Shown piece after piece: positions 1 through 37,094 of a DNA stretch of 37,094 nucleotides. This stretch comes from a virus. Below the pieces are notes generated by a model. It did no database searches and was not told where the DNA came from. It was given only the letters and a program-made list of their open reading frames with translations. The position numbers and the translations under genes are program-made. The DNA lies in the IMG/VR virus record IMGVR_UViG_3300047546_001503, positions 1 to 37,094 of that record. One strand, 5' to 3'. Each line of letters starts with the position of its first letter. The first letter of the stretch is position 1.

Positions 1-2
1 AA

Positions 3-287
3 CATAGACTTCCAGTAGATGAAGATTTTGAAGATTACTCTGAATGGAGAATTTTTAAACCAAGCAATTTTATATATATGTTATCTGCTATTAATTTTTT
101 TGATAAAGAATCAATTAAAAAAGAGTTTGAGTTATTGCCAATAGTTGCTAAAATTGATTCAGATACAGTAATTAAAAATATAAAAAAACAAGATTTTAAT
201 AATATATTAATTAACCATAAAGATGCTATTGAATTAATTAGAAAAAGATATGAGGAGGATATGGGTCACGTTATTATTAATAAATGA
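3..287 (+). CDS. hypothetical protein, C-terminal part
   Basis: The frame is open from base 3, so this gene begins upstream of the window and only its last 94 residues are visible. They are acidic-to-mixed and helical-looking with many Ile, Lys and Asp and no motif I recognise. A GGAGG at 254-258 lies near its end, just before an internal in-frame ATG (261) that would encode only eight residues, so it more likely serves the next gene. Treating the ATG at 78 as the start would discard a continuous reading frame. Function unknown. Confidence 0.6.
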   Translation, partial: HRLPVDEDFEDYSEWRIFKPSNFIYMLSAINFFDKESIKKEFELLPIVAKIDSDTVIKNIKKQDFNNILINHKDAIELIRKRYEEDMGHVIINK

Positions 288-297
288 TCCTAAATAT

Positions 298-531
298 ATG
301 AATAAAGATAATCTTATGACTGAAGCAATGATAGAACATCTATTGCTACAAAATGCAATATCTATTGAAGGCTTTGACCAGAATACTGGAGAAACAATTT
401 ATAGTATTACAGAAAAAATGAAAGAGGTAAGTCCTGAAATTTATTATCAAATGAAGGTAGAATTTGAAGATCATATGTTTGAAATGGTTAAAAGGGGACC
501 AGAAATTATGCATTGGAGGGTTAGGTTATAA
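298..531 (+). CDS. small hypothetical protein, paralogue of the 12978-13307 gene
   Basis: About 77 residues from the ATG at 298. An ATG at 250 is also in frame, but it would overlap the previous gene and the extra residues do not resemble the paralogue. The body matches the protein at 12978-13307 position by position: LLLQNAISIEGFDQNTGETIY against LLLEGALEIAGINEKTGEFLY, then KMKEVSPEIY against KLKEVMPELY. The two are therefore duplicates within one genome. Charged, soluble, no catalytic motif seen. The stop overlaps the next start (TAATG). Function unknown; the start is the main uncertainty. Confidence 0.6.
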   Translation: MNKDNLMTEAMIEHLLLQNAISIEGFDQNTGETIYSITEKMKEVSPEIYYQMKVEFEDHMFEMVKRGPEIMHWRVRL

Positions 532-713
532 TGAATAGAAAGTCCTATCAATTTAAAGAAGAAGATAATGTAATTCATTTAATTGTAAAAACCAAAGTAC
601 CAGCAAAATGGTTACTAATTGATCGTGAAACTGGCCAAATATACCAAGGTAGTGAAAAAGGACATTGGGACAGACTTGACCCAGTTATTAAAATTGACAA
701 GGAAATACAATGA
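531..713 (+). CDS. small hypothetical protein
   Basis: Sixty residues, starting at an ATG that shares its A with the preceding stop and ending at a TGA inside the next start (ATGA), so it is translationally coupled on both sides. The sequence has alternating hydrophobic residues (VIHLIVKTKVPAKWLLIDRE) followed by TGQIYQG, suggesting a small beta-rich fold. No family recognised. Confidence 0.6.
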   Translation: MNRKSYQFKEEDNVIHLIVKTKVPAKWLLIDRETGQIYQGSEKGHWDRLDPVIKIDKEIQ

Positions 714-865
714 GTGGTAAACTATATACAAATGAAATATGGCTTAAAAAAAGATATTATGTGGATAAAAAGTCCCCAGAAAGTATCGCTAAGGAGTGCG
801 GAGTAAGTGTTGAAACAGTATACGTATATCTGGCTAAATTTGGATTAAGGAAGTCAAAAAGATGA
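710..865 (+). CDS. small helix-turn-helix protein
   Basis: Fifty-one residues, coupled by ATGA to the genes before and after. Residues 23-47 read as a helix-turn-helix: SPESIAKECGVSVETVYVYL, with the usual Ala in the first helix, Gly at the turn and a V-x-x-Y recognition helix, followed by a basic tail (LRKSKR). It looks like a minimal DNA-binding protein of the kind that sits before phage terminases, perhaps a regulator. The DNA-binding call rests on this pattern only. Confidence 0.65.
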   Translation: MSGKLYTNEIWLKKRYYVDKKSPESIAKECGVSVETVYVYLAKFGLRKSKR

Positions 866-1107
866 CAGAAAAGTTTAACATTGTAGTAGATCAAGTAAAT
901 CATCCCGCCCACTATACAACAGATCCATCTGGAGTTGAGTGTATTCAAATTACTCGCCATCGTAATTTTAATATTGGTAATGCTTTTAAATATTTATGGA
1001 GAGCAGGAATTAAAAATGAATCTACACACATTGAAGATTTAAAAAAGGCTATATTTTATATTCAGGATGAAATTAATAGACTAGAGGGTAAATATGAGCG
1101 ACACTGA
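862..1107 (+). CDS. DUF3310 domain protein
   Basis: Eighty-one residues, almost wholly a DUF3310 domain: the signature VNHPAHY at 12-18, then VECIQI, and FNIGNAFKYLWRAGIKN at about 36-52, followed by a Lys-rich helix that binds the preceding block. DUF3310 proteins are common in phages and are often labelled nucleotide kinase-like, but their activity is not established. It overlaps the terminase small subunit candidate by 14 bases, consistent with one operon. Confidence 0.85.
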   Translation: MTEKFNIVVDQVNHPAHYTTDPSGVECIQITRHRNFNIGNAFKYLWRAGIKNESTHIEDLKKAIFYIQDEINRLEGKYERH

Positions 1108-1633
1108 AATTGAGTTAGTAAAACATCTTGATGAGGTAAATCGTGTTGTTGAGGAATATCTTAAGGGAAATGATCCAACTAAAATTGCAAAGAATTTAAC
1201 TCTTCCACGTACTCGTGTAGTTGCACATTTAAATGAATGGAAGGCAATGGCATCTGCTAATGATGCTATTCGTGCTCGTGCTAAAGATGCACTTGTTAGT
1301 GCGGATGCACATTATACAAAATTAATTCAACAGGCATATGAAGTTATCGATGATGCAACCACTACAGCAAATCTTAATGCTAAAACTTCTGCAATTAAAT
1401 TAGTAATGGATATTGAGGCAAGACGCATTGACATGTTACAAAAAGCAGGCTTATTAGAAAATAAAGAACTTGCAGAAGAGATGGTAGAAATTGAAAAGAG
1501 ACAAGAAGTTCTTGTTGGAATTCTTCGTGATATCGCATCTGAGCACCCAGAGGTTAGGGATTTAATTATGTCAAGACTATCTACTATAGCAAAAGAGGGT
1601 GAGGTAATTACAATTGTCCACGATGTTCAATGA
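1094..1633 (+). CDS. terminase small subunit (probable)
   Basis: A 179-residue helical protein directly upstream of, and overlapping, the large terminase gene. Residues 27-50 form a helix-turn-helix (NDPTKIAKNLTLPRTRVVAHL), as in small terminase subunits that bind the packaging site. The middle (residues 60-150) is a long Ala- and Glu-rich helical region suited to ring oligomerisation. Identification combines the N-terminal DNA-binding motif, size and gene order; small terminases diverge strongly, so it remains probable rather than certain. Confidence 0.7.
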   Translation: MSDTEIELVKHLDEVNRVVEEYLKGNDPTKIAKNLTLPRTRVVAHLNEWKAMASANDAIRARAKDALVSADAHYTKLIQQAYEVIDDATTTANLNAKTSAIKLVMDIEARRIDMLQKAGLLENKELAEEMVEIEKRQEVLVGILRDIASEHPEVRDLIMSRLSTIAKEGEVITIVHDVQ

Positions 1634-3395
1634 TTTTTTTGAAGCACTTAAAGATGAACAGTTTGAAGAAATTCCAGTAGACGTAAAAACTTTTGTTGAG
1701 TCTCCAGACTATCTTGGACAACCACCATTGTCTAATGTGCAATACGATATCGTAGAGGCAATGAGCCAGATATATAAAAAACCAGATCTGCTTAATTTAT
1801 TAGGAACTGAAGCAGGAGCAAAACATTATGATAAATATACAAAGAATGAAATTATTCTTCAACTTGGGAAGGGTAGTGGGAAGGATCATACCTCTACTGT
1901 TGCCTGTGCTTATGTTGTATATAAGTTACTATGTCTTAAAGATCCTGCTAGATATTTTGGAAAACCATCTGGAGACGCAATAGATATTATTAACGTAGCA
2001 GTTAACGCAGAACAGGCAAAAAATGTTTTCTTTAAAGGATTTAAAAATAAAATTGAAAAATCACCTTGGTTTGCAGGAAAATATGATCCAAAAGTAAACT
2101 CCATCACATTTAATAAATCTATCACCGTTTATTCAGGACACTCTGAGCGTGAGTCTCATGAAGGTCTTAATCTTTTCATGGCAGTTCTTGATGAAATTTC
2201 TGGATTTGCTACAGAGGTAGGAACGGGAAATGACCAAGGAAAAACTGCTGATAATTTATATAAAGCATTTCGTGGAACAGTAGATTCTCGTTTTCCAGAT
2301 CTTGGCAAAGTAGTTCTTCTTTCATTTCCAAGATATAATGGAGATTTTATTTCAAAGCGGTATGAAGAAGTAATTATGGAAAAAGAAGTAATAGAAAGAC
2401 GACATAAATTTATTATTAATGAAGAATTACCAGAAGGACCAGATAATGAATTTGAAATAGTCTGGGAAGAAGATCATATTAAAAACTATAAATATCCTAG
2501 AATGTTTGCACTTAAAAGACCTACATGGGAAGTAAACCCTACTAGAAAAATTGATGATTTTAAGATTGCATTTTTAACTGATATTGGAGATGCAATGATG
2601 AGATTTGTTTGTATGCCAACATATTCATCGGATGCTTTTTTTAAACAAAAAGATAAATTAGAAAAATGTATGACTCTTAGAAACCCCATAGATAATTATA
2701 GAAGATTTGATTTGACTTTTAAGCCAGATCCTGATAAAGTTTATTATGTACATGCAGACTTAGCACAAAAACATGACAAGTGTGCTGTTGCTATAGCGCA
2801 TGTAGATAAATGGGTAAATATACAGGTAATTAAAGATTATGAACAGGTTGCACCAATAGTTGTAGTAGATGCAGTCGCATGGTGGGAACCTAAAGTAGAA
2901 GGTCCTGTAAATTTATCAGAAGTAAAAAATTGGATAATAAATCTTCGCAGAGAAGGATTTAATATTGGAATGGTTACATTTGATAGGTGGCAATCATTTG
3001 ATATTCAGCAAGAACTAAAGGCTGTTGGTATTAAAACTGACACAGTTTCTGTTGCTAAAAAACATTATGAAGATCTTGCTATGATGATTTATGAAGAAAG
3101 AATTGCAATGCCAATGATACCTTTACTTCTTGATGAGATGAGTGAATTAAAGATTATGCAAAATAATCGTGTAGATCATCCACGCAAGAAGTCTAAAGAC
3201 TTGGCTGATGCCGTTTGTGGGGCGGTATTTGGAGCAATATCTCACACAAGTAAGGACTCTAATCTTGAGATTGAGGTTCATACATGGAGTTCTGCAACCC
3301 GATTTGCACAAAAGCAAAGGGATATGGTAGAATTAGAAACTAGGGAAATGCCTGACGATGTTAGGGACTACCTAAATGAATACAAACTAATATAA
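1614..3395 (+). CDS. terL: terminase large subunit
   Basis: A 593-residue packaging motor: N-terminal ATPase and C-terminal RNase H-like nuclease. Visible motifs are a Walker A-like GKGSGKD at residues 85-91, Walker B VLDE ending at 193-194, and the nuclease acidic positions near D382 (VHADLAQK) and D529/D532 (DLADAV). I chose the TTG at 1614 because GGTGAGG at 1599-1605 lies about 8 bases upstream; an ATG at 1623 is the alternative but is poorly spaced. The gene overlaps the small subunit by 20 bases. The family is certain from the motif order and length. Confidence 0.93.
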   Translation: MSTMFNDFFEALKDEQFEEIPVDVKTFVESPDYLGQPPLSNVQYDIVEAMSQIYKKPDLLNLLGTEAGAKHYDKYTKNEIILQLGKGSGKDHTSTVACAYVVYKLLCLKDPARYFGKPSGDAIDIINVAVNAEQAKNVFFKGFKNKIEKSPWFAGKYDPKVNSITFNKSITVYSGHSERESHEGLNLFMAVLDEISGFATEVGTGNDQGKTADNLYKAFRGTVDSRFPDLGKVVLLSFPRYNGDFISKRYEEVIMEKEVIERRHKFIINEELPEGPDNEFEIVWEEDHIKNYKYPRMFALKRPTWEVNPTRKIDDFKIAFLTDIGDAMMRFVCMPTYSSDAFFKQKDKLEKCMTLRNPIDNYRRFDLTFKPDPDKVYYVHADLAQKHDKCAVAIAHVDKWVNIQVIKDYEQVAPIVVVDAVAWWEPKVEGPVNLSEVKNWIINLRREGFNIGMVTFDRWQSFDIQQELKAVGIKTDTVSVAKKHYEDLAMMIYEERIAMPMIPLLLDEMSELKIMQNNRVDHPRKKSKDLADAVCGAVFGAISHTSKDSNLEIEVHTWSSATRFAQKQRDMVELETREMPDDVRDYLNEYKLI

Positions 3396-3411
3396 AAATA
3401 CAAGGAGAAAA

Positions 3412-4575
3412 ATGAATTCATTAAAGAAGATTGCTCTTGTTTTGGCTGCAGCCATCATGGGCACACTCGTAAATGTTCCTTCGGCTTCCGCTGCACCTAT
3501 GTCTGTCGCTTTGACAGTAAATGGGGCTGCACCGTCAACCGCTGGAACTTCAGCAACAACTGCTGTTGAACTTCCAGTTCCAGCAGACAACTCTGTAGAT
3601 GCCGCTGATGCACTTAAGTTTGTTGTAACTGTAGACACAGGAACAGCCGTAACTGCATCCGCAACAAATGCAACAATCGTACTTGCTACAGCAACTGCTG
3701 CTGCTCCAGTAACTGCTTCAAGCGGTTCTGCAACAACATCAATTGCAACTGGTACTGGAACAACAGCAACATTCTTTGTTTATACAAAGACCACTGCTGT
3801 AGGTACAGTTTCAATTACTAATCAAGGTGAAACCAAGGTTTATTATGTTCAAGGTGCCGTAGGAAAGATCAATGACATTTCTGTTGCTGGTCTTGATGTC
3901 GGTGCTTCAGGAACACAGGTAACTCTAACAGTTACTGCAAAGGACGTATTTGGAAACAAGGTTTCTGGTAAGTCTATTACTGCTGTAGTTGCAAACGGTA
4001 CTCTTGATACTACAACTGCACTAACAGGTTCTACTCTTACTGATTTTGGTACTCGTGACTTTAAAGTTACGCTTCCAACAACTGGTTCGGCTGCTGTTAT
4101 TTTCAGCGTAACAACTGCATCTGATCTTGCAACTGCTGTAACTGGTTTCAATACCGTTACTTCTTCTGTTGCAAAGAATATTGCAGTTCGTGATCTTGCT
4201 GCAGAACTTGCTGCATTGACAACTGCAAAGGCTGCATCTGATGCTGCACTTGCTGCTGCTGTAGCAAAGGCTGCTTCTGACTCTGCAACTGCTGCTGCAC
4301 AACTTGCTGCTGCAAAGGCAACCGCTGATGCTGCTGCTGTAACTGCTGCTGCAGAACTTGCTAAGGCAAAGGCTGATGCCGTAATTGCTTCTCTCGCTGC
4401 CAAGGCTGCTGCTGATAAGGCTCTTGCTGATGCAGTTGCTGCTAAGGATGCTGAAATTGCTAAGTTGAAAGCAGACAATGCTGCTGCTCTTGCTGCAATT
4501 AAGAAGTCATTCAATGACCTTGCTAAGAAATGGAACGCAAAGAATCCAAAAGCAAAGGTAACACTAGTTAAGTAA
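3412..4575 (+). CDS. secreted Ala/Thr-rich surface protein with C-terminal helical rod
   Basis: 387 residues. A Sec signal peptide (basic MNSLKK, hydrophobic core to about 22, cleavage near SASA|A at 27) leads into Thr/Ala/Val-rich beta repeats (30-255), including an Ig-like stretch VTLTVTAKDVFGNKVSGKSI. A long Ala-Lys-Asp heptad-like rod follows (about 260-360), then a basic tail. Codon use is strikingly GC-rich and uniform (GCT, GCA, ACT) compared with neighbours. A strong AAGGAG lies 6 bases upstream and a terminator follows directly. It resembles actinobacterial surface-layer-like proteins more than known virion proteins; role unproven. Confidence 0.75.
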   Translation: MNSLKKIALVLAAAIMGTLVNVPSASAAPMSVALTVNGAAPSTAGTSATTAVELPVPADNSVDAADALKFVVTVDTGTAVTASATNATIVLATATAAAPVTASSGSATTSIATGTGTTATFFVYTKTTAVGTVSITNQGETKVYYVQGAVGKINDISVAGLDVGASGTQVTLTVTAKDVFGNKVSGKSITAVVANGTLDTTTALTGSTLTDFGTRDFKVTLPTTGSAAVIFSVTTASDLATAVTGFNTVTSSVAKNIAVRDLAAELAALTTAKAASDAALAAAVAKAASDSATAAAQLAAAKATADAAAVTAAAELAKAKADAVIASLAAKAAADKALADAVAAKDAEIAKLKADNAAALAAIKKSFNDLAKKWNAKNPKAKVTLVK

Positions 4576-4593
4576 TTAACTAAAAAGAATTAG

Positions 4594-4618
4594 GGCGCAG
4601 AGAAATCTGCGCCTTTTT
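4594..4618 (+). terminator. rho-independent terminator after the surface protein gene
   Basis: A perfect 8-bp stem, GGCGCAGA / TCTGCGCC, closes a GAAA tetraloop and is followed directly by five T. It separates the 3412 gene from the Pro-rich secreted protein gene. Confidence 0.93.
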
Positions 4619-4627
4619 CTTTTATAA

Positions 4628-4663
4628 TGGTATAATATATTTATCTATATAATTAAATAGGAG
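4628..4663 (+). promoter_or_regulatory. extended -10 promoter and ribosome-binding site of the 4670 gene
   Basis: TGGTATAAT at 4628-4636 is an extended -10 element directly after the terminator; transcription would begin near 4643. AGGAG at 4659-4663 then sits 6 bases before an ATA codon at 4670. No convincing -35 was seen. Confidence 0.65.
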
Positions 4664-4669
4664 TATAAA

Positions 4670-6211
4670 ATAAGCAAATTCCTACGCATAATAGCAGTGG
4701 TGGGAATGTTGTTTATGAGTTTAGGCTTTCCAAATAATGCCTATGCTACCTGTGTAAACTATCTCCAATCTCAGACAATAGCAGCAGCCTATGAAGGTGA
4801 TGCAGAGCCAACAGTTCATACAATGGACACATGTTCTGGTGACGATATTTCTTACCAGATTCCAATTGCAAGTACCGTGACTTTTGACGGGGTACAGTAT
4901 GAAAATATTTATGCAACAACTAATTCAGTAATTACATTTGGTAGACCAGATGGAACATTTCATGATTATCCATCTACGCCATCTATATCTTTATATTCTA
5001 TGGACTGGTATCCTGGAAGAGGTGTTGCAACACAGGGCTTAGATATACTTTATTCTAATGGCGGATTTCAAATTAATTTACAAGCAGTACCATATTGGCA
5101 ACAAAATGCTCCACAGGCAAGCAATATAAATATATTAGTTGCTATTACAAACACTGGCGGAATATCTGTCTCATACAGTTATCAGGGACCAGAATATCCT
5201 AATCTTAGAACTGGTGTTAGATTACATAATGGACAAATTGTTTCTTTAGAAGCATGGGGAGCAACACAAATACAACCAGGATCTTCTGCTCCAACATTAT
5301 CATCTGAACCAGTTGTAGTTGGACCAACACAAGAACAATTAGCAGTACAGGAAGAAATGCGTGTTACTGCAAGTTTAATTGCAAATGCTATTGCTAATTC
5401 ACAATCGGAACCTACTCCTGAACCATCGCCCGTGCAAACTCAACCAACCGAACCCACTCCAACTCCAACACCTGAAATAACCGTGACACCAGGACCAACT
5501 CCAAGCCCTGAGCCAACGCCCACTGTTGAGCCTTCACCAGAGCCTTCACCTCAGCCAACGGATATAGATCCAACTCCAGAGCCATCACCTGAGCCAACTC
5601 CAGTTGAACCTTCTCCAGAACCATCGCCTGCGCCATCTCCTGATATTACCACAGATCCAGATATTATTGAAGTTGAGCCAGATGTAGTTACTCCAGAAGA
5701 TCCAAGATTTCCTGATGAAGATGTTGTGATTCCAGTTCCAGATAAAACTGAAAATACTGAAGTATCTGAAGATATGTCTAGACTGCTTGCCGATTTAACA
5801 AGTTCTCAAACACTAGCAACATTAAGTCCAGAGCAGAAAGCAGCGGTTGCATCTACCCTTGGTATTAAATCTAGCGAGGTAGCAAAAGTAGCAGAATTAG
5901 CAAAATCTAATGAGGCAGTTGCAAAAGCACTTGAACAATTTGGTAGTAGGGCTAATGAAAATCTAGATGCCCCAATGCCATATACAATAGCAGATGCTAT
6001 AACTGAGGTACAGGCAGAACAATTTTTATCAGATCCCGTAGGCGCACTGGCCTCAACATTTACTGAAATTGATTTAGAAAAAATAACAAGTCCATCTGAG
6101 TGGGGCAAAGATATGACAGATGATCAAAGAGAAAAGGTACAAGAGGTTATTATTCCAGTAATTCTGGTTTCTAACATTATTAGTTCTGTTATGTCAACAA
6201 GGAGGATATAA
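4670..6211 (+). CDS. secreted protein with Pro/Glu/Thr-rich linker, possible ATA start
   Basis: From ATA at 4670 the protein has a proper signal peptide (SKFLRIIAVVGMLFMSLGF, cleavage near NAYA|T); starting at the GTG codons at 4697 or 4700 removes its basic end and leaves AGGAG 34-37 bases away. The mature N-terminal domain (about 200 residues) is beta-rich with Cys pairs. A long PTPEPSPEP-type linker spans roughly residues 245-325, and a helical C-terminal domain (about 350-510) ends hydrophobic (VIIPVILVSNIISSVM). The architecture suggests an exported or envelope-spanning protein; it may act in adsorption, lysis or superinfection. No family recognised. Confidence 0.7.
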   Translation: MSKFLRIIAVVGMLFMSLGFPNNAYATCVNYLQSQTIAAAYEGDAEPTVHTMDTCSGDDISYQIPIASTVTFDGVQYENIYATTNSVITFGRPDGTFHDYPSTPSISLYSMDWYPGRGVATQGLDILYSNGGFQINLQAVPYWQQNAPQASNINILVAITNTGGISVSYSYQGPEYPNLRTGVRLHNGQIVSLEAWGATQIQPGSSAPTLSSEPVVVGPTQEQLAVQEEMRVTASLIANAIANSQSEPTPEPSPVQTQPTEPTPTPTPEITVTPGPTPSPEPTPTVEPSPEPSPQPTDIDPTPEPSPEPTPVEPSPEPSPAPSPDITTDPDIIEVEPDVVTPEDPRFPDEDVVIPVPDKTENTEVSEDMSRLLADLTSSQTLATLSPEQKAAVASTLGIKSSEVAKVAELAKSNEAVAKALEQFGSRANENLDAPMPYTIADAITEVQAEQFLSDPVGALASTFTEIDLEKITSPSEWGKDMTDDQREKVQEVIIPVILVSNIISSVMSTRRI

Positions 6212-6218
6212 TACGATT

Positions 6219-6560
6219 ATGGAAAAGATTAAAACTATCCTATCTAAGGTTAAGATTCCCAAGGTAAAAATACCAAACCTTAACCTTAAACCATTGGTTG
6301 AGAAATTAAAACCAATTGTGTCAAAGGTATGGGAGATACTTAAAAAGACTCCAAACCTAGGTCTAAAGGCTTTAAAAGGCTTTATAAAATGGTTTGGCAA
6401 GGCAGTCAAAGAAAGTATAGCCCAACTATGGACACTGCTTGGATTCTTCATTGCTTGGCTTACCCTTACTGGCACGGCCCAGCAAATCGTAGGAATAGCA
6501 ACAGTAATATCAACAATTCTGTGGCTTGCTACAATTTCCTTACGGGAGGAAAAAGAGTAA
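6219..6560 (+). CDS. two-helix membrane protein with basic N-terminus
   Basis: 113 residues. Residues 1-68 are strongly basic with a repeated K-I-P-K/N-L pattern and amphipathic helices; two membrane segments follow (LWTLLGFFIAWLTLTG and IVGIATVISTILWLATISL) and an acidic tail RREEKE-like end. A strong AAGGAGG precedes it by 11 bases. Position before the lipoprotein, a second membrane protein and the endolysin suggests a role in lysis, for example as a holin or antiholin, but the sequence alone does not prove this. Confidence 0.65.
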   Translation: MEKIKTILSKVKIPKVKIPNLNLKPLVEKLKPIVSKVWEILKKTPNLGLKALKGFIKWFGKAVKESIAQLWTLLGFFIAWLTLTGTAQQIVGIATVISTILWLATISLREEKE

Positions 6561-6564
6561 TAAC

Positions 6565-6573
6565 TGGTATAAT
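6565..6573 (+). promoter_or_regulatory. extended -10, near-leaderless promoter for the lipoprotein gene
   Basis: TGGTATAAT ends 7 bases before the ATG at 6581, so the transcript would start at or within one base of that codon. This supports 6581 rather than the in-frame ATG at 6572, which overlaps the -10. Confidence 0.6.
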
Positions 6574-6580
6574 GGTGGGT

Positions 6581-6787
6581 ATGCTAAGGATATTTGGAAT
6601 CGCTCTTTTGTCTGCCCTGTTAACTGGGTGCAATTATGATGGTTCATATCGCTATCCTTGTCAGGATCCAGCAAATTGGGAAAGTGCAGAATGCAAGCCA
6701 CCACTTTGCGATGTAAATAATACATGTCCATCAGATTTAAATTCTAATATAGAAAAAGAAAAAACGGGGGTAACAACAAATGGCTAA
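6581..6787 (+). CDS. small lipoprotein, possible spanin-like or superinfection-exclusion protein
   Basis: Sixty-eight residues with a classic lipoprotein signal: MLRIFG, a hydrophobic core, and lipobox LLTGC with the modified Cys at residue 17. The mature part is short and Cys-rich (four more Cys: CQDP, ECKPP, LCDV, TCPS) with the pattern of a small disulfide-bonded domain. Start chosen from the promoter position and lipobox spacing. It overlaps the next gene by 8 bases. Phage lipoproteins of this size act in lysis or in blocking superinfection; which applies here cannot be told. Confidence 0.7.
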   Translation: MLRIFGIALLSALLTGCNYDGSYRYPCQDPANWESAECKPPLCDVNNTCPSDLNSNIEKEKTGVTTNG

Positions 6788-7223
6788 AGAAAGATTAACG
6801 CCACAAGATCTAGATGCTAGATTAAAATTTATTTTGGGTATTACATTAGGCTCTATTCTATTTCTTACATCAGTAGGAATTCTTTATGGTCTTTTATTTG
6901 TTACCCAGCCAATTGGAGCACAGTCAGAAAATGATAAGATGTTTTTCAATGTGCTTGGTTCTGTAGCAACATTTATTACAGGAACACTTGCTGGTTTATT
7001 AATTGGTCAATCTGGTGCTAAAGATATTATGAAGGCACAACTTGATAATAAAGAAATGGATGCCAAGAACACACAGGCAGATAAGAAAGTTGAATCTGAA
7101 ATTAGAATGGCAGAAGATAAACTTGATGCTGAACTTGATGAGGTAAGGGCACGTCTTGCTAAAAAACCTGATGGGGCAATGCCAGCAGAACAACCAGTTG
7201 ATACAGATTGGGATAAGGATTAA
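6780..7223 (+). CDS. membrane protein with coiled-coil tail, holin candidate
   Basis: 147 residues: a short cytoplasmic start, two membrane segments (about 18-42, ILGITLGSILFLTSVGILYG; and 58-78, NVLGSVATFITGTLAGLLIG), then a long charged coiled coil (80-130) and acidic tail. GGGGGT lies about 9 bases upstream. It ends three bases before the endolysin start, the usual place for a holin. The extended cytoplasmic coil is unusual for a holin, so another membrane role is possible. Confidence 0.65.
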   Translation: MAKERLTPQDLDARLKFILGITLGSILFLTSVGILYGLLFVTQPIGAQSENDKMFFNVLGSVATFITGTLAGLLIGQSGAKDIMKAQLDNKEMDAKNTQADKKVESEIRMAEDKLDAELDEVRARLAKKPDGAMPAEQPVDTDWDKD

Positions 7224-7225
7224 TT

Positions 7226-7840
7226 ATGACAGACTTTCCAGTACCAGCAGAAACAGCAAAGGCTCCAAAAGGAACCGCTGCTCGTTTAATTCAAATAGCA
7301 AAATCACAAGTTGGATATATTGAAGGTCCAAAAGATAACGAAACGAAATATGGAACATACACCAAGGCAAATTTTCAACCTTGGTGTGGAAGTTTTGTAA
7401 TGTGGTGTGCAAACGAAGCAGGTGTCAAGATTCCAAATACAGTTTATACTCCAGGTGGTGCAGCAGCATTTAAGAAGGCTGGATCATGGATTGATGGAGA
7501 TATCGCTGATCCTGAGCCAGGAGATATTGCCTATTTTGATTTCCCCTCAGATGGCGTTGATCGGATATCTCATGTCGGAATTGTTATTGAAGATAACGAA
7601 GATGGGACCGTTTGGTGTATTGAAGGAAATACTTCTTCAAATAAAAAGGGTAGCCAAAGAAATGGTGGAGAATGCTGTAAGCAACTCCGTGCATATAAAA
7701 AGAATAAAAAGGGCGTACAGGTATCTATTGTAGGTTTTGGTCGTCCCAAGTTCAAGGCTGGAGGAAGTGCTACTGAAAAGCCAACTGAAACTGTTTCTGA
7801 AGCAAAAAAATGCCCAACTTGTGGTCAAACCGTAAAATAA
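7226..7840 (+). CDS. CHAP-domain endolysin with C-terminal zinc ribbon
   Basis: 204 residues. A CHAP amidase/endopeptidase domain spans about 18-175: catalytic Cys54 in QPWCGSFVMWC, His116 in SHVGIV, and the following EGNTS that supplies the polar third residue. It would cleave peptidoglycan peptides at lysis. There is no signal peptide, so release depends on a holin. A flexible Thr/Glu segment leads to a short C-terminal CPTCGQTVK zinc knuckle with only one CxxC, perhaps a dimer-forming or wall-binding tip. It follows the membrane-protein gene by two bases. Confidence 0.88.
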   Translation: MTDFPVPAETAKAPKGTAARLIQIAKSQVGYIEGPKDNETKYGTYTKANFQPWCGSFVMWCANEAGVKIPNTVYTPGGAAAFKKAGSWIDGDIADPEPGDIAYFDFPSDGVDRISHVGIVIEDNEDGTVWCIEGNTSSNKKGSQRNGGECCKQLRAYKKNKKGVQVSIVGFGRPKFKAGGSATEKPTETVSEAKKCPTCGQTVK

Positions 7841-7848
7841 TATCATAT

Positions 7849-7877
7849 TTGACACTATAAAATCTTTTTGGTATACT
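7849..7877 (+). promoter_or_regulatory. sigma70-type promoter for the Ntn hydrolase gene
   Basis: TTGACA at 7849-7854, a 17-base spacer and TATACT at 7872-7877, with TG one base before the -10. Transcription should start near 7884, giving a leader of about 23 bases that carries a TAGGGGTA ribosome site. Confidence 0.9.
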
Positions 7878-7906
7878 AGATAGGTCAAGAAAATCTAGGG
7901 GTAGGC

Positions 7907-8428
7907 ATGACTTGTATAGCAGCAATAATCAAAGATGGTAAGTGCTACATGGCAGGAGAAAGAGCCATTGTAGATGATCATCAACAAATGAAATCAGACA
8001 CACCAAAAATATGGAAATCTGGTGACTATTTATTTGGATATTGTGGAACACTTGAAGGACAAATAGTACAAAATAATTTTAAACCACCAATTCCTGAAGG
8101 CAATGTGGATAAATTTATGCGTACAAAATTTTTAGAATCACTAAAAGCATTTTATGATAAATGGGGTATCCCAGCAGAAAAAGATTCTGATTTTTCATTA
8201 TTAATATGTGTAAAAGGTAGAATGTATGAACATGAAGCAACTACCTTAACAATGATCTCCTATGACACGACTTATCATGCCATAGGATCTGGTGCAGCCT
8301 ATGCTATGGGTTCTTTACATGCCACCCAAAACTATAAAGATCCAAAGCGTAGGCTCACTCAGGCTTTAGATGCTGCTATTTTGTATAGTCCACATTGTTT
8401 ATATCCAATTGACTTTTTAAGCAAGTAA
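7907..8428 (+). CDS. proteasome/HslV-like Ntn hydrolase
   Basis: 173 residues beginning MTCIAAIIKDGKCYMAGERA. After removal of Met1 the chain starts with Thr, the proteasome nucleophile; the residue at mature position 33 is Lys, as in proteasome beta subunits and HslV, and position 17 is Glu where those have Asp. Further on, AIGSGAAYAMGSLHAT matches the conserved GSG helix start of the family. It would be a self-processing-free peptidase or amidase forming rings. No unfoldase gene lies nearby. It has its own promoter upstream. Family call is firm; substrate unknown. Confidence 0.82.
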   Translation: MTCIAAIIKDGKCYMAGERAIVDDHQQMKSDTPKIWKSGDYLFGYCGTLEGQIVQNNFKPPIPEGNVDKFMRTKFLESLKAFYDKWGIPAEKDSDFSLLICVKGRMYEHEATTLTMISYDTTYHAIGSGAAYAMGSLHATQNYKDPKRRLTQALDAAILYSPHCLYPIDFLSK

Positions 8429-8437
8429 AGATACAAT
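8409..8437 (+). promoter_or_regulatory. leaderless-type promoter for the 8444 gene
   Basis: TTGACT at 8409-8414, 17-base spacer, TACAAT at 8432-8437, then exactly six bases to the ATG. The -35 lies inside the end of the Ntn hydrolase gene. Confidence 0.85.
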
Positions 8438-8443
8438 ATACAT

Positions 8444-8647
8444 ATGAATCATATAGGAAAAGAAGATTTATCACAAGATGAAGAAGAATTTGGTATGTGG
8501 CTTCTACAGGGTATTGATAGAGGTTGGATTAGTGAGCCATATTGCCATACACATGACGGTGGTACACAATATATGAGTGAAGAAGAAATGCAAGAATGGG
8601 AAGCAGGAGGCGACCCATGCGAACATGTTATTAGAATATTCGTCTAA
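8444..8647 (+). CDS. small conserved actinophage-type protein
   Basis: Sixty-seven residues, acidic, with a compact Cys/His-containing core: WISEPYCHTHDGG, then EEEMQEWEAGGDPCEHVIRI. This pattern (CHTHDG followed by GGDPCEHV) is one I recognise from uncharacterised proteins of actinobacterial phages; the two Cys and several His suggest metal binding. No ribosome-binding site is present because the promoter places the transcript start at the ATG. Confidence 0.7.
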   Translation: MNHIGKEDLSQDEEEFGMWLLQGIDRGWISEPYCHTHDGGTQYMSEEEMQEWEAGGDPCEHVIRIFV

Positions 8648-8661
8648 TTAAAAGGAGAAAA

Positions 8662-9549
8662 ATGAAAAAAATTGCAGTGGGGATTGCAGTAGTTCTTGGT
8701 TTTACATTATTGCAACCAATAAGCGCACAGGCAGCAAACGAATCAATTGTTATTATTGATACAGCAATTGATACATCAATTCCAGTACTTAAAAACAAAG
8801 TTATTTATGAGGTTTGTTTTGTAGAAAGTGGAACATGTGCTAATGGAAAAACAAGTGCAGAGGGTCCAGGAGCAGCAACTCTTCCAAGCGCACAGGCATT
8901 AGGTCCTACTTTTGAGCATGGGACTATTATGGCATTGATTGCTAATCAGATTAATCCAAATGTTAACATAGTGTTTATTCGTGTTGCTGGAACGATGAGC
9001 AATGGTAGGGCTGGAACATTTAGTGCAGACCGCTCAGTTACACAGGCATTAAACTGGGTAGTTGCAAATAAGACTAAGTATAATATTGTTTCTGTATCTT
9101 CATCTGTTGCAACAAGCATGGCTTCACTTAATAGTGGATCCAACTATTGCCCAATTAGATCAGTACATAAACAACTTATTGATAATATTGATAAGTTAAT
9201 CACAATGGGCGTTCCAACAATTTTCCCATCAGGAAATAATAGAGACTATAAGAGAATTGTTTTTCCAGCGTGTATCCCACAAGCAGTAGCAGTCGGTGGT
9301 ACTGGCGAAGATGATTCTGTTTCTCCTTTCTTTAATGCTGGAGATTTAGTTGATTTCTATGCCTTGGCTTGGTACAATACATCAATTAAACGTGTTTCTG
9401 GAACATCTGGTGCAGCAGTAGCATTCTCTGCATTCTGGGCTAAAAATTATAAGGGTGACTATCAATCAACCTATAACTATATTAAGTCTATTGCAAAAAC
9501 TACAAATGGAGTAGTTAACACAAATTCATTTGTTAATGTTTTAGGCTAA
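8662..9549 (+). CDS. secreted subtilase-like serine protease (S8 family)
   Basis: 295 residues with a signal peptide (MKKIAVGIAVVLGFTLL, cleavage near SAQA|A at 24-25). The S8 triad is in order: Asp33 in IVIIDTAID, His86 in FEHGTIMA, and Ser249 in SGTSGAAVAF; the oxyanion Asn lies in FPSGNNRD. There is no propeptide, unlike many secreted subtilisins. AAAGGAG precedes the start by 6 bases. A secreted protease on a phage could process surface or virion proteins, or degrade host wall proteins; the substrate is unknown. Confidence 0.85.
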   Translation: MKKIAVGIAVVLGFTLLQPISAQAANESIVIIDTAIDTSIPVLKNKVIYEVCFVESGTCANGKTSAEGPGAATLPSAQALGPTFEHGTIMALIANQINPNVNIVFIRVAGTMSNGRAGTFSADRSVTQALNWVVANKTKYNIVSVSSSVATSMASLNSGSNYCPIRSVHKQLIDNIDKLITMGVPTIFPSGNNRDYKRIVFPACIPQAVAVGGTGEDDSVSPFFNAGDLVDFYALAWYNTSIKRVSGTSGAAVAFSAFWAKNYKGDYQSTYNYIKSIAKTTNGVVNTNSFVNVLG

Positions 9550-9555
9550 GGGTTT

Positions 9556-9628
9556 TGGTCTGTAGTTCAGTTGGCAGAACGGGGCACTGTTAATGCCTAG
9601 GTCGTAGGTTCGAGTCCTACCAGACCAG
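9556..9628 (+). tRNA. tRNA-Asn (GTT)
   Basis: Cloverleaf of 73 bases: acceptor TGGTCTG / CAGACCA, D arm GTTC...GAAC, anticodon loop CTGTTAA with anticodon GTT, and T arm with GGTTCGAGTCC. No encoded CCA. Confidence 0.95.
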
Positions 9629-9632
9629 CAAT

Positions 9633-9706
9633 GGTCCGTTAGTTCAGTTGGTTAGAACGCCACCCTGTCACGGTGGAGGTCGTCGGTTCAAGTCCGATAC
9701 GGATCG
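9633..9706 (+). tRNA. tRNA-Asp (GTC)
   Basis: Acceptor GGTCCGT / ACGGATC (one G-T pair), anticodon loop CTGTCAC with anticodon GTC, T loop TTCAAGT. CCA is not encoded. Confidence 0.95.
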
Positions 9707-9710
9707 CCCC

Positions 9711-9782
9711 GTCTCCATCGTCTAGCGGTTAGGACAACGCCCTTTCACGGCGTAAACACGGGTTCGATTCCCGTTGGAGATA
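9711..9782 (+). tRNA. tRNA-Glu (TTC)
   Basis: Acceptor GTCTCCA / TGGAGAT, anticodon stem CGCC/GGCG closing loop CTTTCAC with anticodon TTC, T arm CGGG-TTCGATT-CCCG. CCA is not encoded. Confidence 0.95.
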
Positions 9783-9783
9783 C

Positions 9784-9855
9784 GCCTCCTTAACTCAGGG
9801 GTAGAGTACTCGCCTTGTAAGCGAGATGTCGTAGGTTCAAATCCTACAGGAGGCT
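9784..9855 (+). tRNA. tRNA-Thr (TGT)
   Basis: Acceptor GCCTCCT / AGGAGGC, anticodon stem CTCGC/GCGAG closing loop CTTGTAA with anticodon TGT, T arm GTAGG-TTCAAAT-CCTAC. CCA is not encoded. Confidence 0.95.
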
Positions 9856-9856
9856 C

Positions 9857-9865
9857 TGGTAGAAT
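9857..9865 (+). promoter_or_regulatory. extended -10 promoter for the 9883 gene
   Basis: TGGTAGAAT starts two bases after the tRNA-Thr. The transcript would start near 9872 with an 11-base leader containing GAGG before the ATG at 9883. Confidence 0.6.
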
Positions 9866-9882
9866 AGTATAAAAGAGGAAAA

Positions 9883-10593
9883 ATGGCAATTAATATATAT
9901 TGGGCAAGCCTTCAGGATGAGTGGATGAGGGCTGAAGAACCATCTAGTTTATCAAAAACTTTTTATTCAAGGGGGATTCACGATCCATCTAATCCAAAAC
10001 TTAATTTAAACTATTGCCCATCATTCAATAAAAGTTTAAAAAATATTTTTGAAATAAAATCAATGTATGATTATTCATTTAGAATAGAAGAAGGAAAGGT
10101 AATTTCTGATCTGTATGATCAAAGATTTTTTGATCAGCATGTAGTTATTAGAGATGTACAAAAAAAGGTTTTTTCATTTATACAAGAGACTATTTTTTTT
10201 ACAGAAGAAGATAGTTTGCAAATGAGTAGTTATCAGTTTCCATGGTTAGAAAATAATGCAATAACACAAAGGTGTATGCCAATTCCTGGAACATTTGACA
10301 TAGGTAAATGGTTTAGAAATATTGAATTCCCTTTTATTTTAAAAGGTGATTTTAATGAGTTTGAGGTAAATTATGGAGATGTTATGTATTATATTAAATT
10401 TCATACCGATGAAAAAATTAACTTTAAACAATTTATATTTGATTCAAAAATGATGGATTATTTAGGATCATCTCTTGCAGCAAACAATAATACAAATATG
10501 GGTTTTTCCAAAGGAAGCATGGATACTTTTTATAAACTTTTTAGACATAAAAAAAGATTAATAAAAGATATAAAGGCTAATTTGATAGAATAG
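9883..10593 (+). CDS. divergent member of the six-copy IPxWY/GTPIAQ family
   Basis: 236 residues. It lacks the N-terminal IPxWY motif but keeps the family frame: CPSFNKSLKNIFEIKSMYDY aligns with KKCxPFLDxxTSGY, and FRNIEFPFILKGDFNEFEVNYG followed by DVMYYIKFHT aligns with the FPFxxKxxFxGIIxxGTPIAQxIPxKR block of the other five copies. It is the most degenerate copy. No enzyme function is known; see the 11336 entry for the fold argument. It lies directly after the tRNA cluster with its own promoter. Confidence 0.6.
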   Translation: MAINIYWASLQDEWMRAEEPSSLSKTFYSRGIHDPSNPKLNLNYCPSFNKSLKNIFEIKSMYDYSFRIEEGKVISDLYDQRFFDQHVVIRDVQKKVFSFIQETIFFTEEDSLQMSSYQFPWLENNAITQRCMPIPGTFDIGKWFRNIEFPFILKGDFNEFEVNYGDVMYYIKFHTDEKINFKQFIFDSKMMDYLGSSLAANNNTNMGFSKGSMDTFYKLFRHKKRLIKDIKANLIE

Positions 10594-10610
10594 TAATAGT
10601 ATGGTATAAT
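10582..10610 (+). promoter_or_regulatory. promoter of hsp20
   Basis: TTGATA at 10582-10587, 17-base spacer, TATAAT at 10605-10610 preceded by TGG. The transcript starts near 10617, exactly where the leader hairpin begins. Confidence 0.85.
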
Positions 10611-10616
10611 TATTTT

Positions 10617-10667
10617 GTACCCGCCAAATGGGGGTACTTAAAATGACTCGCTTAACAAGGAGGAAAA
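10617..10667 (+). promoter_or_regulatory. hsp20 mRNA leader with stem-loop and overlapping small ORF
   Basis: GTACCC / GGGTAC with an inner CC/GG pair closes an AAAT loop at 10617-10637, at the very 5' end of the predicted transcript. An 18-codon reading frame starts at ATG 10643 and runs through the AAGGAGG ribosome site into the hsp20 gene (stop 10697-10699). Either feature could control hsp20 translation, for example by protecting the 5' end. Confidence 0.55.
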
Positions 10668-11087
10668 ATGGTAAGTACATGGTCATTGGATCTTTTTAAA
10701 GATCCTTTTTTTATTGGATTCAACAGAGAGTTGGATCGTTTATCTAATATCCATCGTGAGGCAACTCATCAGTCATACCCACCATATAATTTGGTAAAGG
10801 TTGATGAGGACACTTACAAGTTATCTTTGGCTGTTGCTGGATTTAGTAAGCCAGAGATTGAGGTTTCTGTGGATAATGGAACATTAATTGTAAAGGGTGA
10901 GAAAGCCGAAGAGACTTCTGAGGAAGTTTTACATAAGGGGATCGCAGCCAGAAAATTCACACGCACCTTTGCTCTTGGAGAGTATATGGAGGTAGATCGT
11001 GCTGAAATGGCAGACGGTATTCTTAACATCTTTGTGGAACGTAACATACCCGAAGAAAAGAAACCAAAAACAATCAAAATCAAATAA
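10668..11087 (+). CDS. hsp20: small heat shock protein (Hsp20/alpha-crystallin)
   Basis: 139 residues: a short aromatic N-terminal arm, an alpha-crystallin domain (about 36-125) with the AVAGFSKPEIEVSVDNGTL core and the A-x-x-x-DGIL-x-I conserved beta-strand (MADGILNIFV), and a C-terminal I-K-I tail that binds neighbouring subunits in this family. It would hold unfolding proteins as an ATP-independent chaperone during infection. Hsp20 genes are frequent in aquatic phages. AGGAGG lies 5 bases upstream. Base composition is slightly richer in GC than its neighbours. Confidence 0.93.
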   Translation: MVSTWSLDLFKDPFFIGFNRELDRLSNIHREATHQSYPPYNLVKVDEDTYKLSLAVAGFSKPEIEVSVDNGTLIVKGEKAEETSEEVLHKGIAARKFTRTFALGEYMEVDRAEMADGILNIFVERNIPEEKKPKTIKIK

Positions 11088-11099
11088 ATAAAAAACCAC

Positions 11100-11123
11100 C
11101 TGAGCAAGTGGATAAACTGCTCA
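11100..11123 (+). other. hairpin shared with the DUF932 gene terminator
   Basis: TGAGCA (11101-11106) and TGCTCA (11118-11123) form a 6-bp stem with an 11-base loop. No T tract follows on this strand. The 24-base element matches, with two substitutions, the leftward terminator hairpin at 36006-36029. Confidence 0.6.
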
Positions 11124-11130
11124 TAATAAG

Positions 11131-11159
11131 TTGACAGTAAATTGTTAGGGTGGTAGAAT
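11131..11159 (+). promoter_or_regulatory. leaderless-type promoter for the FmdB-like gene
   Basis: TTGACA at 11131-11136, 17-base spacer, TAGAAT at 11154-11159 with TGG before it, then exactly six bases to the ATG at 11166. Confidence 0.9.
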
Positions 11160-11165
11160 ATATAT

Positions 11166-11339
11166 ATGCCAGTTTATGAGTACAAATGTTCTCAATGTTT
11201 TTCTCAGATAGAATTTGAGCGTGGATTTGGAGAAGATAGAGAACCTTCATGTTGTGGAGCAACAATGATAAGGGTTTGGAATTCATTTGGTATACAGTTT
11301 AAAGGTGATGGATTTTATTCAACGGATAATAAAAAATGA
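11166..11339 (+). CDS. FmdB-family zinc ribbon protein
   Basis: Fifty-seven residues. The family signature is clear: MPVYEYKCSQC at the start, a second Cys pair CC at 29-30 in place of the usual CxxC, and the closing GIQFKGDGFYSTD, which matches the family's G-x-x-F-K-G-x-G-[FW]-Y-x-T-D. FmdB-type proteins are putative zinc-ribbon regulators; function in phages is unknown. The altered second knuckle (Cys-Cys) may weaken metal binding. Its stop overlaps the start of the next gene (ATGA). Confidence 0.88.
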   Translation: MPVYEYKCSQCFSQIEFERGFGEDREPSCCGATMIRVWNSFGIQFKGDGFYSTDNKK

Positions 11340-12040
11340 AAAAAATAGAATTTATATGTCAAACTGGCAATTTTGTAGATGCAGATAAACCAGTTCCAGC
11401 AAAAAGTTTAATACCAGAATGGTATAGAAAAATGAAACCATATTTTGGTCAAAAAGATTTACAAATTGATCTTCAGGCAGGTATGGCAGTAAACAGAACA
11501 ATAAAAAAATGCATACCAGTACTGGATGCAATAACATCAGGATATATAATAACAACCTATGCTGATTTAAAAGTAACAAGAGACAATTATGACAATATTC
11601 CATTTTTCACATGGGCATCAACACCAAATAGCATTGATGCTGTATCTCTTCATTTCCCAGAACAAGTTGAAAATTATCCAGGAATGAAGGAGCCGACTAT
11701 ACCAAAGTTTAGAAATATTTGGACAATAAAAACTCCGCCAGGATACTCTTGTTTGTTTACTCCACCAGCACACCACGATACTCCATTGAGTATATTTTCA
11801 GGAATTGTTGATACAGATAAGTATGCATCTGCTGTGGAATTTCCTTTTATGTTAAAGGATCCAAATTTTATTGGGATAATACCAAGAGGAACTCCAATAG
11901 CACAGGTTATTCCATTTAAAAGAGATTCTTGGAAGTCGTACTATTCAAGTTCAACTGATGTGACTTTTGGCACATTTATGAGAAGTTTTTTTACAGATGG
12001 TTATAAAAAAATGGTCTGGTCAAAAAAGAGTTTTGATTAA
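11336..12040 (+). CDS. IPxWY/GTPIAQ family protein, copy A
   Basis: 234 residues, the clearest copy of the family. Ordered motifs: PVPAKSLIPEWYRKM (about 20-34), KKCIPVLDAITSGY (57-72), TPPGYSCLFTPP (about 137-148), SGIVDTD (156-162), VEFPFMLK, and GIIPRGTPIAQVIPFKRDSW (about 180-200), then GYKKMVW near the end. The blocks P-GY..PP, G-I-V-D-x-D and G-T-P-I-A-Q lie in the order and spacing of dUTPase motifs 2, 3 and 4 (PRSG, GVIDxDYRG, GDRIAQL). I infer a dUTPase/dCTP deaminase-like beta-clip fold, but catalytic residues are not clearly conserved. Confidence 0.7.
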   Translation: MKKIEFICQTGNFVDADKPVPAKSLIPEWYRKMKPYFGQKDLQIDLQAGMAVNRTIKKCIPVLDAITSGYIITTYADLKVTRDNYDNIPFFTWASTPNSIDAVSLHFPEQVENYPGMKEPTIPKFRNIWTIKTPPGYSCLFTPPAHHDTPLSIFSGIVDTDKYASAVEFPFMLKDPNFIGIIPRGTPIAQVIPFKRDSWKSYYSSSTDVTFGTFMRSFFTDGYKKMVWSKKSFD

Positions 12041-12051
12041 TAAACTAGGGG

Positions 12052-12057
12052 TATAAT
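12052..12057 (+). promoter_or_regulatory. leaderless-type -10 for the 12064 gene
   Basis: TATAAT followed by exactly six bases and the ATG at 12064. No good -35 at 17-base spacing. Confidence 0.7.
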
Positions 12058-12063
12058 ATACGT

Positions 12064-12327
12064 ATGGCACGTCCAATTATTAAAGAAAAACCAGCAGTAG
12101 AGGAAAAAGAGTGTCTTTTAAAAGCAATTGATCGTTGCGATAGATGTAATGCTCAAGCATATGTTATGGTAAAAGGATCAACTGGAGATCTATTATTTTG
12201 CGGACATCATTATGATAAAATTATGAATAATCCAGATGCTTATACTAAAATGATGGCTTTCATGCTCGAGGTAATTGATGAACGTGACCGTCTTATAGAA
12301 AATAAACTAGTTGGAAGTCATAATTAA
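12064..12327 (+). CDS. DUF7455-like zinc-binding protein
   Basis: Eighty-seven residues. The core CDRCNAQAYVMVKGSTGDLLFCGHHYDK matches a small actinobacterial family (DUF7455 type) with CDRCxAQAY and FCxHH, presumably binding one zinc through Cys-Cys-Cys-His. The C-terminal half is helical and charged. Family members are found mostly in Actinobacteria and their phages, which supports the host inference. Stop overlaps the nuclease start (TAATG). Confidence 0.8.
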   Translation: MARPIIKEKPAVEEKECLLKAIDRCDRCNAQAYVMVKGSTGDLLFCGHHYDKIMNNPDAYTKMMAFMLEVIDERDRLIENKLVGSHN

Positions 12328-12734
12328 TGTATACATATTTTGTAAGAGAGATAAAGTCTGTAGTTGATGGAGATACTATAGATGTTGTAATTGACTTAGG
12401 ATTTAATGTTTTATTTGAACAGCGTGTTCGTTTGGCTGGTATTGATACCCCAGAATCTCGTACATCTGATAAATTTGAAAAAAGTTTGGGTATTGAATCA
12501 AAAGATTATTTAAAAAAACAACTTAAAGATGCAAAGTCTATTATAATTAGAACAGAAAAAATGGATTCATCTGAAAAATATGGTCGCATTCTTGGTTGGC
12601 TATATGTTAACGGAGAGTCAGAGTCTATTAATAATAAGATGATCAGTGATGGTTATGCTTGGGGCTATCTTGGAGAAACAAAAATTAAAGACTTTTCTGC
12701 TTTGGCAGCACAAAGAAAAAAATCTGGAAAATGA
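12327..12734 (+). CDS. staphylococcal nuclease-like (thermonuclease) protein
   Basis: 135 residues, an SNase OB-fold domain with little else. D14 and D16 (VDGDT) and D40 (AGIDTPE) fit the calcium site; R35 and E43 fit the catalytic Arg and Glu; EKYGRILGWLYV supplies the second catalytic Arg. It would cut DNA or RNA to 3'-phosphate ends. No signal peptide, so it acts inside the cell, perhaps on host nucleic acid. It overlaps the thioredoxin gene by four bases (ATGA). Confidence 0.9.
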   Translation: MYTYFVREIKSVVDGDTIDVVIDLGFNVLFEQRVRLAGIDTPESRTSDKFEKSLGIESKDYLKKQLKDAKSIIIRTEKMDSSEKYGRILGWLYVNGESESINNKMISDGYAWGYLGETKIKDFSALAAQRKKSGK

Positions 12735-12985
12735 AACTTGTATACTATTTTACTGCAGACTGGTGTAACCCATGTAAAAAAACTCGTCCGATAGTAGAAG
12801 AAATTAACCGTAATCAAAATAATATAAAATTTCATTTTATAGATGCAGATAGTGAAAAAGAAATGTTATTAAATTTTAATGTTAAATCTATACCTACATT
12901 TATTTTTATTGAAAATGGTAAAGAAATTAAAAGATTAAGTGGTGGACAAACTAAAGAAAGTCTGATAGAATTTATAAATGAATAG
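12731..12985 (+). CDS. thioredoxin-like protein
   Basis: Eighty-four residues, shorter than typical thioredoxins (about 105). The redox site is W11-C12-N-P-C15; the cis-Pro loop is SIPTFIF and the glycine pair GG follows in LSGGQTKESL. It should reduce disulfides, for example for ribonucleotide reductase, or adjust host redox state. Coupled to the nuclease gene upstream and to the small gene downstream. Confidence 0.9.
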   Translation: MKLVYYFTADWCNPCKKTRPIVEEINRNQNNIKFHFIDADSEKEMLLNFNVKSIPTFIFIENGKEIKRLSGGQTKESLIEFINE

Positions 12986-13307
12986 TAATGATCAACAACT
13001 TTTTGATAAACTATTATTAGAAGGTGCTTTAGAAATTGCTGGAATAAATGAAAAAACTGGCGAATTTTTATATAATTTTACTTATAAGTTAAAGGAAGTT
13101 ATGCCAGAACTATATAAAGAACACCTGAAGTATGTAAATGATAAAATAATGATACTCTGGGAAAAAGGATTTTTGGATGTTGATTTTCTATCTGATAATC
13201 CTACTGTAAAATTAACATCAAAAGCGCTCAATAAAGAAGAAATCGCTAGTTTGCCAGATGAGGATATCTGGTCAATTAATGAAATAAAAAGAGTCCTTGG
13301 TCTATAA
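12978..13307 (+). CDS. small hypothetical protein, paralogue of the 298-531 gene
   Basis: 109 residues. The first 65 align with the gene at 298-531 (LLLEGALEIAGINEKTGEFLYNF). The C-terminal 45 residues, which the other lacks, are a helical segment ending WSINEIKRVLGL. Overlaps the thioredoxin gene by 8 bases. No motif indicates activity. Confidence 0.7.
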   Translation: MNSNDQQLFDKLLLEGALEIAGINEKTGEFLYNFTYKLKEVMPELYKEHLKYVNDKIMILWEKGFLDVDFLSDNPTVKLTSKALNKEEIASLPDEDIWSINEIKRVLGL

Positions 13308-13312
13308 CAATC

Positions 13313-13321
13313 TGATATAAT
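13313..13321 (+). promoter_or_regulatory. leaderless-type extended -10 for the 13328 gene
   Basis: TGATATAAT, then exactly six bases to the ATG at 13328. Confidence 0.75.
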
Positions 13322-13327
13322 GGCATT

Positions 13328-14266
13328 ATGCCATATCATGTAGGTGCTAAAGGGTCTTATGGATGTGCGGGATATCCCGCTCTAAAAGACGGTACAAATG
13401 AGGTTATGGGCTGCCATCAAACACGTTCTCAAGCAGCAGCACAGATCTATGCAATTAATCGTTCTGAGGGCAATATAGGCAAGGCTATGGTCAAAGAAGG
13501 CGATATGGTCATGGCTCCTAATGATGATGAAGTTTATGTTGGTCGTATTGTTCATGTAATGACTGAGGGAATGCTTGGATATCCTGGATCAGAATATTCT
13601 ATTATGGCTTCTGCAGAAGAACCAGCAGTATTAATTCAACTTTTTGAAATGGAAGATGGCGGATTAGAAGAGACAGAATATTTTATAGGTATGGAGGCGT
13701 CAGAGGTTATGCCAATGCCATCTCTAGAGTCAAATGTTGGTATTGATAAATCAATGCACGAAATGCAAGATGATGAAGATGATATAGATAAGGCAAAGAA
13801 GCCTAATTATGGAGAAATGATTAAGCCACGCAGTGGCGGATCTGAACCATCTAATCCAAGATTATATGCAAGAGTTGTGCAAGCAGCAAAAGATAAGTTT
13901 GATGTTTATCCTTCCGCAGTTGCTAATGCTTGGGTAGTTCAAGAATATAAGCGTCGTGGTGGAACATACAAGGGCGAAGGCATTGAGGCAGAAAAACGTG
14001 AGTTTTCAAGTTCTACTCGTGAGAGAATGGCAGAAGCAGGAACAGCAATGCCAGATGGATCTTTTCCAATTGCAAATCGTAATGATTTAATGAATGCAAT
14101 TAGATCTGTTGGTCGTGCAAAAAATTATGATTCTGCAAAACAACACATTATTCGCCGTGCTCGTGCACTAGGATTAGTAGATATGCTTCCAGAAGACTGG
14201 AAGCCAGGAGTTCGTAAAACTATGTGGGGCGGATCAGTATTTGATTTAAATCCGTTTACAAAATAA
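13328..14266 (+). CDS. multidomain protein with head-maturation-associated domains
   Basis: 312 residues in four blocks. 1-48: a Cys/Gly-rich domain (GAKGSYGCAGYPALKDGT...GCHQTRSQAAAQI). 50-130: a small beta domain (EGDMVMAPNDDEVYVGRI). 155-220: a helical domain (NPRLYARVVQAAKDKFDVYPSAVANAWVVQEYKRRGG). 235-300: a domain found with phage prohead proteases (AMPDGSFPIANRNDLMNAIR...HIIRRARALG). These domains commonly decorate capsid protease or portal proteins of actinophages; here they occur without a protease domain. A structural or assembly role is inferred. Leaderless promoter upstream. Confidence 0.7.
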   Translation: MPYHVGAKGSYGCAGYPALKDGTNEVMGCHQTRSQAAAQIYAINRSEGNIGKAMVKEGDMVMAPNDDEVYVGRIVHVMTEGMLGYPGSEYSIMASAEEPAVLIQLFEMEDGGLEETEYFIGMEASEVMPMPSLESNVGIDKSMHEMQDDEDDIDKAKKPNYGEMIKPRSGGSEPSNPRLYARVVQAAKDKFDVYPSAVANAWVVQEYKRRGGTYKGEGIEAEKREFSSSTRERMAEAGTAMPDGSFPIANRNDLMNAIRSVGRAKNYDSAKQHIIRRARALGLVDMLPEDWKPGVRKTMWGGSVFDLNPFTK

Positions 14267-14409
14267 TGTCTAGCGGAAAATATAAACCACATCGTGGTTT
14301 TAATCCAGTTCAAATTAAAGACGGAAATGTTGTTCGCCTTAGAAAAGATGGCACAGTAAAAGCAGTTCTTGGAAAATACGGGGAGTATAGTAAAAATGGC
14401 AAGAAGTAA
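14266..14409 (+). CDS. 47-residue basic protein
   Basis: Starts on the A of the preceding TAA (TAATG). Basic, with a compact beta-like core: VQIKDGNVVRLRKDGTVKAVLGKYG. It overlaps the next gene by 14 bases and carries that gene's GGGGAG ribosome site. No family recognised, but start, coupling and codon use look genuine. Confidence 0.65.
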   Translation: MSSGKYKPHRGFNPVQIKDGNVVRLRKDGTVKAVLGKYGEYSKNGKK

Positions 14410-14794
14410 AATCATACAACCTTCAGATATTTATAAAGCAGAAACATATACGCCTACTGCTGGCATGAAGGCTGCTGCACGTCGTGCATTACGCTGGAAA
14501 GAAGAGGGTAAGGCAAAAGGTGCTGGAACTCCTGTTGGATGGGGTCGTGCAACTGACATAGTTGCAGGGCGTGGGCTATCTTTAGATACAGTAAAAAGAA
14601 TGTATTCCTTCTTTTCTCGTCATGAAGTTGACAAAAAGGGAAAAGACTTCTATAATATTAGTAATCCATCAAATGGTCGCATTATGTGGGATGCATGGGG
14701 CGGAGATGCTGGATTTTCTTGGTCACGAAAAATAGTAAATCGTGAAAAAAATAAAGCAAAAAAAGTTTGGGAAGGCTCTGCTTTCCAAATTTAA
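14396..14794 (+). CDS. phage head-associated domain protein
   Basis: 132 residues from the ATG at 14396, which has GGGGAG 10 bases upstream; an in-frame ATG at 14369 is unsupported. The sequence carries a domain I recognise as an add-on of phage head proteins: AAARRALRWKEEGKAKGAGT, GWGRATDIVAGRGLSLDTVKRM, then YNISNPSNGRIMWDAWGGDAG. It belongs with the neighbouring 13328 protein. Biochemical role not known. Confidence 0.68.
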   Translation: MARSKIIQPSDIYKAETYTPTAGMKAAARRALRWKEEGKAKGAGTPVGWGRATDIVAGRGLSLDTVKRMYSFFSRHEVDKKGKDFYNISNPSNGRIMWDAWGGDAGFSWSRKIVNREKNKAKKVWEGSAFQI

Positions 14795-14809
14795 TAACTA
14801 GGGGGAAAT

Positions 14810-15106
14810 ATGACAGATTTAGAAAATTTACCAAGTGATATTAAACATGCTATTGTTTATTATAAAAAGAGAGTTGCTGATCTTGAGTTAGCAGCATTAA
14901 TTGCACAGTTTGATGTTTCTCAACTAACTGATAAGTATAATAAACTATATGAACTATTTCAAAAACAATCTGCAGTTTTTGAAAAAGATAGAGAAGAACT
15001 TAAAGGTAGAATAAGTGGTTTAGATAAAATGTCAAGAGAATTTGAAAAACTTGTTAAAAAAGAAGATGCAAACAAAATAAGAAAGAAATATCCAGGCGTG
15101 GTGTAA
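14810..15106 (+). CDS. coiled-coil protein
   Basis: Ninety-eight residues, almost entirely helical: heptad-like leucines from AIVYYKKRVADLELAALIAQ through YNKLYELFQKQ to SGLDKMSREFEKLVKKE. AGGGGG sits 7 bases upstream. Likely an oligomeric scaffold or adaptor; no specific family. Confidence 0.65.
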   Translation: MTDLENLPSDIKHAIVYYKKRVADLELAALIAQFDVSQLTDKYNKLYELFQKQSAVFEKDREELKGRISGLDKMSREFEKLVKKEDANKIRKKYPGVV

Positions 15107-15113
15107 TTTTTAA

Positions 15114-15458
15114 ATGTTTTTAAAAAAAAATAAAAAACAGAAAATAAGGCAAAGCACAAGGCATAACCTTATTGGATCTTTTTTATTTAAAAATAAAAAC
15201 ATAAAAAAAAGCACACAGTCTACAAAAAGAATAAAAGAAGATCAAATTAAGGCCATTATAATAGACGGTACTGCATACTGGATTAAAGACAATGTTTTTT
15301 ATAGTTCAGAAACTATTGAAAATGTTCCTAATCCAGAAACTGCTAAACCAGTAGATATTGAAAATATGCCTAAAAAAGAACTTGACAAAATGCTTTTTAT
15401 ACTGGATAATTTAAATAGGGGTGATACAGATGAACATAGTAGTTCAGGGAACGAATGA
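15114..15458 (+). CDS. basic-tailed hypothetical protein
   Basis: 114 residues. The first 44 are extremely Lys/Arg/Asn-rich and probably disordered or nucleic-acid binding; a small beta unit follows (IKAIIIDGTAYWIKDNVFYSSE) and then an acidic helix (MPKKELDKMLFILDNLNRG). No clear ribosome site. Overlaps the next gene by 29 bases. Confidence 0.6.
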   Translation: MFLKKNKKQKIRQSTRHNLIGSFLFKNKNIKKSTQSTKRIKEDQIKAIIIDGTAYWIKDNVFYSSETIENVPNPETAKPVDIENMPKKELDKMLFILDNLNRGDTDEHSSSGNE

Positions 15459-15780
15459 GTTTGAAGAGTATAATATTTTTCTTCGTGCAATGGGTGTAGC
15501 AATGTCTAGCATGAATGAAAATGATAATGAGTTATATGTTTATTCTGCAGGACCAGCAAAAATTAATTCTATGGTTTCTGAATTTTGTAATCTTTCTGAG
15601 CGTGGAATGAAGGCAAGAGGTAAAAAAATTAAATATTTTAAAGTTACATCAGCATGGGTGGAAGAAAATATGGAGTACATGAATTATTTTGTATTTTTAA
15701 GTAAACCTAAACAAAAGGTTTCTAAGTTAATTTCTATCGCAGAACTTAATTCCAAAGAAGTTGGAATTTTTAGATTTTAA
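15430..15780 (+). CDS. hypothetical protein, possible SLOG/Rossmann-like fold
   Basis: 116 residues from ATG 15430, with TAGGGGTG 7-8 bases upstream; the GTG at 15421 overlaps that ribosome site. The layout VVQGTNEFEEYNIFLRAMG, ELYVYSAGPAKINSMVSEFC, then IKYFKV resembles small nucleotide-binding SLOG-type proteins (strand, glycine turn, helix, strand with SAG). The resemblance is weak and is offered only as a lead. Confidence 0.6.
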   Translation: MNIVVQGTNEFEEYNIFLRAMGVAMSSMNENDNELYVYSAGPAKINSMVSEFCNLSERGMKARGKKIKYFKVTSAWVEENMEYMNYFVFLSKPKQKVSKLISIAELNSKEVGIFRF

Positions 15781-15788
15781 GGAAAATT

Positions 15789-15998
15789 ATGATAATTAAA
15801 GATTTAGATAAAATGGAAAAAATAGTGTCTCGTAACAAGAATCTTTTTTGGATTGGTTGGGACATAGCAGATCGTAAAAAATCAGAATCTGGCCGTACCT
15901 CCACAAGTGGAGTTAGGGTGGATGGGGTGTGGTATTTACAACGCATCTATCCAGTTACCAGAAATGGATGGGATATTCCGAATAAATATAAGGTATAA
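15789..15998 (+). CDS. small conserved phage protein
   Basis: Sixty-nine residues. The arrangement IIKDLDKMEKIVSRNKNLFWIGWDI, then GVRVDGVWYLQRIYPV, resembles an uncharacterised protein found in actinophage genomes. AAGGA lies 8 bases upstream. The WDI...W..GWDIP aromatic residues suggest a compact fold. Confidence 0.65.
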   Translation: MIIKDLDKMEKIVSRNKNLFWIGWDIADRKKSESGRTSTSGVRVDGVWYLQRIYPVTRNGWDIPNKYKV

Positions 15999-16000
15999 AC

Positions 16001-16288
16001 ATGAAGCAGCACCTTTGGAAAGATAATGCTTTATGTTTAGGATCAGATACAAACATATATTTTGATAGATACGAAGAAAAACCAGAAACAAGGCAGTTTG
16101 TTGATTCTCTTTGTCGCACCTGTCCTGTAGCAAAACTTTGTTTTGCTGTCGGAGTTTCTGGAAAAGAATGGGGTGTTTGGGGTGGTGTATATTTAGAAAA
16201 TGGAGAAATTTCAAAAGAATTTAATAGCCATAAGACTAAAAAAGAATGGTCTTATATTTGGCAGGCACTAACTACGGAGCAACAATGA
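16001..16288 (+). CDS. WhiB-family Fe-S transcriptional regulator
   Basis: Ninety-five residues. Four cluster ligands are C12, C38, C41 and C47 (C-x25-C-x2-C-x5-C), followed by the family turn GVWGGVYL at 58-65. The basic C-terminal tail of cellular WhiB proteins is present only in short form (SHKTKKEW). WhiB-like proteins bind a [4Fe-4S] cluster, partner with the principal sigma factor and are essentially limited to Actinobacteria and their phages, so this is the strongest host indicator here. It overlaps the next gene by four bases. Confidence 0.92.
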   Translation: MKQHLWKDNALCLGSDTNIYFDRYEEKPETRQFVDSLCRTCPVAKLCFAVGVSGKEWGVWGGVYLENGEISKEFNSHKTKKEWSYIWQALTTEQQ

Positions 16289-16995
16289 GAAAAAAAATTG
16301 TAATTACTCCTAGAGAAAAATATTCGGAAAATTTTTTTAATATAGTTCCAGCATCAGAATTTGTGCCAGAGTGGTACAGAAAATCTCCAGGAAAATACTC
16401 TTTTGCAAAATCAGAAATAGATCCGCTTGACCGTATTTCAGTAACATCTACATATAAAAAATGCACTCCATTTTTTGATGCATTAACAGCAGGGTATATG
16501 GTATTTTTAACATCAGATATTGAGGTGGTAAAAAAAGATGACGGCCAACCATTTATTCAATGGAGAACTACAAGAAGAATAATAACTGACCACTCAGATA
16601 TTCAATGGGAAGGTTTGCCATGCCCAGAAGGTTACTCTAAACATGTTTATAAGTGGCATAATCAATTCAATATAAATGTTCCAAAAGGATATTCTTTATT
16701 GTTTTTAAATCCAATAAATAGATTTGATTTACCATTTATGACTATTACTGGAATTGTTGACTGTGATAATTTTAAACTCCCCGTACATTTTCCATTTTTT
16801 ATCAAAGATAGTTTTTCTGGAATAATTGAAAAAGGAACCCCAATTGCACAGATAATTCCAATAAAACGTGATTTATGGGAAAGAAAACATGAAAAATATG
16901 ATGAAGATGAGTCTATGATAATGCCAGAAAAATATTTTTCTACTATTAAAAGAGCATATAAAAATACAGTTTGGGAACGAAAAGAATATAAATAA
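16285..16995 (+). CDS. IPxWY/GTPIAQ family protein, copy B
   Basis: 236 residues from the ATG at 16285, coupled to the WhiB stop. Family blocks in order: VPASEFVPEWYRKSP, KKCTPFFDALTAGY, VPKGYSLLFLNPINRFDLP, GIVDCD, HFPFFIK and GIIEKGTPIAQIIPIKRDLW, then YKNTVWERKEYK at the end. It retains every conserved block and the PxxRxDLP form that most resembles dUTPase motif 2. Coupling to WhiB and to the halogenase segment may be only operon packing. Function unknown. Confidence 0.7.
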   Translation: MRKKIVITPREKYSENFFNIVPASEFVPEWYRKSPGKYSFAKSEIDPLDRISVTSTYKKCTPFFDALTAGYMVFLTSDIEVVKKDDGQPFIQWRTTRRIITDHSDIQWEGLPCPEGYSKHVYKWHNQFNINVPKGYSLLFLNPINRFDLPFMTITGIVDCDNFKLPVHFPFFIKDSFSGIIEKGTPIAQIIPIKRDLWERKHEKYDEDESMIMPEKYFSTIKRAYKNTVWERKEYK

Positions 16996-17225
16996 TGTAT
17001 ACAGATAAAATGCGTATGGCTTTTCATTCTATAATTGCTCCAAAAAATTTTGGTATTGATATTATTGATAATGATTCTTTTATTACTATAAAATTAAATG
17101 AAAGATCCTTTGTTAATATGACACATGATCAAAAGTTAGAGGCAGTTAAATATGTTTCAATGGTAAAAAAAGCCTTAGAGATGGAAGGCGCTATAGTTCT
17201 TGTCACAAGAGAGAAAATAAAATGA
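16995..17225 (+). CDS. small hypothetical protein before the halogenase
   Basis: Seventy-six residues, coupled on both sides (TAATG before, ATGA after). It has a beta-strand pair (DSFITIKLNERSFVNM) and an amphipathic helix (KLEAVKYVSMVKKALEMEG), ending in a strand. No motif recognised. Because it is translationally coupled to the halogenase it could be a partner, but that is inference. Confidence 0.65.
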   Translation: MYTDKMRMAFHSIIAPKNFGIDIIDNDSFITIKLNERSFVNMTHDQKLEAVKYVSMVKKALEMEGAIVLVTREKIK

Positions 17226-18769
17226 AAAAAATAGTTGTTGTTGGTGGTGGAACTGCTGGATGGCTGACCGCATTGTATGTAAAACGTGTTTATGAAAACT
17301 ATGAGGTTGTAGTTATAGAATCTCAAGATATAGGAATTTTAGGTGCTGGTGAAGGAAGTACGCCACATATCATTGCTCTTTTTGATTTTATAGGAATACC
17401 ATTTTCTGACTTGGTTAAAAATTGTGATGCCACTGTAAAAAATGGAATTAAGTTTACAAATTGGAATAATGATAATAAATTTTATTATCATAATTTTGCA
17501 ACACTTGATAACATTGTCCCTGGAATACAATCTTTAGATGTTGATGAATATTCTTTTTCTAGCAACATTCCCATTATTGCTAACTTATCAATAAATAAAA
17601 CTTTTGACGATGTAGATTTATTAAGAAAAATATCTGAAAAAAATAAAGTTCCATTTTCTTTAAAAAGTATTCTTAAACAAACACAATATGCAGATCCAAT
17701 TTTAAACTATGATAGATTTTCTGCTTTTTCTCTTCATTTTAATGCATCTAAAATGGCGAATAGGTTAAAAGAAATTGGCATTGAAAGAAATATAAAAGTG
17801 ATAGATGGAATAGTAAAAAATATTCATACAAATGAAAAACAATTCATTAATAAAATAGTATTAGAAAATGAAACAGTAATTGATTGTGATTTTGTTTTTG
17901 ACTGTACTGGATTTAATAGATTAATAATAGAAAAACTTTTTAATTCAAATTGGCATAGTCATTCTAAATATTTGCCAGTTGATTCTGCTGTTCCATTTTT
18001 TTTAAAAATAGATGAGTCAATACCACCCTATACAGAAGCAATTGCTATGAAATATGGATGGATATGGAAAATTCCATTACAGTCTAGATATGGTTGTGGA
18101 TATGTTTTTGATTCCTCTCTTATATCAGAAAATGATGCTATGGCTGAGATAGAAGAAATGCTTGGCTTTGAACCAGAATATCCTAGAAAAAATAAGGGTG
18201 CATTTAAATTTAATGCTGGTTATTTTAATGAAACATGGATTAATAACTGCGTAGCAATAGGTTTGTCTTCTGGGTTTATAGAGCCTTTAGAGGCTACATC
18301 AATTTTTGTTAGTATCTTGTCTTTAAAAAAACTTATTTCAAATCCAAATTGGGTTGATTGCAGTGAAGTTATTCGTAATGAATATAATAGTTTTTGTACA
18401 AAATTAAACGACGAGGTTGTGGACTGTATATATTTGCACTACATGAGTCAAAGAAATGATACAGAATTTTGGAAAAAATTTTCATATGATAATGCTCCAG
18501 AGTATTTAAAAAATAAACTACAAATATGGTCAGAAAGAATGCCAGACAAGTATGACGATACGTTGGGTAATGTCTGGGGACATATTAGTTGGTTAAAAAT
18601 AATTAGTGGTATAAATATTATAAGAGAAGAGTTAATTAATAAGTATAAAGAAAAAATTAATCAAAATAAAGTATGGTGGGATAAATACTCAAAATTAGTT
18701 TTATCTCAACAAAAAGTTGTAGAAAGTTGTACGGATCATAATAAATTTTTAAATAGTTTAAAAAAATAA
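17222..18769 (+). CDS. flavin-dependent tryptophan-halogenase-like protein
   Basis: 515 residues. FAD-binding GGGTAGW at 8-14; the halogenase Lys in GIKFTNW at K77; the diagnostic WxWxIP as WIWKIP from W280; and GFIEPLEATS around 351-360 with the Glu that positions substrate in PrnA-type enzymes (E354/E357). All hallmark residues are present, so an active FADH2-dependent halogenase is likely. No flavin reductase gene is visible, so reduced flavin would come from the host. Related viral halogenases exist in cyanophages. Substrate unknown; a peptide or small indole is possible. Confidence 0.9.
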   Translation: MKKIVVVGGGTAGWLTALYVKRVYENYEVVVIESQDIGILGAGEGSTPHIIALFDFIGIPFSDLVKNCDATVKNGIKFTNWNNDNKFYYHNFATLDNIVPGIQSLDVDEYSFSSNIPIIANLSINKTFDDVDLLRKISEKNKVPFSLKSILKQTQYADPILNYDRFSAFSLHFNASKMANRLKEIGIERNIKVIDGIVKNIHTNEKQFINKIVLENETVIDCDFVFDCTGFNRLIIEKLFNSNWHSHSKYLPVDSAVPFFLKIDESIPPYTEAIAMKYGWIWKIPLQSRYGCGYVFDSSLISENDAMAEIEEMLGFEPEYPRKNKGAFKFNAGYFNETWINNCVAIGLSSGFIEPLEATSIFVSILSLKKLISNPNWVDCSEVIRNEYNSFCTKLNDEVVDCIYLHYMSQRNDTEFWKKFSYDNAPEYLKNKLQIWSERMPDKYDDTLGNVWGHISWLKIISGINIIREELINKYKEKINQNKVWWDKYSKLVLSQQKVVESCTDHNKFLNSLKK

Positions 18770-18773
18770 AAAA

Positions 18774-18802
18774 TTGACAAATTTTTGTTAATGATGTATA
18801 AT
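18774..18802 (+). promoter_or_regulatory. sigma70-type promoter downstream of the halogenase
   Basis: TTGACA at 18774-18779, 17-base spacer, TATAAT at 18797-18802. Transcription starts near 18809, leaving about 13 bases with GGGGGA before the ATG at 18822. Confidence 0.92.
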
Positions 18803-18821
18803 TAATATGATTGGGGGAAAC

Positions 18822-18953
18822 ATGATTAAAAATATATTTAAATCTTTTATATGTATTATTAAAGATCATTCTTTTATTGAGGTTGGCAAGTGTCCATTTA
18901 CAGGTAACAACTATAAGATGTGTACACGCTGTCAAGAAATGGCAACAATATAA
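18822..18953 (+). CDS. 43-residue Cys-rich small protein
   Basis: Starts 7 bases after GGGGGA and right downstream of a consensus promoter. Residues 24-37 include C-P-F-T-G-N-N-Y-K-M-C-T-R-C, a likely zinc knuckle; the N-terminal part is hydrophobic/basic. Its stop overlaps the next start (TAATG). A small metal-binding protein; function unknown. Confidence 0.7.
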   Translation: MIKNIFKSFICIIKDHSFIEVGKCPFTGNNYKMCTRCQEMATI

Positions 18954-19429
18954 TGCAAACATTTTTGCCATCTGCAAATGCAATTACTACTGCCCGTTGG
19001 CTAGACAATAAGCGTCTAAATAAACAGATTCTTGAGTGTTATCAGATTCTCAATGTTTTGTCTGGCAAGTCTCCTACTGGTGGTTGGCGCAATCATCCCG
19101 CAGTTCTTATGTGGAAAGGCTATGAGCGTGGCTTATGGCAATATGTACAGGCTATGATTCATGAGGCTCGTGGGCGAGGTATTCGTACAGAAAATAATGA
19201 AGCCAACCTTAATAGATTGAAAAATCAATGCTGGAATACATGGGGAGATAAACAGCCATTATTTTGGTCAGACACTAATAAACTTATGCGTATTATTACT
19301 ACACACAAGGCAAATTTATTTGATAAAGATCCTATCTTTTATGCCAAATTTGGTTATGCCAAACACAGCATATACAATAAACCATGTTGTTCAACATGTA
19401 AGTACTATTGGGTTACACATGAAAAATAA
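18953..19429 (+). CDS. pyrimidine dimer DNA glycosylase-like protein (T4 DenV/Pyr_excise family)
   Basis: 158 residues from the ATG at 18953, coupled to the previous gene; the in-frame ATG at 18920 would intrude on it. Family features: MQTFLPSANAITTARWLDNKRLNKQILECYQIL near the start, split here as LDNKRLNKQ and ECYQILNVL, then GWRNHPAVLMWKGYE. DenV-type enzymes excise UV-induced dimers through an N-terminal amine; residue 2 is Gln here, not Thr as in T4, so catalysis may differ. A Cys-rich C-terminus (PCCSTCKYYW) is extra. UV repair suits a surface-water phage. Confidence 0.8.
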   Translation: MQTFLPSANAITTARWLDNKRLNKQILECYQILNVLSGKSPTGGWRNHPAVLMWKGYERGLWQYVQAMIHEARGRGIRTENNEANLNRLKNQCWNTWGDKQPLFWSDTNKLMRIITTHKANLFDKDPIFYAKFGYAKHSIYNKPCCSTCKYYWVTHEK

Positions 19430-20357
19430 AATATTTATATCAATTGCAAGTTATAGGGACCCAGAATTAATTCCAACAATAATGTCTGCTATTGATAACT
19501 GTTCAAATAATAGTGAAATATTTTTTGGTATTGTTTTACAAGAGATTAATAGATATGAGCCAGATCTTAGTTGGGTACCCAATTTATCTATAATTAAAAT
19601 GCATCCAAGAGATGCTAAAGGGGTTGGTTTTGCTAGATCTAAAGCAATGCAACTTTATAAAAACGAAGAATATTATTTACAAATTGATTCGCATACAAGA
19701 TTTGTAAAAAATTGGGACTTGGTTTGTTTAGATCAATATAATAAAGCAAAAGATATTAGTAAACATAACAAAGTTATTCTTTCTTATTTTCCAGCACCCT
19801 TTCATGTGGAAACTAATGGAGAAGTTTCTTTCCCAACAAAGATAAAAGAACAACCACCATATCCAACAAAACAAATTCCATTTTTAAATAAAAGAAATGA
19901 GTGGACAGCAAAAAGAATTGAATTATCTAATCAAAAAATTCCAGAGCAATCATCTACAGTACTCGCTGGTTTTATTTTTTCTAGCGGAAACATTGTAAAT
20001 GAGGTACCATATGATCCAGAAATTTCTTTTTTTGGAGAAGAAATTTGTTTTGCAATGAGAGCCTGGACACGTGGTTGGGATATTTATTCTCCCGCTAAAA
20101 ATATTGTTTATCATTTTTATAGTAGAGCAGGCTACAGCAAGATATGGAAAGATAGAAATATAAGAGAGATGTCTTGGAAAGAAATTGAATCAATATCAAA
20201 AAATAAACAAAAACGTGTTTTGTGCGGAATTGAAGAAGGTATTTTTGGTGCTGGAAACTATAGGCATATAAAGTCATACGAGAAGTTTATAGGTTTTGAT
20301 TTTAAAAAAATGTATGGTTTGACAAAAGATAATAATAGTAGTACAATTGGTTTATAG
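19419..20357 (+). CDS. GlcNAc-transferase-like glycosyltransferase (PF11397 type)
   Basis: 312 residues from the ATG at 19419; the earlier in-frame start would overlap the previous gene by 110 bases. The GT-A fold reads IFISIASYRDPELIPTI at the N-terminus, QIDSHTRF with the metal-binding D-x-H form, and SFFGEEICFAMRAWTRGWDIYSP near the C-terminus. This pattern matches the GlcNAc-transferase family related to Skp1 hydroxyproline transferases. It probably adds a sugar to a protein or glycan; donor and acceptor unknown. Confidence 0.82.
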   Translation: MKNKIFISIASYRDPELIPTIMSAIDNCSNNSEIFFGIVLQEINRYEPDLSWVPNLSIIKMHPRDAKGVGFARSKAMQLYKNEEYYLQIDSHTRFVKNWDLVCLDQYNKAKDISKHNKVILSYFPAPFHVETNGEVSFPTKIKEQPPYPTKQIPFLNKRNEWTAKRIELSNQKIPEQSSTVLAGFIFSSGNIVNEVPYDPEISFFGEEICFAMRAWTRGWDIYSPAKNIVYHFYSRAGYSKIWKDRNIREMSWKEIESISKNKQKRVLCGIEEGIFGAGNYRHIKSYEKFIGFDFKKMYGLTKDNNSSTIGL

Positions 20358-20368
20358 ATAGGGGTAAA

Positions 20369-20788
20369 ATGACCTGGACTAATATTGTTTTAGGATTAAT
20401 GTGTATATCTTTTTTTACATCATATGTAATTACATATCGTAAATTAACAGTAATAAGAGATTCTGCTGCACAATTAATAATGATTAGTCAAGTATATAAA
20501 GACCTTTTAGATTCAAAAACAGAAGTTGCGCCAGAAGAATTTGATACAAATCGAGAGCATTTTATAAAATTTTTATCTGATTCAAGAGATTGGGCTTTTG
20601 ATTATATAGAAAAAGTTCAGGCGGGATTAAAGAAATTTATTCAGGAAGTTGAGCCACAATTAGATTACTATAATAAATATGGTGGTGCTGTAGAGGGCAT
20701 GATGCCACCACATGATTTTGCATTAAAAAAAATATCCAAAGAATTTGAAGAGTTAAAGACTCTTTTGCCAGAGGAAGCAAATGATTGA
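20369..20788 (+). CDS. single-pass membrane protein with helical domain
   Basis: 139 residues. An N-terminal anchor (TWTNIVLGLMCISFFTSYVITY) is followed by a long soluble helical region with Asp/Glu/Lys-rich segments (DSRDWAFDYIEKVQAGLKKFIQEVEPQLDYY). AGGGGT lies 6 bases before the start. Overlaps the next gene by 8 bases. It resembles membrane-anchored proteins of unknown role in aquatic phages. Confidence 0.65.
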   Translation: MTWTNIVLGLMCISFFTSYVITYRKLTVIRDSAAQLIMISQVYKDLLDSKTEVAPEEFDTNREHFIKFLSDSRDWAFDYIEKVQAGLKKFIQEVEPQLDYYNKYGGAVEGMMPPHDFALKKISKEFEELKTLLPEEAND

Positions 20789-20978
20789 TGCTAGAGGGAT
20801 TCCAACATGTGAGTGCCCCAATTGCGGTGGAACACTTTTTAAAGCATTAGTAGCATTTGATCCAGAAACATATACAATTGGCATGTATCATCTTGATATA
20901 GAGTGTCATACATGTGGAACATTTGCAACTGCTCCAACTCCACTAGATCAACCAGGTGAGGAGGATGGTAATGAGTAA
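20781..20978 (+). CDS. zinc ribbon protein
   Basis: Sixty-five residues with two Cys pairs, CPNCGG at about 13-18 and CHTCGT at 42-47, separated by a beta segment (KALVAFDPETYTIGMYHLDI). A classic small zinc ribbon. Ends inside the start of the following gene. Confidence 0.75.
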   Translation: MIDARGIPTCECPNCGGTLFKALVAFDPETYTIGMYHLDIECHTCGTFATAPTPLDQPGEEDGNE

Positions 20979-21684
20979 AGATATTTATTTTGTTGCACAA
21001 AACCAAGATATTGATATTTTGAATATGTATCCAAAACCAGCCAAGAACTATATTCCAGATTGGTTTAAAAAAATGCCAAATAGTCATCGCCAAATAAATG
21101 GCGATAAACGAGGAAGTGCAAAGAAATGTGTTCCTTTTGTTGATTCATTCACGTCTGGTTATATATATGAGTTACCTTGTGATGTTACAATAATGTATAA
21201 TGGCAAAGATCCTGGAACTCAACAAGATTTATTATCATATAAATGGGCTGGCCATCTAAGACCTTTATCAACTAGATTAGAAGAATTTGGTACAGAAAAT
21301 CTTTTTCCTAAATTTGATGGATATTATCATACAGAACTTCATTGGAATAGTTTTTGGGAACCAAAGACACCAAAAGGTTACAGCACAATGTATCATCATC
21401 CATCAAATCATTTTCATTTACCATTTCATACAATGACTGGCATTATTGATACAGATCATTGGAGCGTTCCAGGTCCAGTACCCTTTTTAGTAAAAGAAGG
21501 TTTTGAGGGATTAATACCAGCAGGTACTCCTATAATTCAGATGACTTTAATAAAAAGAGAAGATTGGGTTTCTGAAAAGTTAGAGTTTGACAATAATAAA
21601 AGAATTAGAGATAATTTTTCAGTAAGAAGATTCTTAACTGGGGGATATAAAAAACAATATTGGCAACGAAAAAGTTTTAGATAG
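20971..21684 (+). CDS. IPxWY/GTPIAQ family protein, copy C
   Basis: 237 residues from the ATG at 20971, with GAGGAGG about 7 bases upstream; the in-frame ATG at 20956 lies before that ribosome site. Family blocks: PKPAKNYIPDWFKKMP, KKCVPFVDSFTSGY, TPKGYSTMYHHPSNHFHLPF, GIIDTD, and GLIPAGTPIIQMTLIKREDW, then GYKKQYWQRKSFR. Compared with other copies it has a longer insert between the second and third blocks and an extra run of His. Function unknown. Confidence 0.7.
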   Translation: MSKDIYFVAQNQDIDILNMYPKPAKNYIPDWFKKMPNSHRQINGDKRGSAKKCVPFVDSFTSGYIYELPCDVTIMYNGKDPGTQQDLLSYKWAGHLRPLSTRLEEFGTENLFPKFDGYYHTELHWNSFWEPKTPKGYSTMYHHPSNHFHLPFHTMTGIIDTDHWSVPGPVPFLVKEGFEGLIPAGTPIIQMTLIKREDWVSEKLEFDNNKRIRDNFSVRRFLTGGYKKQYWQRKSFR

Positions 21685-21691
21685 GATAAAT

Positions 21692-21850
21692 ATGAAACAA
21701 GTAATACTTTCAACATTAACAGGTTTTGGATGTGGCGTAATTTTCGCAGCATTCAAATTACCAGTACCAGCACCTCCAGTTTTTGCAGGGGTGGCAGGAA
21801 TAATTGGTCTCTGGGCTGGCTATGCTATACTAATAAAGGTTCTATCCTAG
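21692..21850 (+). CDS. XapX (DUF1427) family small membrane protein
   Basis: Fifty-two residues with two membrane segments joined by the family turn KLPVPAPPVFAG. XapX domain proteins are short inner-membrane proteins of unknown function, sometimes near purine transport genes. AGGAT lies 6 bases upstream. Presence in a phage next to a holin candidate could mean a lysis role, but this is only positional. Confidence 0.85.
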   Translation: MKQVILSTLTGFGCGVIFAAFKLPVPAPPVFAGVAGIIGLWAGYAILIKVLS

Positions 21851-21859
21851 GAGGACAAA

Positions 21860-22111
21860 ATGGAACTTAAGAAAGAACACAAGGCAATGCTTGCATCATA
21901 TATGCGTTCAATTATTGGTGCAACAGCAGCGCTTTACGTTGCTGGAGTAACAGATCCAAAAGATCTCTGGGCTGCACTTGTCGGCGCAGTTATTCCAGTA
22001 GCAGCACGTGCATTAAATCCAAACGATCCAGCATTTGGTCGTTTGCCAGCAGCATCTGCTGTTGAAAAAGCACTTAAGGCTGCAAAGCCAAAGAAAAAGG
22101 CTGCTGAATAA
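21860..22111 (+). CDS. r1t-type holin candidate
   Basis: Eighty-three residues. A membrane-associated middle (SIIGATAALYVAGVTDPKDLWAALVGAVIPVAARALNP, here split as AALYVAGVTDPKDL and AALVGAVIPVAARALNP) followed by NDPAFG and a Lys/Ala-rich tail. The xAGVTDPxxLxxAxxxAxIPxxxRxLNPxDxAFG pattern is typical of r1t-like holins of actinophages. Codon use is GC-rich for this genome, like the 3412 gene, suggesting strong expression. AGGAGG lies 6 bases upstream. Confidence 0.75.
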   Translation: MELKKEHKAMLASYMRSIIGATAALYVAGVTDPKDLWAALVGAVIPVAARALNPNDPAFGRLPAASAVEKALKAAKPKKKAAE

Positions 22112-22126
22112 TTTAATTAATTATAT

Positions 22127-22160
22127 TAGGGCGGACTTAAAAATAGGTTCGCCCTATTTT
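22127..22160. terminator. bidirectional terminator between convergent operons
   Basis: AGGGCGGAC (22128-22136) pairs with GTTCGCCCT (22147-22155) across a 10-base loop, one G-T pair, extended by T22127-A22156. TTTT follows on the + strand and an A/T-rich run on the - strand. The leftward operon's stop codon (22154-22156) lies in the stem. Confidence 0.88.
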
Positions 22161-23188
22161 AGTATATCGATATATTTATTTTTTAATACTTCTGATGAAA
22201 AATTATCATAGCCAATTTGAAAAGCATATTCTTTTTGTTCTAATATTTTTTTATCTTTATGAAAGTAATGATCAATAATTTTTGCTAATGCTTTAGGATC
22301 AGCAGAATATACATCAAGCATTGCTCTTGTTTTTAGTTTATCAATCTGCTCAGAACGAACTAACCAATCTTTTGGCAATATATAATTATTTGGAGATATA
22401 TCAGTCATAAATACTGGCAAGCCACTTAACAACGCCTCATTCATTGGCAGACACAGACCAGCATATCTTCTTGGAAGAACCATTGCATCAAATCCACTAT
22501 ATAATGACTCATTACTTTCTACATTAGATATTTCTACTTTTAATCTTGAGTCTTTTGACTTTATATCTATATCGCTTTGACTTTTTATAACTAGTTCGTA
22601 ATCTTGTTTAGAATAGTTAAGCATTTCAACTACAGTATCAGTACCATTTCTATCTTTTGCTGCTTTTTTCCCAGCAATATGTAGAAGTTTATAATGTGTT
22701 TTAGATATATTATTTTGTTTTGCATTATTAAAATTATTTATATCTATTGGTGGAGGTAAATGTAATAATTTTGTTTTATGTCCAAATATTTTTTGTGCCT
22801 CATCAAATTTCCATAAACTTGGAGAAAGCATTATTGTTGGAAAAGAAATATTATGATTAGTTAAATGATCTAAAAATTCATAATTATATTGAAGAACTGT
22901 TTTTATATTTTTTCTATTTGCAAAATCAATAAATGCATGTCCATAAAAGGTTTCACAACTCAATACTACATCAAGACCATTTAAAAACTCTTTCATTTCC
23001 TGTGTTTTAGGAAAGCCATTAGTTTCTATTACATTATATCCAGAGTACCATTCTGGATGTTGTTTATTTTGATTAAACTTATGCGAGTTAACTAAAAGTA
23101 TTTTATTTGGACTTAGCATGTTTACTAATTCCCTTGTTTGATTCCCTAGCCCAGTATTGTCGCATCTGGCAATGATTCCAAGTTTCAT
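22154..23188 (-). CDS. GT-B-type glycosyltransferase
   Basis: 344 residues from the ATG at 23188, which overlaps the upstream stop (ATGA); five extra in-frame residues further up lack support. GT4-like features: LGIIARCDNTGLGNQTRELV at the N-terminus, a central linker (LHLPPPIDI), and the C-terminal donor site block YAGLCLPMNEALLSGLPVFMTD. The usual E-x7-E is reduced to a partial form. Last gene of the glycan operon and ends in the bidirectional terminator. Confidence 0.8.
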   Translation of the reverse strand: MKLGIIARCDNTGLGNQTRELVNMLSPNKILLVNSHKFNQNKQHPEWYSGYNVIETNGFPKTQEMKEFLNGLDVVLSCETFYGHAFIDFANRKNIKTVLQYNYEFLDHLTNHNISFPTIMLSPSLWKFDEAQKIFGHKTKLLHLPPPIDINNFNNAKQNNISKTHYKLLHIAGKKAAKDRNGTDTVVEMLNYSKQDYELVIKSQSDIDIKSKDSRLKVEISNVESNESLYSGFDAMVLPRRYAGLCLPMNEALLSGLPVFMTDISPNNYILPKDWLVRSEQIDKLKTRAMLDVYSADPKALAKIIDHYFHKDKKILEQKEYAFQIGYDNFSSEVLKNKYIDILK

Positions 23189-23916
23189 TCTGTGTATCCC
23201 CAAACATCATCATCAGATGTAAACTTTCTAGTTCCCTGCCTACCATCTAGATGATACGATCTTTTAATACCACGATCAGGATAGTAAATCCACAACTTAT
23301 GCTTATCCCAAGAGTCAGACTGAACCTTTCCATGAAATTTATCTTCTATAAAAGTTTTATCATCTGAAAATGGTAAAACAATATCTCTATAATATTGAAC
23401 GGTACTCAAATGTGGACGCTGGCTCCACTGCTTAGTTCTTAAAAATTCACCTTCAAGACCAAGCATTAAATGCCAATGCTCATTAGGTATCTGATCTTCA
23501 AAATGATATCTAATTGTATTGGCTTTTTGATATTCTAACATATCTAAGCATTGTTGCCAATCTATTGATCTATCAATAACAAGTGGTGCATCTCCTTCAA
23601 TATAAAGAAGTGCAGATGTATTTATTATTCCAATTGTTTCTTTCATCATAGTTGTTTGATGAGAATGATCATCAAAAATTACTGGCAAAACGTTTTTCCA
23701 TTCATGCATACATTTCCATAAAATACGATTTTTAAATTCATCATAGTCTGGTTTACGGTTAAGTCTCTCATCTCTTAAACCATCTATTTGCAAAATAATT
23801 TCATTATCTGGAAAGTGAAAGCGTATAGAGTTAAGTGTTTCATCTAGGATGCGGGTATCTGGATGACTTGGCAAGATAGATGTAACAAGTACTGGGGTAA
23901 CATCATTCTTGTTCAT
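23185..23916 (-). CDS. GT-A-like glycosyltransferase
   Basis: 243 residues. TPVLVTSILPSHPDTRILDETLNSIR at the N-terminus and IILQIDGLRDE are typical of a GT-A nucleotide-sugar fold; LLYIEGDAPLV contains the D-x-D-like acidic site (EGD). A later FIEDKFHGKV and aromatic-rich end complete the domain. Coupled by four bases to the gene downstream and overlapping the upstream gene by 14. Sugar specificity unknown. Confidence 0.72.
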   Translation of the reverse strand: MNKNDVTPVLVTSILPSHPDTRILDETLNSIRFHFPDNEIILQIDGLRDERLNRKPDYDEFKNRILWKCMHEWKNVLPVIFDDHSHQTTMMKETIGIINTSALLYIEGDAPLVIDRSIDWQQCLDMLEYQKANTIRYHFEDQIPNEHWHLMLGLEGEFLRTKQWSQRPHLSTVQYYRDIVLPFSDDKTFIEDKFHGKVQSDSWDKHKLWIYYPDRGIKRSYHLDGRQGTRKFTSDDDVWGYTE

Positions 23917-24763
23917 GTAACTGCCTCATGATCTTAAATCCAAAATCTCTTTTATATTTTAGCCACCAACAAACTACACGATGCATATTATTGGGATAAT
24001 TTAAAATAAGATTTGGTAATATATGATTTATTTCATTCCAGTTATCAACTACTGGAAATGGTAATTCTTTGGGATAAATATAATTAAAATAGTTATCAAT
24101 TTCACCTTTAGAGTTTCTCCCATCTCCTATAGGCATACACAACATTTCTATGGCTTCAAAAAATCTAAATGAATCTACTACTACAGCACCTGCTGGAGCA
24201 GGAGCCACCTTAGTCCCTGCAAGAGTCTTGTAATAGTCCTTTGGTGTATCGCCCTGTGCAAAGCCCCTTGTAGGCCTATATAAGGCATTTGAAAGGCCTT
24301 CCATGACCTCTCCTAACTGTTTTCTACGTTGGTGTGTAACTTGACCACCAAAATAAATATCATAATACTTACTAGGATAATCTGGTTTTTCTTGCTTCAA
24401 ATGCTGTGGAACTCCAATAAAAAATCTATTATATTTTTCATGTTTTTTATGAGGGTACTGAATCCAGATTTCAATATTTGGATGACTAATAAGATCTATA
24501 TTAAATCTTGCTGATTCATCTCCTGTAATAAATAATATAACTCTATTAATATTTAAAAGTTCTTTATTAATTAGTTGTTCTTTACCAGCATTTCCTTGTC
24601 CAGGTATAACCACGAATGCTCTTTCATCACTTGGTATATTTTTTACAACTATTTGTTCAATATGGTGACGCTCAAAAGTTTCTTTTAATAATCCATAGTC
24701 CCATTTTCCGTCAGCGGCATCTAGTGGGTTTATAGAAAATATGTATGCTTTATACTGGCTCAT
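23903..24763 (-). CDS. exostosin-like glycosyltransferase
   Basis: 286 residues from the ATG at 24763 (MSQYKAYIFS); the longer frame would start inside the preceding gene. YDIYFGGQVTHQRRKQL and the C-terminal block DSFRFFEAIEMLCMPIGDG resemble the exostosin/GT47-type donor-binding region, where R-F-x-E-A is followed by a glycine turn. No membrane anchor. Works with the adjacent transferases on one glycan, presumably. Confidence 0.68.
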   Translation of the reverse strand: MSQYKAYIFSINPLDAADGKWDYGLLKETFERHHIEQIVVKNIPSDERAFVVIPGQGNAGKEQLINKELLNINRVILFITGDESARFNIDLISHPNIEIWIQYPHKKHEKYNRFFIGVPQHLKQEKPDYPSKYYDIYFGGQVTHQRRKQLGEVMEGLSNALYRPTRGFAQGDTPKDYYKTLAGTKVAPAPAGAVVVDSFRFFEAIEMLCMPIGDGRNSKGEIDNYFNYIYPKELPFPVVDNWNEINHILPNLILNYPNNMHRVVCWWLKYKRDFGFKIMRQLHEQE

Positions 24764-25463
24764 AGAACAAATGAACCTCATGCTGATAATCTAAAATAGT
24801 TTCTTTGTATCCTAATTGCATTAACCAATATCTAAGATCCCACAAATATTTATTCCAATACATAATCATAAACTCTGGATGACCAGATAGCCAGATCTTT
24901 GGTTTGTATTCTTTCAGCACCTTTTCTGCACCAGTTAATACTGCCCACTCGCTTCCTTCAACATCTAAACTTATTGCAGTCGGTGGCTTTAATCCTTGTT
25001 CATATACACAAGCGTCTATTGTAATTTGACCATATTTTTTACCCTCAGAATGTAATTCTTTAAATCCATGTGCTGCTTCAATTTCTGAGTCTGCTTCTGG
25101 CGGCCACTCATTTTTATAAATTCTTGTTAACTGATTATTTTGATTAGATGCAAATCCAGGTATACATGCGATTGGCATAGACAAATCATTAGCCTTCCAA
25201 AGCAAAGGGTAGTGTGACCAAACTTTTGGATTGGGTTCAAATATTATTACCTCTGCACCCCACATTTGACACAGAGCAACCATCTCTCCTTCTTCTCCAC
25301 CAACATAATACATTACATCACCGTAATTAATATTGTTATACATAGACATTAATCTTTGTTTTTCCCAACCTTTGTCTGTATACCACTCAGGACGATCAGC
25401 ACGATGTTTTGGCAAAACAATATCAAACTCACCATTAATTGTTGTCTTAATCATTTCTGTCAT
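24750..25463 (-). CDS. FkbM-family methyltransferase
   Basis: 237 residues. SAM-binding site: VMYYVGGEEGEMVALCQMWGA (split here as YYVGGEEGEMVAL and CQMWGAEVIIFEPNP), with the acidic Glu in FEPNP after strand two, then ISLDVEGSEWAVLTGAE, the family's second signature. FkbM enzymes O-methylate sugars or polyketides. Its place inside a glycosyltransferase operon supports sugar methylation. Coupled to both neighbours. Confidence 0.88.
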   Translation of the reverse strand: MTEMIKTTINGEFDIVLPKHRADRPEWYTDKGWEKQRLMSMYNNINYGDVMYYVGGEEGEMVALCQMWGAEVIIFEPNPKVWSHYPLLWKANDLSMPIACIPGFASNQNNQLTRIYKNEWPPEADSEIEAAHGFKELHSEGKKYGQITIDACVYEQGLKPPTAISLDVEGSEWAVLTGAEKVLKEYKPKIWLSGHPEFMIMYWNKYLWDLRYWLMQLGYKETILDYQHEVHLFYEPV

Positions 25464-26413
25464 AGTTTAAGTTCTCCTAAAATAGTTTGCCATCTGTGAA
25501 TATAGGTATGCTTTTTCTTTGTTTTTTCATGTCCAGCGATCCTTATGGATTCACGTTCTTCATCATGTTCAAGATAATAATCAATTTTATATTTAAGATC
25601 TTTTAAATTACCATGTTCATAAAAAACAATTTCTTTTTTATCAATAAATAAATCATCAAGTCCTTTTATGTTGGGATAAATTGTAAAACCACCACGTCCA
25701 GTACTTTCAAACAGCCTATCACTTGTATAATAAGGATAATCAAAATTAAGGTTTAAACTATCACCAATTGCAATTTTACTTTTAGCATAAATTCTATTTA
25801 ACTTTTCACCACGAATTGTTCCAGTATCGCCATCTCCACCAACATGCAAAAACTTCTTGCCATATGTATTTCTTAAATAATCTATCAACATTGGTCGGTA
25901 CGGATATTCTGGATGATATCCTTTGCTGCCAACAAATATAATATCATGCTCATACCCATTGCCATAATCTTCATGAAGATAGCACTCTTCTCCATATACT
26001 CCAGCGGGAATATAATGTCCTTTTACATTTGTATTTTCATTAAACCAATCTGCCATTAATTTATCAACTGTAAAAAAATGTCCAATAGTTTTATAAAAGT
26101 TATCATTTTCTAAATCTTTTTGACGTTTTAAACCAAACCAAAGATCTAAATGATATGTCATTGTTGGTATTCCAGCCTTATTTAGTTCCATTAAAACTAC
26201 ATCCATAGATGGAGATCCTGGAGTTTTCCATCCATGAGTATGTACCCAAACAAATAAATCACTTTGTAAAGCCTCAGCCAAAATCACATTACTCTTAGCC
26301 TTTTGCTCCTGCATTCTAATGACGGTATGCCCAAGAGACTCTAATGATTTAGTATGATGACTTTCACTACTATAATCAACACCAAAGTTACCCAAGAAAA
26401 CAATTTTAGCCAA
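25460..26413 (-). CDS. glycosyltransferase (PF13524, CgeB-like), TTG start
   Basis: 317 residues. KIVFLGNFGVDYSSESHH at the start, then a GT-B C-terminal half: DIIFVGSKGYHPEYPYR, KFLHVGGDGDTG, and SDRLFESTGRGGFTIYPNIKGLDDLF, the PF13524 donor loop. The start is TTG at 26413: AAGGGG at 26419-26424 lies 5 bases upstream and the next ATG is far inside. First enzyme of the glycan operon after a 50-residue leader gene. Confidence 0.85.
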   Translation of the reverse strand: MAKIVFLGNFGVDYSSESHHTKSLESLGHTVIRMQEQKAKSNVILAEALQSDLFVWVHTHGWKTPGSPSMDVVLMELNKAGIPTMTYHLDLWFGLKRQKDLENDNFYKTIGHFFTVDKLMADWFNENTNVKGHYIPAGVYGEECYLHEDYGNGYEHDIIFVGSKGYHPEYPYRPMLIDYLRNTYGKKFLHVGGDGDTGTIRGEKLNRIYAKSKIAIGDSLNLNFDYPYYTSDRLFESTGRGGFTIYPNIKGLDDLFIDKKEIVFYEHGNLKDLKYKIDYYLEHDEERESIRIAGHEKTKKKHTYIHRWQTILGELKL

Positions 26414-26415
26414 GA

Positions 26416-26568
26416 TTACCCCTTATGCCTATTAATTATTTCCATTATATCATTTAAATGTTTACGATAATCTATTTCAATAACAGAATGGTCATTATCA
26501 ATTTTATGTATATGTATAGTTTTACCAATATTAAATAGCACTTGCTCTATTTCTTGTTCCATTGACAT
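26416..26568 (-). CDS. 50-residue protein, first gene of the glycan operon
   Basis: MSMEQEIEQVLFNIGKTIHIH, then a strand IDNDHSVIEIDYRKH and a helix. Predicted leaderless: its ATG lies exactly six bases after a -10. It carries the AAGGGG that serves the TTG start of the next gene. Resembles no family I know; a regulatory or scaffold role is possible. Confidence 0.68.
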   Translation of the reverse strand: MSMEQEIEQVLFNIGKTIHIHKIDNDHSVIEIDYRKHLNDIMEIINRHKG

Positions 26569-26574
26569 ATTATG

Positions 26575-26583
26575 ATTATATCA
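26575..26583 (-). promoter_or_regulatory. leaderless-type promoter of the glycan operon
   Basis: TGATATAAT read leftward, with six bases to the ATG at 26568. Upstream lies the tRNA gene at 26600, so the promoter fills the short space between. Confidence 0.8.
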
Positions 26584-26599
26584 CCAGCGTAATTACTTG

Positions 26600-26673
26600 T
26601 AGAGCAGGTAGGACTTGAACCTACGATAACCGAATTATGAGTTCGGGGCCTTAACCAACTTGGCTACTGCTCC
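26600..26673 (-). tRNA. tRNA with CAT anticodon (Met elongator or Ile2)
   Basis: Acceptor GGAGCAG / CTGCTCT (one G-T pair), D arm AGCCAAGTTGGTTAAGGC, anticodon stem CCGAA/TTCGG closing loop CTCATAA, T arm GTAGG-TTCAAGT-CCTAC. Not an initiator because the anticodon stem lacks three G-C pairs. Met and lysidine-modified Ile2 cannot be told apart here. The upstream gene's stop codon abuts its first base. Confidence 0.9.
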
Positions 26674-26814
26674 CTATATTTCATTATTTTTTAAAGAGTC
26701 ATGCCATCTGACATGATCGGCCTGTTTTACTGGATTAATAATTGAATAGCATGTGGTACAAAAAATATATTCATGTCCACGAATTGTGCAGATTTCAAAA
26801 GATATTTCTGCCAC
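26674..26814 (-). CDS. 46-residue zinc-binding protein, GTG start
   Basis: GTG at 26814 follows the preceding stop by three bases. Features are EICTIRGHEY, FCTTCYSII and HVRWH, a Cys/His set able to bind zinc (C-x-x-C with H-x-x-x-H). The TAG stop at 26674-26676 touches the first base of the tRNA gene, so this transcript probably runs into the tRNA. No family recognised. Confidence 0.55.
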   Translation of the reverse strand: MAEISFEICTIRGHEYIFCTTCYSIINPVKQADHVRWHDSLKNNEI

Positions 26815-26817
26815 AGT

Positions 26818-26925
26818 TTAGTGTTCTTTCATGTGTCTATTTAAAGTTTGATGAGCAAAAATTCCCCATCTTACTTCAATTTCCTTTTTACATTTATCGC
26901 AAACAACGACTCTACCCTTTTCCAT
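26818..26925 (-). CDS. 35-residue zinc-finger-like protein
   Basis: MEKGRVVVCDKCKKEIEVRW followed by GIFAHQTLNRHMKEH. C9/C12 and H25, H31 or H35 give a C2H2-like finger. It has a complete consensus promoter with leaderless spacing, strong evidence that so short a frame is real. A single finger might bind DNA, RNA or protein. Confidence 0.72.
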   Translation of the reverse strand: MEKGRVVVCDKCKKEIEVRWGIFAHQTLNRHMKEH

Positions 26926-26931
26926 AATTAT

Positions 26932-26960
26932 ATTATACCGTGTTTATCACTCTTTGTCAA
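26932..26960 (-). promoter_or_regulatory. consensus leaderless promoter
   Basis: Leftward TTGACA (26955-26960), 17-base spacer, TATAAT (26932-26937), six bases to the ATG at 26925. Both hexamers are perfect. The -35 lies in the last codons of the upstream gene. Confidence 0.94.
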
Positions 26961-27594
26961 TATTTGTAATTTCATAATGATATGCGTCAGAATCTTCTGT
27001 AATCCATTTAGAAGCATCCTCTACATCCCATTTATTAGAATGATTAATTAATCTATGAATAAGTGGTTTACCAACCTTTGTAGTAAAAGATGGTTCTAGT
27101 ATAAATATACGATTGTTTGGTTGAATTGCAAAGTTTCCATCATCTCTTTGAATAACATGCCCACACTTATGTTGTCCAGGAGTTTCTGAATACCCATCAT
27201 CCAAACTATTGCCATCTCCACCATACCAGTCAAGAGTAAATAAATATTTACCAGATATCTTAGTTTTACTTCTATCTATATAATACATTTTTAAATTTGT
27301 AAGTCCAGAAAACTTTGTTACAGTAACAAATGGACTAAATGAGTTCCATAATACTAAATTATGCAAATCAACTTCGGGCACACCTGACTTAGTACAAAAA
27401 GCATTTATTGGCATTCTCCACCATACACCACCATCTTCCATCATAAAATGAAATAGTGGACTTCTGTTTGGCACACTAGAAACTCCAAAAATAATGCATG
27501 GAAAATATTGATCATGACTATCTTTTTGATCCCTCAAAAAGTTACCCCGCACATAACATTCTATTGGCGGTATGTTGGCATTAAGTTCTGGCAT
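26947..27594 (-). CDS. conserved hypothetical phage protein (possibly structural or lectin-like)
   Basis: 215 residues from the ATG at 27594, which lies six bases after a -10; the upstream in-frame ATG overlaps that promoter. Beta-rich throughout: CYVRGNFLRDQ, CIIFGVSSVPNRSPLFHFMMEDG, GVWWRMPINAF, SGKYLFTLDWYGGDG, and GNFAIQPNNRIFILEPSF. I have the impression of a protein shared with cyanophages, without known function. No signal peptide. Confidence 0.7.
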   Translation of the reverse strand: MPELNANIPPIECYVRGNFLRDQKDSHDQYFPCIIFGVSSVPNRSPLFHFMMEDGGVWWRMPINAFCTKSGVPEVDLHNLVLWNSFSPFVTVTKFSGLTNLKMYYIDRSKTKISGKYLFTLDWYGGDGNSLDDGYSETPGQHKCGHVIQRDDGNFAIQPNNRIFILEPSFTTKVGKPLIHRLINHSNKWDVEDASKWITEDSDAYHYEITNIDKE

Positions 27595-27600
27595 ATTTTT

Positions 27601-27640
27601 ATTATACACTATTGCATAAAACACACGATTCTGATATAAT
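27601..27640. promoter_or_regulatory. divergent pair of leaderless promoters
   Basis: Leftward TATAAT (27601-27606) is six bases from the ATG at 27594; rightward TGATATAAT (27632-27640) is six bases from the ATG at 27647. The two -10 elements are only 28 bases apart, so polymerases would compete. Confidence 0.85.
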
Positions 27641-27646
27641 CAATAT

Positions 27647-28351
27647 ATGCATATAAAATTTTTACCAGCAACAGATGAAACGCATCTTTTTGTACCGCAC
27701 CCAAAACCAGCAAAAGAATACATACCAGATTGGTATAAAGATGTTAAACCAAACTATAATAGAACTTTAGCGCTAAACAATATGCTGCCTGATGGTCAAA
27801 CAGAATTAAACTTTAAACATTGTGCTCCATTTCTTGATAGTTTTATATCAGGCTACATTCAGGAAACTTGGACAGATATTTCTTTTGAAACTTTAGATGA
27901 TGGTAAAAAAATATATGCATATGCTTCTGGACCAACAATAATGGGGGTAAGAAGAGCAACCGATGTTAAACTTTCAGAATCTTTTTATAATACAGAGTAT
28001 ACTTGGAGTGTTAACTGGACACCAGTGCTTCCAAAAGGCTGGAGTATGCTTATAACTCATCCATTTAATAGAATAGACCTTCCATTTTTTACTTTAAGTG
28101 GAATAATTGATTTTGATCATTTTACACAAACATTTGCTGGAAATCTACCATTTTTTGTACAAAAAGATTTTAATGGAATTATACCTTCAGGAACACCGAT
28201 GTTTCAAATGATACCAATTAAAAGAGAAAACTGGACATCATCTATTGAAAAGCATGAAAAAGAATTTTGGGCAAAAAATTTTGCAATTAAAAATAAACAT
28301 TTTTATGACGGATATAAAAAACTTTTTTGGCAGAAAAAAAATTATAAATAA
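27647..28351 (+). CDS. IPxWY/GTPIAQ family protein, copy D
   Basis: 234 residues. Blocks: HPKPAKEYIPDWYKDV, FKHCAPFLDSFISGY, LPKGWSMLITHPFNRIDLPFF, SGIIDFD, LPFFVQK, and GIIPSGTPMFQMIPIKRENW, then GYKKLFWQKKNYK. It is closest to copy C (shared PKPAK-YIPDW and DSF-SGYI). It stands alone on its own leaderless promoter and is convergent with the leftward ssb operon, so it behaves as an independently acquired single-gene unit. Confidence 0.7.
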   Translation: MHIKFLPATDETHLFVPHPKPAKEYIPDWYKDVKPNYNRTLALNNMLPDGQTELNFKHCAPFLDSFISGYIQETWTDISFETLDDGKKIYAYASGPTIMGVRRATDVKLSESFYNTEYTWSVNWTPVLPKGWSMLITHPFNRIDLPFFTLSGIIDFDHFTQTFAGNLPFFVQKDFNGIIPSGTPMFQMIPIKRENWTSSIEKHEKEFWAKNFAIKNKHFYDGYKKLFWQKKNYK

Positions 28352-28362
28352 TTTTTTATTTT

Positions 28363-28521
28363 TTAAATATTTCCGTAAGCATATTCATGCGATGACATAT
28401 TTACCATCCTAGCCTTACCACAAATACATGGCGGTACATCATGAATCTTAATGTTGTCGTCAACAATTTCAAATATCATTATAGTTCTACATTTAGGACA
28501 TTTAAATAATACTTTTCTCAT
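28363..28521 (-). CDS. 52-residue zinc ribbon protein
   Basis: MRKVLFKCPKCRTIMIFEI, then PPCICGKARMV: two Cys pairs (CPKC, CICG) spaced as a zinc ribbon. ATGA overlap with the CDGSH-like gene upstream. Likely a small nucleic-acid or protein-binding module. Confidence 0.7.
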   Translation of the reverse strand: MRKVLFKCPKCRTIMIFEIVDDNIKIHDVPPCICGKARMVNMSSHEYAYGNI

Positions 28522-28700
28522 TGTCCTTTTACTACCTTTAGTGCTAAAACCTTCATGCCAAGTCCATTAAGTTTTCCATCGGAGACATCAATATTTTCAA
28601 TCTCTTTTGCTATTTGATCTCTAACAGCCTTTACTATTTTATGTGTACCATTACAGTTTTTTTCTTCATCTGTAGAAAATCCACATTTACATGTTCCCAT
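28518..28700 (-). CDS. CDGSH-like iron-sulfur protein
   Basis: Sixty residues. CKCGFSTDEEKNCNGTHK at 4-21 fits the CDGSH ligand pattern (C-x-C-x2-S ... C-x-G-T-H) with three Cys and one His, although the spacing between the second and third Cys is one residue longer than usual and the Asp of CDG is Asn. Such proteins hold a redox-labile [2Fe-2S] cluster. The C-terminal half is an amphipathic helix region. Overlaps the genes on both sides. Confidence 0.6.
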   Translation of the reverse strand: MGTCKCGFSTDEEKNCNGTHKIVKAVRDQIAKEIENIDVSDGKLNGLGMKVLALKVVKGQ

Positions 28701-29052
28701 TTTTACTCCTAATCACTCTAAAGGCATCTCCAGTTTCTTCATCTTCATAATCCCAATCAACCCCTTTTTCCCAATATGGAACACCATCTGAATCGTAATC
28801 GTTCCACCCATCTCCTTCTATATCAAAATCAAATAAATAGAATGTGCCAAACCTATAATAAAATGGCCAAGTAATTTTCCAGATTAGTGAATGAAACTTA
28901 TATCTCCAACCAAAGTTTTCTAGTTCATCGTAATTACTAATTTTTAGTATAGCCCAACCTGAAATACTTCCAGAAAAATTTGCTATCCATCGTAATGGTG
29001 GATGAGACTTATGTTCTACCAAATCTGGTCTAAAAAGATTCTTTTTCATCAT
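28687..29052 (-). CDS. hypothetical aromatic-rich acidic protein
   Basis: 121 residues. A Trp/Tyr/Phe-rich middle (WRYKFHSLIWKITWPFYYRFGTFYLFDF, given here as WRYKFHSLIWKITWPFYYR) precedes a very acidic segment (DIEGDGWNDYDSDGVPYWE, DYEDEETGD). It may be membrane-associated peripherally or bind calcium through its Asp/Asn loop. An ATG at 29049 is an equal start. No family recognised. Confidence 0.62.
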   Translation of the reverse strand: MMKKNLFRPDLVEHKSHPPLRWIANFSGSISGWAILKISNYDELENFGWRYKFHSLIWKITWPFYYRFGTFYLFDFDIEGDGWNDYDSDGVPYWEKGVDWDYEDEETGDAFRVIRSKNGNM

Positions 29053-29167
29053 CTTCTTCTAAATCTAAATCAAAATTTTCAAATGAATCAATAAATTTGT
29101 TAAAAGTTATGTATCCTACGACTGCAGAAAGAAAGGCAGCCAACGTTACTATTCCTATTTTTTTCAT
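29030..29167 (-). CDS. 45-residue single-pass membrane protein
   Basis: MKKIGIVTLAAFLSAVVGYITF forms a membrane anchor; an acidic tail (DLDLEEDDEKESF) follows. Starting at the ATG at 29167 gives this simple layout; the longer frame overlaps the ssb stop. Overlaps the downstream gene by 23 bases. Confidence 0.62.
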   Translation of the reverse strand: MKKIGIVTLAAFLSAVVGYITFNKFIDSFENFDLDLEEDDEKESF

Positions 29168-29186
29168 TGGCTGCCCATCAATCACT

Positions 29187-29564
29187 TTACTTCCACGGAT
29201 CCTCAGTGGATGCTGCAACCATTGTTGCCACTTTGTTCTTTGACAAACTATAAGATGTTACTCCGATAGATTCGCCACGTACATCATACGAACTACGTGT
29301 TGATCCGTCTGTTTTATCTGTCCAAGTATCTTGATAAATTGTGCCACGAATAATTACTTCTTGACCCTTTTTAACTGTAGCCAATGCCTGTTCTGCAGCC
29401 TTGTTCCACATTTTTACTGTCCACCAAGATGTATCTTTGTCAACCCACTCGCCATTTGCATTTTTTACACGATCACTTGTAACAACACGGAAACGAATTC
29501 CTTTGTCACCGATCTTTTCTGGCTCTGTGCCTAGACGACCAACTAATGTAATTTCTGGATTCAT
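29187..29564 (-). CDS. ssb: single-stranded DNA-binding protein
   Basis: 125 residues, one OB fold: MNPEITLVGRLGTEPE, then FRVVTSDRVKNANGEWVDKDTSWWTVKMW, quoted here as SDRVKNANGEWVDKDTSWW, and KKGQEVIIRGTIYQDTWTD. The C-terminal tail is short, ending EDPWK in place of the acidic D-x-x-P-F tip that recruits host repair proteins, so partner binding may be lost or altered. It protects ssDNA in replication and recombination. Its own promoter lies upstream. Confidence 0.9.
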   Translation of the reverse strand: MNPEITLVGRLGTEPEKIGDKGIRFRVVTSDRVKNANGEWVDKDTSWWTVKMWNKAAEQALATVKKGQEVIIRGTIYQDTWTDKTDGSTRSSYDVRGESIGVTSYSLSKNKVATMVAASTEDPWK

Positions 29565-29606
29565 GCTCTCTCTTTTCTCTATAGTTACGCTTTTTCCAGC
29601 CTTATC

Positions 29607-29635
29607 AGTTTAACATAAAAAAGTGGGTATGTCAA
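29607..29635 (-). promoter_or_regulatory. promoter of the ssb operon
   Basis: Leftward TTGACA (29630-29635), 17-base spacer, TAAACT (29607-29612). The leader of about 36 bases carries AGAGAGAG shortly before the ATG, so this one is leadered. Confidence 0.85.
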
Positions 29636-29799
29636 GAAGCAATAATTCCAAAAAGAAAACCAATAATAAACATTCCCATGCCTACAGTCCAAATATATCG
29701 CCTTTCAAAATATTGTTTTATGACATCATCTGCAATTTTTGGATCAATCTGTTCCCACTGATTGTCTATATTTTTGGTAAAATACTTTATACTTTTCAT
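29632..29799 (-). CDS. 55-residue membrane protein
   Basis: An N-terminal soluble helix (MKSIKYFTKNIDNQWEQIDP, ADDVIKQYFERRYIW) leads to a C-terminal membrane segment TVGMGMFIIGFLFGIIAS. ATGA overlap with the gene upstream; its stop lies in the ssb -35 element. Tail-anchored topology. Confidence 0.62.
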   Translation of the reverse strand: MKSIKYFTKNIDNQWEQIDPKIADDVIKQYFERRYIWTVGMGMFIIGFLFGIIAS

Positions 29800-29912
29800 T
29801 TGTTACTCCAAATAATCCAAATTGCACGATATCCAATATCAATTATTATAGCATTTTTCATCTTAGTAAATTTCCAGACTTTCCACGGTAACTTGTTTAT
29901 TTTAATAATCAT
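29796..29912 (-). CDS. 38-residue hydrophobic-aromatic peptide
   Basis: MIIKINKLPWKVWKFTKMKN followed by AIIIDIGYRAIWIIW. It begins 5 bases after the preceding stop and overlaps the next start, so it fits operon packing, but it has no ribosome site and no family match. Confidence 0.45.
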   Translation of the reverse strand: MIIKINKLPWKVWKFTKMKNAIIIDIGYRAIWIIWSNK

Positions 29913-29917
29913 TTGTT

Positions 29918-30649
29918 TTACTTAAATATTTTTTTTGACCAGTAGTTTTTTAAGTAGTGCCCAACTATAGTCCCTGCAAAATTTTTTTCTTGTATAACAT
30001 CATAATACTCTCCATCTTCGTAACAATCAAATGTTGATTCCCAGCCATCTCTTTTGAAAGGAATTATCTGTGCTAGTGGTGTTCCTTTTTCTACAATTCC
30101 ATTAAAGTTTTTTCTTACCCACATTGGAAATACCAACTCTAGCGTAGACTTATCAGTATCAACTACTGCTGGAACTGCCCGAAATATTAAATCATTATGT
30201 CCTATTGGTGATATGATTAAACACGAGTATCCTTTTGGAGTTTCTGGAATCCAGCAGTTTAAATACTTAAAGACCCGTGTATGAAAACCCTCTGGAGGAA
30301 CTATGCTGTTAGTATTTGGTCCATGTATTTCAAATATTTCTTTTTTAGTTTTCCAAAAAATATCAGCATTGCTATTATCAGAAACAACTTCAACATCTGC
30401 CCAAAGCGGAACAATATATCCCATACTCATTCCGTCTAGCAAAGGGGTACATTTTTTAAAGTTATGATTTGCAACTCTATTTCTAACATGAGATTTTCCG
30501 TCATTTGGATAATTTGATTCATCAAGATATGGGCTTGAATCTTTATACCACTTAGGTAAACTTTTTAACGCAGGGTATGGCTTTAAATGAGTTTTAAACT
30601 CAGTTCTACTTCTAGATTTGAAGTTAATTATTTTGTTTCCAATCCCCAT
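29918..30649 (-). CDS. IPxWY/GTPIAQ family protein, copy E
   Basis: 243 residues from the ATG at 30649. The promoter places the transcript start there, so the ATG at 30664, which lies upstream within the -10 region, is not used. Blocks: YPALKSLPKWYKDS, FKKCTPLLDGMSMGY, TPKGYSCLIISPIGHNDL, AVVDTDKSTLELVFPMWVRK, and GIVEKGTPLAQIIPFKRDGW. The AQ pair and D-x-D are intact. It is followed by two small membrane-type peptides in the same operon. Confidence 0.72.
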   Translation of the reverse strand: MGIGNKIINFKSRSRTEFKTHLKPYPALKSLPKWYKDSSPYLDESNYPNDGKSHVRNRVANHNFKKCTPLLDGMSMGYIVPLWADVEVVSDNSNADIFWKTKKEIFEIHGPNTNSIVPPEGFHTRVFKYLNCWIPETPKGYSCLIISPIGHNDLIFRAVPAVVDTDKSTLELVFPMWVRKNFNGIVEKGTPLAQIIPFKRDGWESTFDCYEDGEYYDVIQEKNFAGTIVGHYLKNYWSKKIFK

Positions 30650-30655
30650 ATAAGA

Positions 30656-30684
30656 AGTATACACGAACTTAGGTTATGTGTCAA
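30656..30684 (-). promoter_or_regulatory. consensus leaderless promoter of copy E
   Basis: Leftward TTGACA (30679-30684), 17-base spacer, TATACT (30656-30661), six bases to the ATG at 30649. It decides the start of the gene. Confidence 0.93.
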
Positions 30685-30724
30685 TAAATAAATCTTTTAG
30701 GTTCGGCGCAAAATAGAAATACAA

Positions 30725-30758
30725 AACCATCATTCGCCCTTAACAGGGCGGTATGGTT
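30725..30758 (-). terminator. stem-loop, possible terminator of the 25-codon ORF
   Basis: Inner stem CGCCCT / AGGGCG with a four-base loop, and outer AACCAT / ATGGTT. Reading leftward it is followed by TTG and then T-rich sequence, not a clean T run. Confidence 0.5.
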
Positions 30759-30765
30759 AAAAATA

Positions 30766-30843
30766 CTACTCTATGCCTATCTCTTCAAACTGATCAATAT
30801 GATCATCTATGTCTCTATTAATAGGAAATATCTCGTCTTTCAT
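30766..30843 (-). CDS. possible 25-residue microprotein
   Basis: MKDEIFPINRDIDDHIDQFE then EIGIE: very acidic. A leftward TATAAT (30851-30856) lies seven bases before the ATG, near the leaderless spacing seen elsewhere, and a hairpin follows the stop. Without the promoter I would not call so short a frame. Confidence 0.45.
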   Translation of the reverse strand: MKDEIFPINRDIDDHIDQFEEIGIE

Positions 30844-30856
30844 AAATACTATTATA

Positions 30857-31006
30857 TAACAGAAAGGGGGCCTTTTATCCTCATGCCCAGGAGAGAGAGC
30901 GTAGAAAGGGACGCTCTGCAGAGACTCCACCACATAGCAAGCCATCAGTTGTATGTCTCTGGACTAACTATTGTAGCATAAGTTTTGCGGTATCTCAAAT
31001 ATACTT
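30857..31006. other. gene-free stretch with two stem-loops
   Basis: No convincing gene on either strand. AGAGCGT (30896-30902) pairs with ACGCTCT (30911-30917), and CAGAGAC (30919-30925) pairs with GTCTCTG (30955-30961). The block 30866-30961 is richer in GC than its surroundings, suggesting a structured RNA, but neither orientation has a clear promoter. Confidence 0.4.
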
Positions 31007-31015
31007 TGATATAAT
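31007..31015 (+). promoter_or_regulatory. near-leaderless extended -10 for the 31023 gene
   Basis: TGATATAAT, seven bases before the ATG at 31023. Confidence 0.68.
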
Positions 31016-31022
31016 ATGGAAT

Positions 31023-31235
31023 ATGGCCATTAAAAGTATAACTGAGTTAAAGTCTAAATTTGAATCTGGGGACTGGCCTAGATCAAGTGATTATGTTGAC
31101 CTTATAGATACTTTGGCATCTCTGCCTATAGAAACATGGGATGGTGGAGATATTGTTAGTAATACAGATTATTTATCATATGGAGAAACAATACGTGACG
31201 CTGAAGAAGAAGGCGTTGACGGAGGATCTTTATAA
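31023..31235 (+). CDS. small protein resembling tail-fibre N-terminal segments
   Basis: Seventy residues. AIKSITELKSKFESGDWPRSSDYVDLIDTLAS follows the pattern L-K-x-K-F-x-x-G-D-x-P-x-x-x-D-[FY]-x-D-L-I-D seen at the start or within phage tail-fibre and receptor-binding proteins. Here it stands alone with an acidic tail (DAEEEGVDGG), so it may be a remnant or a small adaptor. Quoted fragments: SKFESGDWPRSSDYVDLID. Confidence 0.65.
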   Translation: MAIKSITELKSKFESGDWPRSSDYVDLIDTLASLPIETWDGGDIVSNTDYLSYGETIRDAEEEGVDGGSL

Positions 31236-31263
31236 ATCGCATTTTGGGCGGGTATAAAGCAAA

Positions 31264-31272
31264 TGCTATAAT
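31264..31272 (+). promoter_or_regulatory. extended -10 for the 31282 gene
   Basis: TGCTATAAT, nine bases before the ATG at 31282, giving a leader of only about two or three bases. Confidence 0.65.
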
Positions 31273-31281
31273 ATCCCTAGT

Positions 31282-31473
31282 ATGATACATAACTGTATAA
31301 AATGTAAATCAAAATTAATTCCTATTGTATATGGCAGATTAGATCCAGAAGCAATAACAATGATGGCCAGAAATGAGATTATTATTAGCCTGGATAAGGA
31401 TAGAAGATATAATTCCTTTTGCCCATTGTGCGAAGAATCTTATGTGGATTTTACGGATACCCCGCAAAATTAA
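31282..31473 (+). CDS. zinc ribbon protein of actinobacterial type
   Basis: Sixty-three residues. C5-x2-C8 (CIKC) and CPLC near 48-51 frame a middle segment KLIPIVYGRLDPEAITMMA. The PIVYG-x(4)-E pattern between two CxxC pairs is one I recognise from uncharacterised actinobacterial proteins. Convergent with, and overlapping by four bases, the leftward 31655 gene. Confidence 0.72.
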   Translation: MIHNCIKCKSKLIPIVYGRLDPEAITMMARNEIIISLDKDRRYNSFCPLCEESYVDFTDTPQN

Positions 31474-31655
31474 TCTCTATTATCCTGATGATCTTCACAG
31501 ACAGAAAATAGTTTTTCCTGTATAGCCTTTATGCCTATGGACTTACCGCCACAAAAATAACAATTAGACATAAAACCATAATTGCGTTGGCGAATTTCGT
31601 CCAATGCTTGAATCAATCTTACATCTTTATACCATTGAGTATTCTGACTAGGCAT
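31470..31655 (-). CDS. small Cys/His protein beside the putative origin
   Basis: Sixty-one residues from the ATG at 31655, placed exactly six bases after a -10; the longer frame would run into DnaA-box sequence. A helical N-terminus (YKDVRLIQALDEIRQRNYG) and a metal-binding set CYFCGGKS ... VCEDH (Cys, Cys, Cys, His). It resembles small zinc proteins of phages; role unknown. Confidence 0.68.
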   Translation of the reverse strand: MPSQNTQWYKDVRLIQALDEIRQRNYGFMSNCYFCGGKSIGIKAIQEKLFSVCEDHQDNRD

Positions 31656-31661
31656 ATACAA

Positions 31662-31670
31662 ATTATAGCA
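31662..31670 (-). promoter_or_regulatory. leaderless-type extended -10 for the 31655 gene
   Basis: Leftward TGCTATAAT, six bases to the ATG. The DnaA-like boxes at 31674-31714 cover the region where the -35 would lie, which could allow DnaA to control this gene. Confidence 0.78.
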
Positions 31671-31673
31671 TAG

Positions 31674-31714
31674 ATATCCACATTTTGAGATACTTATCCA
31701 CAGGTTTATCCACA
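31674..31714 (+). promoter_or_regulatory. cluster of DnaA boxes
   Basis: TTATCCACA occurs twice (31694-31702 and 31706-31714), twelve bases apart. ATATCCACA at 31674-31682 differs at one base, and a further GTATCCACA lies at 31889-31897. All four are in the same orientation. These match the bacterial DnaA consensus TTATNCACA. Confidence 0.75.
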
Positions 31715-31859
31715 AAAATATATTACTGATAATATTATCTCATAATTATTGTGGAGGAAAATGGAGTAAAGTGGGGAATGGAGCATTTTTAAGAGGGGCG
31801 CTCGTAATCCCAAACCTTATCCTTTACCTAATCAAATTAGCCTTTACTTAATATATCCC

Positions 31860-31888
31860 CTTATACCACATATCAAATTGTTTGTCAA
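31860..31888 (-). promoter_or_regulatory. leftward promoter without a gene
   Basis: TTGACA (31883-31888), 17-base spacer, TATAAG (31860-31865), read leftward. It would transcribe across the region toward the DnaA boxes, with no reading frame until 31655. A primer RNA is one possibility. Confidence 0.7.
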
Positions 31889-32078
31889 GTATCCACAATA
31901 TGGACAAAACATCTCAAATACTGATATATAAAAATGTCCAAATTTGTGGAAAAATTGTAACAAAATGTTATAAAATGTTTTAAAACATATAGAAAATCCA
32001 GGAAAAAATATGAAAAGTTCGTAATCTTTTTTTATAGGTATATATGGGGATAGATAATGGGGGATCGTAATCTTTTTT

Positions 32079-32116
32079 ATACCCGCCCTTCGGGCGCCGC
32101 CGTTTGCGGCGGGTAT
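32079..32116. other. GC-rich palindrome in AT-rich DNA
   Basis: ATACCCGCC / GGCGGGTAT form a 9-bp outer stem. The inside can fold into CGCCC-TTC-GGGCG and GCCGC-CGTTT-GCGGC, so a cruciform is possible. It ends one base before the TTGACA of the hairpin-RNA promoter. Confidence 0.8.
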
Positions 32117-32145
32117 TTGACAAACACTTTAATACTTGATATACT
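32117..32145 (+). promoter_or_regulatory. promoter of the hairpin RNA
   Basis: TTGACA (32117-32122), 17-base spacer, TATACT (32140-32145). The predicted start at about 32152 is three bases before the hairpin. Confidence 0.9.
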
Positions 32146-32151
32146 ATATAT

Positions 32152-32196
32152 TACATTAGGATCAAGTAAACCTTTCTGGCTTGATCCTAATTTTTT
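32152..32196 (+). ncRNA. short hairpin RNA gene with anti-Shine-Dalgarno loop
   Basis: The predicted transcript is about 45 nt and is nearly all hairpin: a perfect 12-bp stem, ATTAGGATCAAG (32155-32166) with CTTGATCCTAAT (32180-32191), around the loop TAAACCTTTCTGG, then a run of T to 32196. The hairpin is thus both the whole RNA and its terminator. The loop holds CCTTTCT, the complement of AGAAAGG found before four lead genes of the right-hand module (33610, 35208, 35869, 37065). It could also just be a terminator for upstream transcripts, but the dedicated promoter argues for an RNA gene. Confidence 0.7.
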
Positions 32197-32208
32197 ATAT
32201 ATATGGAT

Positions 32209-32237
32209 TTGACAAAATTATAAAGATTTGTTATAAT
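32209..32237 (+). promoter_or_regulatory. perfect consensus promoter facing the repeats
   Basis: TTGACA (32209-32214), 17-base spacer, TATAAT (32232-32237). It reads rightward across the tandem repeats and then antisense to the leftward 32334-33130 genes. No sense gene follows. Confidence 0.92.
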
Positions 32238-32333
32238 CTCCGTGATTTTTTATATGCGTTCGTAATCTTATTTTCCTGGAAAAAATATTCGACGTTCGTA
32301 ATCTAATTTTGGCTGTAAAATTTTCGACCCGCC

Positions 32334-32612
32334 TTAGTTGCGGTCTGCTGCCATTTCTAATAAAACATTTAGTGTCATACCATCTAACACTTCATTTTCA
32401 TTTATATTAAGGGCGGTAATAAGAAGATTAAAGGTTTCATTTATATAAATTTGACCTGCTTCAGTTATTTCTGCTACCAAACCTTCATATAACATATATG
32501 CCATAGGTAAACCTAAATCATTATAGTCTATAAAATCTTCAAATTCTTTATCTTCTCTATAGTTCATCCATAGATCTGCTAATATAGTGCATTTTGTTTT
32601 ATAATCAGGCAT
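32334..32612 (-). CDS. small helical hypothetical protein
   Basis: Ninety-two residues, acidic and helical: TILADLWMNYREDKEFEDFIDYNDLGLPMAYMLYEG, quoted here as EFEDFIDYNDLGLPMAYMLY, then NLLITALNINENEVLDG. The L-G-L-P-x-A pattern recalls small proteins of actinobacterial plasmids and phages. Overlaps the gene upstream by 8 bases; last gene of its operon. Confidence 0.65.
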   Translation of the reverse strand: MPDYKTKCTILADLWMNYREDKEFEDFIDYNDLGLPMAYMLYEGLVAEITEAGQIYINETFNLLITALNINENEVLDGMTLNVLLEMAADRN

Positions 32613-32901
32613 TTGTATCTACCCCGTGTATTCTGGCTTGTTTTTGTATCCACCCGTCAAAATTATCAAAGTCAGTTTCTTCGTCTATATTACGCATAGC
32701 GCATAGGGCTTGCCAAGCAAAACGCATAGCAGTTCTGCCGTCTTGCGTAGATGTAGCCCAACCACCACTTATACAACGACCTAACTCTAAGACATCAGAA
32801 AACTCTTTATAGAATTCCTCTGATAGAAAATTAGATGACAACATGAAATCTTTATTGTCTGCTACCTCGTGTAGCACTTCTGCTATCTTACCATAGTCCA
32901 T
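32605..32901 (-). CDS. hypothetical protein
   Basis: Ninety-eight residues from the ATG at 32901, with GAGGTGG about 9 bases upstream; the frame extends further but that ribosome site decides the start. Helical, with Cys and Trp (ELGRCISGGWATSTQDGRTA, MRFAWQALCAMRNIDEE). No family recognised. Overlaps both neighbours. Confidence 0.65.
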   Translation of the reverse strand: MDYGKIAEVLHEVADNKDFMLSSNFLSEEFYKEFSDVLELGRCISGGWATSTQDGRTAMRFAWQALCAMRNIDEETDFDNFDGWIQKQARIHGVDTNA

Positions 32902-33130
32902 GTTGCTTCCACCTCTCATTACGCTTCTGTGGGTTAAGAATTAAATCTTTCTCATCATTGGCTACTTCCATTATAGCCTGAAGGCGAGTAAATGTCAAAT
33001 GAGGTAAAATCCTAGCAAGCATTATTCCTGTCTGCTCTAGGTCAAGGTCTAAATCTTCAACTATAGCCTTTATGCGTTTAGCAACCCTCTCTTCGGGTAT
33101 CATAGCCTTGCTAATTCTAAAACTCATCAT
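32888..33130 (-). CDS. small helical hypothetical protein
   Basis: Eighty residues from the ATG at 33130 (AGAGAGG sits 4-5 bases upstream; a second ATG follows directly). SFRISKAMIPEERVAKRIKAI and TGIMLARILPHLTFTRLQAI give a compact all-helical protein. The upstream in-frame extension crosses the GC-rich hairpin region and is unlikely to be translated. Confidence 0.65.
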   Translation of the reverse strand: MMSFRISKAMIPEERVAKRIKAIVEDLDLDLEQTGIMLARILPHLTFTRLQAIMEVANDEKDLILNPQKRNERWKQHGLW

Positions 33131-33161
33131 AGTCCTCTCTATTGTACCAATTATGTTGGGG

Positions 33162-33250
33162 GAGCGCAAGCCCTACCAAACCTGCGCTCAACCCCTTATA
33201 TAGCGTGGGGGACCCCACCCCACGTGTTACAGCACGGTCACCACTCGTGC
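33162..33250. other. three GC-rich stem-loops between leftward genes
   Basis: GAGCGCA/TGCGCTC (33162-33189), CGTGGGG/CCCCACG (33204-33224) and GCACG/CGTGC (33232-33250). None has a T tract on the leftward strand. They separate the 33257 gene from the rest of its apparent operon and may act as an mRNA stability or attenuation element. Confidence 0.6.
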
Positions 33251-33256
33251 CCTCAT

Positions 33257-33610
33257 TTAAACCGATATAGGTGCTCCATGATAATTAATAAAACTTTCAA
33301 AGTCATGAATGCCAGTCTCATCTTCTACAGTCTTATTAACTAGGTCAATAGTGATATCTGGATGGTCCCCACCATATGCACCGCTGCTATTGCTGGCCCA
33401 TAAACCAAAACCAGTTTCTTCATTCCATTCGTCCCCAATCAACTGGGACACAATAATACGTGTTGCATAGGATGTGTCATTCCACCGTGGCTCTGCGGCC
33501 CGTAGTGCAGCAGCCAGGGACTCAAATCTATCGCTGCCACCCCAATGGCTGTACAGATTGACTGACAAACCATTATCATCTTTAATTGTATATACTACTC
33601 TATCTCCCAT
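33257..33610 (-). CDS. conserved actinophage-type protein
   Basis: 117 residues. MGDRVVYTIKDDNGLSVNLYSHWGGSDRFESLAAALRAA, quoted as NLYSHWGGSDRFESLAAAL, then PRWNDTSYATRIIVSQLIGD and TGFGLWASN. I recognise this layout (YSHWGG, PRWNDTSYATR, GFGL) from uncharacterised actinophage and plasmid proteins. The leader carries AGAAAGGG. First gene of its operon. Confidence 0.78.
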   Translation of the reverse strand: MGDRVVYTIKDDNGLSVNLYSHWGGSDRFESLAAALRAAEPRWNDTSYATRIIVSQLIGDEWNEETGFGLWASNSSGAYGGDHPDITIDLVNKTVEDETGIHDFESFINYHGAPISV

Positions 33611-33640
33611 GGTGTTTCCCTTTCTAGTTGGTTTGTTAAC

Positions 33641-33669
33641 ATGATATCAAAATTTAGTGGTAATGTCAA
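33641..33669 (-). promoter_or_regulatory. promoter of the 33610 operon
   Basis: Leftward TTGACA (33664-33669), 17-base spacer, TATCAT (33641-33646). The -35 overlaps the stop of the 33809 gene. The leader of about 24 bases ends with AGAAAGGG. Confidence 0.88.
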
Positions 33670-33809
33670 TTGCTCGTATTGAATGCTACTATTGAAATGT
33701 CCGATAGTATTTCTCTCCATACCTCGTTCTCCTCCTGATCAGATTCGTATTGAAAATTCATATAGGTGCCCGTTGGCTCATGAATTACATCTACATTATA
33801 TGTTGGCAT
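33666..33809 (-). CDS. 47-residue acidic protein
   Basis: MPTYNVDVIHEPTGTYMNFQ, then EENEVWREILSDISIVAFNT. A beta hairpin and one helix are likely. AGAGGAG lies 6-10 bases before the ATG, and the gene overlaps the one upstream by 14 bases, which supports translation. No family recognised. Confidence 0.65.
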   Translation of the reverse strand: MPTYNVDVIHEPTGTYMNFQYESDQEENEVWREILSDISIVAFNTSN

Positions 33810-34074
33810 TTTTTCTCTCCTCTATTGCAAATGATAACTGATATGTTAATCCATATAGGTGTGCTAGAGCGTCTAACTGTCCTTCCCAGTACTTACGGTC
33901 CATGGAATCCATAGCCTCACCTGATTTGTTTTCAGCCTCTTGTGCTAGTTCCAATTGCTCTTCAGCCTCCTTCATTAGCCATTTGAGTTCACCATGGATA
34001 ATGTCAAGACCGCTGCTGCCAAGGTCTACTTGTTTCTGTAGATTATCAGGCAACTCAGTTGTTATTGGCTGCAT
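33796..34074 (-). CDS. small coiled-coil protein
   Basis: Ninety-two residues, mainly helical and Glu/Gln-rich: HGELKWLMKEAEEQLELAQE then KYWEGQLDALAHLYGLTYQL. AGGAG lies 8 bases upstream. Overlaps the gene upstream by 20 bases. Possible partner of the adjacent helical protein; function unknown. Confidence 0.68.
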   Translation of the reverse strand: MQPITTELPDNLQKQVDLGSSGLDIIHGELKWLMKEAEEQLELAQEAENKSGEAMDSMDRKYWEGQLDALAHLYGLTYQLSFAIEERKNANI

Positions 34075-34261
34075 GTTCTTCTCCTATCTGTATAAAGTGA
34101 CGGGTAGCAATAATCTGCCCACCTAACCAGTTGTATTCAAAATCTAGTTCTTGATAATCTTTAGAACTAGGGTCAAGCAATTCCATTTGACTAGCAATAC
34201 TCTCTTGGTCTTGCTCTATACTAATCAAATGTGCTTTCATATATTCAATTAAGAAAGTCAT
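34055..34261 (-). CDS. small helical protein
   Basis: Sixty-eight residues from the ATG at 34261. In-frame ATGs at 34264, 34267 and 34273 also exist; GAGG at 34268-34271 is best spaced for 34261. MTFLIEYMKAHLISIEQDQE and YNWLGGQIIATRHFIQIGEE are helical and resemble the preceding small protein in composition. Confidence 0.62.
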   Translation of the reverse strand: MTFLIEYMKAHLISIEQDQESIASQMELLDPSSKDYQELDFEYNWLGGQIIATRHFIQIGEEHAANNN

Positions 34262-34490
34262 CATCATCCTCATTCAATTCATAGTGTTTGTTAAACTTAT
34301 CTTTGAGATAAGGGTCATCAGATAATATTGCTATTTGTTGGTCTGCATAAAATGTACCCTCGTCTAGATTAGAACTATTCCAATCTTCAAATAGTTTTTG
34401 ACCAATTTCAATAACTGTAGCGTCTACTACCATTTGATTTTCATCATCTAGAAAAGAGCCACGGCTATTTAGTTCTAGTCTGTCAGCCAT
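34245..34490 (-). CDS. acidic hypothetical protein
   Basis: Eighty-one residues, very acidic (DDENQ, NEDDDDFLN). A central helix VVDATVIEIGQKLFEDW. Overlaps the Api92-like gene by 8 bases. No family recognised. Confidence 0.65.
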   Translation of the reverse strand: MADRLELNSRGSFLDDENQMVVDATVIEIGQKLFEDWNSSNLDEGTFYADQQIAILSDDPYLKDKFNKHYELNEDDDDFLN

Positions 34491-35208
34491 TTATTTGGTC
34501 CATTCTGTAGTCGGGAACATGCTCTTCGTCTAAGTATACTTTATGGATGTCACAATCTGCAACTATATCTAGGTCTGCCTCACCCATATAATTACAATCA
34601 CTGCAAATTTCTCCACAGTCATTTTCACAGTACTCTAATGTATTTAATGAATCACAATCTCTACACTTATTGTCATATGATTCTGTCTCTGTTCCCTCGC
34701 CATTCTTAAATACAATCTCACCACCCCAACCAGTCTCTTCTTCAAAAGATAAAGTAAAGACTAATTCAGGATATTGTTGAGATAGTTTAGCAATGGCCTC
34801 AGCAGGTGGAGACCAAGCGGTATTAAAACGGTATCCCAAATAATCATTAGATTCATCAGTTAACTCAGTTTCAGCAAATGCTTCATTGTCTACAACAGCA
34901 ACGTCCCACTTGGTTCCCCAATTGCGGACATTCCAGTTATACCAATCATTACCTGAAAAGTCTAATGGATTCTTGCTATGGTCAGGTTGGCTTTGATATA
35001 CCTCTTCAGATATACCGTCTTGCAAATGATTATATATATTATGAAATGCAAATACTGGATTAGAATATGTATATTCTTTAAATCCCATTTGCTTTGTTTC
35101 CATATCAAAGTTCTCATGAACCTTGGTAAATGGTTTATTAAGTTGTTCTTTCAGGGCAGGTACCGCTGGTCCTGAAATACTAAGGTGGTTATATACCCAA
35201 TTTGGCAT
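34483..35208 (-). CDS. Api92/YubB-like protein with C-terminal zinc motif
   Basis: 241 residues. MPNWVYNHLSISGP at the start and the later NVRNWGTKWDV and TAWSPPAEAIAKLSQQYPEL are signatures of the Api92/YubB (DUF1281) family with its ferredoxin-like fold, found on plasmids and phages. A Cys-rich segment follows (CRDCDSL, CENDCGEICSDC), a zinc-binding addition that standard members lack. The leader has CAGAAAGG. First gene of a five-gene leftward operon. Function of the family is unknown. Confidence 0.82.
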   Translation of the reverse strand: MPNWVYNHLSISGPAVPALKEQLNKPFTKVHENFDMETKQMGFKEYTYSNPVFAFHNIYNHLQDGISEEVYQSQPDHSKNPLDFSGNDWYNWNVRNWGTKWDVAVVDNEAFAETELTDESNDYLGYRFNTAWSPPAEAIAKLSQQYPELVFTLSFEEETGWGGEIVFKNGEGTETESYDNKCRDCDSLNTLEYCENDCGEICSDCNYMGEADLDIVADCDIHKVYLDEEHVPDYRMDQING

Positions 35209-35235
35209 GGGGTTCCTTTCTGTAGTCGTAATACA

Positions 35236-35264
35236 ATTTTCCCAAATTTGGGGAAATCTGTCAA
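35236..35264 (-). promoter_or_regulatory. promoter region with palindromic operator candidate
   Basis: Leftward TTGACA (35259-35264). The spacer holds a palindrome with perfect core CCCAAATTTGGG (35241-35252) and arms extending to ATTT/AAAT. The -10 is uncertain (TATTAC further downstream gives long spacing), so an activator may be needed. Confidence 0.6.
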
Positions 35265-35284
35265 GCCCCTCGTAAAGGATTTTT

Positions 35285-35300
35285 TGTGATGTATGTCACA
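35285..35300. promoter_or_regulatory. CRP/GlxR-consensus binding site
   Basis: TGTGATGTATGTCACA matches both TGTGA-N6-TCACA and the stricter actinobacterial GlxR form TGTGANNTANNTCACA. Its centre lies 31 bases upstream of the centre of the TTGACA serving the 35208 operon, close to a class I activator position. It overlaps the stop of the 35484 gene. Confidence 0.7.
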
Positions 35301-35484
35301 GGATCTCTACACGTGCAGCCTCAGCCACCTCATTATATTTAACAAGATAGTCAATGTCCTCTGCAAAACAGTTTATTGCATATTGAATTTCAAAGTCAGG
35401 GTCTATATCCTTGGGCCATAGAGAATCCTCATCCTTCCATTCGGCGGTATCAAATTCTCTAGTTATATGAACTCTTATTTTCAT
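35296..35484 (-). CDS. small acidic protein
   Basis: Sixty-two residues. KIRVHITREFDTAEWKDED, then IQYAINCFAEDIDYLVKYNE. A beta start followed by a helix. ATGA-type overlap with the 35642 gene. No family recognised. Confidence 0.66.
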   Translation of the reverse strand: MKIRVHITREFDTAEWKDEDSLWPKDIDPDFEIQYAINCFAEDIDYLVKYNEVAEAARVEIL

Positions 35485-35642
35485 ACACGTCCCTCTGCCA
35501 GTAGTCCTAATAAGAAGTCCTCTAGATCTCTAAGTACTGCAATATCTTCCTCTGCAAACTTAGTATCCTTAATATGATGATGAATAGAATAGTTTAAAAT
35601 CATAACCATATTTTCTACTTGTTCCGCTGTATATCCTAGCAT
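35481..35642 (-). CDS. 53-residue helical protein
   Basis: MLGYTAEQVENMVMILNYSI, HHHIKDTKF, then AVLRDLEDFLLGLLAEGRV. Two helices joined by a His-rich turn. TAATG at its start and ATGA at its end couple it to both neighbours. No family recognised. Confidence 0.68.
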   Translation of the reverse strand: MLGYTAEQVENMVMILNYSIHHHIKDTKFAEEDIAVLRDLEDFLLGLLAEGRV

Positions 35643-35869
35643 TATGCATTCTCCCTTTCCATATTCTTATGATACGCTGATAAAGGAGAAATGTAAAGTT
35701 CAAAATCTTTTTCGGGGTATTGACTAATAAGATAATTTAACGCATCTCCAGCGGTATTAAAACCATCTACATTTCTACTATTACCATAGTCACTTATATC
35801 TATTTCCCAAACATCTTTGCCGCCTGGAGAAATAGAATATTCTACTTCATATATTTCTGCTTTTATCAT
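35642..35869 (-). CDS. small mixed alpha/beta protein
   Basis: Seventy-five residues. MIKAEIYEVEYSISPGGKDV, WEIDISDYGNSRNVDGFNTA, GDALNYLISQYPEKDFELYI: strand, strand, helix, strand. The pattern suggests a small fold of actinophage type. The leader has CAGAAAGGG 6-7 bases before the ATG. First gene of a three-gene operon. Confidence 0.7.
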   Translation of the reverse strand: MIKAEIYEVEYSISPGGKDVWEIDISDYGNSRNVDGFNTAGDALNYLISQYPEKDFELYISPLSAYHKNMERENA

Positions 35870-35893
35870 TGGATCCCTTTCTGTGGTAATTCA

Positions 35894-35922
35894 ATAATAC
35901 CAAAATCCTGGGAAAAAAGCAA
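35894..35922 (-). promoter_or_regulatory. promoter of the 35869 operon
   Basis: Leftward TTGCTT (35917-35922), 17-base spacer, TATTAT (35894-35899). ATTACGAA, the inverse of the TTCGTAAT repeat, lies a few bases upstream of the -35. Confidence 0.75.
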
Positions 35923-35994
35923 GTCCTTCGTAATTAAGTAAAATAAAAAAATATCATAGTATTTTCGACCCGCAAAATTTTTACAATTAGATCA

Positions 35995-36028
35995 AGAAAA
36001 AAAATTGAGCAGTTTATACTCTTGCTCA
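35995..36028 (-). terminator. rho-independent terminator of the DUF932 gene
   Basis: Leftward TGAGCA (36023-36028) pairs with TGCTCA (36006-36011) across an 11-base loop and is followed by ATTTTTTTT. The same hairpin occurs after hsp20 at 11100-11123. Confidence 0.85.
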
Positions 36029-36045
36029 GGAGTTGCGTATTTATT

Positions 36046-37065
36046 TTACGCTATTGCTAAAACATCTTTTACAACTTTTAGCAAACGATTTTTTTCTGCG
36101 GTAATTGTCGCATCAAAACCAGAAGCAGCAGCAAGTAGTGATTCGTTATTATCACCACGAGCAGAACGATGCCAATCTAAACGCTCAGTTAGAGCATTGA
36201 AAGCACCCCAAGCAGAACCAGCAATCATGCCGTTATATTCGCCTGTGTAGATGTCATTGATAACATCAACCTTGTTAGCCCACTTTTTGATTGAGCCTTT
36301 AGAATCTTTCTCAGGCTTAGGATAAGCAGAGAGAATGATGTCATTGAATTGCTGTGCTGTGATTTCTTTTTGAATCATAGCATGAGCAAGTTTATCAAAC
36401 TCGTCCATATAAGCATTAGCAAGACCAAGAGCCTCACGAGCAATAGCAATCTTGCCTTCCGCCGTCTGAGTATGACGGATTTTGAAAGACTGTTTTACAC
36501 TACCCTTTTTGCGCTTGATATTTCCAAGAGCAAGATTGAGAGTGTTAGCGCATACAACACGAACAGGAGTGATTGATGCTTGAATAGCAACAGAGCCGTC
36601 ATGTGAAGTGTTGATTAGAAGATAGGTTTTGACTTTATCTGCCACACCTTTAGGGTCTAATACAGTTTCACGCTCAAGAGCAAGAGAGCCGAATACAACA
36701 CGACCACCACGAATTGAGCCAGCAGTTTCCCAACGACCTCCGCCGTCTAGGATATTATCACCGAAAGCGAATAGTTCTTCATTTTGAACAGGAACATAAC
36801 GCTCACCGACAACACCAAGAACATCTGTCTGAGTTTTGTCAGTAGGATTTGTTCTTACAACATATTGATAAGATTTATCTGATGTAAGAGTATTTGGAAT
36901 TTCAACATCAACTAATCTAACATTCCAATTATTTAGATTAGCAGCAGCCAGCATTTCTGCTGTATTTTTTTCTTCTGTGAATACTGTGCCTAGACCATGC
37001 CAAGCAGGTTCACGGAAAGATGCGAACGAAGCAACGCCATTTTGCGTTTCTAATTCATGAGCCAT
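36046..37065 (-). CDS. DUF932 (TIGR03299-type) phage/plasmid protein
   Basis: 339 residues. MAHELETQNGVASFASFREPAWHGLG, quoted as FASFREPAWHGLGTVF, then VLGVVGERYVPVQNEELFAFGD, and TPVRVVCANTLNLAL are the family hallmarks. Members are widespread in phages and plasmids, often beside replication functions, but no activity is established. AGAAAGGAA lies about 7 bases before the ATG; a strong terminator follows. Codon use is more GC-rich than in the left part of the window, like its neighbours here. Confidence 0.92.
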   Translation of the reverse strand: MAHELETQNGVASFASFREPAWHGLGTVFTEEKNTAEMLAAANLNNWNVRLVDVEIPNTLTSDKSYQYVVRTNPTDKTQTDVLGVVGERYVPVQNEELFAFGDNILDGGGRWETAGSIRGGRVVFGSLALERETVLDPKGVADKVKTYLLINTSHDGSVAIQASITPVRVVCANTLNLALGNIKRKKGSVKQSFKIRHTQTAEGKIAIAREALGLANAYMDEFDKLAHAMIQKEITAQQFNDIILSAYPKPEKDSKGSIKKWANKVDVINDIYTGEYNGMIAGSAWGAFNALTERLDWHRSARGDNNESLLAAASGFDATITAEKNRLLKVVKDVLAIA

Positions 37066-37094
37066 TTTTATTTCCTTTCTATAGCCATTTAGAA

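Follow-up and report, generated by a model that had tools for sequence, protein, structure and literature searches.

A predicted long-terminal-repeat boundary with putative host DnaA and MraZ sites in a freshwater relative of Streptomyces phage Karimac

Large lytic phages are generally assumed to carry a replication start of their own, and the cos and pac sites of phages such as lambda carry sites for host factors (IHF at cos). DnaA is also a regulator of transcription in bacteria. The described systems closest to the locus studied here are the genome ends of Streptomyces phages of cluster BE, and for BE1 pile-ups of reads were used to locate these ends (PMC5764925). The long terminal repeat (LTR) starts at AGTGTGTAAT[GA]/G (a slash marks the cut) in four of them, Karimac, Angela, NootNoot and StarPlatinum, and the Karimac repeat is 12,590 bp long and runs from 119320 (...GATAGTGTGTAATG/GTGCAGG...GGATCGTAAG). 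TCGTAA is found about 21 nt past the cut in Karimac, Angela and StarPlatinum, while NootNoot has TTAACA instead; all four BE phages have additional TCGTAA copies beyond this point, up to +676 and confined to one strand. DnaA boxes (TTATCCACA or TGTGGATAA) are located at -93 to -69 in the four phages, with only one perfect box in StarPlatinum. Two bacterial systems are also relevant: MraZ is a repressor that acts via boxes upstream of dcw (PMC8475190), and the DnaA-trio rule has been described for unwinding DNA (PMC8287927).

The DNA analyzed here (the window) is a viral fragment of 37,094 bp that comes from a freshwater-type actinophage related to Karimac (Stanwilliamsviridae). The window terminase is 54% identical to the Karimac terminase over 100% of its length, the WhiB, thioredoxin and DUF932 genes are on the same side of the terminase in both, and the order from WhiB/thioredoxin genes through a non-coding gap to a leftward DUF932 gene is the same. 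Megablast of a phage collection revealed no close DNA match to the window; many relatives among viral contigs were reached via the 34483-35208 protein and the SSB. A search of viral sequences for pairs of TCGTAATC within 30 bp was discarded, as its matches were mostly due to chance, although three of them (L014, L022 and L050) are relatives. Five window proteins of about 240 aa (11336-12040, 16246-16995, 20956-21684, 27647-28351 and 29918-30664) form a phrog_7084-like family, their relatedness being judged by eye and only 29918-30664 being scanned. A module of about 145 nt (31680-31822) was detected in dozens of aquatic contigs by blastn and an iterated profile. Its conservation is that of non-coding DNA (in contig L126, 86% over 102 nt), and its parts are, in order, at least two DnaA boxes, AT-rich DNA containing TTACTG, TGGRG decamers at 10-bp spacing, GGAATGGAGCA and TCGTAAT.

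The preliminary description of this DNA proposed a host-DnaA-dependent replication origin, and the sequence features that it named are indeed present at the positions given. The gene-free AT-rich stretch is real (31656-32333, GC content 31.0% vs 34.3% for the window) and lies between the leftward genes 31470-31655 and 32334-32612; its left limit presumes that the left gene starts at ATG, since an 81-aa TTG reading would reach 31715. The genes to the right are all leftward, as stated. Two perfect TTATCCACA boxes, 12 bp apart from start to start, were confirmed on the plus strand at 31694-31702 and 31706-31714 (starting at -87 and -75 from the predicted terminus), as were two one-mismatch boxes on the same strand, ATATCCACA at 31674-31682 and GTATCCACA at 31889-31897, the latter adjoining a minus-strand promoter. 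The five TCGTAATC copies are also real, all on the plus strand (5 vs 0.014 expected in the region): 31802-31809, which is at +22 and part of the terminus signal, 32019-32026 with TCCAGGAAAAAATAT just before it, 32065-32072, 32260-32267, and 32296-32303 with TCCTGGAAAAAATAT just before it. Two further copies in the window are inside genes. The reported GC palindrome was correct in that cruciform-capable GC DNA exists, but it consists of two adjacent hairpins (32084-32112, DNA fold z = -3.0). A third one-mismatch box (31945-31953, minus strand) had been missed, and so had the TGGRG array, a hairpin-terminator RNA with covariation in its stem, and three sigma70 promoters of near-perfect sequence.

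One of these promoters (TTGACA-17-TATAAG, 31860-31888, minus strand) would read leftward through the terminus, the MraZ box and the DnaA boxes, and a minus-strand promoter occurs at a similar place in most relatives. The other two are on the plus strand, TTGACA-17-TATACT at 32117-32145 and the perfect TTGACA-17-TATAAT at 32209-32237, 50 bp before the fourth TCGTAATC copy; promoters like these recur in relatives. A hairpin followed by a T-run (32156-32195, plus strand, dG -16.3, z -5.4) is a candidate short terminated RNA; across five phages its stem shows covariation (four pairs changed on both sides, 98% of cells paired). In the segment 32117-32195 the promoter is directly followed by this hairpin-terminator, giving a candidate RNA of about 45 nt, and its loop ACCTTTCTGG is invariant in five phages and anti-Shine-Dalgarno-like. 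An Rfam search found tRNAs only.

The preliminary description had given the region no packaging function, which proved to be an omission, as the same 150 bp are homologous to the physical end of a Karimac-type genome. Judging from this homology, the region is very probably a control region surrounding the left LTR boundary, where terminase would cut. From the ends of relatives, contig ends and nhmmer searches, the cut and LTR start were predicted between 31780 and 31781 (AATG/GAGCA with TCGTAA at +22; 31777-31809, plus strand). Where relatives share the end sequence GTAAT[GA]/G, followed by TCGTAA at about +22, the window has GGAATG/G and TCGTAATC at 31802. Two contigs of aquatic relatives, L200 and L205, break off shortly beyond the predicted cut, 8 and 13 nt to its right. 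When a profile from aquatic loci only was run against all 132 kb of Karimac (nhmmer), the best match was on the terminus (119226-119349), with an E-value of only 3.9. The search of Angela, NootNoot and StarPlatinum covered only a 14-kb stretch each, and in Angela and NootNoot the top match was the DnaA boxes and not a stretch across the cut. Homology to the Karimac end comprises only about 40 nt plus the architecture. The element shows the testable features of a Stanwilliamsviridae-type terminus together with the sequence features of an MraZ box.

Two observations on other phage ends are added here. In Rhodococcus phage NiceHouse (MT521992) the LTR starts at about 137296 with another one-strand repeat, CTTAATGT, and without a DnaA or MraZ box. 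The left end of the satellite MulchRoom (L505) resembles the end of its helper MulchMansion, though MulchRoom encodes its own terminase; the end sequence common to both is a similar AATGGGGTAT...TTCGTAAG.

For perfect TTATCCACA boxes, 5 were observed in the window against 0.59 expected, and a pair within 25 nt arose in 1 of 200 dinucleotide shuffles, while boxes with at most one mismatch were at chance level over the whole window (15 found vs 15.0 expected). Within 160 bp left of the element, 19 of 29 distinct relatives have 2-5 perfect boxes, the other 10 have none, and a single box was never found. Because the counts are bimodal (0 or at least 2) and the position relative to the terminus is kept to the Streptomyces phages, the boxes appear to be selected. 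In the window's own clade DnaA pairs are mainly at the terminus. Several clade B relatives without local boxes have a pair about 400 bp off on the other strand, in the near-complete genome G003 a pair lies 8.3 kb from the element, and L195 has two pairs elsewhere. In the remaining records without local boxes no exact pair was found, some of these being fragments and three near complete (G005, G009 and G012). The segment 31715-31748 (plus strand, 11.8% GC, conserved core TTACTG) is candidate unwinding DNA; runs of NAN triplets resembling DnaA-trios, judged by eye and a weak match, are on one strand and in some relatives only.

Seven relatives were searched for a DnaA gene and none was found, so the binder would be host DnaA. 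Matches to the DnaA-box part in one Actinomycetota class were located at dnaA-dnaN (L354, L355, L358 and L359) and in a parA-parB region (L357), the genes being recognized by eye. The presence of TTATCCACA at dnaA-dnaN of freshwater actinobacteria indicates that the host uses this form of the box too, and the window thus has at least two consensus boxes matching those of the host. We consider it highly likely that host DnaA binds the two boxes. Elsewhere, distant aquatic relatives (L134, L169, L173, L177, L183 and others) have multiple inverted DnaA pairs, in which (T)CGTAA often separates the two boxes and which lie at leftward early promoter/terminator regions, and another large phage, Pseudoalteromonas phage H101 (KR534323), has an intergenic tandem pair at 58619-58647 (E 9e-4).

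The decamers (GTGGAG-N4-ATGGAG-N4-GTGGGG-AATGGAG, 31751-31784, plus strand) abut the predicted cut and contain at least three TGGRG direct repeats at a 10-bp period (31751-31776) and a fourth part. They are of the type found in host mraZ operators. The motif AGTGGRGNNNAGTGGRGNNNAGTGGRG was scanned blind, with mraZ not named, over 84,980 bacterial genomes; a strict MraZ-box pattern matched no genome, and a relaxed one succeeded. Among the matches listed, 88 of the 104 loci with enough downstream DNA have an MraZ frame just downstream (median distance 41 nt), and the remaining 16 are nearly all pure tandem repeats. When the phage element was compared by BLAST with 296 genomes from a single class of Actinomycetota, most matches were mraZ operators, the best of them from small genomes. 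Freshwater actinobacterial mraZ operators match the phage motif over about 27 nt, and one operator (L343), GGAGGAAAGTGGAGTAAAGTGGGGAAT, has the identical 27 letters in phage L144. None of 20 phage records contains an MraZ gene, so host MraZ would have to bind, and we consider its binding to the decamers quite likely.

The MraZ box seems to be a separate module, since clade B has it some 60 bp to the left of the end signal. The termini of the four BE phages examined have no MraZ box, which indicates that cutting as such does not require MraZ, and no genuine MraZ was found in 41 Streptomyces genomes, where only five weak matches inside frames of 440-600 aa were obtained. With Streptomyces as the genus checked for missing mraZ, these data are only suggestive of an MraZ box that strictly tracks hosts having mraZ; one Rhodococcus phage has no MraZ box either. 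The possibility that the phage captured a host mraZ promoter along with DnaA pairs was dropped, because host mraZ promoters show only a mild enrichment of DnaA boxes (0.60 vs 0.18 per kb with one mismatch; 2 perfect boxes in 38 kb). A literature search, in which most subscription journals were not covered, found no report of MraZ sites in phages or of DnaA boxes in virulent phages.

What is seen in the sequence is AATG/G-N20-TCGTAA, conserved DnaA boxes, an MraZ-type operator, directional TCGTAA repeats and consensus promoters. On this basis we propose, with a probability of roughly 0.6, that the region is an LTR-boundary terminus carrying sites for host DnaA and MraZ in a freshwater Karimac relative. 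Terminase would cut concatemers at about 31780/31781 and package rightward. On the circular or concatemeric genome, in which the LTR is joined to the unique region, host DnaA on the two boxes would open the adjacent AT-rich DNA and let the phage replisome load, and the terminus might double as a DnaA-assisted origin or as a switch between replication and transcription. Host MraZ on the decamers by the cut might gate transcription through the terminus or be titrated as phage DNA accumulates, a role that we regard as rather doubtful. It is more speculative still that DnaA and MraZ operators at the genome end couple replication, early transcription and terminase cutting to the host cell cycle, or take the cycle over.

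That the region is a true replication origin is a tentative suggestion, to which we give somewhat less than even odds. It might instead be primarily a host-DnaA-dependent, iteron-like origin made up of the boxes, the AT-rich DNA and TCGTAA iterons, with the terminus coincidental or secondary; this reading, too, we put at somewhat less than even odds. Perfect tandem boxes beside DNA of 11.8% GC, directional repeats and the missing DnaA genes of seven relatives would suit such an origin, and Karimac, which encodes a helicase, a primase and a polymerase, has no initiator among its annotated genes. Furthermore, in three Loccivirinae (physical ends at 127573 in Gilson, 129009 in SparkleGoddess and 124823 in BillNye) the DnaA boxes and three TCGTAA repeats are found together, 5-7 kb left of the end, in another non-coding gap; because they are apart from the cut they are not merely packaging DNA, and a replication or regulatory role is favoured. 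However, cumulative GC skew, the check named in the preliminary description, does not reach a minimum at the element in any of six near-complete relatives, and two of them show a maximum there that follows gene orientation, by which GC skew is confounded as an origin test. The DnaA-trio match is weak, and 10 of 29 relatives have no boxes next to the element. Loss of the boxes from a retained region had been named as evidence against an origin, and this was found in part: L194, L195 and L144 have none, although L195 has its pairs elsewhere. Satellites of BE-cluster helpers, described as helper-dependent and without key replication genes (PMC10690885), have neither a DnaA pair nor the outer TCGTAA series, which is evidence against the DnaA pair being the only origin signal. 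No initiator family was found among ten window proteins, which include most flanking genes. Of the origin first proposed, the boxes that look selected and host DnaA as presumed binder stand, while the missing skew minimum and the patchy boxes speak against it; the element was not classified as a DnaA origin, because it lacks or only loosely matches defining features.

Alternatively, the boxes may control leftward early transcription or soak up DnaA and MraZ while replication starts elsewhere. The near-perfect minus-strand promoter reading through the boxes is consistent with this, the inverted DnaA pairs at other leftward promoter/terminator regions of distant aquatic relatives favour regulation, and MraZ is a transcription regulator in bacteria (PMC8475190 for MraZ), as is DnaA. 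But one or two sites per genome are few for a sponge before replication, and DnaA pairs of the window's own clade are mainly at the terminus; we judge this reading rather unlikely. Less probable again is a packaging terminus only, in which decamers and TCGTAA are terminase sites and any resemblance to MraZ operators and DnaA boxes is a coincidence. The similar end sequences of MulchRoom, with its own terminase, and its helper agree with it, as do the directional repeats of another sequence at the NiceHouse LTR start; the 27-nt identity with host mraZ operators, the separable MraZ box of clade B, and DnaA boxes that lie outside the repeat and vary in number argue against it.

Because the DnaA pair by the genome end is conserved in position, reliance on host DnaA can be tested directly in phages isolated on Streptomyces, Karimac among them. 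An operator for a host division regulator at the terminus of a phage seems to be undescribed in the searchable literature and would provide a concrete link between infection and the switch of division genes. Additionally, the end signal predicts genome ends for many uncultured freshwater phages.

Compared with known systems, the locus is most like the LTR ends of cluster BE Streptomyces phages, with which it shares the flanking gene order, the end signal, TCGTAA repeats confined to one strand, and DnaA boxes that lie 69-93 bp to the left of the cut, while those phages have no MraZ decamers and their paired boxes are inverted, not tandem as in the window. Like the MraZ box of bacterial mraZ/dcw, the window has TGGRG every 10 bp, with about 27 nt identical to freshwater actinobacterial operators, but its array has no mraZ downstream and is at a predicted phage genome end. 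Tandem consensus boxes followed by AT-rich DNA recall the basal unwinding system of bacterial oriC, from which the locus differs in its loosely matched trios and in not being beside dnaA, and it is a candidate by sequence only. In lambda cos and pac sites, too, directional repeats and sites for host DNA-binding proteins flank the cut, although the host proteins are others, long terminal repeats are predicted here and there is no sequence relation. DnaA boxes, AT-rich DNA and directional repeats occur together in iteron plasmid origins as well, whereas the locus has no recognized Rep initiator among the nearby genes scanned and its repeats are irregularly spaced.

Follow-up and report, generated by a model that had tools for sequence, protein, structure and literature searches.

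A candidate small-RNA gene of a freshwater actinophage with the 3′ end of 16S rRNA in its hairpin loop

The window analyzed here, a stand-alone IMG/VR virus record of 37,094 nt, holds a promoter followed almost at once by a terminator-like hairpin whose loop copies the last bases of 16S rRNA. What could such a locus do for the phage? An earlier note had read it as a self-contained hairpin RNA gene of about 45 nt that either silences a set of leadered genes as a group or mimics the 16S tail. The window belongs to a freshwater phage of actinobacteria whose closest cultured relatives are Boydwoodruffvirinae Streptomyces phages (54% in terminase and DUF932 proteins).

Layout and conservation of hairpin A

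The hairpin, hereafter hairpin A, its promoter P1, and their noncoding surroundings comprise the following features:

31694-31702 and 31706-31714 (+): two DnaA-box-like TTATCCACA sites in the noncoding, origin-like region that holds hairpin A
32117-32145 (+): promoter P1, TTGACA (32117-32122), 17-nt spacer, TATACT (32140-32145)
32155-32166 (+): 5′ arm of hairpin A, 9 nt past the -10 element, about at the expected transcription start
32167-32179 (+): loop of hairpin A, TAAACCTTTCTGG, 13 nt, with CCTTTCT at 32171-32177
32180-32196 (+): 3′ arm (32180-32191) and run of six T (32191-32196), intrinsic-terminator-like
32209-32237 (+): promoter P2, TTGACA-17-TATAAT

The promoter described previously was borne out letter for letter, the coordinates and complementarity agree with a perfect 12-bp hairpin (13 bp if a G-U pair is counted) that begins near the predicted start and ends in a T run, and CCTTTCT does lie within the 13-base loop. 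This heptamer equals the 3′ end of 16S rRNA and is the complement of AGAAAGG. Since transcription is expected to start at the hairpin or a few bases from it, the RNA would be about 42 nt long rather than 45. The 42-nt RNA folds at -15.8 kcal/mol (z -6.1), a value equaled by none of 200 shuffles, and the 80-nt stretch containing the hairpin gives a fold z of -5.6. The consensus P1 and the T-run hairpin, both kept in relatives, predict that this RNA has its own promoter and terminator, as a trans-acting small RNA should.

Relatives were collected by protein query, by a conserved DNA landmark in the noncoding region, and by promoter-plus-loop patterns. Among the matches listed by a loose promoter-plus-loop search and a stem-only pattern search, most were unrelated or coding, and those retained were L203 for hairpin A and later L098 and L119 for element B (see below); a tighter loop search gave no lineage beyond those already found. 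P1 and hairpin A keep their spacing to the landmark and their strand in five other lineages (L218/L044, L203/L269, L243, L248, and L250), with both P1 hexamers identical in L218, L203, L243, L248, and L250. One additional hairpin stands ahead of hairpin A in L243, L248, and L250. Furthermore, the distant relatives L072 and L076 have, upstream of DUF932, a hairpin whose loop reads TTACCTTTCTTT; its stems are unrelated to the syntenic versions and its positions differ from theirs, and these two hairpins, aligned on their loop, are possibly convergent.

Across the seven distinct versions, 96.4% of stem cells are paired and both sides have changed in 10 of the 12 stem pairs, compared with a shuffled mean of 4.6; none of 500 shuffles and no slid register came near this count. 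Because L072 and L076 may be convergent, covariation was also stated for the syntenic versions alone, in which both-side changes remain at pairs 4, 5, 10, and 11. Free loop variation among relatives, which the earlier note had named as evidence against an RNA of this kind, was not seen: the eight loop columns ACCTTTCT are invariant in all seven versions while the stem covaries. In the L218-type loops, the UUA/UGG ends may pair and leave only CCUUUC open. Layout, covarying stem, and fixed loop together argue for a self-contained RNA gene with an anti-Shine-Dalgarno (anti-SD) loop.

The noncoding stretch with the DnaA-box-like sites at 31694-31714 is common to relatives and may be a phage origin; in Streptomyces phage Angela, similar boxes adjoin DUF932, and the part of that genome searched has no CCTTTCT hairpin. 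Relatives with and without hairpin A alike have a promoter at the position of P2. Repeats of the form (T/A)TCGTAAT, a candidate operator or origin repeat, are spread over 31800-32310 (+) in the window and recur upstream of leftward promoters near 35230 and 35930, within the P1 spacer of L218, L203, L243, L248, and L250, and, as TCGTAA, in Angela. A GC-rich inverted-repeat block occupies 32078-32116, directly upstream of P1, and sequence-changed versions of it are found in hairpin-A carriers.

Element B, a further predicted RNA with an anti-SD loop

Neither the conservation of hairpin A nor a companion to it was anticipated in the earlier note. The companion, a second predicted RNA with such a loop (element B), lies on the other strand of the window at about 30961-30860 (-):

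30970-30998 (-): promoter-like TTGAGA-17-TACAAT
30919-30961 (-): hairpin 1, CAGAGAC...GTCTCTG
30896-30917 (-): anti-SD hairpin, AGAGCGT-CCCTTTCT-ACGCTCT
30868-30894 (-): H-type pseudoknot, CTC-CTGGGCAT-GAG...GGGC/GCCC
30860-30867 (-): 3′ tail CCTTTCTG, an additional anti-SD copy

The window copy, which has CTCCTGGGCATGAGGATAAAAGGCCCCCTTTCTG after the anti-SD hairpin, is recovered by model R1 at 30860-30945 (E 2.7e-9). In relatives the arrays are fuller: a promoter is followed by a first hairpin, then by a pair of hairpins whose loops read, for example, TCCCTTTCTG, and finally by an H-type pseudoknot and CCTTTCTG; judged by sequence, the window element B is a reduced form of this two-loop version. 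In 11 versions, 96.8% of cells are paired and both sides have changed in 11 of 20 pairs, including a pseudoknot pair (A-U/G-C), while CCTTTCT is constant in both loops. Stems that vary freely around fixed loops argue that the hairpin RNAs are real.

Nearly every lineage with enough sequence has hairpin A or element B near the origin-like (DnaA-box) landmark, the former at offsets of +376 to +423 on one strand and the latter at -631 to -1825 on the opposite one. The window alone combines the two, its element B being reduced; in the available contigs, the other hairpin A carriers are without element B and the element B carriers without hairpin A. Neither was found in the sequence stretch available for L241 and L251, and several contigs are short, so that absence of either element is weaker evidence than presence. 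A fixed loop, a changing stem, and two apparently interchangeable designs make unusually clear comparative evidence for a phage noncoding RNA.

The pseudoknot module that closes element B also occurs by itself. The motif NNTC-CTGAGCAT-GANN...TAAAACTGCTC is present at 36000-36033 (-) in the window and at 94 distinct places in related loci, with changing stems and many copies directly past stop codons, and is possibly a new 3′-end RNA family. A 132-kb virus contig of another group (L281) has a tandem pair of pseudoknots with CTTTCT tails at 1871-2098.

Shine-Dalgarno partners and the proposed role

The complement of the loop heptamer is found in the leaders of four genes of the right-hand module:

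33619-33625 (-): AGAAAGG Shine-Dalgarno (SD) of the gene starting at 33610
35215-35222 (-): CAGAAAGG SD of the gene starting at 35208 (Api92-like, DUF1281_C)
35876-35883 (-): CAGAAAGG SD of the gene starting at 35869
37074-37080 (-): AGAAAGG SD of the DUF932 gene starting at 37065

These are the four leaders reported by the earlier note, and all were found, as was the eight-base match in two of them (35208 and 35869), where C precedes AGAAAGG. None of the other ~65 candidate genes of the window has AGAAAGG within 25 bases before its start. The strongest loop-to-leader duplexes in the window are those of 35869, 33610, and 35208 (-12.9, -12.8, and -12.4 kcal/mol; the next is -9.9), and the number of genes that the loop pairs well exceeds that for shuffled loops only modestly, 10 of 500 shuffles reaching it. 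The exposed loop bases complementary to SDs of trans-encoded genes number 7 to 8 in the window and up to 10 in relatives, in which no partner is as constant as the Api92-like gene (7 to 10 nt in most carriers). Full-length loop matches are seen before another lead gene in L049 (CAGAAAGGGA) and in L076 (AAGAAAGGTA).

The claim that such genes are silenced as a group fared less well than the complementarity itself. The matched set shrinks in some carriers: L044 and L072 have few well-matched leaders, and the L044 loop matches one lead gene over 7 nt and a second over 6. Loops did not fit the leaders of their own phage significantly better than those of other phages (permutation p 0.13), and swapping loops costs little complementarity. 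Moreover, relatives without hairpin A retain their AGAAAGG leaders, a persistence that is expected because AGAAAGG is an ordinary SD for a CCTTTCT tail. Loop and SD sites could both be fixed by the ribosome alone, and the data point to constraint on the loop and its identity to the 16S end rather than to a particular pairing mRNA, if there is one.

That the 16S 3′ end reads CCTTTCT holds for the presumed host family. Contig L269, whose P1 and hairpin letters equal those of L203, sits in an Actinomycetota metagenome-assembled genome (MAG), the single bin on which the host presumption rests; in genomes of the MAG's family, the tail ends GGATCACCTCCTTTCT, then AAGGAG. A search for the 16S end in the MAG itself found none, and the bin may lack it. 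When models were run on about 100 genomes of this family, hairpin A was found solely in that MAG's phage contig, and the element B model, searched without a positive control, gave no match. A weak second hairpin A match (L312) was rejected, as it has no ACCTTTCT and cellular genes adjoin it.

On balance, we favor the reading that hairpin A masks the SD sites of phage lead genes and that element B does likewise. Hairpin A would be a minimal phage small-RNA gene of about 42 nt, reduced to start, hairpin, and terminator, that would present the last seven 16S bases, CCUUUCU, in a rigid loop. If expressed, this loop would pair in the cell with AGAAAGG SD sites and keep ribosomes off those mRNAs at some stage of infection; its likeliest targets would be the phage's own SD-led lead genes, the Api92-like gene above all. 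Element B would serve the same end with a different build, in which the loop is present two or three times. As AGAAAGG sites are kept without the hairpin and the permutation p is 0.13, masking is the best explanation rather than a demonstrated function. The two options of the earlier note, silencing and tail mimicry, amount to one chemistry that sequence alone does not separate; the anti-SD loop and its identity to the tail stand, and the silencing of a whole set is weakened by the AGAAAGG sites kept without hairpin A.

Leaderless mRNAs are common in actinobacteria. A TATAAT-like box lies 4 to 11 nt upstream of 14 of 73 window starts, and these genes may be leaderless, in which case they would escape masking. 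Such boxes precede, among others, the starts at 13328, 26568, 27647, 31023, 31282, and 31655. More tentatively, and with doubt, we suggest a freshwater actinophage RNA class that displays the 16S 3′ end, in one copy or in pseudoknot-closed arrays of copies, and would thereby switch off SD-led early genes in the course of infection and move translation to leaderless ones. A phage RNA copying the sequence on which the ribosome lands its mRNAs would be a compact control of a whole message class, and if it separates SD-led from leaderless messages, the timing of actinobacterial-phage genes becomes testable.

Masking of this kind has precedents. The loops of the actinobacterial small RNA B11/6C pair with ribosome binding sites, and its two loops can be redundant (PMC10470900). 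The RNAs described here resemble 6C/B11 in being small and structured with single-stranded loops complementary to ribosome binding sites, but they are phage-borne and have CCUUUCU loops, whereas 6C/B11 is encoded on the mycobacterial chromosome and has C-run loops. The two C-run stem-loops typical of 6C are absent, hairpin A having one loop and element B one or two, all with CCTTTCT, and the window has no match to the Rfam covariance model of 6C. The c4 RNA of phages P1 and P7 blocks translation near a ribosome binding site, with the complementary bases probably in loops (PMC12197685). Unlike c4, which acts on one mRNA in immunity control, the present RNAs share a generic anti-SD heptamer usable on several leaders; sequence relation to c4 was compared through Rfam only. 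Given the B11/6C and c4 precedents, the likeliest role is masking of AGAAAGG SDs, those of the phage's own lead genes first.

Small RNAs of the AbcR, LhrC, and RsaE type mask the SDs of several mRNAs with a C-rich loop motif (CUCCUCCC or UCCC). Their motif, host, and architecture differ from what is seen here, namely the extreme 16S end in a 42-nt single hairpin or a pseudoknot-ended array. The oop RNA of lambda is likewise short, terminator-ended, and located beside a phage origin, but it is antisense to a gene that it overlaps, whereas hairpin A overlaps no clear gene. A cmscan of the whole window against Rfam at gathering thresholds returned only tRNAs and no family for either RNA, and 30800-32330 searched up to E 10 gave neither 6C nor any other matching family. 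Blastn of GenBank phages with the hairpin A region and with element B gave no match, and the literature searched on this theme has no description of such a phage RNA. From these negatives, the RNAs and the array design appear new; the principle itself is known. The window tRNAs form a cluster of four (Asn, Asp, Glu, and Thr) at 9556-9856, with a separate tRNA-Met at 26599-26673.

Alternative readings

The loop could instead act as a decoy for proteins, occupying a factor that binds or cuts the 16S end, such as a maturation enzyme, a ribosomal protein, or an anti-phage RNase toxin. The loops do equal the 16S 3′ end and are arrayed with a pseudoknot, and actinobacterial RNase toxins have cut sites immediately ahead of the anti-SD: that of MazF-mt11 is C^ACCU (PMC12274833), and RelE1 cleaves between C1517 and A1518, at 11 nt from the 3′ end (PMC12620021). 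Counting 11 nt on from the C^ACCU cut leads to the mature 3′ end of mycobacterial 16S rRNA, ...CCUUUCU (PMC12274833, PMC12620021). However, the loops copy the last seven tail bases only, many add a G absent from the rRNA gene (where the next bases are AA), and the known cut sequences CACCU and UCCUU are missing from them, which is why a toxin decoy is kept only as a rival; we regard the decoy reading as unlikely.

We give a similarly low probability to hairpin A being a cis element of the origin-like region, either a transcribed or extruded unit (for origin activation, as a primer, or as a roadblock) or a rightward terminator, with the loop as a protein site. The noncoding surroundings with DnaA-like boxes, TCGTAAT repeats, and a second promoter would suit such an element, and the L072 hairpin adjoins two TTATCCACA boxes. 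In contrast, the same loops recur in element B, on the opposite strand at a distance of 0.6 to 1.8 kb, which means that position is not what stays constant; moreover, a terminator has no need of a fixed loop, and relatives without hairpin A keep the region otherwise intact.

Still less probable is a global effect on the host, in which the RNA would mask the SDs of host mRNAs and free ribosomes for the phage. A 7-base match would act on any AGAAAGG leader, and the 14 possibly leaderless phage starts would fit this reading. Yet when 400 kb of a single genome from the presumed host family was scanned, AGAAAGG preceded only 3 of 323 predicted starts and CAGAAAGG none, counts that are possibly underestimates, as the starts were taken mechanically.

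Loop content was also assessed by an unselected test of all 7-mers inside stable-hairpin loops, in 562 kb of non-redundant sequence from the relatives found by protein query; as these are not fully independent, its p-values serve as guides. CCCTTTC ranked first of all 7-mers (10 loops versus 0.7 expected, p 2.7e-9), and CCTTTCT ranked sixth (11 versus 1.8 expected, p 2.9e-6, which is borderline once 16,384 words are corrected for). All 11 CCTTTCT cases are hairpins of the present kind, 2 of them supplied by the window, which belongs to the test set. A chance hairpin holding the complement of a common SD is very improbable and largely refuted: CCTTTCT is not rare in the window, occurring on both strands at nine places (the four SDs, hairpin A, two in element B, and two coding), but covariation with a fixed loop, synteny across lineages, and the first rank in the 7-mer test all speak against chance.

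Related loops were noted elsewhere. Sense-strand terminator-like hairpins with loops CCCTTTCT and CAACCTTTCTA lie between two early genes in L031 (4653) and L039 (11697), and the window has a hairpin with a different loop in the equivalent gap. An unrelated virus contig (L018, 3703-3750, -) has a long hairpin whose loop region, ATTCACCTCCTTT, equals another stretch of the 16S tail.
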